Shown: positions 1 to 64,000 of the stretch, piece after piece
Layout of the letters: the number at the start of each line of letters is the position of its first letter
Position numbering within the stretch: position 1 is the stretch's first letter
From: Gillisia limnaea DSM 15749
GTDB lineage: Bacteria; Bacteroidota; Bacteroidia; Flavobacteriales; Flavobacteriaceae
DNA length: 64,000 nt
Assembly (NCBI RefSeq): GCF_000243235.1
Contig: NZ_JH594606.1
Location: 724,934-788,933 of the forward strand
Direction of reading: 5' to 3'
Notes under the pieces: generated by a model
The model's input: the letters and a program-made list of their open reading frames with translations, nothing else
The model's database searches: none
Told to the model about the DNA's origin: nothing
Translations under genes and position numbers: made by a program

Positions 1-311
1 CTTAGCAAGTCTTGGTTATAGGGCTGCTTTTTGATTGTATGAGAGAAAAAGAAATATTTTTTATTCGGAATTAAGTCCGGAATTGGCACTTCCTTTACCC
101 CCAGCATCACATCACAATTTGAAACATCTTCTGAAACCTCAAATCCTGCCTCCCGATATTCATCATCTGTAAAAACCCGTATTGCTGAAGATTCTATTTT
201 AAAGCTTGCCTCTGTAAATTTTTGAACAACTTCTTTTAGTTTTTCATGAGAAAAGACCACCCTTCTGTCTGGTGGGGTTTTACGTTCTTTGATGATGGCA
301 AATTTTATCAT
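1..311 (-). CDS. Alanine dehydrogenase / saccharopine dehydrogenase-like NAD(P) oxidoreductase, N-terminal part
   Basis: The gene starts with ATG at 311 and runs off the left edge, so only about 103 N-terminal residues are visible. The protein begins MIKFAIIKERKTPPDRRVVF and contains FFFSHTIKKQPYNQ near residues 87-100, which is characteristic of the N-terminal domain of the AlaDh/PNT family, including lysine-forming saccharopine dehydrogenases. Members are cytosolic NAD(P)-dependent enzymes acting on amino acids. The NAD-binding Rossmann domain lies outside the window, so the substrate cannot be chosen. The gene is divergent from the tmRNA and shares its upstream region. Confidence 0.8.
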   Translation of the reverse strand, partial: MIKFAIIKERKTPPDRRVVFSHEKLKEVVQKFTEASFKIESSAIRVFTDDEYREAGFEVSEDVSNCDVMLGVKEVPIPDLIPNKKYFFFSHTIKKQPYNQDLL

Positions 312-369
312 TATTGGTATAGGTTTTGCTTTAAATTGCGTGTTGCCCAAAGATATAAATTTTAAACTG

Positions 370-377
370 TATCTTTG
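370..377 (+). promoter_or_regulatory. Bacteroidota-type -7 box upstream of the tmRNA
   Basis: TATCTTTG fits the Bacteroidota -7 consensus TAnnTTTG. A TTG at 343-345 is the nearest -33-like element, but its spacing is about 24 bases rather than the usual 19-21, so only the -7 box is convincing. Transcription from here would cover the structured element at 386-463 and then the tmRNA. Confidence 0.4.
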
Positions 378-385
378 CAGCCGCG

Positions 386-463
386 TTAGGGATAGAAGAG
401 GAAATCCCGTCTAAATTTCTAAAATTTTGACGGATTGAAACGGATAGCCCGTCCCGCCTGAGT
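386..463 (+). ncRNA. Structured RNA candidate, possibly Flavo-1-like
   Basis: A compact foldable block lies between the promoter-like box and the tmRNA. A hairpin pairs CCGTC-t-AAATTT with AAATTT-t-GACGG around a three-base loop (about 412-438). It is flanked by GGGATAGAAGAGGAAATCC on the left and GGATTGAAACGGATAGCCCG on the right. From memory, the layout GGGATxGAAGxGGxAATCC / hairpin / GGATxxAxCGGATAGCCCG recurs in intergenic regions of Flavobacteriia and may be the Flavo-1 class. That assignment is recollection, not a search result. Confidence 0.4.
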
Positions 464-503
464 TTTTACGAAGGAGGGAACGCCAAAAAGTTCATTACAA
501 TAT

Positions 504-901
504 GGGGTCGACTTGGATTTGACAGCGAGTCAAATTGGGTTGTAAGCACGTAGAGCGCTGGGATATAGCTCTTAAATCTCATATTTCACACTTTTTAAAC
601 GGCGAGAATAACTACGCCTTGGCTGCGTAACCGAATTACAGTAGGTTACACTTAATCCCTACCAGGTAGGGAGCCGAGATGTCTCGTGGAAGCCTTGATT
701 TACGGCGGCCACACCAGAGACACCGAAAAAGTAAATATAGGAAGCGCAGGGCCTTGATGTTCTTCTGAAATCTAATTGAGGATACGTGTAAGATTGGTGG
801 TTTTCGGCCGGTCTTGCATCGACAATCAAGCGAAAACTAAACGTGTAGAAAGCTTCTTAATTGCTTGTTTGGACGAGGGTTCGAAACCCTCCGACTCCAC
901 C
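504..901 (+). ncRNA. ssrA: tmRNA (ssrA)
   Basis: The 5' end GGGGTCG (504-510) pairs with CGACTCC (892-898), giving the seven-base acceptor stem, followed by discriminator A899 and an incompletely encoded CCA. The T arm GAGGGTTCGAAACCCTC lies just before it. The tag reading frame at 601-630 encodes GENNYALAA followed by TAA, the typical Bacteroidota degradation tag ending in ALAA. The length of about 398 nt is normal. tmRNA rescues stalled ribosomes and tags the unfinished peptide for proteolysis. Its last 12 bases recur at 1416-1427 after a GIY-YIG gene. Confidence 0.97.
889..900 (+). repeat. Left 12-bp direct repeat, tmRNA 3' end
   Basis: CTCCGACTCCAC, the last 12 bases of the intact tmRNA, is identical to 1416-1427. 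With the right copy it brackets a 515-bp interval (901-1415) carrying a terminator and the GIY-YIG gene. This fits an attachment-site-like or target-derived duplication. Confidence 0.7.
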
Positions 902-904
902 TTC

Positions 905-947
905 GCCCTCCGAAGCTTTTGGATACAAAAGCGAAGGAGGGCTTTTT
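905..947 (+). terminator. Intrinsic terminator after tmRNA
   Basis: GCCCTCC (905-911) pairs with GGAGGGC (936-942), and GCTTTTG (915-921) pairs with CAAAAGC (926-932) around a short loop. Five T residues follow. It sits four bases after the tmRNA 3' end and should end the tmRNA transcript before the GIY-YIG gene. Confidence 0.85.
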
Positions 948-1049
948 ATCTTTAATTATCTTTCAAAATAACGAAACAAGTGAGGGCTTCGGTGGACAGG
1001 TCCACCTTATTTATTATCTTAAACGAGTTATGTATATAATTTTTTTACG

Positions 1050-1295
1050 ATGGACTTACCTTTCGGCGTGTATATATTAAAATGCTCTAATGGACAACAC
1101 TATACCGGATACACGGAAAACATAGACCAACGTTTAATAGCTCATCAAAAAGGAAAAGTCAATTTCACCAAAGACAAATTACCTGTAGAACTCGTTCACC
1201 TTTCTTTATTCCCAAACAAGAAAAAAGCCTGTTATTTTGAACGGCACCTAAAAAGCGGTTCAGGAGCAGCATTTAGAAATAAGCGGCTGTTATAA
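1050..1295 (+). CDS. Small GIY-YIG nuclease-family protein
   Basis: An 81-residue protein that is almost entirely a GIY-YIG domain. It has GVYILKC at residues 6-12 and HYTGYT at 17-22 (the GIY and YIG strands), an arginine in the following helix (QRLIAH), and a glutamate in CYFERHLKSGSG that fits the metal ligand. Small stand-alone GIY-YIG proteins of this size are common in Bacteroidota and are of unproven role; relatives nick or cut DNA. The gene lies between two copies of the tmRNA 3' end, which suggests it belongs to a small element that entered there. No Shine-Dalgarno site is visible, as is normal for the phylum. Confidence 0.85.
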   Translation: MDLPFGVYILKCSNGQHYTGYTENIDQRLIAHQKGKVNFTKDKLPVELVHLSLFPNKKKACYFERHLKSGSGAAFRNKRLL

Positions 1296-1400
1296 ACAAA
1301 AATCTGCCGGGCTTTTTCGCCTGAGCAAATTTTTTTATTTTAAGACGCCCGGACTGAAAGGACGGTTAGGCATAGCGGCATTTCCTAATGAGGAGCTCCC

Positions 1401-1427
1401 GGGGTTAGACACACTCTCCGACTCCAC
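1401..1427 (+). repeat. Decayed second copy of the tmRNA/tRNA 3' end
   Basis: CTCCGACTCCAC at 1416-1427 matches the last 12 bases of the tmRNA exactly. The preceding GGGGTTAGACACACT resembles a degenerated T arm (compare GGGTTCGAAACC in the tmRNA). The sequence further upstream (about 1369-1400) also looks tRNA-like but does not fold convincingly. A separate terminator follows at once, which would suit a former tmRNA end displaced by an insertion. Confidence 0.6.
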
Positions 1428-1436
1428 TTGATAAAT

Positions 1437-1474
1437 CGTAAATCACTTACCTGTAAGTTTTTACGGTTTTTTTT
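1437..1474 (+). terminator. Intrinsic terminator after the decayed tmRNA end
   Basis: CGTAAA (1437-1442) pairs with TTTACG (1460-1465) and ACTTAC (1445-1450) with GTAAGT (1453-1458), followed by a run of eight T. It would terminate the GIY-YIG transcript. Alternatively it is the original tmRNA terminator left behind after insertion of the element. Confidence 0.75.
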
Positions 1475-2018
1475 ATTAAGTTTTTTGTTTGATTAATGTA
1501 CGGGTGGAAAAATTTATTTCTTTATTATTCTCTTTTAAAATAATAGACTAGTTCTTTTAGGTTACCGTTTTAGTCTGGCTCCCGGCTTAGAAACTACTTA
1601 CGCTGATTTTATGCCCGATTTGGTTAAAAATTAAATTAGAGAATCTTTTTCTAATTCGAATTAAATTATACAATCAAGAAAGCACGACCTCCTTCATAAT
1701 CCTTTAGCGAAACAAAGACTTAATGAAATTGAAGGCTTCAATGAGCTGCAGCAGTTTTGTAAATCCAGTTATATTCATGTTTGATCCACAAGATTTAATA
1801 GTATTTTCAGTCAAATATTTTCCAATGTACAAAAGTACAGTTGGGCGGAGGTAGAGGCTATTACGATTTACTATTGGTTATTATTGAAAAAACAACATCA
1901 CGGACTTTAACCGACAATAGTAAAGCTTTAGTCGTGAACCACGTAAAAAGAAAAATTTCGATTGATTGCTGTTCCTATTCATAGTGTGTTTTCTTCAGAT
2001 TTAAAACCTTCTATTTTT
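1475..2018. other. Gene-free decayed stretch
   Basis: No intact gene is visible. Short broken frames occur. One around 1840-1975 reads GGRGYYDLLLVIIEK, which faintly recalls the nucleotidyltransferase part of a NT-HEPN protein, but it is interrupted by stops and cannot be assigned. The stretch probably consists of gene debris continuous with the DUF72 remnant that follows. Confidence 0.35.
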
Positions 2019-2435
2019 TGGACCAGGCCTCGCAACCTGGTCCAATTACCTTCAAACTGGAAGCGGAATTATTCCCGACTCGACAAATTTTTACTGGAGA
2101 CGTCAAAGGAACTCCGCTGGGTGTTAAAAAATAGCGATACGGACTGGTTTTCTCCCGAATCCTATGAGCTCCGTAGACAGAATGATGTTTCCCCTGTTAT
2201 GCTAGATATGATCAAAGATCATCCTGTTGAGCTTACTGCAGACTGGTTTTATTCAAGTTTCCAAGGACAAAATTACAGCGGCAGTTATACTGAAAAAGTA
2301 CTACAAAAGATTGCGGGAATATATTGGGATGGGAAAAGATGTTTTCACTTATTTCAATAACGATCTTGGGGCCACGGCATGCTAAATGCGATCACCTTGA
2401 GGGAGAAGTTAAGGGTAGAAGAAAGTCCTGCCTGA
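2019..2435 (+). pseudogene. DUF72 (YecE-like) protein remnant
   Basis: The C-terminal half of a DUF72 protein can be read across two compensating frameshifts. The first frame gives VQLPSNWKRNYSRLDKF, WFSPESYELRR and QNYSGSYTEKVLQKIA. An extra A near 2331-2341 moves the reading to KDVFTYFNNDLG. One missing G near 2368-2376 moves it to GHGMLNAITLREKL, ending at TGA 2433-2435. The motifs YSGSY and VFxYFNNDxxGHxxxNA are typical of DUF72. The N-terminal half is absent. The remaining open frame would encode 132 residues, but it is unlikely to be functional. Confidence 0.7.
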
Positions 2436-2735
2436 TAAACAATATTTTAGTTGAGAATTTTCAGTAACTCCAAAACATAAATTCGGATTTACTCAGGAAG
2501 ACAACCTGGGAGGTACTTTAAATCTCAACAACTTTTTTCAAACTTTCATAAAAAGAAGATCATTTTTCTTTCAGTAAATTCTCTCCTCCAGTTATAGATT
2601 CCCTGCTATAAAAATACCTATCTGCCCCCATAGGAATGTTCATTTCATCTACATACTTTTAAAGTAATCAAAATTTTATCATCGCAAAATAAGTTTATAG
2701 CTTATGGATGCAGGGTTAAAAATAGACCTAAACTG
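2436..2735. other. Spacer with no recognisable gene
   Basis: About 300 bases of AT-rich DNA precede the lipoprotein gene. A short minus-strand frame around 2570-2660 is open for only about 30 codons and resembles nothing I recognise. The promoter of the downstream pair probably lies here, but no clear TTTG / TAnnTTTG pair was found. Confidence 0.3.
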
Positions 2736-4349
2736 ATGGGTATGAAAAAAAGTTATTTTTCTTGCATGATGGGGCTTTTGGCTGCTTTTTTTTTGTTAAT
2801 CACCTGCTCGCCCAACCCATTCTTTTTTAGGTCTAACTACACCGACACTAACTCTCTTATCCACCAGAGAGAAAAGTTACAGGAGGAGCAATTTCTTAAA
2901 GCTCATCTTAAGAATGGGGAAGTTCATATCTTCCGGGAAATGTGGGCTGTTGATACCATTCAGGATCTCGTTATAGGGAAGGGGAGTTCATATGACTTTA
3001 ATCGGAAAAAAATCTCTGAAGGTCAAATTTCTATCCAGATAGATAGTGTAGCCATTTTTGAAACCAATTCCAAACTGGAGGGCACAGAAAAGAAGCGAAT
3101 AAGGGCTCTAGGAATTCTGGCCGGCGTGGACGTCGCGATAGGAGTCTTTTGCCTTACCAACCCAAAGGCTTGCTTTGGCTCTTGTCCTACTTTTTATATA
3201 GATGCACAGGATAACTTTCATTATGCCGATGCCGAAGGTTTTTCAACTGCCATTTCCCCTTCGATGGAATACTCAGATATTGATGCTCTGAATCCCCAGT
3301 TCATCAACGAAAATTCCTTCTCCATTACGATGAAAAATGAGGCGCTGGAAACCCATGTAGTGAATTCTGTAAATCTTATCGCCTTTCCTCTCCAAAAGGA
3401 TGAAAGGGTACACCAATCCCCACAGGACGAGTTTTACCTTTGCAGAAATATCTATAGTCTGAAAAAAGCCGTAGGTAAAGAAGGTGAAATCACCGGCCTG
3501 CTGCAACAGGCAGATCGTAAGGAACGGTTTTCCCTGGCAGATGAAGAGAACCTTAGCAGTAGAGAAGAGATCTTCCTTACGTTTGAAGACGTAAAAAAGC
3601 CAGAAAGCCTTGGCCTGTCACTAAGTTTTCGACAAACACTCATGACCACCTATTTCATATACAGTGCTATGGGTTATATGGGAGATGAGGTGGGGGACAT
3701 TTTCGCCAGGATAGAAACTTCAGATTCAACTGCAGAAAAACTTAAGAACGGGATCAAGAAAGAATTGGGTAAGATCGACATATATGTATGGAACCCTAAG
3801 AAAGAAGACTGGGAATTCCAGGCCGGATTTTATGAAACCGGGCCTATTGCATTCAACCGACAGATCCTTCCTTTCAGTTCCTCTGTTACAGGGGAGGAAA
3901 TAAAAGTTAAGCTTGTTCTTAATAAAGGCCTCTGGCGACTGGACCAGGTTGAATTGACCAATATTGTGAAAAAGGTGGAACCGGAAGTGTTGGACGTTTG
4001 TGAAGTGAAGAAAAAGGGAATTACAGATGCTGTTGCAAAAGCTGAGATTCTTGGCGACGAGCGCTACTTAATTTCAATGCCTGGAAACGAATATCAGTTT
4101 ATTTTTGAAGTACCGGGAGCGCCCCAGGAATACGAGCTGTTCCTGGTTTCAGGAGGCTATTATATTGAGTGGATGCGGGAAAGCTGGATAAAGGAAAAGG
4201 ATATTCTCAAACTTAAACAGATGGTTGACAATCCCAGCAGATATCTCAAAGAGGAAGCAAAAAGCTATAAAGAGTACGAGCGCAGTATGGAGCAGGAATT
4301 CTGGAATTCAAAAATAGATACCAAAAACTTTCCTCATTATGGAACCTAA
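2736..4349 (+). CDS. Large putative lipoprotein of unknown function
   Basis: A 537-residue protein with a lipoprotein signal: a hydrophobic stretch at residues 10-22 and then LLITC, making Cys24 the likely lipid-modified residue. A second methionine (MKKSYF) two codons later is an equally good start, at 2742. After the signal, the first half contains a short hydrophobic segment near residues 125-140 and GSCPTFYIDA, with several cysteines. The rest is beta-rich with no motif I recognise. It overlaps the next lipoprotein gene by 11 bases, so the two are co-transcribed and probably act together at the membrane. Function unknown. Confidence 0.75.
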   Translation: MGMKKSYFSCMMGLLAAFFLLITCSPNPFFFRSNYTDTNSLIHQREKLQEEQFLKAHLKNGEVHIFREMWAVDTIQDLVIGKGSSYDFNRKKISEGQISIQIDSVAIFETNSKLEGTEKKRIRALGILAGVDVAIGVFCLTNPKACFGSCPTFYIDAQDNFHYADAEGFSTAISPSMEYSDIDALNPQFINENSFSITMKNEALETHVVNSVNLIAFPLQKDERVHQSPQDEFYLCRNIYSLKKAVGKEGEITGLLQQADRKERFSLADEENLSSREEIFLTFEDVKKPESLGLSLSFRQTLMTTYFIYSAMGYMGDEVGDIFARIETSDSTAEKLKNGIKKELGKIDIYVWNPKKEDWEFQAGFYETGPIAFNRQILPFSSSVTGEEIKVKLVLNKGLWRLDQVELTNIVKKVEPEVLDVCEVKKKGITDAVAKAEILGDERYLISMPGNEYQFIFEVPGAPQEYELFLVSGGYYIEWMRESWIKEKDILKLKQMVDNPSRYLKEEAKSYKEYERSMEQEFWNSKIDTKNFPHYGT

Positions 4350-4842
4350 ACCTCTCATCTTAATACTCCTGCTTATAAGTTTTATTAGCAGTTGCAGTGC
4401 TCCCAAATATGTACCCAAACTGGAGGAGGTTCCCTTCAGTGCCTACGGTTCCCATATAGAGATAAAACAGCTCTCGGGAGCCGAAATTGAAGGTGAGTTA
4501 ATTGCCGTCGATAGTAAAACTCTGTTTGTCCTAACTGCCGCGGATTCAATTAAAAAGCTGCACAATTTACCGGTAAGTGATATAGAGAAATTCAAACTCA
4601 CCTATGCGCAGCCAAAAAGTTATGCCTGGACCATCCCCGTCTACACGCTATCTACGGTAAGTCATGGTTACTTTGCATTATTTACGGCTCCGGTAAACGC
4701 AGTGGTAACATCTGTTGTCACGGCGCGCGGTGCCAATGCCTTTACTTATAACGAACAGGTGATGAGCTATGAAGAATTAAGCAAGTTCGCCCGGTTTCCA
4801 CAGGGTATCCCGCCAAAGATAGATAGGGCAAGTATCAGGTAA
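4339..4842 (+). CDS. Small putative lipoprotein
   Basis: A 167-residue protein with signal peptide and lipobox ISSC (Cys19). The mature part begins with a small beta domain (EIKQLSGAEIEGELIAVDSK), which looks like an SH3/LSm-type strand set handling a single ligand. It continues with a hydrophobic segment (IPVYTLSTVSHGYFALF, about residues 98-114) and an Ala/Val-rich stretch that may contact the membrane. It overlaps the preceding lipoprotein gene by 11 bases and was therefore called as the second gene of that operon. Function unknown. Confidence 0.75.
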   Translation: MEPKPLILILLLISFISSCSAPKYVPKLEEVPFSAYGSHIEIKQLSGAEIEGELIAVDSKTLFVLTAADSIKKLHNLPVSDIEKFKLTYAQPKSYAWTIPVYTLSTVSHGYFALFTAPVNAVVTSVVTARGANAFTYNEQVMSYEELSKFARFPQGIPPKIDRASIR

Positions 4843-5308
4843 TTTGGGTAAGAGTTTCTTCAAATAAGGATATTTCATCAAATTGCAACGGATTTCCCCT
4901 GTATTTCTAGGCTCAACATAAATTTTAACCTCCATTGAATAGAGTTTACACTAAATTCCTTTTTTAAACGTCCATAAAGGAAGTTTGTTGACTGGTTCAA
5001 TCAATTCTCTGTCCAACTTAAATCCAAGTTTATTTATATAATTGAACATTCGATGGCTCGGCTGTTTCAGGATAAATTGGTCTTTTCTGAACTTAAGGAT
5101 TAGGGAAGAAGAAGGCTGGAGCGTGAGAAAGGCCTTTTCTATTAGATTTGATTCCTACCCTAACCTGAAAGCTATTATAGGAGGCATTTTATATACCTAT
5201 TTGCATACCTGTTTTTGGAGAAAAACCAGAAGGAAAAAAAGCGTACAGATAAAAGACTGTTTCACCTCTTTTTCCGTTCAAAAACAGGCAAAAATTGAAA
5301 GCATAAAG
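4843..5308. other. Gene-free stretch with broken frames
   Basis: A 92-codon plus-strand frame (5042-5320) is basic, low in complexity and unlike any family I know, and is probably not coding. On the minus strand, 4850-5060 reads as short fragments (for example MFNYINKLGFKLDREL before a stop) that look like a decayed gene I cannot identify. Confidence 0.35.
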
Positions 5309-5360
5309 AAAAGGCTATAGGAAATTTTAAAAAAAATAATTTCCTATAGCCTTTTCTTTT
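5309..5360 (+). terminator. Very strong hairpin with T-run
   Basis: An 18-base perfect inverted repeat: AAAAGGCTATAGGAAATT (5309-5326) and its complement at 5338-5355, with an 11-base A-rich loop and a T-rich tail. It acts on the plus strand if functional. It is unusually long for a terminator and has no obvious intact gene directly before it, so it may instead be part of a mobile-element end. Confidence 0.6.
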
Positions 5361-5707
5361 TTGTTTGTTTGTTTGTTTATTTCATTATAGGGGTTTTTCA
5401 ATTGCCATTGAACCTATTTACTGGATTTTGTGGTTGTTGGTAGACCCAAAGGCTTGTTCATTTAATGTTTATTAAGCAGGTTTAAACGTCCCGCTACCAG
5501 TTCCCTACCGGGACACTACCACTGCATTAATAGTTCATTTTTGTGACTGCTCCATTTCTCAATAACCTATTCTACTATTGATTAATATAAAACGAACTGA
5601 AGGTTAGTCAAGCCACTGATGTAAAATTCAAGGTTTAGTATTTCAAAATAATTAAGAAAATTATAGGTTAAAATACTCAAATTTATAGAATCTTAATTTT
5701 GAATTTT
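5361..5707. other. Spacer, no gene seen
   Basis: AT-rich sequence with a GTTT tandem run (about 5364-5378) and a hairpin GTCCCG / CGGGAC (about 5488-5514). No coding frame of interest was found. Confidence 0.3.
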
Positions 5708-6050
5708 TAGTAGCTGAAGCACCCGTTCCGGATAATCGGTGATAATACCATCAACTTCTAATTCTATCATTTTTTTAATGACTTCAGACTCATTAACCGT
5801 CCAGGGAATTAATTCTTTTCCATAGTTTTAATAGAATCTACAAAAGCAGTGTCTTTTACTAATCCATAATTCGGACTATAAATTTCCGGTCGGAAATTAA
5901 GTAAATCAAGGTTCTTTTGAATCCCACCATTGGAGACCAGAATATTATTTTCATCCAATTTTTCTGAATACCAATCACCTGAAGTGGACCCTACATTGTA
6001 ATTATGATGTGGCTTATCTTTGCTGCCACCCCGCCAATTTAGGGGAGTCA
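5708..6050 (-). pseudogene. Deleted second copy of the phosphoesterase-GDPD gene pair
   Basis: Bases 5711-5929 are nearly identical to 9053-9268, the C-terminal end of the glycerophosphodiesterase gene, and share GIQKNLDLLNFRPEIYSP. Bases 5938-6030 match about 10535-10625 of the calcineurin-like phosphoesterase, sharing KPHH, YNVG and TSGDWYS. The order on the minus strand is the same as in the intact pair (phosphoesterase first), so this is a second copy in which an internal deletion of roughly 1.3 kb fused the middle of the first gene to the end of the second. Small indels near 5815 break the frame. It cannot encode either enzyme. Confidence 0.85.
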
Positions 6051-6350
6051 AACATGTAGAATTCTTCCTCTATAGATTAACCACAATTTTTGCATAAACA
6101 CAACTATTGGTCTTGATCCATTAATACTTCATAATATAGAATTTATCTTTCTTTAAAAATAGGGAAGATCCTAGATCTATTTAAAGCAATGTTGGCAGTA
6201 GATATAATCATTAAGTGATATGAGCAATAAAAGAAAATGTTTTGAACTTTTGGACAGCCTCTAATTGTGCTCAGTTATACTCCTTCAGTACTATTCTTAG
6301 AGTTTTTTAAAAAATTTAATTATATTTTCTTTCAATGGCTTCAGTATTAG
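6051..6350. other. Spacer, no gene seen
   Basis: About 300 AT-rich bases between the chimeric remnant and the end of the DUF5706 gene. No open frame or clear structure was found. Confidence 0.3.
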
Positions 6351-6983
6351 TTAATTGGTATCTAAAGGAGTATAGTAAAATAAGATTTGGAAAATTAATG
6401 CCGTAAATAAAACAATACTAATGCCGCCAACTAGAAAATAAAGTGAGTATTTAAGGAATAGTCTTTTTCGTTCTAATGCCTTCCCTAAAAAAAATATATC
6501 TTCGATCATAGAGTTATGTATTAAAGATATATTCCCGGTCATTGACAACATAGCCTCCCTATAATCTTTTAAGCGCAAATCTTTAAAGTTACCGAAAAAT
6601 AGTGGGTTGCCTTTCTTATAGCCAAGATCATCTAAAGATAATTTACCGTGTGACCCTTCTGGTGTAATCGCAAGCATAGAATAAATCATAGATATTAAAG
6701 ACGTGATAGCTGCAACCCCCAATATCACAAAATTAAAATCAAGGATATTGGGGGTCACAATAATTTTGCCAATGATAATTGAAATAACCAGTGCATTAAT
6801 TGTCAATAAAATACGTGCTTTACGATCCACCATCTGGTTCATAATATAATGGTTTCGGCTCGTGGTTGTAAGCATACTGGTAAAAGCCCTTTCGCTCGCA
6901 TCCTTTCTTTTCTTATTCTCTTTTAAAACTTTTTTCTTTAATTTCAAAGCTTCCTCATCCGGATTTATTGAGTTCTCCTCCAT
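6351..6983 (-). CDS. DUF5706 / Pycsar effector-like (PycTM) membrane protein
   Basis: A 210-residue protein. A charged, Lys-rich N-terminus (about residues 10-30, probably coiled) is followed by RNHYIMNQMVDRKARILLTINAL at about 44-66, the signature of the DUF5706/Pycsar-effector domain. Hydrophobic helices follow at about 61-80, 84-105 and 178-200, and NISLIHNSMIEDIFFLGKALERKRLFLKYS sits in the C-terminal half. In Pycsar systems such proteins respond to cyclic pyrimidine nucleotides made by a uridylate or cytidylate cyclase and damage the membrane during phage infection. No cyclase gene lies next to it here, so it is an orphan; a housekeeping role is possible. Confidence 0.75.
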   Translation of the reverse strand: MEENSINPDEEALKLKKKVLKENKKRKDASERAFTSMLTTTSRNHYIMNQMVDRKARILLTINALVISIIIGKIIVTPNILDFNFVILGVAAITSLISMIYSMLAITPEGSHGKLSLDDLGYKKGNPLFFGNFKDLRLKDYREAMLSMTGNISLIHNSMIEDIFFLGKALERKRLFLKYSLYFLVGGISIVLFTALIFQILFYYTPLDTN

Positions 6984-7175
6984 ATATGTATATTTAGTAT
7001 TTATTACTTTTAAGGGTATAAACGTTCGGCAATGAGGATTGCGAGGAGTATAGTGAATATACTAAATATTATTTTATTTCTATTTGGCATATTAAGATGA
7101 TATTCAAGTGATAAATGCATTTGATCAAGTATATTTTAGCTTTTCTATTGGACTAATTTAGCCTAACTTTCTTAT
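6984..7175. other. Spacer upstream of the DUF5706 gene
   Basis: AT-rich DNA that should hold the promoter of the DUF5706 gene on the minus strand. No convincing -33/-7 pair was recognised. Confidence 0.25.
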
Positions 7176-7415
7176 TCATTTTTTCTCTTGAACAACTTTG
7201 GAGTCCTTGCCTTCCAGAAGGTTCAGGGTGGTGGTCAGATGGTTCTATCTGCCGGTTCCCACCACATCGGGACGATTATGTATTGACACCTTGTCTCGTA
7301 TGTCTCCTCTGGTATTCTTAAGGTTGCCACTTTTAAATTTCGTCTGCCTTGCCTTATATTGATACAGGTCTTTATAGTTTAAATCCTCCCTCCTTGCTAT
7401 TACTTGACTAATCAT
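7176..7415 (-). pseudogene. IS30-family transposase remnant
   Basis: The minus strand reads DLYQYKARQTKF, NTRGDIRDKVSI and HNRPDVVGTG before a stop. This matches the middle of IS30-type transposases (DLYxYLRHxxK..RGxIxxRVSIxxRPxxV). It then continues in frame for about 25 codons without recognisable catalytic DDE sequence. Both ends of the gene and any terminal repeats are missing, so this is an inactive fragment. The assignment rests on one short motif. Confidence 0.45.
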
Positions 7416-7542
7416 TGGGAACAAGCCCCCAATGATTTTAATTTGGGTTGCATTTATGTGTTGAACTTAGGCTTAGTGATTGGATGAAAAAAAGTATATT
7501 TTTTTGTTTCAATACTGTTTAAGTTTGATTCCAGTATTTACT

Positions 7543-7977
7543 CTACCTAAAGTCAGAAGCTAAGTCATTAACATAATTATTGAAGGTACCCTCTCTGAAT
7601 TTCTGATATAATGAGACCATTTCCTCTTTTGAGAAGTAGCCATTAAACTGAGGGTTCTCATCAATCATGAATTGAATAAATTGGTTTTGATTTACCGACT
7701 TTCTTGCCTTTTTTCTTAGCAGTTGGGCCAGCTGTTTTTTAGTATAAATCTTTTGACCTATTTGGAAGTTTTCATCAGACTTTCTTGATTTACTCAAAAA
7801 ATCACGATACTTAAATCTTTCTTTTGCCATCACATCCGTTGTAAATTTTGAGGGTGGATTAATGTGAGCCGCAGAAGGTTTGGTCTTTAAGGAGGTGTTT
7901 GAAACTCTTGCGTAGTCTTGAGCAGTAATTGATACTGAAAACACTACTAATGCCAATGTTAGAAATAAAGTTTTCAT
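7543..7977 (-). CDS. Small secreted protein of unknown function
   Basis: A 144-residue protein with a clear signal peptide (MKTLFLTLALVVFSVSITAQ, cleavage after about residue 20). The mature part is basic and mainly helical, with KKQLAQLLRKKARKS near residues 80-94 and an end of NNYVNDLASDFR. No transmembrane segment or lipobox follows, so it is probably periplasmic. The spacing from its neighbours suggests a single-gene unit. A perfect inverted repeat lies 31 bases before the start codon. I do not recognise the family. Confidence 0.6.
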   Translation of the reverse strand: MKTLFLTLALVVFSVSITAQDYARVSNTSLKTKPSAAHINPPSKFTTDVMAKERFKYRDFLSKSRKSDENFQIGQKIYTKKQLAQLLRKKARKSVNQNQFIQFMIDENPQFNGYFSKEEMVSLYQKFREGTFNNYVNDLASDFR

Positions 7978-8007
7978 AATACGAAGTGTTTAAATTAATA
8001 TTATTTC

Positions 8008-8033
8008 GATAACTAAGGAAATGCTTAGTTATC
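8008..8033. promoter_or_regulatory. Perfect 10-bp inverted repeat before the secreted-protein gene
   Basis: GATAACTAAG (8008-8017) and CTTAGTTATC (8024-8033) are separated by six bases, 31 bases upstream of the start codon at 7977. It could be a leader hairpin in the mRNA or a dimeric regulator site. No T-run follows in the direction of the gene. Confidence 0.4.
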
Positions 8034-8396
8034 TATCACTTCCTTTTAGTTATATTTTTTTTTGTATTACCATAATTTCTAAACTACTATATAAAATTAA
8101 GCAAGATTTTAGTTATTTCATATTGATTTTTATGTTTTAACATAGGGTAATTTTAATCTTGCAATGGCTCTAAATATGAGGCTTAAACATTTCGGGAACC
8201 GAATTATTCGGGTTGTAGCCTAGCCCGGTTATCGCGCATGCTTTGGAGGCAGGAAGCCGAAGGTTCTCCCGATGCTTCGGTACAAGATGAAGTGATGATT
8301 AGCTCCCTGCTGGACGAAAAATAAATATACATTTCAATTGTAATTAATTAGTAGTTAATTGTGCGGCAATCTGGTTAATTACTGATCCTTCAAATA
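8034..8396. other. Spacer, no gene seen
   Basis: Upstream region of the secreted-protein gene on the left and a GC-richer stretch (about 8195-8300) with a small hairpin (CCGAATtaTTCGG, 8199-8211). No coding frame was recognised. Confidence 0.3.
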
Positions 8397-8950
8397 TTAC
8401 TTCAATGCAATTAAGCCCGCATGTTTTGCTTCCTCTTCTATTTTACCAGCCAATTTTTCTTCTGAATAATAATTTTTTCACCAAATGGGTATCAAAATTC
8501 CCACTTCTAAAATTTTCATGTTCAAAAACGATTTCTTTAAATGGAAGTATGTTTTGCACTCCTTGAACTTCATATTTGTCAATAGCCGAATCATTAATTG
8601 TATGGCTTCTTCTCTAGTTTTTCCGCAAATGATAAGCTTAGCTTGCATGGGATCGTAATAAATTGGAATTTCCATTCCTTCTTCAAAACCATCATCCGTT
8701 CTTACGCCTTCACCTTTTGGTGTTCTATATTGTTCCAACATTCGGCATAAAGTAAATATAGCATTAGAAACAAGTTGTTTTCACCTTCGCAATATTTACC
8801 ACAAGCTCTAAGTGAATTGCGGCAAGGAGGCAATAGCCAAAGTGCTTTCCGGTAAAATAAAGCTTTAACAAATCCTCTTCCTGCGAAATTCTGTTTAGAT
8901 ATGCAACTGGACCTGTAATGGAGGTGAACGCCTATAGAAACATAGTTGTT
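8397..8950 (-). pseudogene. Biotin carboxylase C-terminal remnant
   Basis: The minus strand preserves the end of an acyl-CoA carboxylase biotin-carboxylase subunit. One frame reads YRTPKGEGVRTDDGFEEGME, then IPIYYDPMQAKLI and GKTREEAIQLMIR. After a frameshift near 8560 another frame reads ILPFKEIVFEHENFRSGNF, and a further shift gives YYSEEKLAGKIEEEAKHAG before the stop at 8397-8399. Upstream (about 8750-8950) only scattered similarity remains. At least two frameshifts and the loss of the ATP-grasp domain make it inactive. Confidence 0.75.
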
Positions 8951-9038
8951 CAAGGCTTTACGAGAGGTTCTTGTTTACTTGAAAAATCTGACAATTTTTA
9001 ATTTAGTTACATTTAGAAAAGATAATTAAAACTAAAAA

Positions 9039-9968
9039 TTAAAAATTCGTCACCTGGAGCACCCGTTCCGGATAATCGGTGATAATACCATCAACTTCTA
9101 GTTCTATCATTTTTTTAATGACTTCAGGCTCATTAACCGTCCAGGGAATTAATTTCATGTCCATAGTTTTAATAGAATCTACAAAAGCAGCATTTTTTAC
9201 TAATCCATAATCCGGACTGTAAATTTCCGGTCGGAAATTAAGTAAATCAAGGTTCTTTTGAATCCCTTCAATATATACCAAATAGGCTGTTTCAACTTCA
9301 GGATATTTTTGATGAATTTGATTGAGAATATTGACATCAAAAGATTGTAAATTCATTTTTTTCTGAAGGTTTTTATCCTGAATAACCTGCATCACCAATT
9401 CTACGAATTCTTTAGGTTCCGGCTGATAAAAACCATATTCATTTGCTGAAGATTTCAATTCAATATTATATTTTACCTTTTCCAGATTATTCTTTTTTAT
9501 AAAATTTTCTATGGAGTCTATCGCTTCGGCAAGTAAAGGTTTATAGGTTTTTTGCTTTTGCTGGTCAGGAAATAATTTATTTCCTTTAGAACCAACATCA
9601 AATTTCCTGATGCTATCGTACGTCATCTCGTAAAGGTTAAATTTTTCCTGATTTTCTTCAGAAATTGTATCGCCCGATGGAGTCAAAACATATAATGAAT
9701 GCATAAATGGCTCGTGGGACACTACTACTTTTTTATCTTTGGAAATTATTACATCCAACTCGATCACATCCACGCCTTTTTCTACCGCACTTATAAATGC
9801 AGGGATACTATTCTCGGGAAAATTCCCCCTATCACCACGATGCCCCTGCACCTGAATACTTTGTGCTTCTGGTTTGGTTCCTTGAACCTCTTGTTTTTGC
9901 TCCTTATCGTGCTTACAACCTAAAGCAATTATCAAGAAAGCAGGTAATATGTTTTTTATAATTTTCAT
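9039..9968 (-). CDS. Glycerophosphodiester phosphodiesterase, lipoprotein
   Basis: A 309-residue GDPD-family enzyme with lipobox IALGC (Cys18), so it is probably membrane-anchored in the periplasm or at the outer membrane. The catalytic elements are present: HRGDRGNFPENS with His43, Arg44 and Glu52, then IELDVIISKDKKVVVSHE with Glu70, Asp72 and His85. The C-terminus has DGIITDYPERV, the usual end of the TIM barrel. It should hydrolyse glycerophosphodiesters to glycerol 3-phosphate and an alcohol. It is the last gene of the sigma-FecR-SusCD-phosphoesterase locus, 87 bases after the phosphoesterase. Its C-terminal region is duplicated in the remnant at 5708-5930. Confidence 0.9.
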   Translation of the reverse strand: MKIIKNILPAFLIIALGCKHDKEQKQEVQGTKPEAQSIQVQGHRGDRGNFPENSIPAFISAVEKGVDVIELDVIISKDKKVVVSHEPFMHSLYVLTPSGDTISEENQEKFNLYEMTYDSIRKFDVGSKGNKLFPDQQKQKTYKPLLAEAIDSIENFIKKNNLEKVKYNIELKSSANEYGFYQPEPKEFVELVMQVIQDKNLQKKMNLQSFDVNILNQIHQKYPEVETAYLVYIEGIQKNLDLLNFRPEIYSPDYGLVKNAAFVDSIKTMDMKLIPWTVNEPEVIKKMIELEVDGIITDYPERVLQVTNF

Positions 9969-10055
9969 CTAAATTAATTTTAAAATAAAGGCCCACCCGT
10001 AAAAATAAAGAACTTTGGGCAGGCCTTGCAAAAGAAACACAAAATTTAAACTCAA

Positions 10056-11633
10056 CTACTCAACTGGTTCTGCTAATCGATAACTACTTCTAGCCGCATG
10101 GGTTTTCCCAAACATATCAGTAGCTTTTATTTCTATTGTATGTTCACCAGTTTCCAGTTTGGTGGGAATATCACCCCGCCATAAATGCTCCGTTTTAATA
10201 GGATTGGAGGATCTCCTGCCGTGCATCAATTCTTCGGTTAAATCCCATTCATATACCATTTCTACGTAGGAAGGATCGTATTCTTCCAAATATTGCATTT
10301 CATTCCAATCACCATCATCAAATCGATATAGGACCTCATCGCCTTCGGTTCCCATAAAGAAATTCACATAAATCCCTGCCCTGGTGCTCCTACCCTTGGC
10401 AACTACTTTTGGCGAAAAAACTTCCATCTGATATGCTGCAGGCTTTCCGGCAACTTTATAATCAATGCTATACTCGTTTCCATCGAAATTGATAAACGCG
10501 TAGCCTTTTGGGGTACCGTCTCGCATTGTAGAAACAGGAATATTATTTTCATCCAATTTTCCCGAATACCAATCACCTGAAGTGGTTCCTACATTGTAAT
10601 GATGATGTGGTTTATCCTGCTGCCACCCCTCTTCTTTGCCAAAGAAATCCTGGCGCTGAATGTGGGTATGCGCCGAAAGCGAAAGTGTGTTTGGGAATTC
10701 TTTTAATAGTTGAAAAAGCCGGTCCCGGTCTTTATCACGAAAAGTATCTACGCCATCGGGTTCACTAAGAGGAATATGCATCGCGATTACTATCAAATGA
10801 TCTTTTGGCACCTGCTTTAGGTTATTTTCTATAAACTCAAACTGGTCTTCCCTAAAACCTCCCCAATAACCTTTTCCATCCCGGGGATCTGGATACAAAA
10901 CATCATCCAAAATCAGGAAATGTACCTTGCCGTAATTAAAAGCGTAATTGGCGGGGCCAAAATGTGCTTCGTAGGTTTCATCGGAAAGTATATCGTTCTC
11001 CACATCAAAATTTATATCATGATTGCCCAGCAAATTGTACCACGGGATTCCCACCTTCTTTACGGCTTTTATATATGGATTAAAGAGGTCCAGGTCATTT
11101 CCTACCAAATCGCCAAGACTTAAACCAAATGGAACATTCTCTATCCCTTCCACTTCGGCCACTACCCCCTTGGCAAAATAATCGATTTCCTGTTGGGTAT
11201 AAGGCTGCGGGTCTCCAAATATAAGTGCGGTAAAATCTTCTTTTTCTTCAGAAGAAATTAGAGGAAAATCAACCGATTTTGGCAATTTTCCGGTAGCTTC
11301 AACGCCATTAAATTTTAAATTTGGGGATCCTTTTGGTTTATGGATATAGAAAAACTGAGGTAAATTATCTTCATTTTTTCCAACTTTATACCCCGATGGT
11401 TTTATTACCGAAATAATATTGTCTTCGCCAATAGGTAATTCGTATTTTCCTTCAGTATTGGTTTGCACCACCTCACGGCCATTGGTAACGGCTACTTCAG
11501 ATATTCCTTTTTCCCGCCGGTCTTTTTTACCGTTTTGGTTAGAGTCTTCAAAAACGTAACCTGTAACGTTTTTCTGTGCATAAAGGTTTAAACTCAATAC
11601 ACTAATTATTGCAAATACTATTATTTTTATCAT
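10056..11633 (-). CDS. Calcineurin-like metallophosphoesterase with Ig-like N-terminal domain
   Basis: A 525-residue secreted protein. A signal peptide (residues 1-19) is followed by an SdrD/Cna-B-like domain (GYVFEDSNQNGKKD at 25-38, NTEGKYEL). The metallophosphoesterase core then has the metal-binding motifs FGDPQ (Asp141), GDLVGN (174-179) and GNHD (203-206), with His residues in AMHIPL and SAHTH. A beta-rich C-terminal domain closes the protein. Such enzymes cleave phosphomonoesters or phosphodiesters outside the cytoplasm. Its position between SusD and the GDPD suggests that both process a phosphodiester captured by SusCD. A fragment of it is duplicated at 5938-6030. Confidence 0.9.
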   Translation of the reverse strand: MIKIIVFAIISVLSLNLYAQKNVTGYVFEDSNQNGKKDRREKGISEVAVTNGREVVQTNTEGKYELPIGEDNIISVIKPSGYKVGKNEDNLPQFFYIHKPKGSPNLKFNGVEATGKLPKSVDFPLISSEEKEDFTALIFGDPQPYTQQEIDYFAKGVVAEVEGIENVPFGLSLGDLVGNDLDLFNPYIKAVKKVGIPWYNLLGNHDINFDVENDILSDETYEAHFGPANYAFNYGKVHFLILDDVLYPDPRDGKGYWGGFREDQFEFIENNLKQVPKDHLIVIAMHIPLSEPDGVDTFRDKDRDRLFQLLKEFPNTLSLSAHTHIQRQDFFGKEEGWQQDKPHHHYNVGTTSGDWYSGKLDENNIPVSTMRDGTPKGYAFINFDGNEYSIDYKVAGKPAAYQMEVFSPKVVAKGRSTRAGIYVNFFMGTEGDEVLYRFDDGDWNEMQYLEEYDPSYVEMVYEWDLTEELMHGRRSSNPIKTEHLWRGDIPTKLETGEHTIEIKATDMFGKTHAARSSYRLAEPVE

Positions 11634-11751
11634 CTGTTTATAAATTTAACCGCATAAAGGGAATTCATCACAGGCTTATAATCATCTCCCTGCGTATTCC
11701 TTAATTTTGCGTCCAGCATCATGCTGGTTTCATTTTTATTTTTTCTAGCTA

Positions 11752-13185
11752 CTAATTATCCCACCAAACTTTGACGTTAATATTATCACTGCCTCCAAGC
11801 ATTTCTATGGCTTCCAGATAATTCTCCCGATTATTTACCTGAATATCCTGCGGGTAGGTAAACCTAACCGGCATCATTGCATCATTTTGCATGGCCTCAG
11901 TTTTTGGAAGTTCCGGAAAACCAGTTCTTCTATATTCAAACCACTGCTGATAATCGGTAAAATAAAGTGCGTAATACTTTTGAAGCATGATGCGTTCTAA
12001 AGTACCATCATAGTGCGCCAGCTCATTCTCAAAATAATCTTCGGGTACCTCAGTTTCCATCTGATCTATGGCTGCATTTACACCGTTTAAATAATGAGTT
12101 TCAGCATCTCCGGTAAAACCTCGTTGTGCCATTTCGGCTTTAATAAATTCAACCTCAGCATAAGTGAGCAAAAATATCTGCATAGGGTTTTCCACCTGTT
12201 CAATATTGAAGGTAGAGGCATTGAATTCAAATTGAGATTCTGGGCCTGCATACGCGCTGGTAATGCCTTTATAGCCAATTAAGTTGTTATCTAAATCGCT
12301 TGCCATTGTTCCAATAACAGGACGTCTTGGATCTTCCAACTCGTTTAAAATATCAACAAAGAACTCTGTTAAATTTACACTTAACCTGAAATCCTGTGGC
12401 CTTCCCCAGGGAGATACATTGGGAGTTACCCCAGTAACTTGCAAAATCGCCGACTCCTCTGTATTTTCAAACACGGGATAAGTTTCAGGATTATTGATCA
12501 TTGTGGTGAGTTGCTGAAAAGCATTCATTTCTTCCACACCTGAAACCCTTAGAAGCAAGCGCATTCTCAAGGAATTGGTGAATTTTTGCCATTTACTCAC
12601 ATCGTTTTGAAACAGGATGTCATCCGCATAGACCATAGCTGCTTCTGTATCATAAAGCTCATTGGCCCGCTCTAGGTCTGCTAGAATTGTGTCATAAATA
12701 AAAGGCTGGGAATCGAATGCCGGATAAAGATTTCCTTCTTCTCCTTTTACCGCTTCTGTCATTGGTACCGGCCCAAAAATATCGGTTAGGTTTGCATACA
12801 CCCAGGCGTTTAAAGTAAGTGCAATAGCCTCATAATTTACATCACCGGCTTCTTCGGCAGCGGTTCTCATTTCGTTGATATTATTCAACCACCGGTAATA
12901 ATTATACCAGGAAGAATTTCCAATATTTGGGCTTACATCATAACGGTGTAAACCTCCGGACACACTTGGAAATGGCAGGGAAACCTGCATTAAGTCAAAA
13001 GTGATGCTTGCGCTTCGGTTGGCATTGTGTGTAGCCAAACCATAGATAATTGGATTAATTAAAGTTCCCGGACTTATTTCCGCTATGCGGTTTGGATCTT
13101 CGTTTATTTCTTCAAAGTCTTTCGTGCAGGCAAGCATCAAAAATAAAGCTAAAAACACTGCACTTATATTTTTTATATTTTTCAT
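11752..13185 (-). CDS. SusD/RagB-family outer-membrane lipoprotein
   Basis: A 477-residue protein with lipobox LMLAC (Cys20) followed by TKDFEEINEDPNR, a classical start for the SusD-like_2 branch. Helical TPR-like segments follow (WYNYYRWLNNINEMRTAAEE), and the C-terminal motif EYRRTGFP is typical of the family. SusD proteins cap the SusC channel at the cell surface and bind the substrate. The start codon is 10 bases after the SusC stop, so the two are translationally linked. The downstream phosphoesterases point to a phosphate-containing ligand rather than a glycan; that is inference. Confidence 0.92.
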   Translation of the reverse strand: MKNIKNISAVFLALFLMLACTKDFEEINEDPNRIAEISPGTLINPIIYGLATHNANRSASITFDLMQVSLPFPSVSGGLHRYDVSPNIGNSSWYNYYRWLNNINEMRTAAEEAGDVNYEAIALTLNAWVYANLTDIFGPVPMTEAVKGEEGNLYPAFDSQPFIYDTILADLERANELYDTEAAMVYADDILFQNDVSKWQKFTNSLRMRLLLRVSGVEEMNAFQQLTTMINNPETYPVFENTEESAILQVTGVTPNVSPWGRPQDFRLSVNLTEFFVDILNELEDPRRPVIGTMASDLDNNLIGYKGITSAYAGPESQFEFNASTFNIEQVENPMQIFLLTYAEVEFIKAEMAQRGFTGDAETHYLNGVNAAIDQMETEVPEDYFENELAHYDGTLERIMLQKYYALYFTDYQQWFEYRRTGFPELPKTEAMQNDAMMPVRFTYPQDIQVNNRENYLEAIEMLGGSDNINVKVWWDN

Positions 13186-13195
13186 AATAAAATAG

Positions 13196-16100
13196 TTATA
13201 AATTCACTTGTATATTAAATCCGTAAGTTGCCGGAGATGGCATTTGCCCCATCTCTACACCGGGTAAAATGGTATCGCCGTTCAAGGCAGCGGTTTCAGG
13301 ATCATAGATTGGAAAATCTGATATTACCGCTAGGTTTCGTCCGAAGAGCGATAGATTTATTCCCTGAATCGCACTATTCTGGAGCCAAAGTTTTGGAAAA
13401 TTGTATTGCAAACTAACTTCCCTGAGTTTTATATAGGAAGCATCAAAGGAATTGGACTCGACGTTAGCCCTTCTATAATAGCGGTTGTACCAATCTGGGG
13501 TAATAGCTTCCGTAGTATTGGTAGAATAAGAGCCTTCCTCATTTAATACCACTCCTTCACCTACAATAACGCCTTCTTCACGGCCAAAGAAAGTAGATCT
13601 AAGTTTTCCCATTTGGGTGAATTTATGATGCGATTGGGAATAAATAATCCCTCCATACTGGCCATCTAATAAGACGCTAAGCCCAAAATTTCCAAATTTG
13701 AAATTATTCTGTAATCCTGCACGCCAATCTGGGCTGGCATCTCCTATATACATGATATCATCGGGATAGGCTGGTAAGCCCCCGTTATCGTAAACTATTT
13801 CTCCTTCAGGAGATCGAACAAACCCGGCACCGTATATGGAAGTAGCAGTACCCCCAACCTTTGCAATTATCCTTGCTTGGCCACCGTTTCCAATTTCTTG
13901 CTGCCCGTCTATACCATCGGCCAGTTCCAGTACTTTATTCCAGTTTCTGGCCCAGGTAAGGTTAGTACCCCATTTAAATTTTTCTCCATCGATAATCTTG
14001 GCATTAATCGCTAATTCTATCCCACGATTTCTTACCTCTCCTGAATTCAATACGCCAGAGTTGTAACCTGTAGTAATATCCAATGGAACCGAGATGATCT
14101 GGTTTTTGGTAGTGGTTTGGTAAACTGTAGCATCAAGGTTGATTCTGTTATTAAAAAGCCTGGCTTCAATACCAGTCTCGTAACTGGTGGTTATCTCAGG
14201 CTTGAAGTTGGCATTATATAAATTTGTAGGTGCCACTGCAGAGCTTGGAAAGGCATTTTGACTATAATATTTGCTGGTTCTGTAAGGATCGGTATCGTTA
14301 CCAACTTCGGCAAAAGAAATACGGTATTTTAAATAATCTACCGGCCCTGAGAAATCAAAGATTTCAGAAAGGATTATACTGGTATTTGCCGAAGGATAGA
14401 AAAACGAATTATTTTGCGTGGGAAGTGTGCTGGACCAATCGTTACGGCCGGTTACATCTAAAAATACCATATCCTTAAACGAGAAAGAAGCCAGACCGTA
14501 CAAACTGTTTATTTTCTTGTTACGATCATACGTATTCACAATGGGGTTATTTATTCCATTGGCTAGCTTATAAACATTTGGCACAACCAAACCATCTACA
14601 GCAGCATCTGTGCGCCGATATTTATAGTCCATCGCATTTCCACCTCCAGAAATAGAAAATGAAAGATCTTTACTAATTTCATCTTCATAGGTAAGTAAAA
14701 AATCTGAGTTTACTTCCTGTTTCCATACATCCTGCGTTTTAAAATACCCACGAGAATAACGATTAATACTGTACGGCCGCTTTTGCTCTCTATCCTGATG
14801 ATAGGTATTCAAAGAAGTACGCAGCATTAAATTCAATTTAGGAGCCAGCTGGATATTGGAAAATATGTTACCAATTAGCTGGTTACTGGCCAAAGAATTT
14901 GTCGCTTCGTACGCAATTAGAAATGGGTTATCTATATAAGAACTAAAAGGCTGAATTTGTTCAAGGTTTTCCTGCCCCTCTTGCCAGATAGGTCGCAACC
15001 AATCCAAATCTACATTAGGGTTTTGAAAGATCATAAAATATGCGATAGAGCCGTTATTGTAACCGGTACCCGGAAGGTTATCACTATTCCTGGTATTATA
15101 ATTTAGGGTAGAACCAACCTCTATGTTTTTGGAAATTTTATACCTGGCATTTACGGAAGCGGTAAGTCGCTCAAACCCGGTATTGGGCATTATCCATTCG
15201 TTAAGTTGATGCCCTACTGAAGCCCGCATTGATCCGTTTTTGTCACCTCCCTGTAGCGTTACATTATTGTTGGTAGTAAAACCCGTATTCCAAAAATCCT
15301 TACGGTTATCTTCATACGGCCTCCACAGTTGCCGCTCTTCAGATTGTCCGCCAATTGCAGGATCATATTGATAATAAGATTGTCCATTAAAACGAGGCCC
15401 CCAGGCGCTACTAGTTCCACCTGTGCTGTTTCCATCATCTGAACCTCCATAAGAATAATAAGGCTCACCGGCATCGTTAAAAGATTTTCCTGTACCCTGC
15501 CCATATTCGTATTGAAAATCTGGCCAACGCTGGATCACGTCAAAAGTAGTGCTGGTGTTGTAAGAAATACCCAAACCTTTTTGATTGGAACCCGATTTTG
15601 TAGTAATTATTAATGCTCCGTTAGCAGCACGACTACCGTAAAGTGCAGTGGCACCCGCTCCCTTTAAAACCGAAACACTTTCTATATCTTCCAGGTTGAG
15701 GTCTGAAATTCCATTTCCAAAATCTACCGGAGAATCTCCACCCATATAGGCATTGGAAGAACCAGAGGTAGTCATTTCAGTATTTATAGGAACCCCATCT
15801 ACCACGATTAGCGCATAATTCCCGTTAGGATTAAGCGAATTATTTCCACGCAGGGTAATTTGCTGCGAATTTATTGGCCCAGAGCCTGTAGACACAATAT
15901 TCAAACCTGAAACCTTCCCCTTTAATCCCGCTGACCAGTTATTGGGTACGGCTTGAGAAAGATTTTCGGCCTTTTACAGTTTGCTGGGAGAAACCCAATC
16001 TTTTTTCTTCTCTTTTTATTCCTAATGCAGTAACCACTACTTCATTAAGTGCATTGGCATTTTCCGACAGACTTACCTGAATAGGCTCTGAATCTTCCAC

Positions 16101-16640
16101 ACTTACCTCTTTGGACTTAAAACCCATAAAGGAAATTTTCAGTATTATGGGAAATTCAGAAACATTTAAAATAAAATTGCCATCAAAATCAGTAATAGTT
16201 CCGTTGGCTGTTCCAAGCTCCACTACTGTTGCGCCTGAAAGTGGTAATCCATCAGCGTCAAACACTTTACCGTTCGCGGTAAGTTGCTGAATGTCTGGTT
16301 TCATAACACTTATGGTATGATTTATCTTTTTGAACTGAAAACCAGTTTTAGTAGTTATTCGTTGAAATATTCTCTCTAATCTTTCATTTTCAAACTGAAA
16401 AGTAAAACTGTGATTTGCATTACTTATGCTTTCATCAAAAACAAAGGTAAAACCGGTTTCATCTTCGATAGCTGAAAAAACTTCGGTAATTGAAGCATTT
16501 TTAACTTGTATACTGATTTGAATATCATTGTTAATTGCCGACCAGGCTTTTGTTCCAGCAGAACAAATGAGTATTCCCACCACCAAAAACAGGTAAGATT
16601 TGGTTAAATAATTTGGAAAAAATTGTAGTTTAGTATTCAT
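13196..16640 (-). pseudogene. SusC/RagA TonB-dependent transporter split by a 1-bp frameshift
   Basis: Read together the two frames give about 1,147 residues, a normal SusC length. The first frame (16640-15939) has a signal peptide, an STN secretin/TonB domain (about residues 40-115), a carboxypeptidase-D-like domain (VFDADGLPLSGATV...) and the TonB box region EVVVTALGIKREEK, then stops after TVKGRKSFSSRTQ. The other frame restores AENLSQAVPNNWSAGLKGKV, which is the expected plug sequence, and continues to the barrel end at 13196. The extra base lies in GGCC at 15968-15971. It is either a real inactivating mutation or a sequencing error. STN-containing transporters signal to a FecR anti-sigma factor, and one is encoded just upstream. 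Confidence 0.9.
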
Positions 16641-16734
16641 TACAATTTGGCTATAGATTAATATTTGTAGTTTAATTTTTAAATAGCCCGTTTCTGTTGC
16701 AGCAGAAACGGGTTTGTAATTTTACGTGGCTAAT

Positions 16735-17733
16735 TCAATTATTGCTTTCTGTTTGTTCTCTTATAACTATGTTTTTAGGGTTTTTATAATCAATTTGTAA
16801 GTCTTTGATAAGCGCGATGCTTTGTAATACGGTTTCCAGATTTTCATCTTTAAACTTTCCGGAAATAGTGAGTTTTCTTAAGCGAGGATTGGCAAATTCA
16901 ATAGTTACTTCAAACCAGTTTTCAAGAATTTTTGCGGTTTCTCCCAAACTTGTTTTATCTAAGACAATAATGTTTTTAGTCCAGGCATTATAGTTGGCAC
17001 TATTCTCTTTAGAAATTTTTGGATTATCGTCCTGTCCAAAACTTAGTTGCATATTTTTGGTCAGCAATATTTTTTGAGAAGGATTGTTTTCATTGGAAAC
17101 TTCAACGATACCGGAATTAACGCTTATCTTTTCCTTCCCTTCGGAATATGCGTTAATGTTAAATGAGGTACCTAAAACTTTAGTTTCTATGCTCCCTGTT
17201 TTAATTTGGAAAGGTTTTTCAGGGTTTGGAGCAACTTCAAAAAATGCTTCCCCCTCCAGGGTGATCGTTCGGTCTTCTTTAAAGTTTTTAGGATAGCTTA
17301 TTTTAGAACCAGAATTTAAGAAAACCCTGCTCCCATCATTGAGTTCAATTTCTTTCTTTTCGCCTTTGGCAGCAACCTGGGTAAGATTATTATCAAGTAT
17401 CAAGCTGAGCAAAACGGTACCCATTAGCAGTAATAAAACAGCCGCTGATGCAATGATGCTTTGCCAGTATTTCTTTCGGGAGATCTTTTTGAGCTGGATT
17501 TTACACTCTATTCCGCGAAAGATTTTATCACGCTTTGCCTGGTCCAGGTTCACAAAAGAATAAACTTCCTGCTCCTGCATTTTTTTGAGAAAAATATCTA
17601 TCGCCAGCTTTTCCTGAGAATTTGCTTTTTTAATCGCATACTTTTCTGCCAAATAAATAAGTTCATGTTTATTCAAAACCTGCTTTTGACTATAAGTCAC
17701 ATTTTTTGAAGAGAACACGTACGCAAAAATCAA
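16735..17733 (-). CDS. FecR-family anti-sigma factor
   Basis: A 332-residue inner-membrane protein. An N-terminal cytoplasmic part (about 1-90) precedes one transmembrane segment (SIIASAAVLLLLMGTVLLSL, about 92-111) and a periplasmic FecR domain with KGEKKEIELNDGSRVFLNSG and ITLEGEAFFEVA. The C-terminal STN-like domain (LEKTLQSI-type helix near 310) contacts the transporter. FecR proteins hold the ECF sigma factor until the SusC transporter reports ligand. It lies 34 bases after the sigma gene and 94 bases before susC. The start is uncertain; an internal start would shorten the N-terminus. Confidence 0.9.
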   Translation of the reverse strand: MIFAYVFSSKNVTYSQKQVLNKHELIYLAEKYAIKKANSQEKLAIDIFLKKMQEQEVYSFVNLDQAKRDKIFRGIECKIQLKKISRKKYWQSIIASAAVLLLLMGTVLLSLILDNNLTQVAAKGEKKEIELNDGSRVFLNSGSKISYPKNFKEDRTITLEGEAFFEVAPNPEKPFQIKTGSIETKVLGTSFNINAYSEGKEKISVNSGIVEVSNENNPSQKILLTKNMQLSFGQDDNPKISKENSANYNAWTKNIIVLDKTSLGETAKILENWFEVTIEFANPRLRKLTISGKFKDENLETVLQSIALIKDLQIDYKNPKNIVIREQTESNN

Positions 17734-17767
17734 CTCTTAAAAGACTCTTAATATTGAAGAAGGGTGT

Positions 17768-18352
17768 TTAACATTGAAGCAACATTGTGGTAATAAAACC
17801 GGCAATATGGCAATTCACTAAATTAGCTTTAAGGTATGAAAGCGCGTTGCTTATTTGCTTTTCTACAGTACGAATAGAAATATCCAGTTTCTCGGCAATT
17901 TCTGAATTACTGTAATTATCGAAACGGCTAAGAATAAAAATTTCCCGACATCTTGGCGGCAATTTTTTCACCTGAGAAAGCACTTCTTTTTCAAACTCCT
18001 GATATTCGAGACTAAGAACAGAATTGGAAGGATAAGGAATATTCTCAAGAATTTCTTCCTGGCTATTGGAGAATTTTAAACTTCTAAAATGATTGGCTAC
18101 CCGGTATTTCACCGATCTTAACAAATAAGCCTCAAGGTTTAATATTTGTGATTCTGAAGCTTTCTCCCAAAGACTAATAAAGATCTCCTGTACAATATCT
18201 TCACAAACCTTATCATCGCGGTAGATTTTATAGGCGTAAGAGTAGAGCCTTTTCCAATACCTGTCAAAAATTAAAGGAAAAACGGTATCATTCCCATTAC
18301 TCAAATCTGTTAATAACTGCTGGTCTGATATGGAAATTGCGTTCGTTTTCAT
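17768..18352 (-). CDS. ECF-type RNA polymerase sigma-70 factor (FecI-like)
   Basis: A 194-residue protein with region 2 (YKIYRDDKVCEDIVQEIF, about residues 37-54) and region 4 with a helix-turn-helix (LPPRCREIFILSRF, then SNSEIAEKLDISIRTVEKQI, about 134-170). It matches Bacteroidota sigma factors of the RpoE/FecI group paired with FecR and SusC. It should direct RNA polymerase to the susCD-phosphoesterase genes once its anti-sigma factor releases it. It is the first gene of the locus and has a hairpin directly before its start codon. Confidence 0.92.
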   Translation of the reverse strand: MKTNAISISDQQLLTDLSNGNDTVFPLIFDRYWKRLYSYAYKIYRDDKVCEDIVQEIFISLWEKASESQILNLEAYLLRSVKYRVANHFRSLKFSNSQEEILENIPYPSNSVLSLEYQEFEKEVLSQVKKLPPRCREIFILSRFDNYSNSEIAEKLDISIRTVEKQISNALSYLKANLVNCHIAGFITTMLLQC

Positions 18353-18360
18353 TAAAATTT

Positions 18361-18382
18361 AGGCTTTCCCAAAAGAAAGCCT
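18361..18382 (-). promoter_or_regulatory. Hairpin directly before the sigma-factor start codon
   Basis: AGGCTTTC and GAAAGCCT form an eight-base stem with a six-base loop, ending nine bases from the ATG at 18352. In the mRNA it would cover the ribosome-loading region and could limit translation of the sigma factor. On the other strand it has no proper T-run, so a terminator is less likely. A GTTTTG (-33-like) followed by 19 bases and TAACC lies about 60-90 bases further upstream. Confidence 0.4.
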
Positions 18383-18804
18383 TTAAACCGGGCTTCCCGT
18401 TTTCTAAGTTTTAAGCTTAGGTTATGAAAAATTAAATTCAAGACAAAATTTAAATTTCTAGTGTTCGATTTATCTGTAAAATGGTGGTGTAATCAATTAT
18501 CCTCTAAGGAAGTCTTTCAGACACTCATCGAATTATTCTGATAACATTTGTAGCGGGTAATCTGTGCTTTATTCCTGTATGACTTTCTCAGCAAGATATC
18601 GTTGTACATAGATATCTATACTTCTATTAAAGCGTTTACTCACACTTGGCACATTTTCACCGGAAAACCAGGTTTTTAATTCGGCATCCAAATTAAAGGT
18701 TCCGTCTGTTTAGAGTGAATGTTAAGGATGGAAATTTTATCCTTCCGGTTTTCAGCAAAAAAAAAGTCCAATGCTTTTATTTGAAAAAAAAACAGCTAAG
18801 CTGT
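18383..18804. other. Upstream region of the sigma gene and unassigned debris
   Basis: The left part should hold the promoter of the sigma gene. On the minus strand about 18572-18700 an unassigned fragment reads FNLDAELKTWFSGENVPSVS before ending in EKVIQE and a stop. I do not recognise it. No complete gene was found. Confidence 0.3.
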
Positions 18805-19024
18805 GTGGGACAAAAAAAACCAATTACCACTCACCTTGCCAGGAAATTGAGTCATCAATGGAGTCTCTATAGAATCGGTAAGCAAAATGCCTGGTCATAA
18901 AGATTTGAGAACAACTCAGCATTATGCAAAAATTGTTGACAGAAAGATCAGGGATGATTTGCAGGCGTTAAGAACAAAATTGGATGAGCAGCAGAAAAAT
19001 GTATCGGAGAAGTCAAAAAATTAA
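18805..19024 (+). pseudogene. Tyrosine recombinase (integrase) C-terminal remnant
   Basis: One frame reads CVGQKKPITTHLAR, the box with the catalytic HxxR. After a frameshift and a small deletion near 18845, another reads VINGVSIESVSKMPGHKDLR, followed by TTQHYAKIVDRKIRDDL with the tyrosine nucleophile, then ends at TAA 19022-19024. The order matches integrases of Bacteroidota mobile elements. The arm-binding and core domains are missing, so it is a relic of an integrated element that once lay here. Confidence 0.75.
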
Positions 19025-19521
19025 ATAAAGACAGGTAATATAAGATTTAGGTTTATCGGGTACTTACAGAAATTAATAGTGGAAGGCACTTTCAATTAGA
19101 TATTGCTCTTTTTTTGAAATGCTTATTTCATCGGCCATAGCTTTCCAATTCCTAACCACAGATTAAGACTTCCTCCATTATGATTCCCATTTCTTCATCA
19201 TTCAGCCGGAAATATTTACCAACGCTTTTTGCTAAATCATTAATCGAATGCATTGTCATCTATATTAATATTCAGAGCCAATCAATTTTTTAACAGAATA
19301 TCAATCTTTTCTGAAACCATAATCTATTATAAAAGATCCTGTAATTTAAGGCCGAATTTATCATCCGCTGCTAATTTTCCGAAATCATATTGCAAGTTCA
19401 TTACTTTAAATACATTTAAATACATGCCCCTAAATCTTTTAAAATCTGGAGATCTTAATATATCAGGAAATTATCAAAGGAAAATTAAACACACGATCAT
19501 ATCCAAGTTTAATCCTTAACC
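19025..19521. other. Gene-free stretch
   Basis: Contains a 36-codon minus-strand fragment (about 19139-19255) reading MTMHSINDLAKSVGKYFRLN that I cannot assign, and otherwise AT-rich DNA. It is possibly the remains of the same mobile element as the integrase relic. Confidence 0.3.
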
Positions 19522-21126
19522 TTACAACAAGGAGGCAATCAAACCCGGGGGACTATTTTCCTGGTATTCCGACAATCCAATGGTATTGATAAAATCATTC
19601 GAAAATACTTTGGCCATATCCTTTGAAAGCAAACTGCTTCTGTATTTTTTCCAGGTTTTGGCATTTTCACCATACATATTTTGTACCAGGCCCGGAAATC
19701 TCCAATCTGAATTTTTCCCCCAATGTAGGGTAAATGAAATATTGTTTTGTTGAAGCACTTCAATCATACGGCGACCGTATTCCTCCAGACTCATAAGCTT
19801 ATTTGACTTGCTCCAAAGCACACCATCTATTTCCAGCATACAGGTAATTGGGAATTTTGTAAACGCAAGTGTTGCATTGGATTGTTTTACAAAACGCATT
19901 GCAAAGATACCGGGAATGGGACCTTCATTTTTGGTCATTGCGCTTATAACGTTCAATGCTTGAACGGAATCCCTGATATCTACACCCACAGAACAGGCAA
20001 AGGACGGCCCCTGGTAGGCGGCGTCCCAAAAAGTTTCGTAAAGGGTTCCTATAGTTTCTTCATTTACTGCCGGAAGGATTGTATTTTCTAACCTTTTTAT
20101 AAACCACGGAATACTGGACGGAAAGCTTTCACTTATTTTGATCAGTAGGTAAATCAGGTCGCGATAAATCGATTTTTGTATTTTGGTGAAAGGATCGGGA
20201 TAGGGCAATTTATACGGTTTTTTGTAAATGACTTCTACCACATATTCGCTTTCATTTGTGTAAGGGTTCATAAAAACCTTATAGTGGTGCGGGCGTAACG
20301 GCTTTCCCTCTTCATCCACTTCGCCTCCAATTTTAAAAAGGGAATTTTTGAAATCCAAAGTTCTGGCAAGTTCCAGCGCTATTTGCTTATCTATTTTTCG
20401 CACATAGCGTTTTAACAAAAAGAGGTTTTCTGCTTCCAAAAGCACTCCGTGGACAAAACCAAATGAGCCCAGGCCTACCAGCGCGGCATTAAAAAGACCG
20501 TCATTGCGTATTACTTTGGCATTCAGTTTTTGGGCAAAAGCATCGGTAAGTCCGGGATGGGTATGCCGTTCTAAATAGATATTGTCATCCGGGTTTGGTC
20601 CAATAATCAAATTAAGACCTACCACATAATCCTGTACAGCACCTACATCCAAGGCTGATCCGTGAACCCCTGTGGAAATACAACCCGCTATGGTCTGGCC
20701 ATTACTGGCACCTGAGGTTTTAAGTGATTTGCCGTGTTCTTCTAATTTTTGTGATATCTCCTTAATGGTATTTCCACATTCAAAAAAATATAAATTTTCT
20801 GCCTCGAATGGAGATTGAGGGTGCACATCCTGAGGAAAGATATTGAGGTCCAGGTTCATTAAATTATTCTGGTGTACACGCTCGTGCTGGTGTGCGATAC
20901 TGGACATAGACCAACGAGAGCCATATGCCCTGAACCCTTCGTTATTATCGCGACTATCCTTGAGCAACCGTTGTATTTCAAGCGCGGCGTCATTGTAGCG
21001 GCCTACGGTTGATGGCATATTGGCCTTTCCTTCAAGCCTGGTAATGTAGAGTTTTTTTAAAGGGAATGGCCCATTTTTATGTAAGGTATCCCATTCTGTT
21101 TTATTGAATACTGTTGTTGTAGCCAT
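19522..21126 (-). CDS. FAD-linked oxidase (aldonolactone oxidase-like)
   Basis: A 534-residue protein of the FAD-binding type 4 family. The FAD domain shows FRAYGSRWSMSSIA (about 62-75), LYFFECGNTIKEISQKLEEH, and GASNGQTIAGCISTGVHGSA (about 138-157), which corresponds to the pyrophosphate-binding STGTHG loop of sugar-lactone oxidases. The C-terminal half has the ALO-like cap, ending HWGKNSDWRFPGLV, where the family usually carries HWAK. Likely reaction: oxidation of a sugar or aldonolactone with FAD. There is no signal peptide, so it is cytosolic. It starts four bases after a small lipoprotein gene, so the pair is co-transcribed. The substrate is unknown. Confidence 0.75.
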   Translation of the reverse strand: MATTTVFNKTEWDTLHKNGPFPLKKLYITRLEGKANMPSTVGRYNDAALEIQRLLKDSRDNNEGFRAYGSRWSMSSIAHQHERVHQNNLMNLDLNIFPQDVHPQSPFEAENLYFFECGNTIKEISQKLEEHGKSLKTSGASNGQTIAGCISTGVHGSALDVGAVQDYVVGLNLIIGPNPDDNIYLERHTHPGLTDAFAQKLNAKVIRNDGLFNAALVGLGSFGFVHGVLLEAENLFLLKRYVRKIDKQIALELARTLDFKNSLFKIGGEVDEEGKPLRPHHYKVFMNPYTNESEYVVEVIYKKPYKLPYPDPFTKIQKSIYRDLIYLLIKISESFPSSIPWFIKRLENTILPAVNEETIGTLYETFWDAAYQGPSFACSVGVDIRDSVQALNVISAMTKNEGPIPGIFAMRFVKQSNATLAFTKFPITCMLEIDGVLWSKSNKLMSLEEYGRRMIEVLQQNNISFTLHWGKNSDWRFPGLVQNMYGENAKTWKKYRSSLLSKDMAKVFSNDFINTIGLSEYQENSPPGLIASLL

Positions 21127-21130
21127 GACA

Positions 21131-21490
21131 TCAATTTTCAGGTTTCATACAAACATATTTGAGCTTCACTTTGCGTTTGTTACCGAAAGAAATAAGGTAC
21201 AGAAGGCTTCCCCCGAAGGTGTTTTTATATTCAACGGAAAATAATTTTCCTGTTTCACAACCTTCCCTCAAAACACGAAAGGAAATACCTTCAGTAGTAA
21301 TTCCGGCTTTGATAACAGTGTCAATCTCCACAACCATTTTGTCACGGTACCAATCGTCCCTTTCCATTTCATCGGGAGGCATCGGGGATCCCATGGTGCT
21401 AACAATACGAACGGAATAACAGGATGACATAAGAAAGAATAACGCTGCGATCAATACCGTCTTCAAATAAAACTTAAGGCATGGTTTCAT
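21131..21490 (-). CDS. Small lipoprotein
   Basis: I place the start at the methionine of MKPCLKFYLK (21490), because the 14 residues upstream would add an unlikely hydrophobic leader before the true signal peptide. The signal peptide ends with the lipobox FLMSSC. The mature part of about 95 residues has GCETGKLFSVEYKNTFGGSL, weakly reminiscent of Bor-type lipoproteins, and ends in KYVCMKPEN. It lies four bases before the FAD-oxidase gene. Function unknown. Confidence 0.6.
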   Translation of the reverse strand: MKPCLKFYLKTVLIAALFFLMSSCYSVRIVSTMGSPMPPDEMERDDWYRDKMVVEIDTVIKAGITTEGISFRVLREGCETGKLFSVEYKNTFGGSLLYLISFGNKRKVKLKYVCMKPEN

Positions 21491-21532
21491 ATGGTGCGAT
21501 ATTAAAAAAATTATTGACCCTGTAAAAACCAA

Positions 21533-22349
21533 ACAATGAGCACTGTTGGGGATGCTTCAAAACTTTTTACAAGCTTAAAAGTTTCATTTATTGATTTGTA
21601 CATAAAATTATGCTTTTTTTGAAAATAAAATCTCTTTCCGTTCATATTTAAAATCCGTAATGTCCGGTTTAAGATTAAAGACAGCTTCACTGTATCAGTG
21701 TTTTTAGAAAAAAAAATTTAAATTATGAAAGTTCTATGTTGTAATCCAAAGCAAGGTGTAAATAATGAAAACATCCGAATTGCCCGTAATCATTCATATT
21801 CCACCAAGTCAAAAAAACTTTACCGGAGCAAGCTCACGAGGCATCCACAGGAAATAATATTTTAATTTCGAGGCAAGCCTCGGAGCATTTAAATCTCGAT
21901 TATCGAGTAAATTTAGTTGGACACATTACTGGTTCTATTACAATCTGCTTAAAATGAGTTCAAGGAATTACCCTTAACTAATTTTTGACAAAATGAATTT
22001 TATGGCTTCCGCCGGCAGAATGGATTTATTCAGAGATGAGGTTAAAACATTTAAATGATTCATTTACAGAAAAATAAGATAAGTGCTTCTAAACCTTCAA
22101 CTTTTATTTTGTAGGAGTATTTAATTGCCTTAACGAGATATTCGATCAAAATATATAAAGAATAATTTTATATCTTTAAATTAAACAGAAACAGTAAGGG
22201 AATTTTTTACCTGATGGTTTTCAAAATTCACCTGCTCCCTAAGATTTATAACCAATATAGCATCTCTCATATTTCTGAAAGTTTAAACCATAGGTACAAC
22301 TCAGGAAACTTTCTTTACAGAGATATATTAAGTCTTTTTATTAACTTCA
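21533..22349. other. Long spacer before the patatin gene
   Basis: About 800 bases without a gene. It contains a palindromic dispersed repeat at about 21866-21922. TATCTTTA near 22169 resembles a -7 box and could serve the patatin-like gene. No other structure was recognised. Confidence 0.35.
21866..21922. repeat. Dispersed palindromic repeat (CGAGGC-aa-GCCTCG type)
   Basis: TTTCGAGGCAAGCCTCGGAG followed by TTTAAATCTCGATTATCGAG forms two successive hairpins. A related copy in inverse orientation lies at about 24827-24852 (TCGAGGCAAGTCTCGGG in the reverse strand), between the arsenate reductase and ACR3 genes. The shared core suggests a REP-like family. Confidence 0.5.
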
Positions 22350-22364
22350 ATGAAAGTCAATATT

Positions 22365-23423
22365 ATGACCAATCTTAAAATTCTTTCTATTGACGGCGGC
22401 GGCACCAGAGGAGTGATTCCTGCAACTATTCTTCACAGGATTTTTGAGGAAACAGGAAAACATCCTGTAGATCTTTACGACTTGATGGCGGGGACTTCTA
22501 CCGGAGGTATACTTTGTACCGGTTATGCATACGGGATATCAACCAGAGAAATGCTCAAACTTTATCTTGAAAAATCTGCTGAAATTTTTCACGATTCCGG
22601 GTGGGATGATCTTAGAGACGGATTTGGAAAAAATATTGGCGCAGATTATTCCAATAAAAAATTCAAGTCAATCCTCAAAAATATTTTTGAAGACAATACG
22701 CTTCAGGATATTAGAGAAAGGAATTCTAACGGTAAAGCCAGGCTAATGGTCTGCAGCTTTGATCTAAATCCTGAGGAGGTAAATACTAAGGTTTCTGCAA
22801 AAAGCAGACCCATGAATTTTAGACCCCGAATTTTTCACAGTGACTTTATGAGAGATCAGGATGTTAGTCTTACAGACCTGTGTTTAATGACATCGGCAGG
22901 GCCCACTTATTTCCCTATTTACAAGGATCACATTGATGGTGGAGTTTCACTTAATAACCCGGCTATGGCAGCTTTAGCTTATGCTATAAATAAACGAAAA
23001 GACGGAGTAAAGGAGTATCGGCATCCGGATGGTAAAATGAAAGGTTTAGGTAAAGAATTGAAGGATGTAAAAATATTTTCACTGGGTTGTGGAACTTCTA
23101 ATCATAATTATATTTCATCTTCAGAAATAAAAAAGAAAAAAAATGGAGACTGGGGAAATCTTCAATGGGTGAAATACTTACCCGATATGCTTACCGAAAC
23201 TAATATGCAGGCCTCAGACTATTACGTAAACCAACTTTTGGGAAAGGATCAATATAAAAGAATTCAGCTATATTTCGATTTACCCGAAGCTCCGGGATTA
23301 ATCAGAGGCAAAACTGTGGGTTTGGACGTAAAAAGAAAGGACCTGCTCAAAGCGATGATCCAATATGCTAATGAGGTCTTCGATAGGGAAAAAGATCAAA
23401 TTTTTGAATTTCTGGAAATTTGA
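22365..23423 (+). CDS. Patatin-like phospholipase
   Basis: About 352 residues from the start MTNLKILSIDGGG; an ATG 15 bases earlier (22350) is also in frame. All patatin motifs are present: the oxyanion loop DGGGTRG (10-16), the nucleophile elbow GTSTGG (Ser45 within 43-48) and the catalytic Asp in DGG (about residue 190). No signal peptide or transmembrane segment is visible, so it is a cytosolic lipid acyl hydrolase of the bacterial patatin group. Related proteins serve as CBASS effectors (CapV), but no cGAS-like gene is adjacent. It is flanked by long spacers on both sides and appears to be a single-gene unit. Confidence 0.88.
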   Translation: MTNLKILSIDGGGTRGVIPATILHRIFEETGKHPVDLYDLMAGTSTGGILCTGYAYGISTREMLKLYLEKSAEIFHDSGWDDLRDGFGKNIGADYSNKKFKSILKNIFEDNTLQDIRERNSNGKARLMVCSFDLNPEEVNTKVSAKSRPMNFRPRIFHSDFMRDQDVSLTDLCLMTSAGPTYFPIYKDHIDGGVSLNNPAMAALAYAINKRKDGVKEYRHPDGKMKGLGKELKDVKIFSLGCGTSNHNYISSSEIKKKKNGDWGNLQWVKYLPDMLTETNMQASDYYVNQLLGKDQYKRIQLYFDLPEAPGLIRGKTVGLDVKRKDLLKAMIQYANEVFDREKDQIFEFLEI

Positions 23424-23740
23424 TACGCCAAAGATTGAAATAGTTAGAATATTAGGCCGGTAAGAGTTTTAAATATAGAGTAATATCTTCAAAACCGTAC
23501 ATCTCGATTTTTACGGGCTCTTTAATTTCAGGTGACAATTACTCGGAATGTATTGAACCACTATTTTTTCATCTTCAACAATCTAATTTAATCAAGAACC
23601 CCGGGGCATCCCCAAAGCTACGGGACGGGGAATCTTCCCGACGGTCAGGCGGGTTAAATCCTCAATGAGGGATTAAACGTTTCATATTGATTCTACCTTG
23701 CATTTGATAAATCTCTAAAATGGTATACCTGCATGCCGTT
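23424..23740. other. Spacer with terminator-like hairpin
   Basis: Between the converging patatin and ACR3 genes. AATCCTCAATGAGGGATT at about 23664-23681 forms a hairpin and matches the hairpin at 24802-24820. GC-rich palindromic sequence (CGGGACGGGGAATCTTCCCG) precedes it. These are likely bidirectional terminators or repeat debris. No gene was found. Confidence 0.4.
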
Positions 23741-24790
23741 CTATTGGTCTATAATATCGATCTCATAGTTATTTTTATTTGCATAGGCCACCAGAGAAAG
23801 CATCACCGGCACTTCCACCAAAACCCCTACCACACAAACCAAAGCCGCCGGACTTTGCAGCCCAAACAATCCAATTGCCACTGCCACTGAAAGTTCAAAG
23901 AAATTGCTTGCACCAATCATTGCCGCCGGCGCACATACGGGATGAGTTAATTTTAATTTTTTTCCGGTAAACCAGGTAGCAAAAAAGATAAAGTAGGTTT
24001 GAATGATCAACGGCACAGCGATAAGGAAAATAACCAGCGGATTATTAAGAATATTTTCTCCCTGAAATGCAAAAAGCAAAACCAGCGTAAGCAACAGGGC
24101 AATGATGCTCACGGGCTTTAATTTTGGCAAAAAATCTAATTTAAACCAGTCTGCCCCTTGTTTTTTAATGAGTAAATTACTTGTAAGAATTCCGGCAACC
24201 AAAGGAATCACCACGTAGATCAATATACTTAAAATGAGGGTTTCATAGGGCACCACTACATCCGTTATGCCCAGTAATAATCCTACAATGGGAACAAATG
24301 CCACCAAAATAATAAGATCGTTGACAGATACCTGCATTAAAGTATAATTAGGATCCCCATCGGTTAAATAAGACCATACAAAAACCATGGCAGTACAGGG
24401 CGCCGCACCCAGGATAATAGCCCCGGCAATATACTCACCGGCCAGGGCGGGATCTATAAACGCTGCAAATATCTTGGTGAAAAAGATCCAGGCAAAAAAT
24501 GCCATGGTGAAGGGTTTTACCAGCCAGTTCATGACCAATGTCAAAATAATACCTTTAGGCCTCCTCCCAATCTTTTTTATACTGGTAAAATCTATCTGAA
24601 GCATCATAGGGTAGATCATCATCCAGATGAGAATTGCAATAGGGATATTTACATGGTATATCTCCCAGGTGCTCATTACCTGCATGGCATCACCGGCAAT
24701 AAATCCAATAAAAATGCCGGCTGCAATACAAAGGGTGACCCATAAACTTAGATATTTTTCAAAAAACGCGATTTCCTTTTTAGCTGCCAT
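23741..24790 (-). CDS. acr3: ACR3-family arsenite efflux transporter
   Basis: A 349-residue inner-membrane protein with about ten hydrophobic segments. Typical ACR3 sequence is present: SLWVTLCIAAGIFIG near the start, GAAPCTAMVFVWSYLTDGDP with the conserved Cys at about 132, and CAPAAMIGASNFFELSVAVA near 285. ACR3 pumps export arsenite from the cytosol. It is the last gene of the ars operon, 62 bases after the arsenate reductase-type gene, with a hairpin repeat in the gap that could reduce its expression. Confidence 0.95.
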   Translation of the reverse strand: MAAKKEIAFFEKYLSLWVTLCIAAGIFIGFIAGDAMQVMSTWEIYHVNIPIAILIWMMIYPMMLQIDFTSIKKIGRRPKGIILTLVMNWLVKPFTMAFFAWIFFTKIFAAFIDPALAGEYIAGAIILGAAPCTAMVFVWSYLTDGDPNYTLMQVSVNDLIILVAFVPIVGLLLGITDVVVPYETLILSILIYVVIPLVAGILTSNLLIKKQGADWFKLDFLPKLKPVSIIALLLTLVLLFAFQGENILNNPLVIFLIAVPLIIQTYFIFFATWFTGKKLKLTHPVCAPAAMIGASNFFELSVAVAIGLFGLQSPAALVCVVGVLVEVPVMLSLVAYANKNNYEIDIIDQ

Positions 24791-24801
24791 TACTGTACTT
24801 T

Positions 24802-24826
24802 AATCCCTCATTGAGGGGTTTTTTTC
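24802..24826. repeat. Hairpin repeat in the arsenic operon
   Basis: AATCCCTCA and TGAGGGGTT form a nine-base stem with a T-run on the plus strand, matching the hairpin near 23664. Directly to its right is the CGAGGC-type palindrome shared with 21866-21885. It lies between the arsenate reductase-type and acr3 genes, inside the operon. Confidence 0.5.
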
Positions 24827-24852
24827 CCGAGACTTGCCTCGAAACTTTAAAT

Positions 24853-25518
24853 CTATTTTATTTCATACTTCGCGGGGTTGCCCTGAAGTTCCTGAATTTG
24901 TGAAAAAACATATTTTAATTCGGTTGCGATCTGTGTGCTGCGCTCCAGGTACTTTTGGTTTTGCTCCGCAGTTCCATCAAAAGCTTTAGGATCTTCATAG
25001 GTAATGGGGATACGCTTTTCTGCTCCGGCGATAAAAGGACAACCGGCATCGGCCTGCGAACAGGTCATAATAGCGGCAAAGCCGGATACCGGATTGAATG
25101 CATTCTCATAGGTTTTTGAAAATCCTACTACTGGATGGGCATTTTCACCAAATTTAATGCTGTACACCGGATTTTTCCCTTCGGAAAGCTTCGTAATCTC
25201 AAAGCCTTGTTCTTCCAATGTTTGGGCGGCCTTAAGAAACAATTCGGTTGCTTCCGTTCCTCCCCAATAGCAAAACACATTTTGAATATTATAATGCGCA
25301 GCCATAGCCTGTGCCCAAATTTGTGACAAATGGCTTCTTCGGGAATTGTGGGTACAAATGAAGTTTAGGCTTACCAGCTGTTTAGTTTCAGCTTTTTCCT
25401 GAATATATTCAACAAGGGGTTGTAAAATCTTCTTTCTTTCTTCTGAAATAGAATAGAGGTCTAAAGCTGTGATGCTTTCCTCTACTTTCTGAAAGAGATT
25501 ATTATTGGTTTCGTGCAT
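24853..25518 (-). CDS. Arsenate reductase-type low-molecular-weight phosphatase
   Basis: A 221-residue protein with the LMW-phosphatase/ArsC active-site loop CTHNSRRS: Cys55, then five residues and Arg61. DAGCPFIAGAEKRIPITYEDP further on carries a downstream cysteine and the general-acid region. Thioredoxin-coupled ArsC enzymes of this fold reduce arsenate to arsenite, which ACR3 then exports. The protein is about 80 residues longer than the minimal ArsC because of an N-terminal helical extension and extra C-terminal helix, as is common in Bacteroidota. It is placed between DUF6428 and acr3. Confidence 0.88.
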   Translation of the reverse strand: MHETNNNLFQKVEESITALDLYSISEERKKILQPLVEYIQEKAETKQLVSLNFICTHNSRRSHLSQIWAQAMAAHYNIQNVFCYWGGTEATELFLKAAQTLEEQGFEITKLSEGKNPVYSIKFGENAHPVVGFSKTYENAFNPVSGFAAIMTCSQADAGCPFIAGAEKRIPITYEDPKAFDGTAEQNQKYLERSTQIATELKYVFSQIQELQGNPAKYEIK

Positions 25519-25550
25519 TTGATTGGTAGTAAGGTTGGATTTTATTCAAC

Positions 25551-26004
25551 TTAACAACACCCGGAATTTGGCTTACAAGCAGAATTTTGCACGGAAACAG
25601 GAAGTGTTTCCAATGGAATATTACATTTATCTTTAGCCAGGCAGTCGGTATTTTTTGATGTAAGCAAAAAATTCCTGCCATCGTGATCAAGTCCAAATTT
25701 CTGGATGGTTTGTCCCTGATATTCCACTTCTATTTCCAAATCCGGCAGTTTAAGGGCTTTTTCAGATAACTCTATGATGTGGATCAATTTTTCAGGATGA
25801 ATTCGGTGATCATAGTCATTGGCATTCCAAAGTTGAATTGATCACTTCCTCTAATCGTTCCGTCCCTCCACAATCAATATAATGTTTCGTGACTTTTCCT
25901 ATCTCGGTAACGTGAAAATGCCGCGGAACAAGGTTTCCGTCCGGCAGTACAAACTGTAATAAATCTGCTTGTCGCAGAATATCTTTAATTTCTGAAAGTT
26001 TCAT
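25551..26004 (-). pseudogene. DUF6428-family arsenic-operon protein, frameshifted
   Basis: The first frame starts with MKLSEIKDILRQADLLQFVL (26004) and reads VPRHFHVTEIGKVTKHYIDC before stopping at STLECQ. The other frame continues LWNANDYDHRIHPEKL and IELSEKALKLPDLEIEVEYQ, ending CKPNSGCC. Joined, they give the usual length of about 150 residues for this family, known to me from flavobacterial ars operons. The frame is lost near 25840-25850, where one or two bases appear to be missing or added. The Cys-rich end (CKPNSGCC) suggests metal or arsenic binding, which is inference. Confidence 0.8.
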
Positions 26005-26030
26005 AAGTTTAAATTTTTGAACAATAAATA

Positions 26031-26387
26031 TTAACAACAAGTATCATAATCTGAAGGAGGAGTAAATTCTTCAAAAAACAGGTTAAACCGAAGCTTAATT
26101 TCAGCCCAGCGTTGCGAATTGATACAGTAACTTACAGAAACCCCCTCGATGGTTCCCTGGATGATCCCGCTGTTTTTCAATTCCTTTAAATGCTGACTAA
26201 TAGTAGCTTGTGCCAGGCCCAGTTCCTCCACTAAATGCCCGTTGAAACAGGTATTAGATTGCAGCAAATATTCAATGATGGCTATACGTGCCGGATGTGC
26301 AAAAACCTTGGCTACACTTGCCAGTTCATTTTGCTTTTCGGTAAACAGATCGGTTTTGGTTACTCCCATTTTAATATAATTTTTCAA
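26031..26387 (-). CDS. arsR: ArsR-family transcriptional repressor
   Basis: A 118-residue winged-helix protein: FAHPARIAIIEYLL, then LVEELGLAQATISQHLKELK (recognition helix, about 54-73) and the wing GTIEGVSVSYCIN. Cysteines in SNTCFNG (Cys47), SYCIN and the terminal YDTCC could bind arsenite. It is the first gene of the operon and should repress it until arsenite is present. An internal start at MGVTKTDL (26369) is possible. The gap to DUF6428 is 26 bases. Confidence 0.92.
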   Translation of the reverse strand: MKNYIKMGVTKTDLFTEKQNELASVAKVFAHPARIAIIEYLLQSNTCFNGHLVEELGLAQATISQHLKELKNSGIIQGTIEGVSVSYCINSQRWAEIKLRFNLFFEEFTPPSDYDTCC

Positions 26388-26701
26388 ATTGATCCCCGCT
26401 TTAAAAATCCAGCAAGGCTACTACTATTTCTACTTTTTGGCCAATATGAGATTTCTTTTCAGATCGTATAGCACACCAAAGCATCAATACATTGCAATAT
26501 TACGATACAGTAGATTAATAAACAAAAAATATGTATGTTTTTAAACCTTCCTTGTTATGTTAAACGCCCGGGAGATCACCACCAACCTCCACTCACCTTT
26601 TATAATATTCAAGGCCCAATTATTCGCAATTAAGATCTTTTTACTTTATTTGTTAATCCGCTACCTTTAACAGCAAAAGGAAAACAGCAAACCCTAAACG
26701 A
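26388..26701. other. Divergent spacer between arsR and the neuC-type gene
   Basis: Should contain the ars promoter and operator on one strand and the promoter of the polysaccharide genes on the other. An imperfect dyad around ATTGCAATATTACGATAC (about 26490-26508) is the best operator candidate. The end, ACAGCAAACCCTAAACG, belongs to the AAAC-rich spacer repeats seen before other genes of this region. Confidence 0.35.
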
Positions 26702-27859
26702 ATGAACAAACGTAAAATTTGTGTAGTTGTCACTGCACGCCCTTCCTACAGTCGGATCAAATCTGCCTTAACCGCCATTCAGGATCATCCCAACCTGGAA
26801 TTGCAACTTGTAATCGCAGGCTCGGCTTTGCTGGATCGCTATGGGAATGCGGTAGATTTTATTGAAAAGGACGGCTTCCCAATTGCCGCCAAAGTTTTTA
26901 TGGTGCTGGAAGGGGAAAACCCTACCACCATGGCAAAAACCACCGGCCTGGGAGTGATGGAGCTCACCAACGTTTTTTACAATTTAAAACCCGATGCGGT
27001 GATCACCATCGCCGACAGGTTTGAGACAATCGCCACTTCAATTGCTGCTGCCTATCAAAATATCCCTTTGGTGCATATCCAGGGCGGGGAAGTTACCGGT
27101 AGCATAGACGAGAAAGTACGTCATGCAAACACCAAGCTGGCCGATCTCCATCTGGTGTGCAGTGAAGATGCACGGGAAAGGGTGATCAAACTTGGAGAGA
27201 TCCCGGAGCAGGTGATCAACACCGGTTGCCCTTCTATTGACCTGGCAAAGGAAATCTCGGAATATCCCTATCTCGATTTTGATCCACTACAAAAATACGG
27301 AGGAGTGGGTGCAGCCCTGGACTGGAAAAATGGCTATATCGTGGTGATGCAACACCCGGTTACCACCGAATATAAAGAATCGAAAAAACACATTCAGGAA
27401 ACCCTGAAAGCTGTAAAAGCGCTGAATTACCCTGCTTTCTGGTTTTGGCCGAATGTAGATGCCGGGTCGGACGGCACTTCCAACGGAATAAGAGCCTTCC
27501 GCGAGCTGGAACAACCAAAAAATATTCACTTTTTTAAAAACATGGAACCCACAGATTTCCTGAAATTGCTAAATAGCTCAGAAGCTTTGGTTGGAAACTC
27601 CAGCGCTGGCCTTAGGGAATGTGCCTATCTTGGATTACCGGTAATAAACATTGGTAACCGCCAGTTCCGAAGGAGCCGTGCAGGAAACGTAACCGATGTA
27701 GCATACGATCAGGTTGAAATAGAACAGGCAATTAAAAACGCTATCAATACCGAAAAATTTGAATGTTCAACATTATATGGAAATGGAGATGCGGGGGTTA
27801 AGATTGCTGAGATCCTGGCAACAGTAAAGCTCTCCTACAGCAAGACCATTTGTTATTGA
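26702..27859 (+). CDS. neuC: UDP-N-acetylglucosamine 2-epimerase, hydrolysing (NeuC/LegG type)
   Basis: A 385-residue protein of the UDP-GlcNAc 2-epimerase fold. TARPSYSR at 11-18, ADRFET at 104-109, HIQGGEVTGSIDEKVRH at 125-141 and NSSAGLRECA near 296 mark the hydrolysing branch, which releases free ManNAc (or the bacillosamine-derived analogue) for nonulosonate synthesis. The non-hydrolysing WecB paralogue is encoded separately at 57749. A neuA-type gene follows 80 bases later. NeuC and LegG cannot be separated from sequence alone here. Confidence 0.85.
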   Translation: MNKRKICVVVTARPSYSRIKSALTAIQDHPNLELQLVIAGSALLDRYGNAVDFIEKDGFPIAAKVFMVLEGENPTTMAKTTGLGVMELTNVFYNLKPDAVITIADRFETIATSIAAAYQNIPLVHIQGGEVTGSIDEKVRHANTKLADLHLVCSEDARERVIKLGEIPEQVINTGCPSIDLAKEISEYPYLDFDPLQKYGGVGAALDWKNGYIVVMQHPVTTEYKESKKHIQETLKAVKALNYPAFWFWPNVDAGSDGTSNGIRAFRELEQPKNIHFFKNMEPTDFLKLLNSSEALVGNSSAGLRECAYLGLPVINIGNRQFRRSRAGNVTDVAYDQVEIEQAIKNAINTEKFECSTLYGNGDAGVKIAEILATVKLSYSKTICY

Positions 27860-27939
27860 AAAAGCATTATTAAGTAAAGGGTAAAGAGAAAGTTGTTACA
27901 GAAAATGGCACAGCTTAAACCGCAAACAGAAAACAGAAA

Positions 27940-28629
27940 ATGAACATACTAGGCCTTATCCCTGCCCGTGGAGGCAGCAAAGGAATTCCCGGAAAGAACA
28001 TAAAACTCCTGGCGGGAAAACACTTACTGGAATATACTTTTGAATCGGTTAAAGCCTCAAGTTTACTTTCCAGGGTGATCCTGAGTACAGATGATCCTGA
28101 AATAATCCGGGTAGCAGAAAAAATTGGAATGGAAGCCCCCTTCATCAGACCCAAAAATTTAGCAGAAGATACCACCAGCAGTCTGGAGGTTGTAAAACAC
28201 GCGCTGGGAGTTTTGAATTTGAATGGTGAGGAATATGATGCGGTTTGTTTACTGCAACCCACTACCCCGTTCCGCGAACCAGGATTGATTGATTCCGCGA
28301 TCAAAAAATTCACCGAAGGAAATTTTGATTCCCTGATCTCAGTTAGAGAAGTTCCTGCCGATTTCAATCCGCATTGGGTTTTTGAAGAGAAGGATGGGAA
28401 ACTGGAAATCGCAACCGGAGAAAAGGAAATTATTTCCAGAAGGCAGGAATTGCCAAAGGCCTATCACCGGGATGGAGCGATCTATATCACAAAAACTTCG
28501 GTTCTATTAGACCAAAATTCCCTTTATGGAAAGAATATTGGTTTTATAAACACAACAGGAAGTCCGTATGTAAATATCGATGTTCCAAAGGATTGGACGG
28601 AAGCAGAGAAATTGGTAAGGTTTCTTTAA
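27940..28629 (+). CDS. neuA: Acylneuraminate cytidylyltransferase (CMP-nonulosonate synthetase)
   Basis: A 229-residue protein with the CMP-sugar synthetase signature IPARGGSKGIPGKN (7-20), LLQPTTPFR (about 103-111) and the end SPYVNIDVPKDWTEAE. It activates a nine-carbon sugar acid with CTP to give CMP-Neu5Ac or a Leg/Pse analogue for glycosyltransferases. It lies downstream of neuC on the same strand, while the synthase neuB is 22 kb away on the other strand. The gene is followed by the hairpin repeat array. Confidence 0.9.
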   Translation: MNILGLIPARGGSKGIPGKNIKLLAGKHLLEYTFESVKASSLLSRVILSTDDPEIIRVAEKIGMEAPFIRPKNLAEDTTSSLEVVKHALGVLNLNGEEYDAVCLLQPTTPFREPGLIDSAIKKFTEGNFDSLISVREVPADFNPHWVFEEKDGKLEIATGEKEIISRRQELPKAYHRDGAIYITKTSVLLDQNSLYGKNIGFINTTGSPYVNIDVPKDWTEAEKLVRFL

Positions 28630-29319
28630 ATATCTTTTTTCTCGGATTGTAATTGACTGAAAAACAATTAGTTACTTATTTACGTCAATGATAGTATTTT
28701 TTCCTGAAAGAAAGAGAAGCAAAAAATGTATCGGGAAATGGTTTCAAGTTCTACCATTTTATTGCCAAGAAAAAGTTCAAAAACAATAAAAACACGAAGT
28801 CAGGAGACTTCAAAGTGCTTCCATTTTCTAATGATTGCAATTAGGCGCGAGGTCGTGAGACCTCACGCAGCTGGGTGGCTGGGCTGCGCAAAGTCTTCAG
28901 ACTTTGCGCCTTTTTCACACCTTATTTAAAGCACATCCATCAACAAAGTCTCCTGACTTTGAAATGATTTTCTTCAGAAGCACCTGCCTTTGTTCTCCAG
29001 GTTCTACCATTTTATTGCCAATAAAAAGTTTAAAAATAATAAAAACACGAAGTCAGGAGACTTCAAAGTACTCCTATTTTCGTTCATTACGCAGCAGGCG
29101 CGAGGTCGTGAGACCTCACGCAGCGACAGAAGACTTTGCGCAGCGAGCTTGGTTCACAAGTAGCGTGGAGTAGGAACGAATTCTTGTCGGTTATGTTGTT
29201 TTTTAACTTGGTATCTAAAATATCACTTTTTAATCGAATGCCCACTATCTGCTGTTACCGACTGTTGTGCTGCGTTTTTTTATAAATCCTCTTTTAACTT
29301 TTTCGGATTTTGTCTAGTG

Positions 29320-29517
29320 TCAAACACATTTCCGCAATCCAAGATCCTTTTGGGATTCAGGGAAAGTTTCTGGTTCTAGTTTTATAATGTTAATATTATG
29401 GTCCAATTTTTCAATAAAATTAGATTTTACCTTTGCAGACCAATTCTCAAGTAGATATTCAAATAGTGAGCTTAATTTTTTTTCTGCGGTTTTTGAAATA
29501 ATGACTTTTCTACTCAC
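29320..29517 (-). pseudogene. RelE/ParE-type toxin, C-terminally truncated
   Basis: 65 residues, beginning MSRKVIISKTAEKKLSSLFE and containing LENWSAKVKSNFIEKLD, typical of the ParE/RelE toxin fold. Members usually have 95-100 residues; here the frame ends right after LGLRKCV and the final beta strands are missing. The start overlaps the antitoxin stop by one base. Loss of the end probably removes activity. The sequence downstream reads as non-coding spacer. Confidence 0.65.
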
Positions 29518-29738
29518 TATCTATGTTTCGCCATAAAGGTTTCATAATCGGTGATTTTTCCTTCCTTTATTTCTAATGAAGCTTTTTTAATTTCAGCTAT
29601 TTCGTCAGAATTCAAGTCATCTAAAAAGTCAGAGGATTTTTCCTTCTTGAAGATTTTCCTAATTGATTGAATAATTCTAGGATTGTTGGTGTTTAACAAC
29701 AATTTTGCTAATTCTATTTTTTCAGCTTGAATATTCAT
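29517..29738 (-). CDS. Antitoxin of a ParE/RelE-type pair
   Basis: A 73-residue acidic-basic helical protein (MNIQAEKIELAKLLLNTNNP; later DEIAEIKKASLEIKEGK and YETFMAKHR) typical of short flavobacterial antitoxins encoded directly before ParE/RelE toxins. It overlaps the toxin start by one base. The partner is truncated, so the antitoxin is probably a leftover. The module sits within the hairpin array and separates two repeat units. Confidence 0.65.
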   Translation of the reverse strand: MNIQAEKIELAKLLLNTNNPRIIQSIRKIFKKEKSSDFLDDLNSDEIAEIKKASLEIKEGKITDYETFMAKHR

Positions 29739-31800
29739 TTTTTAATCATTTATAACAAAAATAAGGATTCTTTCTTATAATGAAGTTGAATTTACGCAGT
29801 TTTGGGGAAGCTTACATTTAAATACTGCAAAACAGCCTTTCTTAAGTTAGGATTTATGTGTGAAGCTGGCGACGAAGTCAAACCTCACGCAGCGGGGTGT
29901 GGCTGGGCTGGGCAAAGTCTTCAGACTTTGCGCCTTTTTTACACCTTATTTAAAGCACATCCATCGACAAAGTCTCCTGACTTTGAAATGATTTTCTTCA
30001 GAAGTACCTGCCTTTGTTCTCAAGGTTTTACCATTTTATTGCCAAGAAAAAGTTCAAAAATAATAAAAACACGAAGTCAGGAGACTTCAACACGGTCCCA
30101 TTTTCTATGATGATTGCAATTAGGCGCGAGGTCGTGAGACCTCACGCAGCCGGTGTGTGGCTGGGCTGGGCAAAGTCTTCAGACTTTGCGCCTTTTTTAC
30201 ACCTTATTTAAAGCACATCCATCGACAAAGTCTCCTGACTTTGAAATGATTTTCTTCAGAAATACCTGCCTTTGTTCTCCAGGTTCTACCATTTTATTGC
30301 CAAGAAAAAGTTCAAAAACAATAAAAACACGAAGTCAGGAGACTTCAACGCGCTCCTATTTTTTATCATGATTGCAATTAGGCGCGAGGTCATGAGAGCT
30401 CACGCAGCGACAGAAGACTTTGCGTAGCGGGAACGGTGTCTGGGCTGCGCAAAGTCTTCAGACTTTGCACCTTTTTTACACCTTATTTAAAGCACATCCA
30501 TCAACAAAGTCTCCTGACTTTGAAATGATTTTCTTCAGAAGTACCTGCCTTTGTTCTCCAGGTTCTACCATTTTATTGCCAAGAAAAAGTTCAAAAACAA
30601 TAAAAACACGAAGTCAGGAGACTTCAAAGTGCTTCCATTTTCTAATGATTGCAATTAGGCGCGAGGTCGTGAGACCTCACGCAGCTGGGTGGCTGGGCTG
30701 CGCAAAGTCTTCAGACTTTGCGCCTTTTTCACACCTTATTTAAAGCACATCCATCAACAAAGTCTCCTGACTTTGAAATGATTTTCTTCAGAAGTACCTG
30801 CCTTTGTTCTCCAGGTTCTATCATTTTATTGCCAAGAAAAAGTTCAAAAATAATAAAAACACGAAGTCAGGAGACTTCAACGCGCTCCCATTTTCTATCA
30901 TTATCGCAGCAGGCGCGAGGTCATGAGACCTGACGCAGCCGGCGAAGTCAAACCTCACGCAGCGACAGAAGACTTTGCGTAGCGGGAAGGTTGGGACCCG
31001 AATTTCGATGAAATCTCCTCCTTTTTTTGCCAGTGTAGAAAACCTTCTGCGTTAAAAATTTTCGAAGCCTTGGAGAAAATTTAGCAGAAGGGTTTCGGTT
31101 TTTTGGTGGTGCGGGAAGCAACACCGGAAAAACACCTACAAAAAAAATGTCCTTTTTTTGGTTCGTTTTTTTGGACAAGCAAAAAAATGAACGAAACTAT
31201 ATCTTAAGCTGAATGCTTATAATTACCACTAAACCCTATAAAAATACCATTTGCCAGTGTAGAAAACCTCCTACCTTAAAAATGAGATTTCTCGTCGCTT
31301 GAGTATCTTTACTTAAAAAAATCCGGATAAAACTTAATCCTTGAAGCAAGCTAATTTTTAATTAGGACCCTTTAGAACGTTTATGCAGCCGGGTACGGTT
31401 CAAAAATTGAGCTCCCCCTTCGGGGGTTGGGGGGGCTACAGGCGCGAGTTCATTAGACCTCACGCAGCCGGCGTTTTCGATTTTTTGGGTTCTCCGTTAA
31501 ATACTAAACGCTAAACGGTGGCTGGGCTGCGCAAAGTCTTCAGACTTTGCGCCTTTTTCACACCTTATTTAAAGCACATCCATCAACAAAGTCTCCTGAC
31601 TTTGAAATGATTTTCTTCAGAAATACCTGCCTTTGTTCTCCAGGTTCTACCATTTTATTGCCAAGAAAAAGTTCAAAAACAATAAAAACACGAAGTCAGG
31701 AGACTTCAAAGTACTCCTATTTTCTATCATGATCAATTAGGCGCGAGGTCATGAAATCGCAGATTCGACGAAGTCAAACCTCACGCAGCGACAGAAGACT

Positions 31801-32207
31801 TTGCGCAGCGGGATAAAATTGGATAGTCTTTACGGGGTACCCCTAAATCCCCTAAAGGGGACTTTTGATCCAACCTTGGAAGGTTTTTCTTGATTTCTAT
31901 AATTGCTCCGGAAAATTAATTCTTTATCAAAATACACTGAAACAGATTACTTTAGCCCCCTTTAGGGGGTTGGGGGTCCTGGCAAAAAAGTATGAAAAAC
32001 GAAGGAAGTCCAACACTAAACGCTTCGAGGTTCACGGTTCTCGGTTCCAACAGAAAACAGTAAACACTAAACACCAAACGGCCGAAGGCCAACCCTAAAC
32101 GGCAAACAATGTCATATTCCATTATTGCCGGGCATCATAGAATGAAACCTCTTAAAAACATGTGGATAATAAAAAACAGTTCCTTATTTTTGAAAAGATT
32201 TTAAACT
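31801..32207. other. Spacer with CCCC/GGGG palindromes and AAAC-rich repeats
   Basis: Holds two palindromic motifs of the CCCCTTTAGGGG class (about 31849-31862 and 31953-31967) and a stretch of AAACACTAAACACC-like tandem repeats (about 32045-32105) before lnt. No gene was recognised. Confidence 0.4.
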
Positions 32208-33794
32208 ATGAAGAATCTTTTATATGCCCTATTAAGCGGAATAATCCTGGCAACAGCCTGGCCCACCTACGGATTTCCGCTCTTGCTTTTTGCAGCTTTT
32301 GTGCCTTTGATGTACGCCGAATTCAGGATAAGGAATTCCCAAAAAAAATATTTAAAATTAAAGATCTTCGCAGCTTCCTACCTCAGCTTTTTTCTCTGGA
32401 ACCTGCTCACCACCTACTGGCTTTATTTCTCTACCCCTTTTGGCGGCGCCTTTGCTATTTTGGTGAATTCCCTGTTGATGGCCGGGATTTTCCTGCTCTA
32501 TCACATAGTAGCAAAAAGGAGTAATTTTAAAGCAGCATCGGCCTTTTTCATCTGTATCTGGATCGTATTTGAAAAACTTCACCTTGGATGGGAATTTTCA
32601 TGGCCCTGGCTAAACCTTGGAAACGCTTTTTCTAAGTATCACAACTGGGTACAATGGTATGAATATACCGGCGCTTTTGGGGGGACTTTATGGGTATTGC
32701 TGGTAAATGTTGCAATCTTTAAAATGCTCCTGGCCTGGAAAGAATTCCGAAAAAAAGAGATCCTCTATCGCGGAATCATAAAAATAGCCGCTTTTATCGC
32801 GATTCCCATCGCCATATCCTATCTTATCCGTTCAAATTATACCGAAAGCACAAATACTCTGGAGGCGGTAATCCTCCAACCCAATATCAATCCCTACACC
32901 GAAAAATATAACACCAACGATACCCGCATTGGAGATTTGTTGCTAAAGCTTAGCGCTGAAAAGGTCACCGAAACCACCGACATCCTGGTAGCCCCGGAAA
33001 CCGTATTTGCAGATGGTACAGTACTTTCCAATTTCCCGAGGTCTGAAGCTTCTTTCTACGGAAGGCAATTGATCGAAAAATATCCCACTATAAATTTCCT
33101 TAGCGGAATCTCATTTTTCGAACGCTTTCAGGATCCGGAACTTGTAGAGAAACAGAGCAATTTGATAGGTCCAAATGACTGGTACAACGATTACAATTCG
33201 GCATTTATGATGAATTCCGAAAACCCACAACAACTCTATCATAAATCCAAACTGGTAGTTGGGGTGGAAAACTTTCCATACAAGGATATCCTGAAACCCA
33301 TCTTAGGGGATATCATGATCGATCTTGGAGGAACCGTTGCTATGAAAACCACCCAGGATGACAGGAGCGTATTTCAGCTCAATAATTCCTACACAACCGC
33401 CCCGATAATTTGTTATGAATCGGTGTACGGGGAGTATGTAACCGGATATGTTCACAATGGCGCAAACTTTCTTACAATCATCACCAACGATGCCTGGTGG
33501 GGGGATTCTCCGGGCCATAAGCAACACCTCAGCTACGCAAAGCTACGTGCGATAGAATCCCGCCGTTCTATCGTAAGAAGTGCCAATACAGGGATCTCTG
33601 CCTTCATCAATGAAAAAGGCGATGTCGTAAAAAGCCTGGGATATGAAGAACAGGGAAGCATAAAAAACATGGTCACCCTAAATTCCGGAGAAACCTTTTA
33701 TGTGAAATACGGCGATTATATAGCTCGAATATCACAGCTGCTGGCTGTATTTCTGTTTTTGTTCGCGGTGGTTAGGTATAAGAGGAGAAGATAG
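32208..33794 (+). CDS. lnt: Apolipoprotein N-acyltransferase
   Basis: A 528-residue inner-membrane enzyme that adds the third acyl chain to lipoproteins. Six or so hydrophobic segments lie in residues 1-205. The periplasmic nitrilase domain follows with catalytic Glu264 (APETVFAD), Lys348 (HKSKL) and Cys402 (IICYES). NDAWWGDSPGHKQH and the motif with RSIVRSANTGIS are standard for Lnt. A last transmembrane segment ends the protein. The gene stands alone on the plus strand between repeat-rich spacers. Confidence 0.95.
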   Translation: MKNLLYALLSGIILATAWPTYGFPLLLFAAFVPLMYAEFRIRNSQKKYLKLKIFAASYLSFFLWNLLTTYWLYFSTPFGGAFAILVNSLLMAGIFLLYHIVAKRSNFKAASAFFICIWIVFEKLHLGWEFSWPWLNLGNAFSKYHNWVQWYEYTGAFGGTLWVLLVNVAIFKMLLAWKEFRKKEILYRGIIKIAAFIAIPIAISYLIRSNYTESTNTLEAVILQPNINPYTEKYNTNDTRIGDLLLKLSAEKVTETTDILVAPETVFADGTVLSNFPRSEASFYGRQLIEKYPTINFLSGISFFERFQDPELVEKQSNLIGPNDWYNDYNSAFMMNSENPQQLYHKSKLVVGVENFPYKDILKPILGDIMIDLGGTVAMKTTQDDRSVFQLNNSYTTAPIICYESVYGEYVTGYVHNGANFLTIITNDAWWGDSPGHKQHLSYAKLRAIESRRSIVRSANTGISAFINEKGDVVKSLGYEEQGSIKNMVTLNSGETFYVKYGDYIARISQLLAVFLFLFAVVRYKRRR

Positions 33795-34424
33795 GGTTCG
33801 TGGATTCGTAGATTCGGTGATTCGGGGTTCGGGATTGGTTAGTTCGTTGAAACGGGAATTCAGGATTGGTTAGTTCGGGGTTCGGGATTGGGGATTCGTG
33901 AATTTGGGATTGGGGATTGGTTAGTTCAGAGTTCGGGCAAGTCTTCGACAGGCTCAGATTAGCCTGAGTTATTTCAAATATTTTTTTCCAGTATAGAAAT
34001 CTGCCTCCGTCATTTCGAAATGAGCCTTTTCCTGCGATTGAGAAATCTCAATGTCGTAAAGACCGAACCCGGTTTAAACTTTTATCCCAAAGGAGCCTTG
34101 AAAGGGCATAATATCTTAACGCAGGGTATAGCCCTGTGTTAAGATATCCATAGATATAGCCCTGAAAGGGCGTGATATTAAGGCGAGCTTTACCTAATAA
34201 CCTCTTTTATTTCGCCCCTTCAGGGCTTTCTTAAAATAACGTCTTTTATTTTATAGCGTTGCCCATCGCTGGTATATTTCTTTCGATGGGCGGCACCCAT
34301 CGTTGGTATATTTCTTTCGATGGGCGGCACCCATCGCTGGTATATTTCGCCCTTTCAGGGCTTTTTTCGATTTTAAACTTTAAACTTTTAAACCTTGAAT
34401 TTTTGAACCTTAAACCTTGAACTG
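33795..34424. other. Repeat-rich spacer after lnt
   Basis: Begins with degenerate GATTCGG/GGTTCGGGATTGGTTAG tandem repeats (about 33798-33935), then CTTCGACAGGCTCAG and a hairpin. A block follows with GTCATTTCGAAATGAG and GAGAAATCTC, also found at about 48045-48165, and several GCCCTGAAAGGGC palindromes (about 34095-34230 and 34345-34375). The wcaJ-like gene ends to the right. No gene was recognised. Confidence 0.5.
34262..34349. repeat. 34-bp tandem repeat
   Basis: CCCATCGCTGGTATATTTCT followed by TTCGATGGGCGGCA repeats with a period of exactly 34 bases at 34262, 34296 and 34330 (the last copy is partial). CCCATCG and CGATGGG within each unit can pair. It lies downstream of two converging transcription units. 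Confidence 0.8.
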
Positions 34425-35822
34425 TTACTGCCCCCTGTAAAACAAAACCGTACTAAAAGTCTTGATAAGAATATTCAAATCCAGGAAGAGTCCGCGGTGT
34501 TTGATATAGTAAAGATCATATTGAAGTTTTTCCAGGCTGTCATCATGGCTGGAGCCATAATTCGCCATAACCTGCGCCCATCCCGTGAGTCCGGGTTTTA
34601 CGATATGCCTGGTTTTATAGAAGGGGATCATTTCTGAAAGCTCATTCACAAATACCTCCCGCTCCGGCCTTGGGCCAATAATGCTCATCTCGCCTTTTAA
34701 GATGTTATAGAATTGTGGGAATTCATCCAGCCGGGTACGGCGCAGGAATTTTCCAAAGCTTGTGATTCGGGAATCGTTTTTCTCTGCCCACTGTGGACCG
34801 TTTAATTCTGAATTCCTGGGCATCGTCCTGAACTTCAGAATTCTGAAACTTTTTGCATTCTGACCTATCCTCTCCTGAGAATAAAACAAACTCCCCCGGT
34901 TTCCCAGCAAATTTCCTAAAAAAATAAAGGGAATGAGAAGGATACATAGCAGCAAACCAATCAGGCCAAAGATCACATCGAATACCCTGTGAAAGAACAG
35001 GTAAAACTTGTTTTGATTGCTTCGGCTAAAAAGGAAAAATTTATAGAAATCCTTACCCACAAGCTGCACGGGAACACGGTAGGTAATATCTTCATATACC
35101 TGCGTATAATCTTTTATGGAAAAGCCCTCTATCAATAGATCGTTGAGCTGTTTCAGAAGATCCAACGTCAATCCGCGATTTCGGGAATTGGAACCCGCCA
35201 CTACTATTTCGTTGATATGTTCATCTTTCAGAACCTCCCTGATCCCTTCTGAAGGATATTCCTTAAGGCCTGCAGCTTCAGAAAAATTATCTCCTTTTCC
35301 AGTATTTACGAAGCCGATGATGGCATAATTGGGATCCGACTTCTGAAGGGCGGTAACCATCAGGGCCAGTTCTGCGGCATCACCAATAAGCAATACGCGT
35401 TTATGGAATCTCGCCGAAGAGATCAGGGTTATATAGGCATACCTCCATAGCAGGAGCGCAAAGATCATCGTAAGAAAAAAGAACAGGATTTGCACACGGT
35501 TATCCGGCAGGCTGGGGGTGAAAAACGGGGTTAGCATAAAAAACAGCACGGTGACAGATGCGGTGAGCACCACGTTTTTGAGTACGACCTCAAATTTCCC
35601 GGCTTTTTGAAGGTGGTAGAGTTCAAAAATACTGGCAAAAATGTTCAGGTATATCAGCAATACCGCAATCCAGATAAAATTATAATTATTGATCTGTAAA
35701 TATCTCAGGTCAAAAATAATCCCGACCAGGCTAAGCAGGAAAACCACCACGAACATATCCATAAGCCGCAAAAGGACCTTACGTTCAGAAATATCAAAAT
35801 GTAGGATGGCTTTTTTAGACAT
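34425..35822 (-). CDS. Undecaprenyl-phosphate sugar phosphotransferase (WcaJ-like)
   Basis: A 465-residue polyprenyl glycosylphosphotransferase. Four to five transmembrane helices lie in the first 140 residues, then a CoA-binding-like domain (LIGDAAELALMVTAL), a further membrane helix near 285, and the catalytic domain with FKILKFRTM-type sequence (LKFRTMPRNS), RRTRLDEFPQFYNIL, IIGPRPEREVF and PGLTGWAQV. It transfers a hexose-1-phosphate to the lipid carrier and starts assembly of the repeat unit. It lies at the downstream end of the minus-strand glycosyltransferase cluster, 36 bases after the preceding gene. Confidence 0.92.
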   Translation of the reverse strand: MSKKAILHFDISERKVLLRLMDMFVVVFLLSLVGIIFDLRYLQINNYNFIWIAVLLIYLNIFASIFELYHLQKAGKFEVVLKNVVLTASVTVLFFMLTPFFTPSLPDNRVQILFFFLTMIFALLLWRYAYITLISSARFHKRVLLIGDAAELALMVTALQKSDPNYAIIGFVNTGKGDNFSEAAGLKEYPSEGIREVLKDEHINEIVVAGSNSRNRGLTLDLLKQLNDLLIEGFSIKDYTQVYEDITYRVPVQLVGKDFYKFFLFSRSNQNKFYLFFHRVFDVIFGLIGLLLCILLIPFIFLGNLLGNRGSLFYSQERIGQNAKSFRILKFRTMPRNSELNGPQWAEKNDSRITSFGKFLRRTRLDEFPQFYNILKGEMSIIGPRPEREVFVNELSEMIPFYKTRHIVKPGLTGWAQVMANYGSSHDDSLEKLQYDLYYIKHRGLFLDLNILIKTFSTVLFYRGQ

Positions 35823-35858
35823 TTCTTTGGGGAAATAGTGTGCTAAAGATAAAAATTT

Positions 35859-36872
35859 TCAGGAAAGAAGTTCCTTCCATTTATGTTTTATCAGCTCCCA
35901 GTCAAAATTTTCTGCAGTTTCCCTGGCATTGGTGGCAATAGCATGGGCTGCCTCCGGATTGTTCATCAAATATTCCACCGCCTTTGCCATAGCTTCAGCA
36001 TTATTTGGCGGCACCAGCATTCCCGTTCTTCCGGCTTCTATAAGAAAAGGAATCCCACCCACATTGGTGGAAACCACAGGTAATCCCAGCGCCATAGCTT
36101 CAATAACGCTCACCGGAGTATTGTCGATATGCGTGGTATTCAGGAAAATATCACAATTTGAAGCCAGGACTTTCCATTGCTGCTTCTTCAGCTTTCCGGT
36201 AAAAGTAACCGGCAAATTGCGTTCTCCGGCATACTTCCGGCAATTGCTTAAGCTGCCATCCTTATCTGGTCCCACCATTTTCAAAACTGCTTCCGGGTGA
36301 TCTTTTAACAGGATCTCCAGGGTTTGCAACGCCAGCATAGGATTGTAAATCTTATCAAAAGCACGCACCCATAAGAGTTCAGGCCTCAGGACTTTTCGGG
36401 TTTTAAACCTGTAAGTATCAATATAAAGCGGATTAGGGAGGTAACGCACATTAGGAAACCCCAGTTTCTCCACTTCCTCTTTAAGATACAGGGAGGGGGA
36501 AATAACCATATAGGCATTCCCAAATAATTTCCTGATGGCCTCCGGGGATCTCATAAACCTGTTCTTTAGATCCCCGCCGTGCAGGATAGGAACGTATTTT
36601 TTCTGGAACAATTTCGCCAGCCGACTAATAACTACCGCGTACCAGAAGTTCTGGGTGCTGTAAACATCTATAAGCACAAGTTCCACCCTGCGGAAGTGCC
36701 AGAAGAAAGCACCGGCCATATGCCCCAGGCGAAGGTATTTATTTTTGAAATGAGAAACGGAGTAGGTCTTAAAACCTTCTTTCTGAAGGCCTTTTTTTAA
36801 AGCATTATGAGCCGTAGGATTGCTCCTTTTATCTGAAAGCTTATTGCCTATGTATAACAGTCGGTTTTTCAT
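35859..36872 (-). CDS. Glycosyltransferase family 4 protein
   Basis: A 337-residue GT-B enzyme with PILHGGDLKNR near residue 96, the nucleotide-sugar binding region ALGLPVVSTNVGGIPFLIE (about 266-284) and the conserved GxxxLVPPNN segment. It overlaps the upstream gene by one base (ATGA). The upstream gene is the same length and clearly similar throughout, so the two arose by tandem duplication. Donor and acceptor are unknown. Its place beside the WcaJ-like gene suggests an early step of repeat-unit assembly. Confidence 0.85.
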   Translation of the reverse strand: MKNRLLYIGNKLSDKRSNPTAHNALKKGLQKEGFKTYSVSHFKNKYLRLGHMAGAFFWHFRRVELVLIDVYSTQNFWYAVVISRLAKLFQKKYVPILHGGDLKNRFMRSPEAIRKLFGNAYMVISPSLYLKEEVEKLGFPNVRYLPNPLYIDTYRFKTRKVLRPELLWVRAFDKIYNPMLALQTLEILLKDHPEAVLKMVGPDKDGSLSNCRKYAGERNLPVTFTGKLKKQQWKVLASNCDIFLNTTHIDNTPVSVIEAMALGLPVVSTNVGGIPFLIEAGRTGMLVPPNNAEAMAKAVEYLMNNPEAAHAIATNARETAENFDWELIKHKWKELLS

Positions 36873-37885
36873 TACTGAAGTAGGCTATTCCACTTTTTCT
36901 TCACCTTTTCCCAGTCGAAGACCACAACTTTTTCCCTTGCATTTTTTGTGATCTCCAGCGTTTTTTCGGGATCTTTTATAAGCCGCTCCACCGCCAGGAA
37001 CATCGCCTTTTCATTTGCGGGAGGAACCAGGAGCCCATCTTTTCCGTCTTCTACAAGGTCCTCCATCCCGCCCACTTTGGTGGAAACAACACTAAGGCCC
37101 AAAGCCATTGCCTCGATCACGCTAATAGGGGTATTATCTATATTGGTGGTATTCAGGAAAATATCATAATCCTTAGAGAGCTTCGCCCATTCCCTCTTTT
37201 TAAGTTTCCCAGGAAAACTTATCTTCAGGTCATACTTTTCAGCATAGGCTTTACACCTGGCCATAGAACCATCTTTTTCCGGACCTACCATACACATTTC
37301 TACCTCCGGATATTCCGCCTTTAGCAACTTTAAGACCTTTAGGGCCAGCATAGGATTGTACCTCCCCTGGAACCTACGCACCCATAATAATTTGGGAGCA
37401 AAAACACTTCTGGGTTTAAAGCTGTATTTTTTTAATTCTATAGAATTCGGGATGATTTGCAGATTGGTGAATCCGGCATTTTTAAAAATCCTGTATAGAT
37501 ATTGGGAAGGAGCTACATTCATTTTTGCCTTTCCAAAAAGGCTTTTACTCAGCTTTTTATTTTCCTGAAGCCGCTCCGGTAAATTCCCACCGTGCAGGAT
37601 GGGGATATAATCCAGCTTGTAGAACTGGCAGGCTTTGGCCACCAGGTAGGCATAATAAAAATTCATCGCCCCATAGGTATCTATCAGGACGATATCCGTA
37701 GCTTTATGATGCCGTATTATCATCCCCAGCATCTCCAGCAGCCGCAAGGCTTTGTTGCTTTTATTAGAAGCAGTGCGCACCGCATATCCCTCTTTTTTAA
37801 GCACCTTGCTGAAAAAGGAAATATAGGTAGCCGTAAAGCTGTTAACTGTTAAGTCGTTTCCTATGTACAGGATCCTTTTTTTCAT
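36872..37885 (-). CDS. Glycosyltransferase family 4 protein (tandem paralogue)
   Basis: A 337-residue paralogue of the next gene downstream, sharing RILYIGNDL / RLLYIGNKL at the N-terminus, PILHGGNL, FLNTTNIDNTPISVIEAMAL and GGMEDLVEDGKDGLLVPP. The start overlaps the end of the polymerase gene by 44 bases, which is longer than usual but leaves both termini normal. Substrate unknown. The two paralogues probably add related sugars. Confidence 0.85.
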   Translation of the reverse strand: MKKRILYIGNDLTVNSFTATYISFFSKVLKKEGYAVRTASNKSNKALRLLEMLGMIIRHHKATDIVLIDTYGAMNFYYAYLVAKACQFYKLDYIPILHGGNLPERLQENKKLSKSLFGKAKMNVAPSQYLYRIFKNAGFTNLQIIPNSIELKKYSFKPRSVFAPKLLWVRRFQGRYNPMLALKVLKLLKAEYPEVEMCMVGPEKDGSMARCKAYAEKYDLKISFPGKLKKREWAKLSKDYDIFLNTTNIDNTPISVIEAMALGLSVVSTKVGGMEDLVEDGKDGLLVPPANEKAMFLAVERLIKDPEKTLEITKNAREKVVVFDWEKVKKKWNSLLQ

Positions 37886-39206
37886 CTACAATATATAATA
37901 ATGCCAGCCCGTATACCAAAGCCGGCAATGCAATTCTCATGGCAGAGTGGTTGATGGTTAAAAACCAGAAGGCCACAAATGCCAGGAAATAATAATTGTT
38001 TTTAAACTTGGTCCAAAATAATATGGGAACAAATATAAGTATTAGAATGGCAAAAACACCCAGCAAACCGTGTTCCGATAATAAACGGCTTATTTCATTA
38101 TGGGAAGCAATTTGAACACCTAAATTTTCTTCCCTATACTCTTTTCCTTTACCAACCCCAATTCCTATAAAGGGATGATTATAAAACGCTAGTAATTCAG
38201 TCTCTACCAATTCAACTCTTCCTGTGGTGATATCATCCTTTAACTCTCCCGCAGCATTTCTATTTTCATACCTGTTTTCAATCAGCCCAAAAGTTTTTAT
38301 CGAGGAGAAGATCCAGACTACAGAAACGGCAGCAATAAGTAAGATCATTTTAAAATTGGTTTTTGCCTGCTGCTTTCTTTCCTGTTTATAATAAAATAAA
38401 ATCAGGAAAGCTATCATACAAATTACTGCGACAAAAACCCCACCCCTGGAAAAAGTGATCACAGCCCTGTATCCCATCATCCCCAAAAGCAAGAGATCAA
38501 TGATATTGATGAACTTATTTTTAACAGTAAACAGGCGGGTTACCAGCAAAAAAGCCCCGAGACCAAAAACTGTAGAGATCTGATTAGGCCCATATCCCCC
38601 TGTAGCCGCATAATTCCCGGACATGCTTATAAGGCCTTCCTGTAAAGTAGGGGTATATAGATACAGGTAAAACATTTGGGATATTAAAGGTAGCAGTAAC
38701 ATCAATATCACTTTTTGAAAATCCTCCTTCTTGATCTTTTTATAATAGCAGTATAAAGCGGATACCCCTAATGCGACAGGCCCACTGAGATTGAAAGCTA
38801 TTTGATTCCGCACGGGTGCATCATAACTCATCGATAATGCTCCTATTATTACTCCAGGGAAAAGTATCAGTAAATAAGTCCAGAAAGGAACTGTTTTGGA
38901 GGAGGTGCCTTTAAAAAACATTCCAATCACCAGAAAAACAATCACCATGTATTTCCCGGTCTCATAAAAAACCATTGCATCCGTCTGCCGGAAAAACACC
39001 TCGGCCCCGGCTATATAGGCTGCTCCCATTAAGGCTTCGTTATTCCTGTTCTCATTTTGGATTGTGATAAAAAGAAAATAGGCTAGTACACCAAACATGA
39101 TAAAAGCTGAAGCTGGACGGTATAAATAGATAAGAAATGCCAATCCAAAATGGATCAACAACAGGTTGACATATAACTTATTAGTAATGTGTTCTTTAGA
39201 TGTCAC
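37842..39206 (-). CDS. O-antigen polymerase / ligase-like membrane protein
   Basis: A 454-residue protein with about ten to twelve hydrophobic segments and a large periplasmic loop near residues 300-370. The loop holds GIGVGKGKEYREENLGVQIA and then SHNEISRLLSEHGLLG, the hallmark of the Wzy_C/O-antigen ligase family. It should polymerise repeat units or ligate glycan to a carrier in the inner membrane. It overlaps the upstream glycosyltransferase by four bases. It is the only polymerase candidate in the window. No Wzx flippase was found, so that gene must lie elsewhere. Confidence 0.85.
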   Translation of the reverse strand: MTSKEHITNKLYVNLLLIHFGLAFLIYLYRPASAFIMFGVLAYFLFITIQNENRNNEALMGAAYIAGAEVFFRQTDAMVFYETGKYMVIVFLVIGMFFKGTSSKTVPFWTYLLILFPGVIIGALSMSYDAPVRNQIAFNLSGPVALGVSALYCYYKKIKKEDFQKVILMLLLPLISQMFYLYLYTPTLQEGLISMSGNYAATGGYGPNQISTVFGLGAFLLVTRLFTVKNKFINIIDLLLLGMMGYRAVITFSRGGVFVAVICMIAFLILFYYKQERKQQAKTNFKMILLIAAVSVVWIFSSIKTFGLIENRYENRNAAGELKDDITTGRVELVETELLAFYNHPFIGIGVGKGKEYREENLGVQIASHNEISRLLSEHGLLGVFAILILIFVPILFWTKFKNNYYFLAFVAFWFLTINHSAMRIALPALVYGLALLYIVDEKKDPVHRKRLNS

Positions 39207-40270
39207 TTTTTTATAAAATTGATATATTTTTTTAGTATTCCTTTTTCAGAATAATTCCTTTCCACTTCCTGCTGAAACATGATTGCTTCCTGTTTCATTT
39301 TCAACCTATTATTAAGATACGCTGAAATTCCTCCATAAAGCATTTCTGAATTTTCCTTCTCTACAATGCTTCCATAATTATTTATCACCGCTGCACATTG
39401 TCCAACATTTGTGCACACCACCGGCAAACCTGAGATTCCATATTCCAGCAGTGCCAAAGGTAAACCTTCAGATCTGGATGAAAGCACACCAAGATCTGCC
39501 TGTTGAAGCAAAGGTATTATTTCCGGCTGAGCTCCATAATAATGAATTTTATGATTAACACAGGAGTTTTCAATTTCTTTTAAAACCGAAGCGGAATAAA
39601 CAGTTTGCGGGTCTTCGCCAATTAGATGTAAGCTAACATACATTTTCGGATCTAAAAGTTCAAATGCTCTTAATAAATTTATATGATCCTTTTGTGGTCT
39701 TAAATTGGCCACACAAATTATTTTGAAATCGGTGGCAGTGCCTTTTAATTTTATAGTTGAAGTCCTGCTGTTTTCATACTTCGGAATGAAATTCTTTAAT
39801 TCGATAACATTTTTACAGTACAGATTTTGAAGCGTCCAGTTTTTAAGCGCTGTATTTACAGAAATTATTCCGGCAAATAAACGGGAAAATTTCTTCAGCA
39901 CTTTAAACTCCCTTTTTTCAAGAAATTCACTCTCCCCGTAATGATCATGCCAGATCAGTTTGAAGTTACTTCCGCTAATTTTTAGCAGACCTGCCAGGAA
40001 ATACGAAGTACTGTGCGCGTGTACTACATCGATTTTATTTTCTTTGATATATTTTCTGAGTTTTAAGATAGCCTTGGGATCCAGACTTGATCTCTTATTC
40101 AAAAAAACATACCCCACTTCGGCTTTCAGCTGCACCTTCAAAAGCCCTTCCTGCCGCGTACAACACAAATAGGAACCTTCAACCCGGGGTAGCAACCCAT
40201 TGGCAATATTCACCGCCATCTTCTCTGCTCCGCCCGGTCGTAGACTATCGATTAGTTGTAGTACACGCAT
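39203..40270 (-). CDS. Glycosyltransferase family 4 protein
   Basis: A 355-residue enzyme starting MRVLQLIDSLRPGGAEKMAV, the classical GT4 N-terminus, with HAHSTSYFLAGLLK, ICVANLRPQKDHINLLRAFE (nucleotide-binding domain start) and SSRSEGLPLALLEYGISGLP (about 275-294). It overlaps the polymerase gene by four bases. Upstream lies a spacer of AACGTT repeats, so this may be the first gene of a sub-operon running to 34425. Substrate unknown. Confidence 0.88.
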   Translation of the reverse strand: MRVLQLIDSLRPGGAEKMAVNIANGLLPRVEGSYLCCTRQEGLLKVQLKAEVGYVFLNKRSSLDPKAILKLRKYIKENKIDVVHAHSTSYFLAGLLKISGSNFKLIWHDHYGESEFLEKREFKVLKKFSRLFAGIISVNTALKNWTLQNLYCKNVIELKNFIPKYENSRTSTIKLKGTATDFKIICVANLRPQKDHINLLRAFELLDPKMYVSLHLIGEDPQTVYSASVLKEIENSCVNHKIHYYGAQPEIIPLLQQADLGVLSSRSEGLPLALLEYGISGLPVVCTNVGQCAAVINNYGSIVEKENSEMLYGGISAYLNNRLKMKQEAIMFQQEVERNYSEKGILKKYINFIKK

Positions 40271-40289
40271 TCTGTTAGTTGTTTGGTGT

Positions 40290-40454
40290 ATTTGGAACCT
40301 ATAGGTTCCAGTTCAAAGTGTAACGTTCAATGTTCGAGGTGAATCCTTCTTTTGTTTAAAGCTAATACTTCAGAACCCTGAAAAATTTCAAAATTGACTG
40401 CTCTGCTTAATACTCAAAAAATTGAACGTTGAACTATAAACGTTGAACATTCAA
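40290..40454. repeat. AACGTT-rich degenerate repeat spacer
   Basis: Phrases such as TTGAACGTTGAAC, AACGTTGAACATTCAAC and GGTTCCAGTTCAAAGTGTAACG recur here, at 40915-41190 and at 41860-42245. Together they flank each gene of the small island at 40455-42162. They have no coding frame. Confidence 0.6.
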
Positions 40455-40853
40455 CTATGAACCTTTTTTAAACTTTGATCCTTTAAAATCAGATCTATTC
40501 AGAAAATTAATAAAGGCCGTGATCTTTGCAATTTCCTTGTCACATTTGGCCGACAAACTTTTAAATTGTTCCTGAGATATTAAAGATTTGTCCATTGCCC
40601 TATATAATTGGGATTTAAGTTCGGCGCAGGAACCTCTTGAATATCCAAGAAAGTTTCTAAACTCCAGGTTACCGCCCCTGCCAAATCCTTCGGCAACATT
40701 ATCCATGATAGATCCGGAACTCTTGTCCATTTGATCTTTTAAGGCATATCGTTTTCCCAGGGCTGTATTTAAAAATAATTCCTCCAGCTCCTTGCATATC
40801 TCTTGGCTTATTTGCCAAACCTCCAAATCCTCAAATCGTTCAACTTTTCCCAT
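40455..40853 (-). CDS. Four-helix-bundle protein (S23/IVS family)
   Basis: A 132-residue helical protein with FEDLEVWQISQEICKELEEL (6-25), SGSIMDNVAEGFGRGGNLEF (about 46-65), FLGYSRGSCAELKSQLYRA and the closing helix. This is the signature of the four-helix-bundle family first found in intervening sequences of 23S rRNA, now known as free-standing genes in many Bacteroidota. Molecular role unknown. It is placed alone between AACGTT-rich spacers and is unrelated to the glycan genes around it. Confidence 0.88.
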   Translation of the reverse strand: MGKVERFEDLEVWQISQEICKELEELFLNTALGKRYALKDQMDKSSGSIMDNVAEGFGRGGNLEFRNFLGYSRGSCAELKSQLYRAMDKSLISQEQFKSLSAKCDKEIAKITAFINFLNRSDFKGSKFKKGS

Positions 40854-40914
40854 AGTCCTTCTTTAACTTTTTAAGTTTAAATAGTACCCACCAATTTACA
40901 TAAACATTAAACTA

Positions 40915-41190
40915 ATAATACGTTTAAAGTTCCTGGTTTAACGTTCAAGGTGCTTTTTGTCTCTGCTTCTATCCTTTGGTTGACAACAAGCCTCAATAAA
41001 CTTTAAATTTAAAATGAAACGTGAAACTTTCAGCAATACTTTTGGACACTTAATATCGAACGTTGATCTAAAAACATGAAACTTGTAACAATCACACGTT
41101 GAACATTAAACGTTAAACAATGAACCTTGAATTTTACAACGTTGAACGTTGAACATATTAAACGTTAAACGTTTTTGAACGTTGGGCTAA
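40915..41190. repeat. AACGTT-rich degenerate repeat spacer
   Basis: Repeated phrases AACGTTGAACATTAAACGTT and TTGAACGTTGGGC occupy most of this spacer before the DUF4160 gene. They are related to the blocks at 40290-40454 and 41860-42245. No gene was seen. Confidence 0.6.
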
Positions 41191-41312
41191 AATAGAGGAA
41201 AAATAAAAGCATTAGGAGATTTTGTTATTTTTTGCGGAAAAGAAGTTGTGAGATAGATTTGAAAAGGTTAATTCAAATTTATAATAACAGGGATTTTGTA
41301 TCTTTGAATAAA

Positions 41313-41573
41313 ATGCGTGAAATTTCCAGATTTTACGGAATTATCATACGGATGTACTTTCAGGATCACAATCCACCCCACTTTCACGCTGAATATCAGG
41401 GAATGAAAGCAGAATATGATATCAGAACTTTGGATCTATTGGCAGGAAGCCTTTCTAAAAGGGCAAACATAATGGTGCTGGAATGGGCTTCCCAACATAA
41501 AGAAGAATTGATGGATAACTGGCAAAAAGCAATTATACCTGCTGCCTTAAATAAAATTGAACCTTTAAACTAA
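41313..41573 (+). CDS. DUF4160 protein
   Basis: About 86 residues when started at MREISRFYGIIIRMYF, which is the standard start of this family; an upstream in-frame ATG at 41232 would add 27 unconserved residues. DHNPPHFHAEYQ (about 19-30) is the family signature. DUF4160 genes are nearly always found next to DUF2442 genes, as here with a seven-base gap, and the pair has been suspected to be a toxin-antitoxin or similar two-part module. It is on the plus strand within a minus-strand operon. Confidence 0.88.
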   Translation: MREISRFYGIIIRMYFQDHNPPHFHAEYQGMKAEYDIRTLDLLAGSLSKRANIMVLEWASQHKEELMDNWQKAIIPAALNKIEPLN

Positions 41574-41580
41574 AGTGGTT

Positions 41581-41844
41581 ATGAACGAAGTGGCCGATTT
41601 AAAAGTTTTAGATGATTACAACGTATGGCTTAAATTTAATGACGGAGAAGAAAAAGTCGTCAATCTGCGACCATATATTGGAAAAGGATTTACTGCGGAA
41701 TTACTTGATTATAATAAGTTTAAACGGGTTTTTATTGAACCCGGAGGAGGGATTGCGTGGGAAAATGGCTATGATTTCTGCCCGAATTATTTGAAAGAAT
41801 TAGCTGAAGAAAAGGACGTAGTTAAGAAATGTAAATCCGGATAA
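41581..41844 (+). CDS. DUF2442 protein
   Basis: An 87-residue protein from MNEVADLKVLDDYNVWLKFN; an ATG two codons earlier is also available. The pattern NVWLKFNDGEEKVVNLRPYI and then the tail GGGIAWENGYDFCPNYL is the DUF2442 signature. It follows the DUF4160 gene directly and is surely co-expressed with it. It is the probable DNA-binding or neutralising partner if the pair is a toxin-antitoxin module, but its function has not been settled. Confidence 0.88.
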   Translation: MNEVADLKVLDDYNVWLKFNDGEEKVVNLRPYIGKGFTAELLDYNKFKRVFIEPGGGIAWENGYDFCPNYLKELAEEKDVVKKCKSG

Positions 41845-41859
41845 ATTTGAATGTTTTCC

Positions 41860-41985
41860 GTTTAATGTTCAAGGTGGTTTTTCTATAGACGTTGAACGTT
41901 GAACCTTGAACGTTTTACCGTTAAAAATGAATATTAAAATTTAAGTATAAATCCTTATTTTTGAGAAAGCTATGTATATAAAGCT
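41860..41985. repeat. AACGTT-rich spacer
   Basis: GACGTTGAACGTTGAACC and TTGAACGTTTTACCG repeats continue the spacer type seen at 40290 and 40915. No gene was seen. Confidence 0.5.
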
Positions 41986-42162
41986 ATGAACCCGACCACA
42001 CAAATAAAAAACAGTCTTATTTCCCGGATTGAGGATTCTGAAGATTTGAATTACCTTAAAGCACTTCAAACAATCTTCGATACATCTGAACAAGCCCTGT
42101 ATCAGTTGTCTCAGGAACAACAAGATTCAATTGAGAAAGGTCGAAGATATAAAGCGAGGTGA
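41986..42162 (+). pseudogene. Short antitoxin remnant
   Basis: A 58-codon frame starting MNPTTQIKNSLISRIEDSED and containing LNYLKALQTIFDTSEQALYQ, then LSQEQQDSIEKGRR. This resembles flavobacterial antitoxins of about 70-75 residues that precede RelE/ParE toxins, which end SIEKGRxDIKxGxxY. Here the end reads RRYKAR and stops; inserting two bases near 42146 would restore DIKRGDFYE. No toxin gene follows, only AACGTT repeats. It is therefore an orphan, probably inactive relic. Confidence 0.6.
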
Positions 42163-42244
42163 CTTTTATGAACGTTGAACATTGAACTTTGAACATTTTA
42201 AACGTTGAACGTTGAACATTTTTTTGAACGTTAAACGTTAAACG
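42163..42244. repeat. AACGTT-rich spacer at the end of the glycosyltransferase gene
   Basis: TTGAACGTTAAACGTTAAAC and similar phrases close the island on the right and run directly into the end of the next minus-strand gene. Confidence 0.55.
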
Positions 42245-43423
42245 TTAAACTTTCAGAACCTTTTTAATTGCTGCTTCGAACTTTTCCAACGTATACTCCT
42301 GACTCCACTCCTGCCCCGCTAAAGACATTTGTTTCATCTTCTCCGGATCATTTATAAGTTCAAGTATTTTTTCGGCTGTCTCATGTAATACCTCCTGACT
42401 TTCTACTTTCTTCTCTACAAGTCTTTTCTCTTTGTTCTCTTTTCTATTTTCTTTTGTAGAGATTATGATTCCACGCTCCCCATAATTAAGCATCCATGAA
42501 ACACAGCTCACAGGTTTAGTAACCGGAATACAACCGAAAAACATCGCTTCAGCTACCGCTTTTGGCCAGCCTTCAGATTGGGATGCCAGGATTAAAAAAT
42601 GTGAAGCTTTATAAACTTCTTTCAGTTCTTCAAGTTTTAGGTTTCCCATAAGCCTTACAAAGGGATCCAGATTTTTTATGGTTATATATTCCTGCAATTC
42701 GTCTTTTAGCACCCCGCTACCGTAGATCTCAAGTTTAACCGGAATGCCTTTTCCCATGAGGTTTTCAATAAGTTGTATCGCAAACAGAGGCCTTTTCCCT
42801 GCCCTCAAACTGCCCACAAAAATAAATTTGAACGGAGAAGTAAAATCTTTGTTCACCACGATCTTTTCACTTTCAGAAAAACTCGCCGTAAAGAATGGCA
42901 GAATATTTTTTGACTGATCTGGCCAATTCCCATATACCAGAACTTTTATATTACGGGTGAGAAAAGTATTGGACAAGATCCACTTTTGCAGCTTGTAACT
43001 CCAGGGTTGCGCCGCATTTGGATCCCAGTTTCCCGCATATTTTGCAGTTTTTGGTTTCTTTGGGAAAAATATCTGAATAAAACAGGCTATTAATCCAATG
43101 TTCCCGGGACAACGCAAGTGAATGTGATCTGCCTCTTTCATAGCCCGCACAATCTTGAAGCAAATCCCCGGAAGCATTATCAGACTTCGAATTACTTCTG
43201 AAAAATTTAAAAACGAAATAGCCGGGATTTTGCTGAAAGAAATATTAGTATCCAGGTATGCTGTTTCAATCGCATTGGGAAAAGCCGAAATTCTAGGTGC
43301 CACGACAATAATTTCTTCTGCTGAATTAAGCCAGATATTCATTTCCCGTATATAAGGCTCATAGGAATAGTAAGCACTCTTATTTTCCTTATGAAGTATA
43401 TAGGTTATAATGGCAAATTTCAT
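42245..43423 (-). CDS. Glycosyltransferase family 4 protein
   Basis: A 392-residue GT-B enzyme. HLRCPGNIGLIACFI, the domain start FIFVGSLRAGKRPLFAIQLI and SQSEGWPKAVAEAMFFGCIP (about 280-299) are typical of GT4, with the E-x7-E-like motif in AVAEAMF. Seven bases separate it from the upstream GINT1-like gene. Downstream is the AACGTT spacer. Substrate unknown. Confidence 0.85.
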   Translation of the reverse strand: MKFAIITYILHKENKSAYYSYEPYIREMNIWLNSAEEIIVVAPRISAFPNAIETAYLDTNISFSKIPAISFLNFSEVIRSLIMLPGICFKIVRAMKEADHIHLRCPGNIGLIACFIQIFFPKKPKTAKYAGNWDPNAAQPWSYKLQKWILSNTFLTRNIKVLVYGNWPDQSKNILPFFTASFSESEKIVVNKDFTSPFKFIFVGSLRAGKRPLFAIQLIENLMGKGIPVKLEIYGSGVLKDELQEYITIKNLDPFVRLMGNLKLEELKEVYKASHFLILASQSEGWPKAVAEAMFFGCIPVTKPVSCVSWMLNYGERGIIISTKENRKENKEKRLVEKKVESQEVLHETAEKILELINDPEKMKQMSLAGQEWSQEYTLEKFEAAIKKVLKV

Positions 43424-43430
43424 TGTTCCT

Positions 43431-44423
43431 CTACCTGAAAAAATTATAGATATCTAAGAGATTGAATTTTATTGTTCTTTTATATTGAAACTCCTTCTCA
43501 TTATTCAAATTCCTGTCCCCGTCATAAACCATATAATGATCATCCCCATTTTTTTGAATATCCAGATGATGCATACCCCTGTTGAACCATTCAATTTCCT
43601 GCTGCGGACCTAAATACATCTTCTCCGCGAGCTTAAATTCCAGCCGGTCGTTTTCTGTTTCCAGTTTATAAATGGAGATTCCAGTGCCGTAACCTAAAGT
43701 GCGATTTTGAAGGGGAAGGTACCAGTTATTGTCCACTTTAAAAAACCTGCCTCCCGGCCGGGTTTCATTGCCCCATCGCTGTTCGTATTTTTTTGCTTCG
43801 GTCCAGCTGCCGCTCAGGGAAGTGGCTGTAAACATATATTGCTTTAGATCGTCATCAACGGCCACGATCAAATTTAGTTCCTCACTTAACAGCAGGGAAG
43901 GATCTTTCAAACCCCTGTTTTTGATAAGGGTATCGCTGATTCTCCAGTCATAGGGAAAATTTTGTGCTTTATACAACAAAACCTGGTTTGAACCCTTGGT
44001 TTCCGGCAACATATAAAATCCTCCTTTGTGTTTAAAAACCTGTGGATAGGAAAGGTGAAAATCTTCATCCAAAACGATTCCTTTATATTCATAGTCTTGA
44101 CCATCTAAGGAAGTCAAAAGTGCTATGTTTGCATTTCCCTCGCCTTTCAATTCCACAAATAAATAGTATGTATCAGATTCCTTGATAAAAAAAGGATCGG
44201 CTATGTAGTCTATAGGCGCCGGTATTATACTGTTTATATATTCATAGGTAATTACATTTTTTAAATCCAATTCACTTTTCGGAAAAACTTGCGCCATTTT
44301 GCCGAATCCCACTGACCAGTTTCCTACGGCAGAGGTGAAAAATGGATATCGATAATTAAAAATAATTAAAACAATAATCCCAATAATCAACATAATTCCA
44401 GCCAACTGAAATATTCTTTTCAT
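43431..44423 (-). CDS. GINT1-like (glucosamine inositolphosphorylceramide transferase N-terminal) protein
   Basis: A 330-residue protein with one N-terminal transmembrane helix (about 7-24) and a five-bladed beta-propeller-like body: YIADPFFIKESDTYYLFVE, GEGNANIALLTS, LSYPQVFKHKGGFYMLPET and LKDPSLLL. The pattern of ADPF, SYP and PET repeats fits the GH43-like GINT1 N-terminal family, known from plant sphingolipid glycosyltransferases and, in bacteria, from fusions with formyl transferases. Here it is free-standing within a glycan cluster. It may modify or transfer a sugar, but no reaction can be assigned. Confidence 0.65.
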   Translation of the reverse strand: MKRIFQLAGIMLIIGIIVLIIFNYRYPFFTSAVGNWSVGFGKMAQVFPKSELDLKNVITYEYINSIIPAPIDYIADPFFIKESDTYYLFVELKGEGNANIALLTSLDGQDYEYKGIVLDEDFHLSYPQVFKHKGGFYMLPETKGSNQVLLYKAQNFPYDWRISDTLIKNRGLKDPSLLLSEELNLIVAVDDDLKQYMFTATSLSGSWTEAKKYEQRWGNETRPGGRFFKVDNNWYLPLQNRTLGYGTGISIYKLETENDRLEFKLAEKMYLGPQQEIEWFNRGMHHLDIQKNGDDHYMVYDGDRNLNNEKEFQYKRTIKFNLLDIYNFFR

Positions 44424-44615
44424 TTAGTTTTTTTGATTTAATGATCTATCAGCATTTAATTAGATTAAATCATCTATTTCTTCTTTTATTATCCTATTAT
44501 GAATTTTTAATAAAAGTCGCCTTCCTTATCCAAGTATAAATTTTAGTCAACGGAGTCAAGGAAGAAATAAGATAATAGAAAAAGACTTGTAATTTTACTA
44601 TATAGTAATTGTTAA
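44424..44615. other. Spacer, no gene seen
   Basis: About 190 bases of AT-rich DNA between the methyltransferase and the GINT1-like gene. No clear promoter was recognised. Confidence 0.3.
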
Positions 44616-45422
44616 TCAACTTTTTTTCTGCATCAACATTGTCAAATGCATACACTGGAACATGTAGGAGTCGGAATCTCTGGATTTCTCCCAATCTTCC
44701 CGGTGCCATTTTTTTCCAATGCCAAGTTTCTTTTCGGCCGACAAAGGGAGAAAATTCACTATAAAAAACCATTTCGTTTTGGCTAACATGCCCCTTCGTT
44801 CCTTTATTTTAAATGCGTTTTCAAACTGATAATAAACCTTCTTTGAAAATGGCCATTCCCAGTCCTTATCACTTTGAAAGGGTCTGTAAATTGTTCTTAT
44901 CAGCTTTATTGGCAAACTTGTTTGCAATGGATCATTACTTATAATAGTTCCATTCGTATTTAGCTTTTCTTTTAATCTGCGGATCAACCTCTCTACATCC
45001 TTAAAATGATGAAGGACGCCATACGCATAGATAAGATCAAAATCTTTTTCTGTAAATTCCTCCGAAAGAAAGTCGACTGCATAAGCATTTGCGTGTTCTA
45101 TATTCTTTAACCTGTTTCTAAGATGTGAAATACCCTTTTCACTTAGATCAATCGCTATATATGCTTTAGAGTTAAGCGCCAAATGCATAGATAAGGAATT
45201 ACCCTCATAACAGCCCAGGTCCAATACTTTTTTATTGGATAAGTCTCCGCACCATTTAAGGTGAAGTTGATGAATCTGCTTTTCTACCCCTATATCTTTC
45301 CTTACTTTTCGAAGAATCCCGTTACGTAAGGCAAACCATGTTTTTGTAGCTAAATTCTTTTTTTTTGTTTCATAGAATTCTTTTTGCTTAAGGTTTATAT
45401 CCTCAGTTTTTCTTACACTCAT
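44616..45422 (-). CDS. Class I SAM-dependent methyltransferase
   Basis: A 268-residue protein with motif I VLDLGCYEGNSLS (about 64-76), AIDLSEKGISHLRNR (motif II) and FDLIYAYGVLHHFKDVERLI (about 130-149), typical of small-molecule methyltransferases. It would transfer methyl from SAM to a sugar or related cytosolic acceptor. It overlaps the upstream glycosyltransferase by four bases. It probably methylates the glycan or its precursor; inference from context. Confidence 0.85.
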   Translation of the reverse strand: MSVRKTEDINLKQKEFYETKKKNLATKTWFALRNGILRKVRKDIGVEKQIHQLHLKWCGDLSNKKVLDLGCYEGNSLSMHLALNSKAYIAIDLSEKGISHLRNRLKNIEHANAYAVDFLSEEFTEKDFDLIYAYGVLHHFKDVERLIRRLKEKLNTNGTIISNDPLQTSLPIKLIRTIYRPFQSDKDWEWPFSKKVYYQFENAFKIKERRGMLAKTKWFFIVNFLPLSAEKKLGIGKKWHREDWEKSRDSDSYMFQCMHLTMLMQKKS

Positions 45423-46417
45423 TTTTCCAGCTTTGGACTATTAATATACAAACTAATCCACCCAACGATTCTACCTAAACCTTCTGTTAAGGATTCCTTT
45501 TTATTTTTTGTAGTAAACACATTGCCCAAACGCACTAAAGTTAACAAAAAGGCGATGCTGTGCCATTTTAGTTGCGCTTTAATATTCGGATTTGGATATT
45601 TTACCCGCCACACATACCAACCGTTCCTCACTACCATTTTGCCGTAATTAAATTGATTTGGCCTTCCTGCCTCCTCGTGGTGATGATATAATTGGGCGGC
45701 AGTATTCACATATAATGGACCAATTTTAGAGGCCCTCAAGCAAAAATCCATATCCTCATAAAGACCGTAGCCCTCGAAATATAAGGAAAAGCTTATTTCT
45801 TTAAATAATTCTTTCCGATAGGATGAAACTCCGCCCATAAAAAATTCTACTGGATAAGTTTGCCTGGATGGGGGTAAAAAACCTGTAGACAAGCCGTTAG
45901 AAAATTCGGGCATATAACCCGGAGGTTGATCACTTAACAAACCGAGTTTCTTGCGCAACACATTTCTGATCCCCAATTTACGAATACAGCCATCCATTTC
46001 AAATTCGTCAAATTGAATCTTATTTCCCGCTGTATTATCCTTCCAGGCTACCTCATCAATAATAGCACCTCCTACTCCAAGGGCATTAGGGTTTTGGGAA
46101 TAAGTACTGATCAAATTTTTGAAATACTCCGGTGTTAATACAATATCATCATCCAGAAAACAAACCACCTCAATATTTCCACTAGTATTTTCGATCCCAA
46201 AATTACGTTGTCGGGTTAGCCCGCGATCCTTGTTTCCTACCTTAAAATATTTTAGCACCGGATATTGTTTTTCCACCAGATTCCTGGTTTCATCATCCGG
46301 GGAGGCGTCTACCACAAGGACCTCATCTGGCAGCCGGGTTTGAGAAAAAACCGATTTCAGCAAGATGCCAATCGCTCCGGGCCTTTTATAAGTGCAAATG
46401 ATAAGGTTAAACTTCAT
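45419..46417 (-). CDS. Glycosyltransferase family 2 protein
   Basis: I place the start at MKFNLIICTYKRPGAIGILL (46417), which leaves an 11-base overlap with the upstream gene; an earlier ATG at 46453 adds 12 basic residues. GT-A features are CTYKRPG, VDASPDDETR, RQRNFGIENTSG and CFLDDDIVLTPEYF with the DxD-type motif. FMGGVSSYRKELFKEI and EDMDFCLRAS follow in the acceptor half. A hydrophobic helix lies near the C-terminus. It adds one sugar of the repeat unit; donor unknown. Confidence 0.85.
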   Translation of the reverse strand: MKFNLIICTYKRPGAIGILLKSVFSQTRLPDEVLVVDASPDDETRNLVEKQYPVLKYFKVGNKDRGLTRQRNFGIENTSGNIEVVCFLDDDIVLTPEYFKNLISTYSQNPNALGVGGAIIDEVAWKDNTAGNKIQFDEFEMDGCIRKLGIRNVLRKKLGLLSDQPPGYMPEFSNGLSTGFLPPSRQTYPVEFFMGGVSSYRKELFKEISFSLYFEGYGLYEDMDFCLRASKIGPLYVNTAAQLYHHHEEAGRPNQFNYGKMVVRNGWYVWRVKYPNPNIKAQLKWHSIAFLLTLVRLGNVFTTKNKKESLTEGLGRIVGWISLYINSPKLEK

Positions 46418-47981
46418 CCGGTATTTTCGTTTCCTGAAATCTTTTGGTTGCAACTCTTAATTTTTCTGCCCACTCCTCACTTTTTCTCCAGCGCAATCTC
46501 ATTGATTTAACATAGGCAAAGGGATTTTTCACCGATTGTTTAGTATAGTATTTCAAAAACAAAGAAGTTTTAAAACCCTTGATTTGTTGTGGCGTATAAT
46601 ATTTAAGGGCGAAAGCCATCAAAGTTGGAGAGGGTTTGGGCAAGGGCTCTACCTGTTCCCATTCCAAAACGGGCTTTTCCCGAAATCCTCCCATCGGGGC
46701 TTTTAAGTGCAGAATTTCAATTTCCGGATGGTAAATGATATCACAACCTACATTTCGTAACTGCATCCCAAAATCGGCATCCTCTCCATAGCCGTGTTCA
46801 TAAATTGAGGAAAAAGCGCATTGTTTCGCAAAAATACTTTTAACTATACTTGTTCCCGAACCAAAACTGCCCCATTGTTTTATTTTTTTGAAAATTGTTT
46901 TTTCCCCTTTTTGTTTACAGTTCATATTAATTGAAGATACTCCAAGTAGGTTTATTTCCTCAACACCTTTCTCCAAAAGGTCAGGTTCAAAACGAATATC
47001 ATCATCGGCAAAAAAAACCCAATCAGAATCTACTTCTTCCAGAGCTATATTTCGGGCATTACAGGCTCCGGTTTGGTGGATAAAATGATGTGTGATTTCA
47101 AAAGGCCAGGTTTTAGATCCCAGTTCCGGCAATTCTGAAATTGAATTCACATCCAGATTTTGTTCTACCACTATTACCTTTTTTGGGAGCAGGCTTTGAA
47201 GGCTCAGGTCTTTAATTACCTGCATCAGATATTTTGGCCGACCCATGGTTGGGATGATCACATCTATGGAATTTGAAGTTTCAGGGATCTTATTTGACTG
47301 AATTTTAATTCCCGCCAGATCTACCTTTTGCAAAAAGCGTTTTTTCTTCATTAATGCCTGCAAAAAAGCCTTTAGAGAAAATTTGTTCTCATATTTCCAA
47401 TAACACCACAACAAAACCGATATCCAGATTGTGTTGTAATAGCTATATACAAAGGAAAATAACTGACTTGAAGTCGCTGTGGATTCAGGCTTTTTATCTG
47501 AAAACTTGCTTACCAATCCGGGAGCAGAATAACAGAACAGTCCGTTTTGTTGCCCGATCTTTCCGATGGAATTTAACAAATAGTCAAAGTTGTTTATTCC
47601 TTCAAAAATGGATTTGAATTTTAGAAGTGTTTCCCCTTTTATTCCCCCCACATCGCTGCTCATTTGCCAGGTTGGGTACAAAACTTTTCTGTTTACATGG
47701 ACGAATGGCAACTGGTCTATATAGCCAATACTGCCCGAAAGGAATGTGTTTTCAACCGCATAGGAAGCCATAATAAGATCCTGGTGAAATACCTGTGGCC
47801 ATTGAGTTAAATTCAGATCGGCACTATATTTTTCCTCACACCAGGCGATGATCTCCTCGGGGAATTTTTCTGCCAGTTCCCAAAAAGCTTTTGTGCAAAC
47901 AGTATTTGAAATTTCTAATTCATTTAACCCCATCAATACCTTGACTACTTGTTGGGCATTCTGATGGATACAGATTATCAT
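46407..47981 (-). CDS. Two-part protein: unknown N-terminal domain plus family 2 glycosyltransferase
   Basis: 524 residues. The first about 235 have no recognised fold; they contain FWELAEKFPEEIIAWCEEKY and a hydrophobic segment near 180-197 (VYSYYNTIWISVLLWCYW). The second part is a GT-A family 2 enzyme starting IDVIIPTMGRPKYLMQVIKD, with VIVVEQN, GACNARNIALEEVDSDWVFF and ADDDIRFEP (DxD), then GYGEDADFGMQLR. The first part is the odd feature, possibly a second catalytic or membrane-targeting domain. Its end overlaps the next gene by 11 bases. Confidence 0.8.
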   Translation of the reverse strand: MIICIHQNAQQVVKVLMGLNELEISNTVCTKAFWELAEKFPEEIIAWCEEKYSADLNLTQWPQVFHQDLIMASYAVENTFLSGSIGYIDQLPFVHVNRKVLYPTWQMSSDVGGIKGETLLKFKSIFEGINNFDYLLNSIGKIGQQNGLFCYSAPGLVSKFSDKKPESTATSSQLFSFVYSYYNTIWISVLLWCYWKYENKFSLKAFLQALMKKKRFLQKVDLAGIKIQSNKIPETSNSIDVIIPTMGRPKYLMQVIKDLSLQSLLPKKVIVVEQNLDVNSISELPELGSKTWPFEITHHFIHQTGACNARNIALEEVDSDWVFFADDDIRFEPDLLEKGVEEINLLGVSSINMNCKQKGEKTIFKKIKQWGSFGSGTSIVKSIFAKQCAFSSIYEHGYGEDADFGMQLRNVGCDIIYHPEIEILHLKAPMGGFREKPVLEWEQVEPLPKPSPTLMAFALKYYTPQQIKGFKTSLFLKYYTKQSVKNPFAYVKSMRLRWRKSEEWAEKLRVATKRFQETKIPDEV

Positions 47982-48220
47982 TTAATAGATTTGGCTTTAA
48001 ACAAATGTAATTAATTCATCAATACTGAACACTCTTACAAACAAGTCATTTCGATATGGGCCTGTCATTGTGATCCCGATTTTTGAATCGGGAGAAGCAA
48101 TCTGGCGAATGAGAAATCTCATGAAGCAAAGCTGATATTTTTCGTCGTTCTGTCGAAATGACTGACAATTCCCACGTCATTACAGGCGTAGCGAAGCAAA
48201 CTCACAGTTGCTGAAAAAGC
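47982..48220. repeat. Spacer with GTCATTTCGA...TCGAAATGAC inverted repeat
   Basis: AAGTCATTTCGA (about 48045) and TCGAAATGACT (about 48155) face each other and enclose CCCGATTTttgAATCGGG and GAGAAATCTC hairpins. The same phrases occur after lnt at about 34008-34055. This looks like a small non-autonomous, MITE-like flavobacterial repeat. No gene was seen. Confidence 0.55.
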
Positions 48221-49246
48221 TCAGGAGCTTCTTTTCTCATTAACACAATTGAAAATTTGAATAATTTTAGCCCCGGGATGTAAATAGTTTAGATAATAGT
48301 TCTCATTATTTTTTTGAATTCTAGCCCTCAGTTTATCATCTTTAAATAAAAGCTCTGTCATTTCAAGACATTCCTCAACAGATTCATACTTTAAATAATT
48401 TTCACCTTCCTCAAAATCTCCTGGCAATTCAAATTCATCAATTGAAGAGGTAATTATTGCAAGTCCATGAGCAACATATTCTCCCATTTTCCAGCTTATG
48501 CTATTTTCCAGTCCTTGATTCACAATACCAATACTGGATGCCTTTAATTCTTTCAAATAGGTGCTTTTATGATATTCTTTTTTTGAGAGAAGTAAATCGG
48601 GACATTGAGACTCAGAAAAGGAATCCTTCTGAATACCACCTTTAAAATGCCGGTTGTAATCCCTTTTCAATAGCCTGTTAATAGAAATCCTTTCCTCATT
48701 GAGAATGATCCTTTCCTTCTTTTTCCAATCGGTTTCATTGTTATCCGGATTCCATAATCTGGCCCTAAAAAGAATTTGTCTCCCCATAGAAGGTTTTGAT
48801 TCCATTTTCGAAAGACAATTATTTTTAACGCAGTCCTTAATATTTAAAATCAATGACATACTTTTTGAAAAACGCAGGGAATATTTTAAAAGTTTCCGGT
48901 CTTTGAGAAACAGGTACTTCAAAAAATTATTATTATAATAAACCTGATAATTTAAACCATAGGGAACAAGCTTTTCATACTGTTCAAAGTCGGTTTTATT
49001 CAGCATCCTTTTAATATAAAAGTCACTTTCCTCATAAATTTTCCAATCGATTTCTGAATTATCGGACATGTCGAAAAACAAGTTTAAACCATTGTAATCT
49101 ATCCTAAAAATGTGAACAGGGTACTGATTTAAATTTAGTTGATAACTTAAATCAACTTCCTTCTTTCCTTTAAGATATTGCAGTCCTGATATCAATTGAC
49201 TGAAATGCAGTAGAGTAGAATTAAAAAATACTGTAACTCTATCCAT
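48221..49246 (-). CDS. Glycosyltransferase-like protein, family uncertain
   Basis: A 341-residue protein. The C-terminal third resembles GT-B glycosyltransferases: SSIGIVNQGLENSISWKMGE, YVAHGLAIITSSIDEFELPG and YLKYESVEECLEMTELL, as in family-1-type and DUF3880-like proteins. The N-terminal two thirds are Lys/Asn-rich and poorly conserved. The AT content is higher than in the genes to its left, suggesting recent acquisition, as for the FkbM gene that follows 20 bases upstream. Donor and acceptor unknown. Confidence 0.65.
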   Translation of the reverse strand: MDRVTVFFNSTLLHFSQLISGLQYLKGKKEVDLSYQLNLNQYPVHIFRIDYNGLNLFFDMSDNSEIDWKIYEESDFYIKRMLNKTDFEQYEKLVPYGLNYQVYYNNNFLKYLFLKDRKLLKYSLRFSKSMSLILNIKDCVKNNCLSKMESKPSMGRQILFRARLWNPDNNETDWKKKERIILNEERISINRLLKRDYNRHFKGGIQKDSFSESQCPDLLLSKKEYHKSTYLKELKASSIGIVNQGLENSISWKMGEYVAHGLAIITSSIDEFELPGDFEEGENYLKYESVEECLEMTELLFKDDKLRARIQKNNENYYLNYLHPGAKIIQIFNCVNEKRSS

Positions 49247-49266
49247 TTTTATTTTTTAATAGATTA

Positions 49267-50019
49267 TCACTCAATGTGAAATATAAGATTTTCATTTTTT
49301 TTAATCATTGAATAATTATAATTGGATATAGCTTTAAAAAATGAACTGGAAGCACCTTTTCGAAGGCCGTCATGCAATTCTATCAATAAAACTTTTGTTT
49401 TTGGTAGCCAATTTTTAAAATTAGATTCAAACAATTCCTTTTCAGAACCCTCAATATCGATCTTTAAAATATCAATTTTATTAAAGTTATATTTATCCAT
49501 AAGATAAGGAATAGAAATTCCAGGAATAGTATTTTTATTGGAATAGCTGACCTCATTTACTTTAAACCCCCAATTTCCTAATGGATCATTATCAATTGTT
49601 AAATTGGTTTGTTTATTCCAAATACCTCCTTTAATGCAAATAATATTATTTGAACTTTCAGTATTTCTTAACATCAAATTAAAATTGGATGTTTCAGGCT
49701 CAATTGCATAAATAACTGCATTTGGAAATCTGATTTTATAAAAAATACAAGATAATCCAATATTTGCTCCACAATCTATTATTACTTTAGGTTCTATTCT
49801 ATAATTTACGGCATAGCTTTTTTTTAAGAAAATTTGATAGAACACGGTAATATCAGATGTGTTGTTCCTTAAAAAGAGAGGGTGTGAATATCCCTTGACT
49901 CTTATTTTAATCACTTTATTCTGATAAAATATTCTTTTAAATAATAATATTACACCATCAATGCCTAATATTTTGAAATGGGTATTTAATATTAAAATTA
50001 GTCTAAATGGATTTTGCAT
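49267..50019 (-). CDS. FkbM-family methyltransferase
   Basis: A 250-residue SAM methyltransferase with VIIDCGANIGLSCIFYKIRF (79-98), AIEPETSNFNLMLRN and the family-defining IDILKIDIEGSEKELFESNF (about 193-212). FkbM enzymes O-methylate sugars or polyketides. Here the likely target is a glycan residue. It lies 56 bases after neuB and 20 before the next gene, in one operon. Confidence 0.88.
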   Translation of the reverse strand: MQNPFRLILILNTHFKILGIDGVILLFKRIFYQNKVIKIRVKGYSHPLFLRNNTSDITVFYQIFLKKSYAVNYRIEPKVIIDCGANIGLSCIFYKIRFPNAVIYAIEPETSNFNLMLRNTESSNNIICIKGGIWNKQTNLTIDNDPLGNWGFKVNEVSYSNKNTIPGISIPYLMDKYNFNKIDILKIDIEGSEKELFESNFKNWLPKTKVLLIELHDGLRKGASSSFFKAISNYNYSMIKKNENLIFHIE

Positions 50020-50075
50020 TCTTATTATAATTATGGTTTAATAGGTTGGTCCAGGAATCTTAATTGGAGTTCTTT

Positions 50076-51071
50076 TTATTCTAAATCTTCTTGTTTTAAA
50101 AAGCTCCACTGCTTCAAATCCCTGTCCAACCTCCTGCCAATTACCTCCTCAAACATCGAAGCCGCCATCCCAAAACCTTTTGGTTTCTTAGCCTCAAGAT
50201 CCTCAAATTTAATTATATGTCCTGCTGGCAGGTCTTTATTCACCGCCAGTGACTTTTCAAAAATATTCTTTAACTCCTGAAAAGTGGAATTATCGCTCTT
50301 ATCTACCGGATGTTGCAAAGCAGTTTCCAGGTTCCTCACGGCTTTCACCAAATGAGTTATCTCCTCCATTTCCAGGGAAGAGCTTGCATCCGGACCTAAA
50401 CTCTTCCGGCTAAAAACAGCGTGAAATTCCAGGATCTCTGCTCCCAAAGCAGCAGCACCAATACAAGTTTCTATTTTTGCAGAATGGTCTGAATATCCTA
50501 CCGGAACTCCATATAGTTCCTTTAATTCCCCAATCACATTCAATCCGTAATTCTCCGGCTGCGTGGGATAAGCAGTAGTGCATTGCAGAATTGAAATTTC
50601 TACCTTTCTTTTCTTTAAAAAGGCCACAGTGTGGCCCAGTTCCCCAAACGAACTCATTCCTGAAGACAGGATCACCGGTTTTTCTGTTCTTGCAATTTTT
50701 TCCAGCAACAAAAAATTATTCACCTCTCCAGAGCCAATTTTATAGCGCTTCACTCCCACCTCTTCCAAAAGATCTACCGCCGCATTGCTGAATGGCGAAG
50801 CCAAAAATTCCACTTCCGCTTCGTCGCAGTGCTTTTTTAAGTCTTTCCATTGTTGCATAGTAAATTCCATCCGCTTCCAGTAATCGAAACGCGTTTTGTC
50901 CTGTCCGGCCATTTTCACCCTGAACGGCTCATGAATGCTGCTTTCCGCCTCTGCTATATGAACCTGGAATTTCACCGCATCTACACCGGTTTTTGACAAG
51001 GCTTCAATGTAAGACAAAGCTTTTTTAAAACTCCCCTCATGGGCCTGCCCGACTTCAGCTATTATAAACAT
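50076..51071 (-). CDS. neuB: N-acetylneuraminate synthase family protein
   Basis: A 331-residue enzyme. The TIM barrel holds IIAEVGQAHEGSFKKAL (3-19), AVKFQVH (32-38), KIGSGEVNNF (about 111-120) and YSDHS. A C-terminal SAF antifreeze-like domain starts around 270 (RSLAVNKDLPAGHII-type sequence) with KKPKGFGMAA. It condenses phosphoenolpyruvate with ManNAc or a related 6-deoxy sugar to a nonulosonic acid, between the NeuC and NeuA steps encoded 22 kb away. Neu, Leg or Pse specificity cannot be decided. Its first ten codons are repeated twice in the upstream spacer. Confidence 0.88.
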   Translation of the reverse strand: MFIIAEVGQAHEGSFKKALSYIEALSKTGVDAVKFQVHIAEAESSIHEPFRVKMAGQDKTRFDYWKRMEFTMQQWKDLKKHCDEAEVEFLASPFSNAAVDLLEEVGVKRYKIGSGEVNNFLLLEKIARTEKPVILSSGMSSFGELGHTVAFLKKRKVEISILQCTTAYPTQPENYGLNVIGELKELYGVPVGYSDHSAKIETCIGAAALGAEILEFHAVFSRKSLGPDASSSLEMEEITHLVKAVRNLETALQHPVDKSDNSTFQELKNIFEKSLAVNKDLPAGHIIKFEDLEAKKPKGFGMAASMFEEVIGRRLDRDLKQWSFLKQEDLE

Positions 51072-51115
51072 ACTTTATAAATTTTAATCCGCCTTTAAAA
51101 CGAAAGCATTAGGCG

Positions 51116-51145
51116 GGCTTGCCCGACTTCAGCTATTATATACAT
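51116..51145 (-). repeat. Duplicate of the neuB start region (copy 2)
   Basis: Read on the minus strand from ATG at 51145 it gives MYIIAEVGQA before diverging to RLMLSF and a stop. Only one amino acid differs from the first ten of neuB. It lies 74 bases upstream of the true start and is preceded by the same AT-rich ATATATTATAAATTAA leader. Confidence 0.8.
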
Positions 51146-51197
51146 ATATTATAAATTAATTTAAATTTTAACTCACCGTTCTTAGAATGATTTAGGC

Positions 51198-51228
51198 GGG
51201 CCTGAGCTATTTCAGCAATTATAAACAT
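51198..51228 (-). repeat. Duplicate of the neuB start region (copy 3)
   Basis: From ATG at 51228 on the minus strand it reads MFIIAEIAQA and then continues open for about 17 more codons before a stop. It is the more diverged of the two extra copies. Both copies are followed by CCCGCCTAA, which also matches sequence near the real gene (AGGCGGG at 51111-51117). Confidence 0.75.
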
Positions 51229-51334
51229 ATATCCTATTTTTACTTTTTACTCCCCCTTCGGGGGCTGGGGGGCTTTGTCATAGCGAGGCGAAGCCGTGGC
51301 AACTACTTCATCACACCATCACTTCATCACAATG
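51229..51334. repeat. Spacer with CCCCCTTCGGGGG palindrome and ACTTCATCAC repeats
   Basis: CTCCCCCTTCGGGGGCTGGG (about 51250-51270) matches the palindromes at about 31408 and 31953. CACTTCATCAC-type repeats follow (about 51300-51335) and reappear at 52055-52130 at the other end of the neighbouring methyltransferase gene. Confidence 0.6.
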
Positions 51335-51994
51335 TCACTTAGTTACATCTCCTCCCATATATCTCCCCGGATATTGATATTTTATTTTAGTAAAATACTT
51401 TTCCTTAAACCACCAAAACAATTGTTTCATTGTAGGATTAACAAAAATGATCTTTATACCTCCCTGCCAATTTTCAGCAGGAAAAGGGCTATATTCCTTG
51501 TTCTTCTTCAAACTGATTGAGTGCGTATATTTATGATCGGGGAAAAGTTGCTGAAGCGAATTCTGCTGTTGCATTCGATCTCCCTCTATGACCAGTATCC
51601 CATTTTTGGAAATCAAAGCCTTTACTGCCTGAAGGTTTTGATCTTTCCCGTCTATAATAATAAGGTCAAATTCCTTATTGGCAGGTATTTCGATTAAATC
51701 TGAATATATTCTCAACCGGCTATAATCTTCCTTTAAATTTCCAGCCAAGGCATTTAAACAAAAATCATTTTCTTCTGTACCGACATAATCAAGATCAGGT
51801 TTATTCCTGTTCAATGCCAATAGTATTCCGGATATACTTCCTATTCCCAATCCTACCTCCAGAATTCCTTTTACCTGGAATTTTTTCACCAACCCGTTAA
51901 TTTTATCAAACGCATATTCACTCGCAATATGCTGACTCCCTTCTGCCTCACAAAAAAATCGATACAAATTAGATAGTTGTTCGTTTTTTTTCAT
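51335..51994 (-). CDS. SAM-dependent methyltransferase
   Basis: A 219-residue Rossmann-fold protein with GILEVGLGIGSISGILLALN (about 39-58) as motif I, YVGTEENDFCLNAL and FDLIIIDGKDQNLQAVKALI (about 109-128). It resembles small O-methyltransferases in length and motif order. It stands between two spacers made of ACTTCATC-type repeats, which looks like a cassette added to the cluster. Substrate unknown; a sugar is likely from context. Confidence 0.75.
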   Translation of the reverse strand: MKKNEQLSNLYRFFCEAEGSQHIASEYAFDKINGLVKKFQVKGILEVGLGIGSISGILLALNRNKPDLDYVGTEENDFCLNALAGNLKEDYSRLRIYSDLIEIPANKEFDLIIIDGKDQNLQAVKALISKNGILVIEGDRMQQQNSLQQLFPDHKYTHSISLKKNKEYSPFPAENWQGGIKIIFVNPTMKQLFWWFKEKYFTKIKYQYPGRYMGGDVTK

Positions 51995-52121
51995 TTAAAC
52001 ATTTCTTTATGTTTCTGTTTCCCTTTCGTCATTGAGAGGTGTAGCTGTAGCAACCAATTACTTCATCACAGCATCACAGCGTGACTTCTTCACTTCATCA
52101 CTTCATCACAGCGTCACTTCT
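51995..52121. repeat. ACTTCATCAC tandem-like repeats
   Basis: CTTCATCACAGCATCACAGC, then CACTTCATCACTTCATCAC and similar phrases form imperfect short tandem repeats. Related sequence flanks the other side of the methyltransferase gene. No coding potential. Confidence 0.65.
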
Positions 52122-53204
52122 TCACTCCATCCTAATACAAAAGATGATCGACTTTAAATTCTCCGAGATTTCAAAGGAATAATTAGCATCCCTGTAATTA
52201 AAGACAATTTCTTTAAGCATCCTATCATTAACTTCCTTTAACGAACAATATGGCTGCGTCTGTTTTCCAAGTAATTTTTTAAGCTTATGTTTTAAAGTAT
52301 GAAAATATGGATCTTCAACAAATTCGACCTTGATTATTTCTCCAGTATATGAAGGCAATTCTTCCCCTAAAAAATGTTCTACATGAGATAGAATATTATT
52401 GACCTTAACTATTTTTGTTGGTTTTTGCAAAAGATCACTTTCCTCCTTACTTATTACCTTTCCCATGGTGTCCTGCCGACTTGGTTTTATTACTCCTTTT
52501 TCCCTGTTGCGCAAAAAATGTCGCTGATTGATGCGTTGCACATTTGTTAATCGCGGCAGTACCGTGAGTTGGTTGTCTTTTTTAACCGGATACCGGGGAT
52601 GCCAAAGATGCTTTATCAAAAGCGGTTTATGGTATTTTAAGGCATAGCCGGCTTGTTGCAATCGCGCATTCAAATCGGCATCTTCAGATCCGTAAAAATG
52701 AAAAAAGGTATCCAGACCCTCTACTTTTTGCAAAGCTTCTAATGGAAACAAACCTATACCGAAGGTATCGCCGGTATGCGTAGGTTTGCGTTGTTCAAAA
52801 GAGAACTGCCCTGCTTCTTTTGTGTTAATTTCCTTTGGTAAATAGCCTATTGTGAACAAATAAAACCCGACCGGTGTGGCGAGTTGCTGCATAACAGCTG
52901 TAAGACTAGGGTGAAAAACCACATCTACATCGGTAAAAAATACATAAGCCGTGGTAACCTTGAGAATACCATAATTCAATGCCTTGCTCTTATTCCATAA
53001 CAAACCGGGATTACCAACATAGTAATAGGTTGCAAAACCAAACCCGGAAACCATTATTTTTACTTCCTGAGCATAGCTCTCCTCGCTGCCATAATCCACG
53101 AATACCACCTCAAAATTTTGTTGTGTTTGCTCTTGCAAGCTGACTAGCGAAGCCTTTACTCGGGCAACATTCCGATTGCGATATGGATAAATAATAGACA
53201 GCAT
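52122..53204 (-). CDS. Glycosyltransferase family 2 protein (galactosyltransferase-like C-terminus)
   Basis: A 360-residue GT-A enzyme: MLSIIYPYRNRNVARVKASL, VVFVDYGSE, NKSKALNYGILKVTTAYVFF and TDVDVVFHP (DxD). DTFGIGLFPLEALQKVEGLD and GSEDADLNARLQQAGY follow, as in the C-terminal domain of chondroitin-polymerase and galactosyltransferase-type enzymes. The last about 120 residues are unassigned. It starts 11 bases after the GT10 gene and belongs to the same operon. Donor unknown. Confidence 0.85.
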   Translation of the reverse strand: MLSIIYPYRNRNVARVKASLVSLQEQTQQNFEVVFVDYGSEESYAQEVKIMVSGFGFATYYYVGNPGLLWNKSKALNYGILKVTTAYVFFTDVDVVFHPSLTAVMQQLATPVGFYLFTIGYLPKEINTKEAGQFSFEQRKPTHTGDTFGIGLFPLEALQKVEGLDTFFHFYGSEDADLNARLQQAGYALKYHKPLLIKHLWHPRYPVKKDNQLTVLPRLTNVQRINQRHFLRNREKGVIKPSRQDTMGKVISKEESDLLQKPTKIVKVNNILSHVEHFLGEELPSYTGEIIKVEFVEDPYFHTLKHKLKKLLGKQTQPYCSLKEVNDRMLKEIVFNYRDANYSFEISENLKSIIFCIRME

Positions 53205-53214
53205 TTTTACTTCT

Positions 53215-54162
53215 TTATTTTTTCTCTATTGCAATGCATTTTTCAATGATTTTATCAAGTGATTTTCTCTTTTCATCCCTTTCAAAGTGAGTGTTTTTTT
53301 GGCTTATAGAATTATATACAGTAATACATTTATTCATTCTTTCTGTATATTCCTCTTTAGAAATATTCTCGACAAAATGGAACATACTATCTGAGTCATC
53401 AAACTCTGAATAATCCAAAAAACTATTCTCAGGAAAAACAGAATAAATATTAGTTCCTTCACCATAATATATAGGAAGACAATAATTCCCGATACTATCC
53501 CATATTTTTTCTGTCACATAATTATAAGCTATAGTATTTTCAAAACATAAATTAAATGAGTATCCCCTTAAAATCTCCTCTTTTCTTTTAGGCCAATTCC
53601 CTAATCTTGAATCTTCTTTAGAAATATTATTAGGCCAACCCTTGCCAAATACATCTAACACACCACGATTATTACCCTCTAATGCTAGTATAGACCTTAA
53701 ATTAATAAGATCTATATTTTTATTATCTCTCATTAATAGAGGACTATCAATCCCTTTATAATAAGACATTAATGCCACAATTTTTTTTTGTTTGAATTTA
53801 AAATCGGAATTAAGGAGACTAAGCTTATTTTTAATGTTTTTAGAATGAAAAGTAAAGATAGATGTGAAAACATCTTGTGTATAAATATTCATAAAATAAC
53901 AGTTGTGAAGACCCATTAAAATTTTACGATTTGAACTGAAAGTGATATCAAACCGAGGTTCTAATGTCCAAACTAAATAATTTTTAGTTTTCAAGTATCT
54001 CCATATAAAGGGTTTGAGATGTTTAAAGTTTTGAGAAATTAAAATATCTGCTTCTGTAATCTTATCGGTAATTCCTAAACCATTTTTTTCTAAATATTTC
54101 AAATCTGCCTCCTGTGTAAAAGGGGTGTACACAAAACTTCTAATAAGAAAAAGCTTTATCAT
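53215..54162 (-). CDS. Glycosyltransferase family 10 (alpha-1,3/4-fucosyltransferase-like)
   Basis: A 315-residue protein with the GT10 hallmark FNLCFENTIAYNYVTEKIWD (about 208-227), followed by LPIYYGEGTNIYSVFPENSF. N-terminal ALMSYYKGIDSP and VLDVFGKGWPNN also fit. GT10 enzymes use GDP-fucose and add fucose in alpha-1,3 or 1,4 linkage to GlcNAc. No GDP-fucose synthesis genes are in the window, so supply must come from elsewhere. It lies three bases after the upstream GT4 gene. Confidence 0.9.
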   Translation of the reverse strand: MIKLFLIRSFVYTPFTQEADLKYLEKNGLGITDKITEADILISQNFKHLKPFIWRYLKTKNYLVWTLEPRFDITFSSNRKILMGLHNCYFMNIYTQDVFTSIFTFHSKNIKNKLSLLNSDFKFKQKKIVALMSYYKGIDSPLLMRDNKNIDLINLRSILALEGNNRGVLDVFGKGWPNNISKEDSRLGNWPKRKEEILRGYSFNLCFENTIAYNYVTEKIWDSIGNYCLPIYYGEGTNIYSVFPENSFLDYSEFDDSDSMFHFVENISKEEYTERMNKCITVYNSISQKNTHFERDEKRKSLDKIIEKCIAIEKK

Positions 54163-54165
54163 GTA

Positions 54166-55323
54166 TTATAAGGTTTTTAATTCTTCTTCAATAAGTTTAT
54201 ATTTTTTTAAAACTTGACATTTCACCTTTTCTCTTTCAAATCTTGGTTTAATAAATTGATTATTATACGAAACTCCATCTTGCATTAGTTGTAGATTATC
54301 GATTGATTTTAAAATTAACTTTACAATTTCCTCAACATCTTCAGGATCTTCAATCAACAAACCATTCTTACCATGCTCAATGATTTCGGCTGTTGCCCCA
54401 CCGGGATTTGATTGGATAGGAAAGACTTCCATAATTATCGCTTCCAGTAGGGTATTGGGCATTCCGTCTGAAATACTATTTCCTATGTAAATAAAAGATT
54501 CTCCCATCAATTTCAATACTTCATTGTGGTTTATTTGACCGATAATTTTTAGGTTTTCCATATTTTGAAGTTCTTTGGAACCACTTACAAAATCAAAAAC
54601 TGACTGATGAGTTCCAAAAACCACAATTTCATAAGCAGATAGTTCCTTTTTTAAACTTGAAATAGCCTCTAAAATATTATTACACCTCCCAAATTTATGT
54701 TGGTAGCCTTTAATCAGTATTACTTTTCTGTTAGAGTAAGGATTTAAAAATTTGGTATAACAAGAAAAATCATATCCTCCTCCACCGGGAAAGGTCCCCA
54801 AATATTCTCCTTTGAAACTATACTTTCTTGTTATATGAAAATCCCTTTTGCAGTCGGCGAACATATAATCGATTCTGGGAAGAACTGCTTTAATACCTTT
54901 TAAGTAAGACGGAATGTTTTGATAATAATATAAGTCGTTCCCCCAAGCAGAATAAATCCATTTAATATGTGAATACTTTTTCATCACTCCCAAAATAGGT
55001 ACACAAGCTGAATACATAACAAAACTATGCACCACATCGGGTTGTATTTCCAATAATGTTTCTTCAAAAACATCTGCCAGTTTTCGTTGATTAAATAAGT
55101 TAATAAAATTATAAACTTTCGACAGTTTACGTTTTAGATAGTACCTGCCAGGATAATTAAGCTTATTTCGCCATCCAATTATTTGATTTATAAACCCGAT
55201 CTTTTTTACATACGTGTTGGAATCATAAACATCCAGCCAATAAATTTCATGTCCGGAATCTTTTAATTGTTCGGACCAGTTAAAAAAATGTGCAGAAAAC
55301 ATTGAAACCATTAGGATTTTCAA
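54166..55323 (-). CDS. Glycosyltransferase family 4 protein
   Basis: A 385-residue GT-B enzyme with MKILMVSMFSAHFFNWSEQL at the start, YSAWGNDLYYYQNIPSYLKG near 125-144, the phosphate-binding-domain start RKVILIKGYQHKFGRCNNIL and SDGMPNTLLEAIIMEVFPIQ (about 283-302). It has very low GC like its neighbours. It is placed 11 bases from the upstream GT2 gene. Substrate unknown. Confidence 0.85.
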   Translation of the reverse strand: MKILMVSMFSAHFFNWSEQLKDSGHEIYWLDVYDSNTYVKKIGFINQIIGWRNKLNYPGRYYLKRKLSKVYNFINLFNQRKLADVFEETLLEIQPDVVHSFVMYSACVPILGVMKKYSHIKWIYSAWGNDLYYYQNIPSYLKGIKAVLPRIDYMFADCKRDFHITRKYSFKGEYLGTFPGGGGYDFSCYTKFLNPYSNRKVILIKGYQHKFGRCNNILEAISSLKKELSAYEIVVFGTHQSVFDFVSGSKELQNMENLKIIGQINHNEVLKLMGESFIYIGNSISDGMPNTLLEAIIMEVFPIQSNPGGATAEIIEHGKNGLLIEDPEDVEEIVKLILKSIDNLQLMQDGVSYNNQFIKPRFEREKVKCQVLKKYKLIEEELKTL

Positions 55324-55334
55324 AGTAAATAATT

Positions 55335-56300
55335 TTAAATTTTCAAGAGTTTTTTAAATTTAGTGTCCCCTGTTTTCAGGGTTTTAAAAACATAGTAAAA
55401 GACAAATACCTTAAAAAGTTCTAATCTGTTTTTTAAAGAGAGATTTCGAAGATAAACAAAACTAAGCTCTATACATTTTTGAGCTTCGTCATATTTTCTT
55501 TCGGCCATTTTCCATCTCATTGCCCACAAAAGGTTCTTCACAGAGTGCAATACGATTTCCCTATGGTTTGGAGTTCTATCTATAATTCTCTTATGAACCT
55601 CAACAAAAGAGTTTATCTCTATTTGTAGTTTGTTTTTATGAGTGGTAATCGACTCATTACCTCTTCGCACATATATCAGCTCCATATCTATAATCCCAAT
55701 ATTCCTATTTTCAAAAATAATCCTTGAGAAAAAATCCAGGTCTTGTAATTGATGGATTTTTTCGTCATAAAGTTTCTTGTTTTCCAAAGCACTTTTTCGC
55801 CATAGTGGCACTACATTTAAAATCGAAATTTTACCGAGCACATATTCTTCATAAACATCCGCCGTAATTTTTAATCGTATTTCTTTTTTTTGATCATAGA
55901 ATTTATGGTCTTCTTCATAAAATTGCACCTTTTTACAAATACAATAATCACAGTCTTTATTATTTATTAAGTAATTGACTTTAAGCCTTAAATTATCCTT
56001 GTGCATTAAATCGTCACTATCAAACCAATGAATAAATTCACCTTGGCTTCTCTCAAATCCAATATTTCTTGCCGTATTCCCTCCTTTAGGTCTATGGTTA
56101 GGACTTTTAAAATATTTAAACCGTGAATCTTTTGACATATATTTTTCAACAACCTCATCGGTATTGTCCGTGCTGTCGTCGTCAATCACCAAACATTCCC
56201 AATTGCGATATGTTTGTTGCAAAATTGAATCCAGGGTTTCCTCAACAAGCTGAGCCCTGTTATAAGTAGGAATAATTATTGAAACTAATGGCGAAATCAA
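55335..56300 (-). CDS. Glycosyltransferase family 2 protein
   Basis: A 321-residue GT-A enzyme: SIIIPTYNRAQLVEETLDSI, CLVIDDDSTDNTDEVVEKYM, GGNTARNIGFERSQGEFIHW and FDSDDLMHKDNL (DxD motif). It is close in sequence to the GT2 encoded at 58855 and probably shares its ancestry. The C-terminal 100 residues are helical and unassigned. It is cytosolic or membrane-associated; donor unknown. Confidence 0.88.
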   Translation of the reverse strand: MISPLVSIIIPTYNRAQLVEETLDSILQQTYRNWECLVIDDDSTDNTDEVVEKYMSKDSRFKYFKSPNHRPKGGNTARNIGFERSQGEFIHWFDSDDLMHKDNLRLKVNYLINNKDCDYCICKKVQFYEEDHKFYDQKKEIRLKITADVYEEYVLGKISILNVVPLWRKSALENKKLYDEKIHQLQDLDFFSRIIFENRNIGIIDMELIYVRRGNESITTHKNKLQIEINSFVEVHKRIIDRTPNHREIVLHSVKNLLWAMRWKMAERKYDEAQKCIELSFVYLRNLSLKNRLELFKVFVFYYVFKTLKTGDTKFKKLLKI

Positions 56301-56341
56301 TTCTTAATTCTTATTATAATTACTGTTCGTTCTTTCATGGC

Positions 56342-57589
56342 TCATAAAATTTTTTGCATAGCATTCTTGAGATATTCAACGGACAGGTATTTCTTTAAAT
56401 CATTTCTATTTAGATTTATATCTTTTTCTTTCTTCCAATTGTAATATAATGCCTCAATTTTTTTCTCAATATTTTCTACATCTGATATTTCCGACCAATA
56501 AAGGTATTCCTTTCCCAATAACCTATGGGATTCACTAATATTAGGGCCTAACAGTAAAATCGGTTTGTTCGATGCCACGCAGTGCGGAAATTTACCCGGA
56601 AGAAATGGACTTATAGACGCTTTAGCCTCCAAAATTACATTTACAGCAGCATTTTGTTGAATTTTATACACCGTATCAAAGCTGATAGTTTCTTCACTAG
56701 AATAAAATTGTGGTATCACCGTCATCACTTCTTTAAATTTATTTGAAAACTGAGAAGGGTGCCCAATCATTAAGAGTCGTGCATTTAACCTGGATTCAGG
56801 ATTATTATCCAAAAATAATTCAAACGCTTTCAAAAGACCTAAAGGGTTTCTGGGTCCCATTAAAGCACCTGCGTGTACAATATTAAATTTGGAATTATCA
56901 AAAAATTCTGGTAGGGCAATGGAGCTTTTTCTTTCTTCAATTTGGTGCGGAATAATTAAACGCTTATTTCTGAAAGACGGAAAGTAGCTCTCCATCCATT
57001 CTGCCAATAGTAAACTGGGATAGGCTATGTACGCTGCCTTTTTTGACACATGAACAAAAAATTTTCTTTTTTGTTCATGGCCGGGCTCCACCCAATCGTA
57101 GGGACGTGGATAATATGCTAAAGGATAAGGGTCGTGGATGTAGGCCATCCACTTTTTATGCCATGCAGTCGGCATTTTTAATAGTGCGTGATGCGGTCGA
57201 AAACTGGCAGCTTTACTCAAAGTTATTACCAAGTCAACACTATCGATATTAATTTTCCTCAGCGATGCTGTGATACTGTTACTATCGTTCAAAAATGTAA
57301 AGGAAAATCCGAAGAGTTGTTCAATATATTTATTTAAGCTTATCTTAAAATAGCTGCGAATATATCTTTCCATCCTACTCAGAAAAAATAAAACACTCCA
57401 CCGTTTTTCCTTTATGGCCATACAGGTTATTACAGGTAGCTGAATTTCCCTCCGGGTGTAATGATAAACCAATACGTTAAAGCCTGCCTTATGTAAATTT
57501 TGTATCAAGGCTACGTTTGCTTTTGACCCACTGCTATCATCCACGTCAATAGATTCAACAACAACTAATATTTTCTTTTGGTTAGGCAA
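56342..57589 (-). CDS. Glycosyltransferase (GT-B, family 4-like)
   Basis: About 415 residues. The first possible start is TTG at 57589 (LPNQKKILVVVESIDV); no ATG lies nearby, and the upstream reading frame is closed by stops within a 7-bp tandem repeat. The C-terminal half has FNIVHAGALMGPRNPLGLLK, RLLMIGHPSQFSNKF and FLPGKFPHCVASNKPILLLG, which fit GT-B glycosyltransferases. The N-terminal half has AYIHDPYPLAYYPRPYDW. It has an unusual start and lies next to repeat DNA. Substrate unknown. Confidence 0.75.
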   Translation of the reverse strand: MPNQKKILVVVESIDVDDSSGSKANVALIQNLHKAGFNVLVYHYTRREIQLPVITCMAIKEKRWSVLFFLSRMERYIRSYFKISLNKYIEQLFGFSFTFLNDSNSITASLRKINIDSVDLVITLSKAASFRPHHALLKMPTAWHKKWMAYIHDPYPLAYYPRPYDWVEPGHEQKRKFFVHVSKKAAYIAYPSLLLAEWMESYFPSFRNKRLIIPHQIEERKSSIALPEFFDNSKFNIVHAGALMGPRNPLGLLKAFELFLDNNPESRLNARLLMIGHPSQFSNKFKEVMTVIPQFYSSEETISFDTVYKIQQNAAVNVILEAKASISPFLPGKFPHCVASNKPILLLGPNISESHRLLGKEYLYWSEISDVENIEKKIEALYYNWKKEKDINLNRNDLKKYLSVEYLKNAMQKIL

Positions 57590-57592
57590 ATT

Positions 57593-57642
57593 GGTGTTTA
57601 GTGTTTAGTGTTTAGTGTTTAGTGTTTAGTGTTTAGTGTTTG
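57593..57642. repeat. GTTTAGT 7-bp tandem repeat
   Basis: GTTTAGT is repeated about six times without interruption, beginning a few bases upstream of the TTG start of the minus-strand glycosyltransferase. On the mRNA it would read ACTAAAC repeats. A change in copy number would alter the leader length just before the start codon. Confidence 0.9.
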
Positions 57643-57748
57643 TAAAACTATGCAATTTTAGGAAATCTAAGTAAGCATAACTTTTAAAGTCTTTTTTCTT
57701 TTCTCTCTTTTCTATATTTTATATTCTATTTTCCACTATCTGCTTTTT
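57643..57748. other. Spacer downstream of wecB
   Basis: AT-rich DNA with several runs of T and CTTTT, no gene. It separates wecB from the glycosyltransferase with the TTG start. A terminator was not clearly seen. Confidence 0.3.
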
Positions 57749-58858
57749 TCAATACTCAATACTATTCCTCAGAAGCTCAACAATTCTAAATGCGGCCCTC
57801 CCGTCTCCATAAGGATTCTCAATTCCTAAAAAATCCGGAGGATGGCTTAAGATCCGAGTTGCCTCTTTCACTATTTTACTTTTACCTGTCCCTACCAAAA
57901 AAGAAAATCCGGCTTCCACTCCCTCCATCCGTTCTGAAACTTCCCTGGTAACCAAAACCGGTTTTTTAAAAGTAGGCGCTTCTTCCTGAATTCCTCCGGA
58001 ATCTGAGATAATAAGGCTGCACTGCTGCATCAGCCAAAGCATGGTAGGATAAGTCACCGGGGAAATAAGGTGAATATTATTTTTGTTACTGAGCAATTCC
58101 TGTACAGGACCTGTTACGTTGGGATTTAAATGAACCGGATAGATCAATTCTACATTCTCCCTTTCTGACAATTCCTTCAAAGCTTCACAAATTTGAATAA
58201 GTCCTTCCCCAAAATTTTCCCTTCGATGACCTGTGATAAGGATCATTTTTTTATTCGGCTTAAGTAAGGCTTTTATTTTCTGAATTTCTTCACTCAATGT
58301 CTGTGATTCCAATTTATTAATTGCCCACTCCAACGCGTCAACCACAGTATTCCCGGTCACATAAATATTCCCTCTGGGGATTAGTTCTTGTAATAAATTG
58401 AAACTTGCATTTGAAGTTGGAGCGAAATGAAAATCGGCTATCCTTGCTGTAAGTTGCCTATTAACTTCCTCGGGAAAGGGCGCCATTTTGTTATGGGTAC
58501 GTAAACCTGCTTCTACATGTCCTACTTTTATACCGCGGTGAAATGCCGCTAGTGCGACAATAGCAGCACTTGTAGTGTCTCCTTGCACCAAAACAAGACT
58601 GGGTTTTTCTTTTACCAATATCTCATCTATATACTTAAGAATATTCGAACTAAGTTGATTTAATGATTGGTTTGGCTGCATTAGATCCAAATCATATTCT
58701 GGTACTATTTCGAAGAAATCCAATACCTGATCCAGCATTTCCCGGTGTTGCGCGGTAACACAAACTTTAAATTCAAGTTTTTGCTTTTTGAGCTCATGAA
58801 TTACCGGTGCCATTTTTATGGCTTCTGGACGGGTGCCAAAACAGATGAGGATTTTCAA
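57749..58858 (-). CDS. wecB: UDP-N-acetylglucosamine 2-epimerase, non-hydrolysing
   Basis: A 369-residue enzyme: MKILICFGTRPEAIKMAPVI at the start, AQHREMLDQVL (about 37-47), VQGDTTSAAIVALAAFHRGI and HVEAGLRTHNKMAPFPEEVN (about 118-137), then ITGHRRENFGEGL and SDSGGIQEEAPTF (about 286-298). These are the defining motifs of WecB/MnaA, which interconverts UDP-GlcNAc and UDP-ManNAc. It supplies UDP-ManNAc for glycosyltransfer. It overlaps the upstream GT2 gene by four bases. Confidence 0.95.
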   Translation of the reverse strand: MKILICFGTRPEAIKMAPVIHELKKQKLEFKVCVTAQHREMLDQVLDFFEIVPEYDLDLMQPNQSLNQLSSNILKYIDEILVKEKPSLVLVQGDTTSAAIVALAAFHRGIKVGHVEAGLRTHNKMAPFPEEVNRQLTARIADFHFAPTSNASFNLLQELIPRGNIYVTGNTVVDALEWAINKLESQTLSEEIQKIKALLKPNKKMILITGHRRENFGEGLIQICEALKELSERENVELIYPVHLNPNVTGPVQELLSNKNNIHLISPVTYPTMLWLMQQCSLIISDSGGIQEEAPTFKKPVLVTREVSERMEGVEAGFSFLVGTGKSKIVKEATRILSHPPDFLGIENPYGDGRAAFRIVELLRNSIEY

Positions 58859-59784
58859 GATTTCTTCAGTTTAGCTTTCATATAAAAAATTGGCTTTAAA
58901 ACAGGATATATTTTATAACCCCATAAATACTTAACTTTTTTTAATGTTCCGGCATTCGAGCATTTAAGCACATCTTCTATTACTGAAATTTCTTTAAGGA
59001 AAAATCCTAACCTTATAAAATACTGCACCAAATTTGAGGTTAATAATCCCTTTTTAAATAAATTGTCTATTACCAAATGAATCGCCATTAAATTGGAAGC
59101 TCTTCTTACCGGATCATTACTATTGAATTCCCCTGTATTGGAGTTGGGATGTTTCCTTCCATAAAACAAGCATTTATCTATGGAAATACCTTTAAATCCG
59201 TCAGATAATATTCTGGAATACAATTCCCATTCTTCGGCATACATTAAATGTTCTACAAACCGATGATTGCTAAAACATTCCTTTTTCCACATGACTGCAC
59301 AAGAATTAAAAGGAAGTTCATTTTTCAACATTTTTTCCAAATCATTTGCATCAATATTGAACGATGTATAGTTTTTTGAATAATCAAAATTATAGTGAAA
59401 ATCATCAAAAAACACCTCTCTCAGGTACCGGCAAAAAGACATCTTATTTCTTGACAATTCCAACACACATAGTTCTAAATTTTGAGGATGTACTATGTCA
59501 TCATCATCAAAGAAAATAATATAATCTCCTTTGGCTAGATCTAAACCATAATTACGGCAACCTGGCAAGCCTTTTATATGATTTTCCGGACTTTTTAAAT
59601 ACTTGAATCGATTGTCATTTTCTAAAATGTGAGTAATAACTGCTAAAGTATTGTCAGTACCCCCGTCATCAATAATTAAACATTCCCAGTCTGTAAAGGT
59701 TTGTTGTTGTATTGATTGCAAACTCTCTATAATAAAATGGGCTCTATTATAGGTGGCCATGATGATAGTTACTTTGGCTGTCAT
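58855..59784 (-). CDS. Glycosyltransferase family 2 protein
   Basis: A 309-residue GT-A enzyme: TIIMATYNRAHFIIESLQSI, CLIIDDGGTDNTLAVITHIL, GLPGCRNYGLDLAKGDYIIF and FDDDDIVHPQNLELC (DxD). It is similar to the protein encoded at 55335. It is joined by four-base overlaps to wecB downstream and to the next GT2 gene upstream, so all three are translationally coupled. Donor unknown; UDP-ManNAc from WecB is a reasonable guess. Confidence 0.88.
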   Translation of the reverse strand: MTAKVTIIMATYNRAHFIIESLQSIQQQTFTDWECLIIDDGGTDNTLAVITHILENDNRFKYLKSPENHIKGLPGCRNYGLDLAKGDYIIFFDDDDIVHPQNLELCVLELSRNKMSFCRYLREVFFDDFHYNFDYSKNYTSFNIDANDLEKMLKNELPFNSCAVMWKKECFSNHRFVEHLMYAEEWELYSRILSDGFKGISIDKCLFYGRKHPNSNTGEFNSNDPVRRASNLMAIHLVIDNLFKKGLLTSNLVQYFIRLGFFLKEISVIEDVLKCSNAGTLKKVKYLWGYKIYPVLKPIFYMKAKLKKS

Positions 59785-60623
59785 TTATTTATTAATGATT
59801 TTATATATCGCAAAGGTTTTAAAATAAACTGACCAATTTTAAATTCTAACCGTTTGGTGTTTTTTATTTTTTCCTTTTCTTCCGTTTCAATTCTTTTTAA
59901 GAGATGATCAATAAATAAATTAAAATGATCTTTATACAGCATGGAATGCTTTGAATAAATATATTTTTGAAGATCGTGCCTAATCTTATTTGCATCTATT
60001 CTCATAGATTCTTTTTTCTGCCGGTAGTGAAACAGGGGTTGCTTAATCACATAAGCTTCCCCGCCACCTGCCATAAGCCTTATGTAAAATTCCCAATCCT
60101 CGTATCCTTGAGTCATCATTTCATCATACCCTTTTACACGTTTCCAATCTTTTTTTCTGTAAAGTGAATTTCCAATTGCAGCGTTGAAAAATAAAAAGTT
60201 TTTAATAGTGCCCCCAACTGGTTTAAAAATATCAATTAATCCTCTTTCATCAAATCTCTTTGCATAACAGGTGACTATTTTAATATCCTCAGAACTTAAG
60301 AGGACTTCAGCAGCTTTTTCACAAAATTCAGTATCGAAGGAATCATCTGAATCTAATACTAAAATAAACTCCCCCCTGGACCTTTCAATTCCTTCATTTC
60401 TGGCGCAACTCAGTCCTTTATTCTCCTGAGTTATTAAAAGATCAATCCTGGATTCTAAACTAGCTAAAGTTTTTTTAGTTTCAAGATTGGAACCATCGTC
60501 AACAACTATTATTTCTTTGTTTATATATGTTTGCCCGATTGCGGATTGCACACTTTCTATAATATAGTAAGGATCATTAAAACAGGGAATGACAATAGAT
60601 ATTAATGGAAGCTTTGTTTTCAT
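59781..60623 (-). CDS. Glycosyltransferase family 2 protein
   Basis: A 280-residue GT-A enzyme: ISIVIPCFNDPYYIIESVQS, IIVVDDGSNLETKKTLA, GLSCARNEGIERSRGEFILV and LDSDDSFDTEF (DxD), then GYDEMMTQGYEDWEFYIRLM. It is a paralogue of the gene at 61605 (275 residues, similar along the whole length), with a GT11 gene between them. It overlaps the gene downstream by four bases. Confidence 0.88.
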   Translation of the reverse strand: MKTKLPLISIVIPCFNDPYYIIESVQSAIGQTYINKEIIVVDDGSNLETKKTLASLESRIDLLITQENKGLSCARNEGIERSRGEFILVLDSDDSFDTEFCEKAAEVLLSSEDIKIVTCYAKRFDERGLIDIFKPVGGTIKNFLFFNAAIGNSLYRKKDWKRVKGYDEMMTQGYEDWEFYIRLMAGGGEAYVIKQPLFHYRQKKESMRIDANKIRHDLQKYIYSKHSMLYKDHFNLFIDHLLKRIETEEKEKIKNTKRLEFKIGQFILKPLRYIKSLINK

Positions 60624-60650
60624 AAAAAATCCTGTTTTAAAAGAAATTCT

Positions 60651-61556
60651 TTAAATGCGATACCACTCTGAAGGTATTAAATCTATAGAATTTTTATCCT
60701 GTTCCGTATCAGCAAACCAGCGTTTTGGGGCTATAATTATTTTCTCGGGATTCTTATTAAGCCAAGCTCCCCACCAACTAAATGAGCTGTTGGCTATTAT
60801 ATTATGATCACATAAACTCATTAAATACATATCTTTCCAGCTATTGTGATTCAAATTCCCGGAAACGTAAATCTTTTGATTCGATATGTTTTTAAACTGC
60901 TGTCGTACCCAGTGTATGTCGTCGGAAAAGAAAATTAAGTTAAAATCTGTTAACTTAGATGATAAATATGCAATAGCACTTTGGTAATAATCTATAGTGC
61001 AGTTACCATGAAACTGTTGTGTTTTCTTGTTGTTCACATAATCCCCGCGCCTAATATGTAAAGAAACAGAGGTTTTACCAATTATTTTTCTTTTTATATT
61101 ATCGTTATCTTTATCTAATGCCTCATCGGGAAATTTAAAGATTTTTCGTATAACATATTCTTTTCCCAAAAAATATCTAAAACTCTGGAAATATCCGTTC
61201 AAATAAATTGGGGCTTTTAATTCAAGTACTTGAGCTTTAAAATTAAAAGATGACTCATGAAATATCGTTGGGTAATTCAATCCAAGCTTTTTTTTGAATT
61301 TATTAAAATTTGATAACTTGGTAAAATAATCAATTTCCTTTTTAGACGCAATAGCGAATGAACTATTAAAAATCCCTAAGGAAAAATGTCTCGGAAACTT
61401 CTTTGTATTCTCGGTAAGCTCAGTATAAAAAGTGATGTCAACTAACACTTCTGATTTTTCCTTCTCAGCAATAATTTTTGCTATTGCAAACTGAAACATT
61501 TGGTTGCCCAAACCTCCAACAAGTTTAATTATAACAGTATTTTTGCTAATAAACAT
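60651..61556 (-). CDS. Glycosyltransferase family 11 (alpha-1,2-fucosyltransferase-like)
   Basis: A 301-residue protein with IIKLVGGLGNQMFQFAIAKI (9-28), SVSLHIRRGDYVNNKKTQQF (about 168-187) and IIANSSFSWWGAWLNKNPEK (about 252-271). These are the conserved peptides of GT11, and HxRRGDY is the GDP-fucose-binding motif. It would add fucose in alpha-1,2 linkage, for example to galactose. Together with the GT10 protein, it indicates at least two fucose-type additions to the glycan. Confidence 0.93.
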   Translation of the reverse strand: MFISKNTVIIKLVGGLGNQMFQFAIAKIIAEKEKSEVLVDITFYTELTENTKKFPRHFSLGIFNSSFAIASKKEIDYFTKLSNFNKFKKKLGLNYPTIFHESSFNFKAQVLELKAPIYLNGYFQSFRYFLGKEYVIRKIFKFPDEALDKDNDNIKRKIIGKTSVSLHIRRGDYVNNKKTQQFHGNCTIDYYQSAIAYLSSKLTDFNLIFFSDDIHWVRQQFKNISNQKIYVSGNLNHNSWKDMYLMSLCDHNIIANSSFSWWGAWLNKNPEKIIIAPKRWFADTEQDKNSIDLIPSEWYRI

Positions 61557-61604
61557 ACTTTCTTTGTTATGCTCTTAATAGCCTGGTAGCCTATTGTTTG
61601 TTAT

Positions 61605-62432
61605 TTATTTTTTAAAAATAAATTTAAATGGCCGGAGAGCTGCGTCTCCAAACTTATATGTGAAAGTGTTTTTAAGTTTTAATTTTTCCTTCTCAAGTTG
61701 CTCCATTCTTAAAAAAATACTACGAATATTCTCCTCATAATTATTGGTGAAAATATCTTTATGTTTTATATAGATATAGGCGATTAAATCATATTTATGG
61801 GAAAAATTTGCAGTGCTGTTTCTTGATTTTTCTTTTAGCCGGTAATGGAACAGATATTCTTCGATAACATAAATACTCCATCCTGCTTTCACAATAGAAA
61901 TATTGAAATCCCAATCCTCATAACCATTCAACATTTTTTCGTCATATCCCTGAACATCCCTCCAGGATTTTTTTCTGAACAATGAACTGGCAAGCGCTCC
62001 ATTTCTAAATAAAAGATCTTTAGCCTCACCACCCCTGGAAATAATCTCACCCTGATTTGCATTTTCATCGAACAGATGGGCATGGCAAGTTACCAACCCA
62101 ACTTTTGGGGAACTATTTAAAATGTTTACTGCCTTTTGAATAAAAGTTGGTTCAAAAAAATCATCGGCATCCAAAGTGAGTATAAATTCTCCTTTTGCTT
62201 CTGTTACCCCCCTATTCCTGGCAACACTGGGGCCTTTATTTTCTATTGTTATCAATAGATCAATTTTTTGTGTAAGTTTTTTTAAAACCGCTTTCGTTTT
62301 ATGATTGGAGCCATCATCAATTATTATAATTTCTTTATTGGTATAGGATTGATCCAAAATAGATTGAACCGCTTGTTCAATATAATCCCCATCATTATAA
62401 CAGGGAATTATTATGGAAACTAATTTGCTCAT
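61605..62432 (-). CDS. Glycosyltransferase family 2 protein
   Basis: A 275-residue GT-A enzyme: VSIIIPCYNDGDYIEQAVQS, IIIIDDGSNHKTKAVL, GPSVARNRGVTEAKGEFILT and LDADDFFEPTF (DxD). It is paralogous to the enzyme at 59781; both share the DWxF segment and the motif SLFRKKSWRDVQGYDEKM / SLYRKKDWKRVKGYDEMM. It lies four bases after the next gene upstream. Substrate unknown. Confidence 0.88.
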   Translation of the reverse strand: MSKLVSIIIPCYNDGDYIEQAVQSILDQSYTNKEIIIIDDGSNHKTKAVLKKLTQKIDLLITIENKGPSVARNRGVTEAKGEFILTLDADDFFEPTFIQKAVNILNSSPKVGLVTCHAHLFDENANQGEIISRGGEAKDLLFRNGALASSLFRKKSWRDVQGYDEKMLNGYEDWDFNISIVKAGWSIYVIEEYLFHYRLKEKSRNSTANFSHKYDLIAYIYIKHKDIFTNNYEENIRSIFLRMEQLEKEKLKLKNTFTYKFGDAALRPFKFIFKK

Positions 62433-62436
62433 TCAA

Positions 62437-63561
62437 TTAATGTTGAAAAAATAGATTTTCAAGGGTTGATATTTTCGGGGCATTGGAACAATTGGAAATA
62501 TACGTTTGTCTTAGTGAATTTGAAAGATTTTGATATTCTATTTCACTTAAATTCATTAATCTTTCAGCCATTCTAAGCATATTCTCGAAATCATTTACTA
62601 CTAAGTGTATATGTTCACCTATTCTTTCTTTCATGGCTCCCACATTATAGCTCAATACCGGCACACCAGCAGCCATTGACTCTAATCCTGTCAATGGTCC
62701 AGTTTCAGCCTGTGAGGTGATTAAAAAAAATGAAATATTTTTATAAAATAAATGCGTATTGGCCGGAGAAATATTTTTTTTTATAAGTGTTATATATTCC
62801 TGTAATCCATAATCCTTTATTAGCTCTTTTAACCGGTAAGAGTATCTTTCATCACCGTCACCTTGTATTATAAGGGTTGCATCTAACCCGCTTAATTTCA
62901 GTTTATTTATTAAGGAAATTGCATGTTCAATTCTTTTCTCTTCAGAAAATCTGCAAAGCATACCAAATGTGTAAATTCTATTTGATTGACATTCTAATAA
63001 GCGTTTTTCATTGGCAATTATAATATCCTGTACAATAACATTATTACTTTTTAGAATGTTAGCAATATAAAACTGATGTCCTTTACTCATTACAATATTC
63101 CATTTGAGAGCTCTTAAATATTTTTTTTTCCAACTCTCTATACCCTCCTCATGTACTATAGTATATTTTATCAAACAATTTTTAGGGTTAAAATTATTAA
63201 GAATTGGAATATAATAGTTTTGAGTTGTAGAGGTTAGAATATAAATGTAATCAAATCCCCTTAAACGCTGGAAAAACCAAAATAAATTTTCTATAAAGGA
63301 AGTTTTTAAATGAAAGAGACGCCTAAAAAAAACATTGATTTTTTTAATATATAAATTATTAAAAAAATCAGGATATGTTTTAAATTTTATATTTGGATTA
63401 ACAGCCAGATCTTGAAAATTACCTAATTCAAGATGATAGGGGCAAAAAATTTCAATTTTTTTAAAACTTCCTGAGTTGGCAAGTTCTTGGGCTGTTATTA
63501 GCGTTTCAATTTCCGTGCCTCCAACAGTTAATAGAAATGGTGCAGTTATTAATAGTTTCAT
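62437..63561 (-). CDS. Glycosyltransferase family 4 protein
   Basis: A 374-residue GT-B enzyme: MKLLITAPFLLTVGGTEIET at the start, YTFGMLCRFSEEKRIEHAIS (nucleotide-binding domain, about 195-214), ATLIIQGDGDERYSYRLKEL and TSQAETGPLTGLESMAAGVP (about 290-309). The E-x7-E-type site is represented in GPLTGLESMA. A spacer of 123 bases separates it from the gene at the right edge. Substrate unknown. Confidence 0.88.
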   Translation of the reverse strand: MKLLITAPFLLTVGGTEIETLITAQELANSGSFKKIEIFCPYHLELGNFQDLAVNPNIKFKTYPDFFNNLYIKKINVFFRRLFHLKTSFIENLFWFFQRLRGFDYIYILTSTTQNYYIPILNNFNPKNCLIKYTIVHEEGIESWKKKYLRALKWNIVMSKGHQFYIANILKSNNVIVQDIIIANEKRLLECQSNRIYTFGMLCRFSEEKRIEHAISLINKLKLSGLDATLIIQGDGDERYSYRLKELIKDYGLQEYITLIKKNISPANTHLFYKNISFFLITSQAETGPLTGLESMAAGVPVLSYNVGAMKERIGEHIHLVVNDFENMLRMAERLMNLSEIEYQNLSNSLRQTYISNCSNAPKISTLENLFFQH

Positions 63562-63684
63562 CTCAAATTTTGTATACTTTTAAATAAAGCTTGTAATTTC
63601 AAAATGAATCCATTTGGAAAAAGAGATAATAATAATTTCTCCAGAAATTCAAAATACCAATAAATTGCATATCACAGTCAAGCT

Positions 63685-64000
63685 TTAAAATTTATTTAAT
63701 AGACCAAGTTTAATTAATAAATTTATTTTCCGAGATTTTTTCAAATTTCTTACTATTGATTTTAGCTCATATAACTCTTGAACTTCTATAAGAAATGCAC
63801 TAAAGTGATTGTTAAGAACGTTATTTCTTTCCTCTATTATTACAGTATCGTTTTCAGGCATGGCACTTATACCGTCCGTATTGACAATTGTTAATATATC
63901 ATCAATCTTGTTAGAAGTACAATTTTCTTTAAACAAAGCGAGTATTATAAATTTCCAATCGGAGACTATTTTTAACGTTTCATCATATAAACCAACTTTT
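63685..64000 (-). CDS. Glycosyltransferase family 2-like protein, C-terminal part
   Basis: The frame is open to the right edge, so only the last about 105 residues are seen. They read GLYDETLKIVSDWKFIILAL, then KENCTSNKIDDILTIVNTDG and VIIEERNNVL. This matches the end of Bacteroidota family 2 glycosyltransferases with the acceptor-domain motif xVSDWxFxLxA and the GIS..ER..VL tail. The catalytic N-terminal domain lies outside the window. A short ORF starting from TTG at 63936 is not the real start. Confidence 0.7.
   Translation of the reverse strand, partial: KVGLYDETLKIVSDWKFIILALFKENCTSNKIDDILTIVNTDGISAMPENDTVIIEERNNVLNNHFSAFLIEVQELYELKSIVRNLKKSRKINLLIKLGLLNKF

Follow-up and report, generated by a model that had tools for sequence, protein, structure and literature searches.

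What places the end of a tmRNA twice in a row, once on its own gene and once behind a small nuclease gene? The window analysed here, a stretch of 64,000 nucleotides from a 3.97-Mb Flavobacteriaceae genome, has this arrangement at ssrA. The original prediction, made from the letters of the DNA, was of a nuclease that targets a tRNA-like 3′ end and carries a replacement for that end. We compared the locus with those of relatives and surveyed small GIY-YIG genes next to tRNA and tmRNA genes; genomes and loci are identified below by our own numbers (G and L). Support for the idea of a nuclease with a restored end turned out weak at the ssrA copy and good for the class of genes linked to tRNAs.

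Results

A repeated tmRNA 3′ end at ssrA

The tmRNA gene (ssrA, tag GENNYALAA) was located on the forward strand at 504-901 by ARAGORN and at 504-902 with Rfam RF00023. A position search of both strands of the 64 kb found the 12-base sequence CTCCGACTCCAC at two places only, inside the tmRNA 3′ end (889-900, +) and, as an exact copy, at 1416-1427. Immediately 3′ of the tmRNA, a terminator-like hairpin (903-947, +) is apparent by eye, and a CTTCGCCCTCC-type hairpin block also trails the tmRNA end in GIY-carrying relatives whose loci were inspected. It is followed by the palindrome GGTGGACAGGTCCACC (991-1006), a motif common to many ssrA-linked GIY loci, where a regular expression matched it in 13/30 loci (L131-L160) and where it was seen by eye in most loci of another set. 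The palindrome precedes a gene for an 81-residue, single-domain GIY-YIG nuclease of the ssrA-linked subfamily (1050-1295, +). From 1294 to 1427 (+) runs a stretch, homologous to repeat units 3′ of the tmRNA in relatives, that amounts to a degraded unit without its first third. It contains a terminator-like hairpin (1299-1338, +, by eye) with a counterpart in an alignment of nine units, and closes with a degenerate T-arm and acceptor end (1401-1427, +), namely GGGGTTAGACACACT at 1401-1415 and the second 12-base copy. Beyond it lies a further terminator-like hairpin (1437-1476, +, by eye); positions 1433-1476 are 82% like the sequence 3′ of a tRNA-Ser in G004. The exact repeat, the 515-bp interval (901-1415) holding a second terminator and the 81-residue protein, and the terminator of the second copy are all as originally described. 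No integrase gene was found in 901-1415, where the open reading frames of at least 40 aa were the GIY gene and short frames overlapping the tmRNA.

A match of at least 12 bases between the tmRNA 3′ end (41 nt) and positions 903-1500 arose in 21 of 20,000 order-1 simulations. Chance was considered as the source of the repeat and was rejected, because in relatives the homologous sequence is found as a repeat unit that ends in the same way. Of the degenerate T-arm proposed ahead of the copy, the stretch at 1401-1415 is present, while its gapped alignment to the tmRNA is borderline, scoring 28 against a shuffle maximum of 26 and, under other gap costs, 26 against 27. In the bracket test described below, the window narrowly fails against its shuffles (26 versus 27).

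Directly upstream of the tmRNA is a Flavo-1 RNA (RF01705; 375-458, +) at 42.9 bits, the cut-off being 42; a loose-threshold Rfam search of positions 1-3000 returned the tmRNA and Flavo-1 only. On the other side, a 132-codon frame (1962-2360, +) matches only positions 86-183 of the 217 of DUF72 (PF01904), and is probably a truncated gene in a degraded stretch after the ssrA unit. Farther along, most long frames between 26000 and 63600 resemble, by eye in the list of open reading frames, sugar-precursor and glycosyltransferase genes, and the region is probably a polysaccharide cluster.

The GIY-YIG protein and its ssrA-linked relatives

The protein belongs to the GIY-YIG superfamily: it scores 55 bits against PF01541 (cut-off 22.6; E 1.1e-14), and its sequence includes VYI and YTG, which we take to be the positions of the GIY-YIG motif, together with R28 and E64, presumably catalytic. 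It is also UPF0213-like, its best solved relatives being UPF0213 proteins (PDB 1zg2, E 1.5e-10; 1ywl, E 1.3e-4). At E 0.001 it matched no NCBIfam family and no PHROG; the proteins P0001 and P0002 weakly match PHROGs for GIY-YIG or homing endonucleases. GIY-YIG homing endonucleases usually have a separate DNA-binding part. The protein here is one domain with no such part, which counts against a homing reading.

The ssrA-linked gene forms a lineage of its own. Its closest named carriers are Salinimicrobium and Gillisia, and the named matches are assigned by their titles to Flavobacteriaceae, Bacteroidales, Cyclobacteriaceae, Crocinitomicaceae and others, several of them MAGs. Presence is patchy, with matches in 36 of 397 genomes of the family (E 1e-12); a tmRNA was present at 17 of 30 loci fetched from these 36. 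Among 19 loci with relatives of the gene, nine had a tmRNA upstream on the same strand, and three beyond these nine (L039, L042 and L043) showed, by eye, an isolated tmRNA-like 3′ end and then the same terminator. Codon comparison, with dN/dS of 0.03-0.16 in the 8/28 pairs for which it was computable and dS saturated, indicates that the gene is under purifying selection. In G402 (L161, about 2280-4620), four nearly identical tandem units of 472 bp, each consisting of terminator, palindrome and GIY gene, stand behind the tmRNA. These units repeat the terminator and not the tmRNA end, which counts against a restored end at ssrA.

Repeat units behind ssrA in the genus

A DNA search of 16 genomes of the genus with window positions 504-1500 as query gave, besides the tmRNA, short matches to window positions 1294-1440 (query 791-937) and parts of them. 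The ssrA units, about 156-187 bp long, combine a hairpin and a terminator with a variable hairpin and a T-arm-like end, GGGTTCTATAAACCC, to which CTCCGACTCCAC is usually attached. Two units lie 3′ of the tmRNA in G001 and in G008, and one unit with a remnant in G002 and in G003; the T-arm-like end is kept in the units of these four genomes, and in most units the tmRNA 3′ end is kept too. In G006 three units are found beyond about 26 kb of inserted DNA, and in G006, G007 and G015 alike the units are displaced 15-26 kb downstream of the tmRNA, behind inserted DNA. Units in G001, G008 and G006 are thus tandem with an RNA 3′ end in each, like the tyrT (rtT) repeats of E. coli, and the window has one degraded unit. 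A structure fitted to nine units has 41 pairs, with 348 of 367 cells paired and two-sided change at 20 pairs, uncontrolled figures derived from and scored on the same alignment. Across G001, G002, G003, G006 and G008 the hairpin architecture is common while the stem sequences change. The repeat units may be transcribed and structured.

If the gene had brought the second end with it, relatives lacking the gene should lack that end too. No GIY gene was seen in the stretches read 3′ of the tmRNA in G001, G002, G003, G006, G007, G008 and G015, and all of these nevertheless carry units (15-26 kb downstream in G006, G007 and G015), contrary to the expectation. Among 12 full ssrA loci the GIY gene is present at ssrA in G000 and G005 only and was not seen in the ten others, and G005 has the gene and no second tmRNA 3′ end. 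The second ssrA end is therefore independent of the gene in cis, and a requirement for the gene in cis was rejected. The proposal that gene and restored end form one unit at ssrA is also weakened here, given G005 and given that only 2 of 17 tmRNA-adjacent GIY stretches passed the bracket test (15 of 17 unbracketed). From the gene-less units of the genus and the 2/17 brackets, the stretch 1294-1427 is therefore best read, as a matter of sequence comparison, as a degraded unit of an ssrA 3′-end array. On the reading favoured in the Discussion, the second copy at 1416-1427 would be a unit of the type proposed there for tRNA genes, of older date and either displaced or without the gene, and the case for a restored target at the ssrA copy itself is weak.

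The main rival explanation takes such units for the scars of attachment sites. Tyrosine integrases of islands use the 3′ ends of tRNA and tmRNA genes as insertion sites, so that one restored and one displaced end remain, and the small GIY genes would be cargo or neighbours. Tyrosine integrases do stand directly after the tmRNA in G009 and G007 (Pfam Phage_integrase), and the distant units of G006, G007 and G015 begin where the tmRNA sequence has its 3′ end; against this, units of about 50-190 bp occur without an integrase. Evidence from tRNA loci, given below, bears further on this explanation.

Small GIY-YIG genes beside tRNA genes

Small GIY genes, collected from the 16 genomes with PF01541, adjoin tRNA-Asn, Arg, Leu, Val and Ser/Pro as well as tmRNA. 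A tRNA or tmRNA on the same strand, at most 400 bp upstream or 150 bp downstream, was found for 15 of 61 GIY stretches of the genus; the other 46 had no nearby tRNA, which counts against a tRNA-directed reading. On the opposite strand, none of the 170 GIY stretches collected had a tRNA or tmRNA within 400 bp. The loci were partly fetched with tRNA-linked seeds, which bears on these location counts. Another Rfam RNA was considered as the partner of the tRNA-less genes and was rejected: Rfam searches gave no match to any other RNA at the 20 loci of a first set and only tRNA matches in a second set of 20. Searches of 199 family genomes each with the Val-linked and the Pro-linked protein matched 16 and 27 genomes, respectively, and tandem copies were frequent among these loci.

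We then asked of each stretch with a close tRNA whether the far side of the GIY stretch holds a piece of that same tRNA scoring above 100 shuffles (the bracket test); the surveys were limited to GIY frames of at most 220 aa, and identical stretches were counted once. Over all targets, brackets were found at 25 of 54 stretches with the gene after the tRNA (3′ type) and at 21 of 26 with the gene before it (5′ type). When tmRNA, Ser and Stop/SeC calls are set aside, a decayed tRNA 3′ part accompanied the gene in 20/28 stretches of the 3′ type and a decayed 5′ part in 19/24 of the 5′ type. This is the excess of end duplications beside such genes that had been predicted, here for tRNAs. Bracketed same-strand genes occur beside tRNA-Val, Pro, Arg, Asn, Leu, Ala and Glu, and the frequency depends on the target: 12/14 for Val, 9/9 for Pro (5′ type), 3/7 for genes before Arg and 1/7 for Ser, where the tRNA mostly adjoins a Pro locus. 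Which end is copied corresponds to the side on which the gene lies: 18 of 25 3′-type copies reach the tRNA 3′ end and 19 of 21 5′-type copies start at the 5′ end. One break recurs, the fragment being exactly tRNA positions 1-22 for Asp, for Arg and Ala twice each, and for Glu of a Patescibacteria MAG. A search of one Patescibacteria MAG gave eight matches, including two loci with tRNA-Glu after the gene, one of them L051 again. By eye, the displaced tRNA pieces are often interrupted by palindromes.

Target preference is stable among relatives. Of 54 proteins compared, all with a tRNA close by and with Stop and SeC calls excluded, 42 had a nearest relative (at most 80% identity) that shared both target and side, where 1,000 shuffles gave a mean of 6 and a maximum of 16. 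These observations bear on another explanation, in which the gene encodes an ordinary UPF0213-like, structure-specific repair nuclease whose place beside ssrA is historical. Its UPF0213 relatives and the purifying selection suit that account, but clustering at the same target, the strict strand, tandem copies and patchiness are unlike a housekeeping gene, and we consider it very unlikely.

Many 5′-type genes also run into the tRNA. In 16 of 24 5′-type stretches the stop codon of the nuclease lies inside the tRNA, at tRNA positions 10, 15 or 22-23, whereas only 3 of 206 tRNAs without a GIY gene were entered by an open frame of at least 200 nt. Part of this overlap stems from closeness, because the first stop is commonly a TAG at tRNA positions 8-10.

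Filled and empty alleles at two tRNA genes

For tRNA-Arg and tRNA-Pro, filled and empty forms of one site were found. G011 and G001 have a single intact tRNA-Arg, and the flanks of the G000 locus match both; there, a 5′ part broken by a palindrome, a GIY gene and an intact tRNA follow one another, and the locus is about 380 bp longer. The empty form of the tRNA-Pro site, in G015, consists of tRNA-Ser, a 27-nt spacer and an intact tRNA-Pro. In G009 and G014, which have the filled form, the spacer is very similar and leads to a broken Pro 5′ part, a GIY gene and an intact Pro; ahead of the intact Pro is an element-like stretch also present in other genera. Among the four Ser-Pro loci read that are empty, only G015 has the matching spacer, and the spacers of G000, G001 and G004 differ. 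By these comparisons, therefore, it is the broken copy that occupies the native position, and the tRNA that works is joined to the nuclease gene.

A native end displaced and a working end beside the nuclease is a layout that fits target restoration, and homing with restoration would explain it in one step. The predicted replacement for the target end thus has a counterpart in the layout at tRNA-Pro and tRNA-Arg; at ssrA a second copy exists without the gene. The same layout can also be given by duplication and decay of one copy. This rival supposes plain tandem duplication around tRNA genes, by recombination or slippage as at the E. coli tyrT repeats, with the GIY gene a passenger. Brackets as well as alleles are expected from it, and in G000 the ten bases ahead of tRNA-Arg are repeated too. 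That the copies end at recurrent places (tRNA 1-22, T-loop 57/58) and that the end copied matches the side on which the gene lies speak against it. For attachment scars, the 5′-type loci, with a copied 5′ part and a nuclease frame entering the tRNA, are unlike a 3′-end attachment site, and the empty and filled alleles differ, in the stretches read, by the GIY segment.

tRNA end copies in five genomes

In five genomes, each tRNA and tmRNA gene was searched for copies of its own ends, a copy being a match with a score of at least 26 and above 100 shuffles; tRNAs less than 700 bp from the end of a locus were left out. Downstream copies of the own end were found for 11 of 44 genes tested in G000, 7 of 45 in G001 and 8 of 43 in G009, and for none of 42 in G015 and none of 43 in G004. 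Upstream copies numbered four in G000, five in G009, one in G015 and none in G001 or G004; four of the five in G009 and the one in G015 had no GIY gene. Small GIY genes (<150 aa) were six and a fragment in G000, three in G001, five in G009, one in G004 and none in G015. Their number and that of the end copies are weakly correlated over these five related genomes, in which cause and kinship are not separable, and with that restriction the contrast between 0/42 or 0/43 and the other three genomes argues against duplication. Tandem arrays common both with and without GIY genes argue for it. On balance we consider plain duplication unlikely.

The gene is not needed in cis for a tRNA end copy, because tRNAs without a GIY gene have downstream copies in three of the five genomes. 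Four loci of G000 (L055, L059, L063 and L064) are GIY-less tandem arrays in which tRNA 3′ ends are linked to dispersed repeats, for example GTTTATCCTGAGCGTAGTCGAAGGG or CCCGATAGCTATCGGG, in the T-loop or close to it.

Of the 26 downstream copies in G000, G001 and G009, 18 begin at T-loop position 57/58. Integrases also use this region, and displaced 3′ parts that often begin there suit attachment scars. Taken with the integrase-free units, the 5′-type loci and the alleles, we regard the attachment-site explanation as rather unlikely, though it comes before the others.

Discussion

The reading that we favour, with a probability of about 0.55, places the gene of the window, as a member specialised for ssrA, in a group of free-standing, small GIY-YIG nucleases; at tRNA and tmRNA genes, this group would act in the manner of homing elements that restore their target. 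On this reading, the nuclease would cut an empty tRNA gene inside the gene, and repair would take an occupied locus as template for both the nuclease gene and the tRNA end that goes with it. The tRNA that works would then combine the old half with the end newly acquired, and the native end, now displaced, would decay on the far side: a 3′ part where the gene comes after the tRNA and a 5′ part where it comes before, as the brackets are arranged. Cleavage and homing by these proteins would thus account for the bracket rule and for the two pairs of alleles. Since the rebuilt target would again be open to cutting, tandem arrays and units without the gene would also be accounted for.

The original prediction of a minimal nuclease with a restored target, directed to tRNA, is in keeping with the brackets and the Pro and Arg alleles of tRNA loci and is weakly supported at the ssrA locus on which it was made. 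In its wider form, our proposal is that Bacteroidota and Patescibacteria harbour mobile elements of little more than one GIY-YIG gene, which enter genes for tRNA or tmRNA and restore them with a tRNA end that they bring along, many of the 5′ type with their own stop codon inside the rebuilt tRNA, and whose re-cuttable target would lead to tandem multiplication, gene-less units and tRNA loci reshaped over long times; we lean slightly towards it. The family of genes at tRNAs is probably selfish. If the proposal is right, no smaller kind of tRNA-directed mobile element is known from bacterial chromosomes; these elements would also be a common cause of the tRNA fragments and tandem repeats beside tRNA genes of Flavobacteriia, and would tie chromosomal genes to a mechanism just described in phages, that of SegB. 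In the open-licence PMC literature we found no description of chromosomal GIY-YIG genes bracketed by tRNA pieces.

Among known systems, genomic islands at tRNA and tmRNA 3′ ends, which are present at ssrA in this genus, likewise have a restored end at one junction and a displaced one at the other. Islands, however, carry a tyrosine integrase and are kilobases long, whereas the units here measure about 50-500 bp and hold at most a GIY gene. The tyrT repeats of E. coli (rtT RNA), tandem units each with a copy of a tRNA 3′ end, are known from one locus and have no nuclease gene; the ssrA units resemble them in being tandem with an RNA 3′ end in each. The SegB protein is longer than the GIY-YIG proteins described here.

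SegB of phages T4 and T6 is a GIY-YIG homing endonuclease whose free-standing gene lies in a tRNA cluster (PMC13096335; PMC2988022). With its active site it is required for tandem amplification of the phage tRNA-Tyr gene, and its cut sites lie within tRNA genes, at the motif RAWTSGAAC (PMC13096335). Read on the other strand, GTTCSAWTY, this motif would correspond to the tRNA T-loop, where most displaced pieces in our survey start. Like SegB, the genes here adjoin tRNA genes; unlike that phage gene, they lie in the chromosome, encode a single domain, have tRNA fragments as brackets and in many cases overlap the tRNA. The accessible part of the SegB account describes no replacement tRNA end (PMC13096335). 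Such a replacement is known from mobile ORFs of fungal mitochondria, in Allomyces atp6 and in Glomus atp6, atp9, cox2 and nad3, where an endonuclease (of the GIY-YIG type in atp9) enters the gene and supplies a working end, with the native end displaced downstream (PMC3630166). Those ORFs target mitochondrial protein genes, whereas the targets here are bacterial tRNA and tmRNA genes, entered at either end and found in tandem arrays. By analogy, SegB and the fungal ORFs together suggest a nuclease that would rebuild its own target and hence amplify it.
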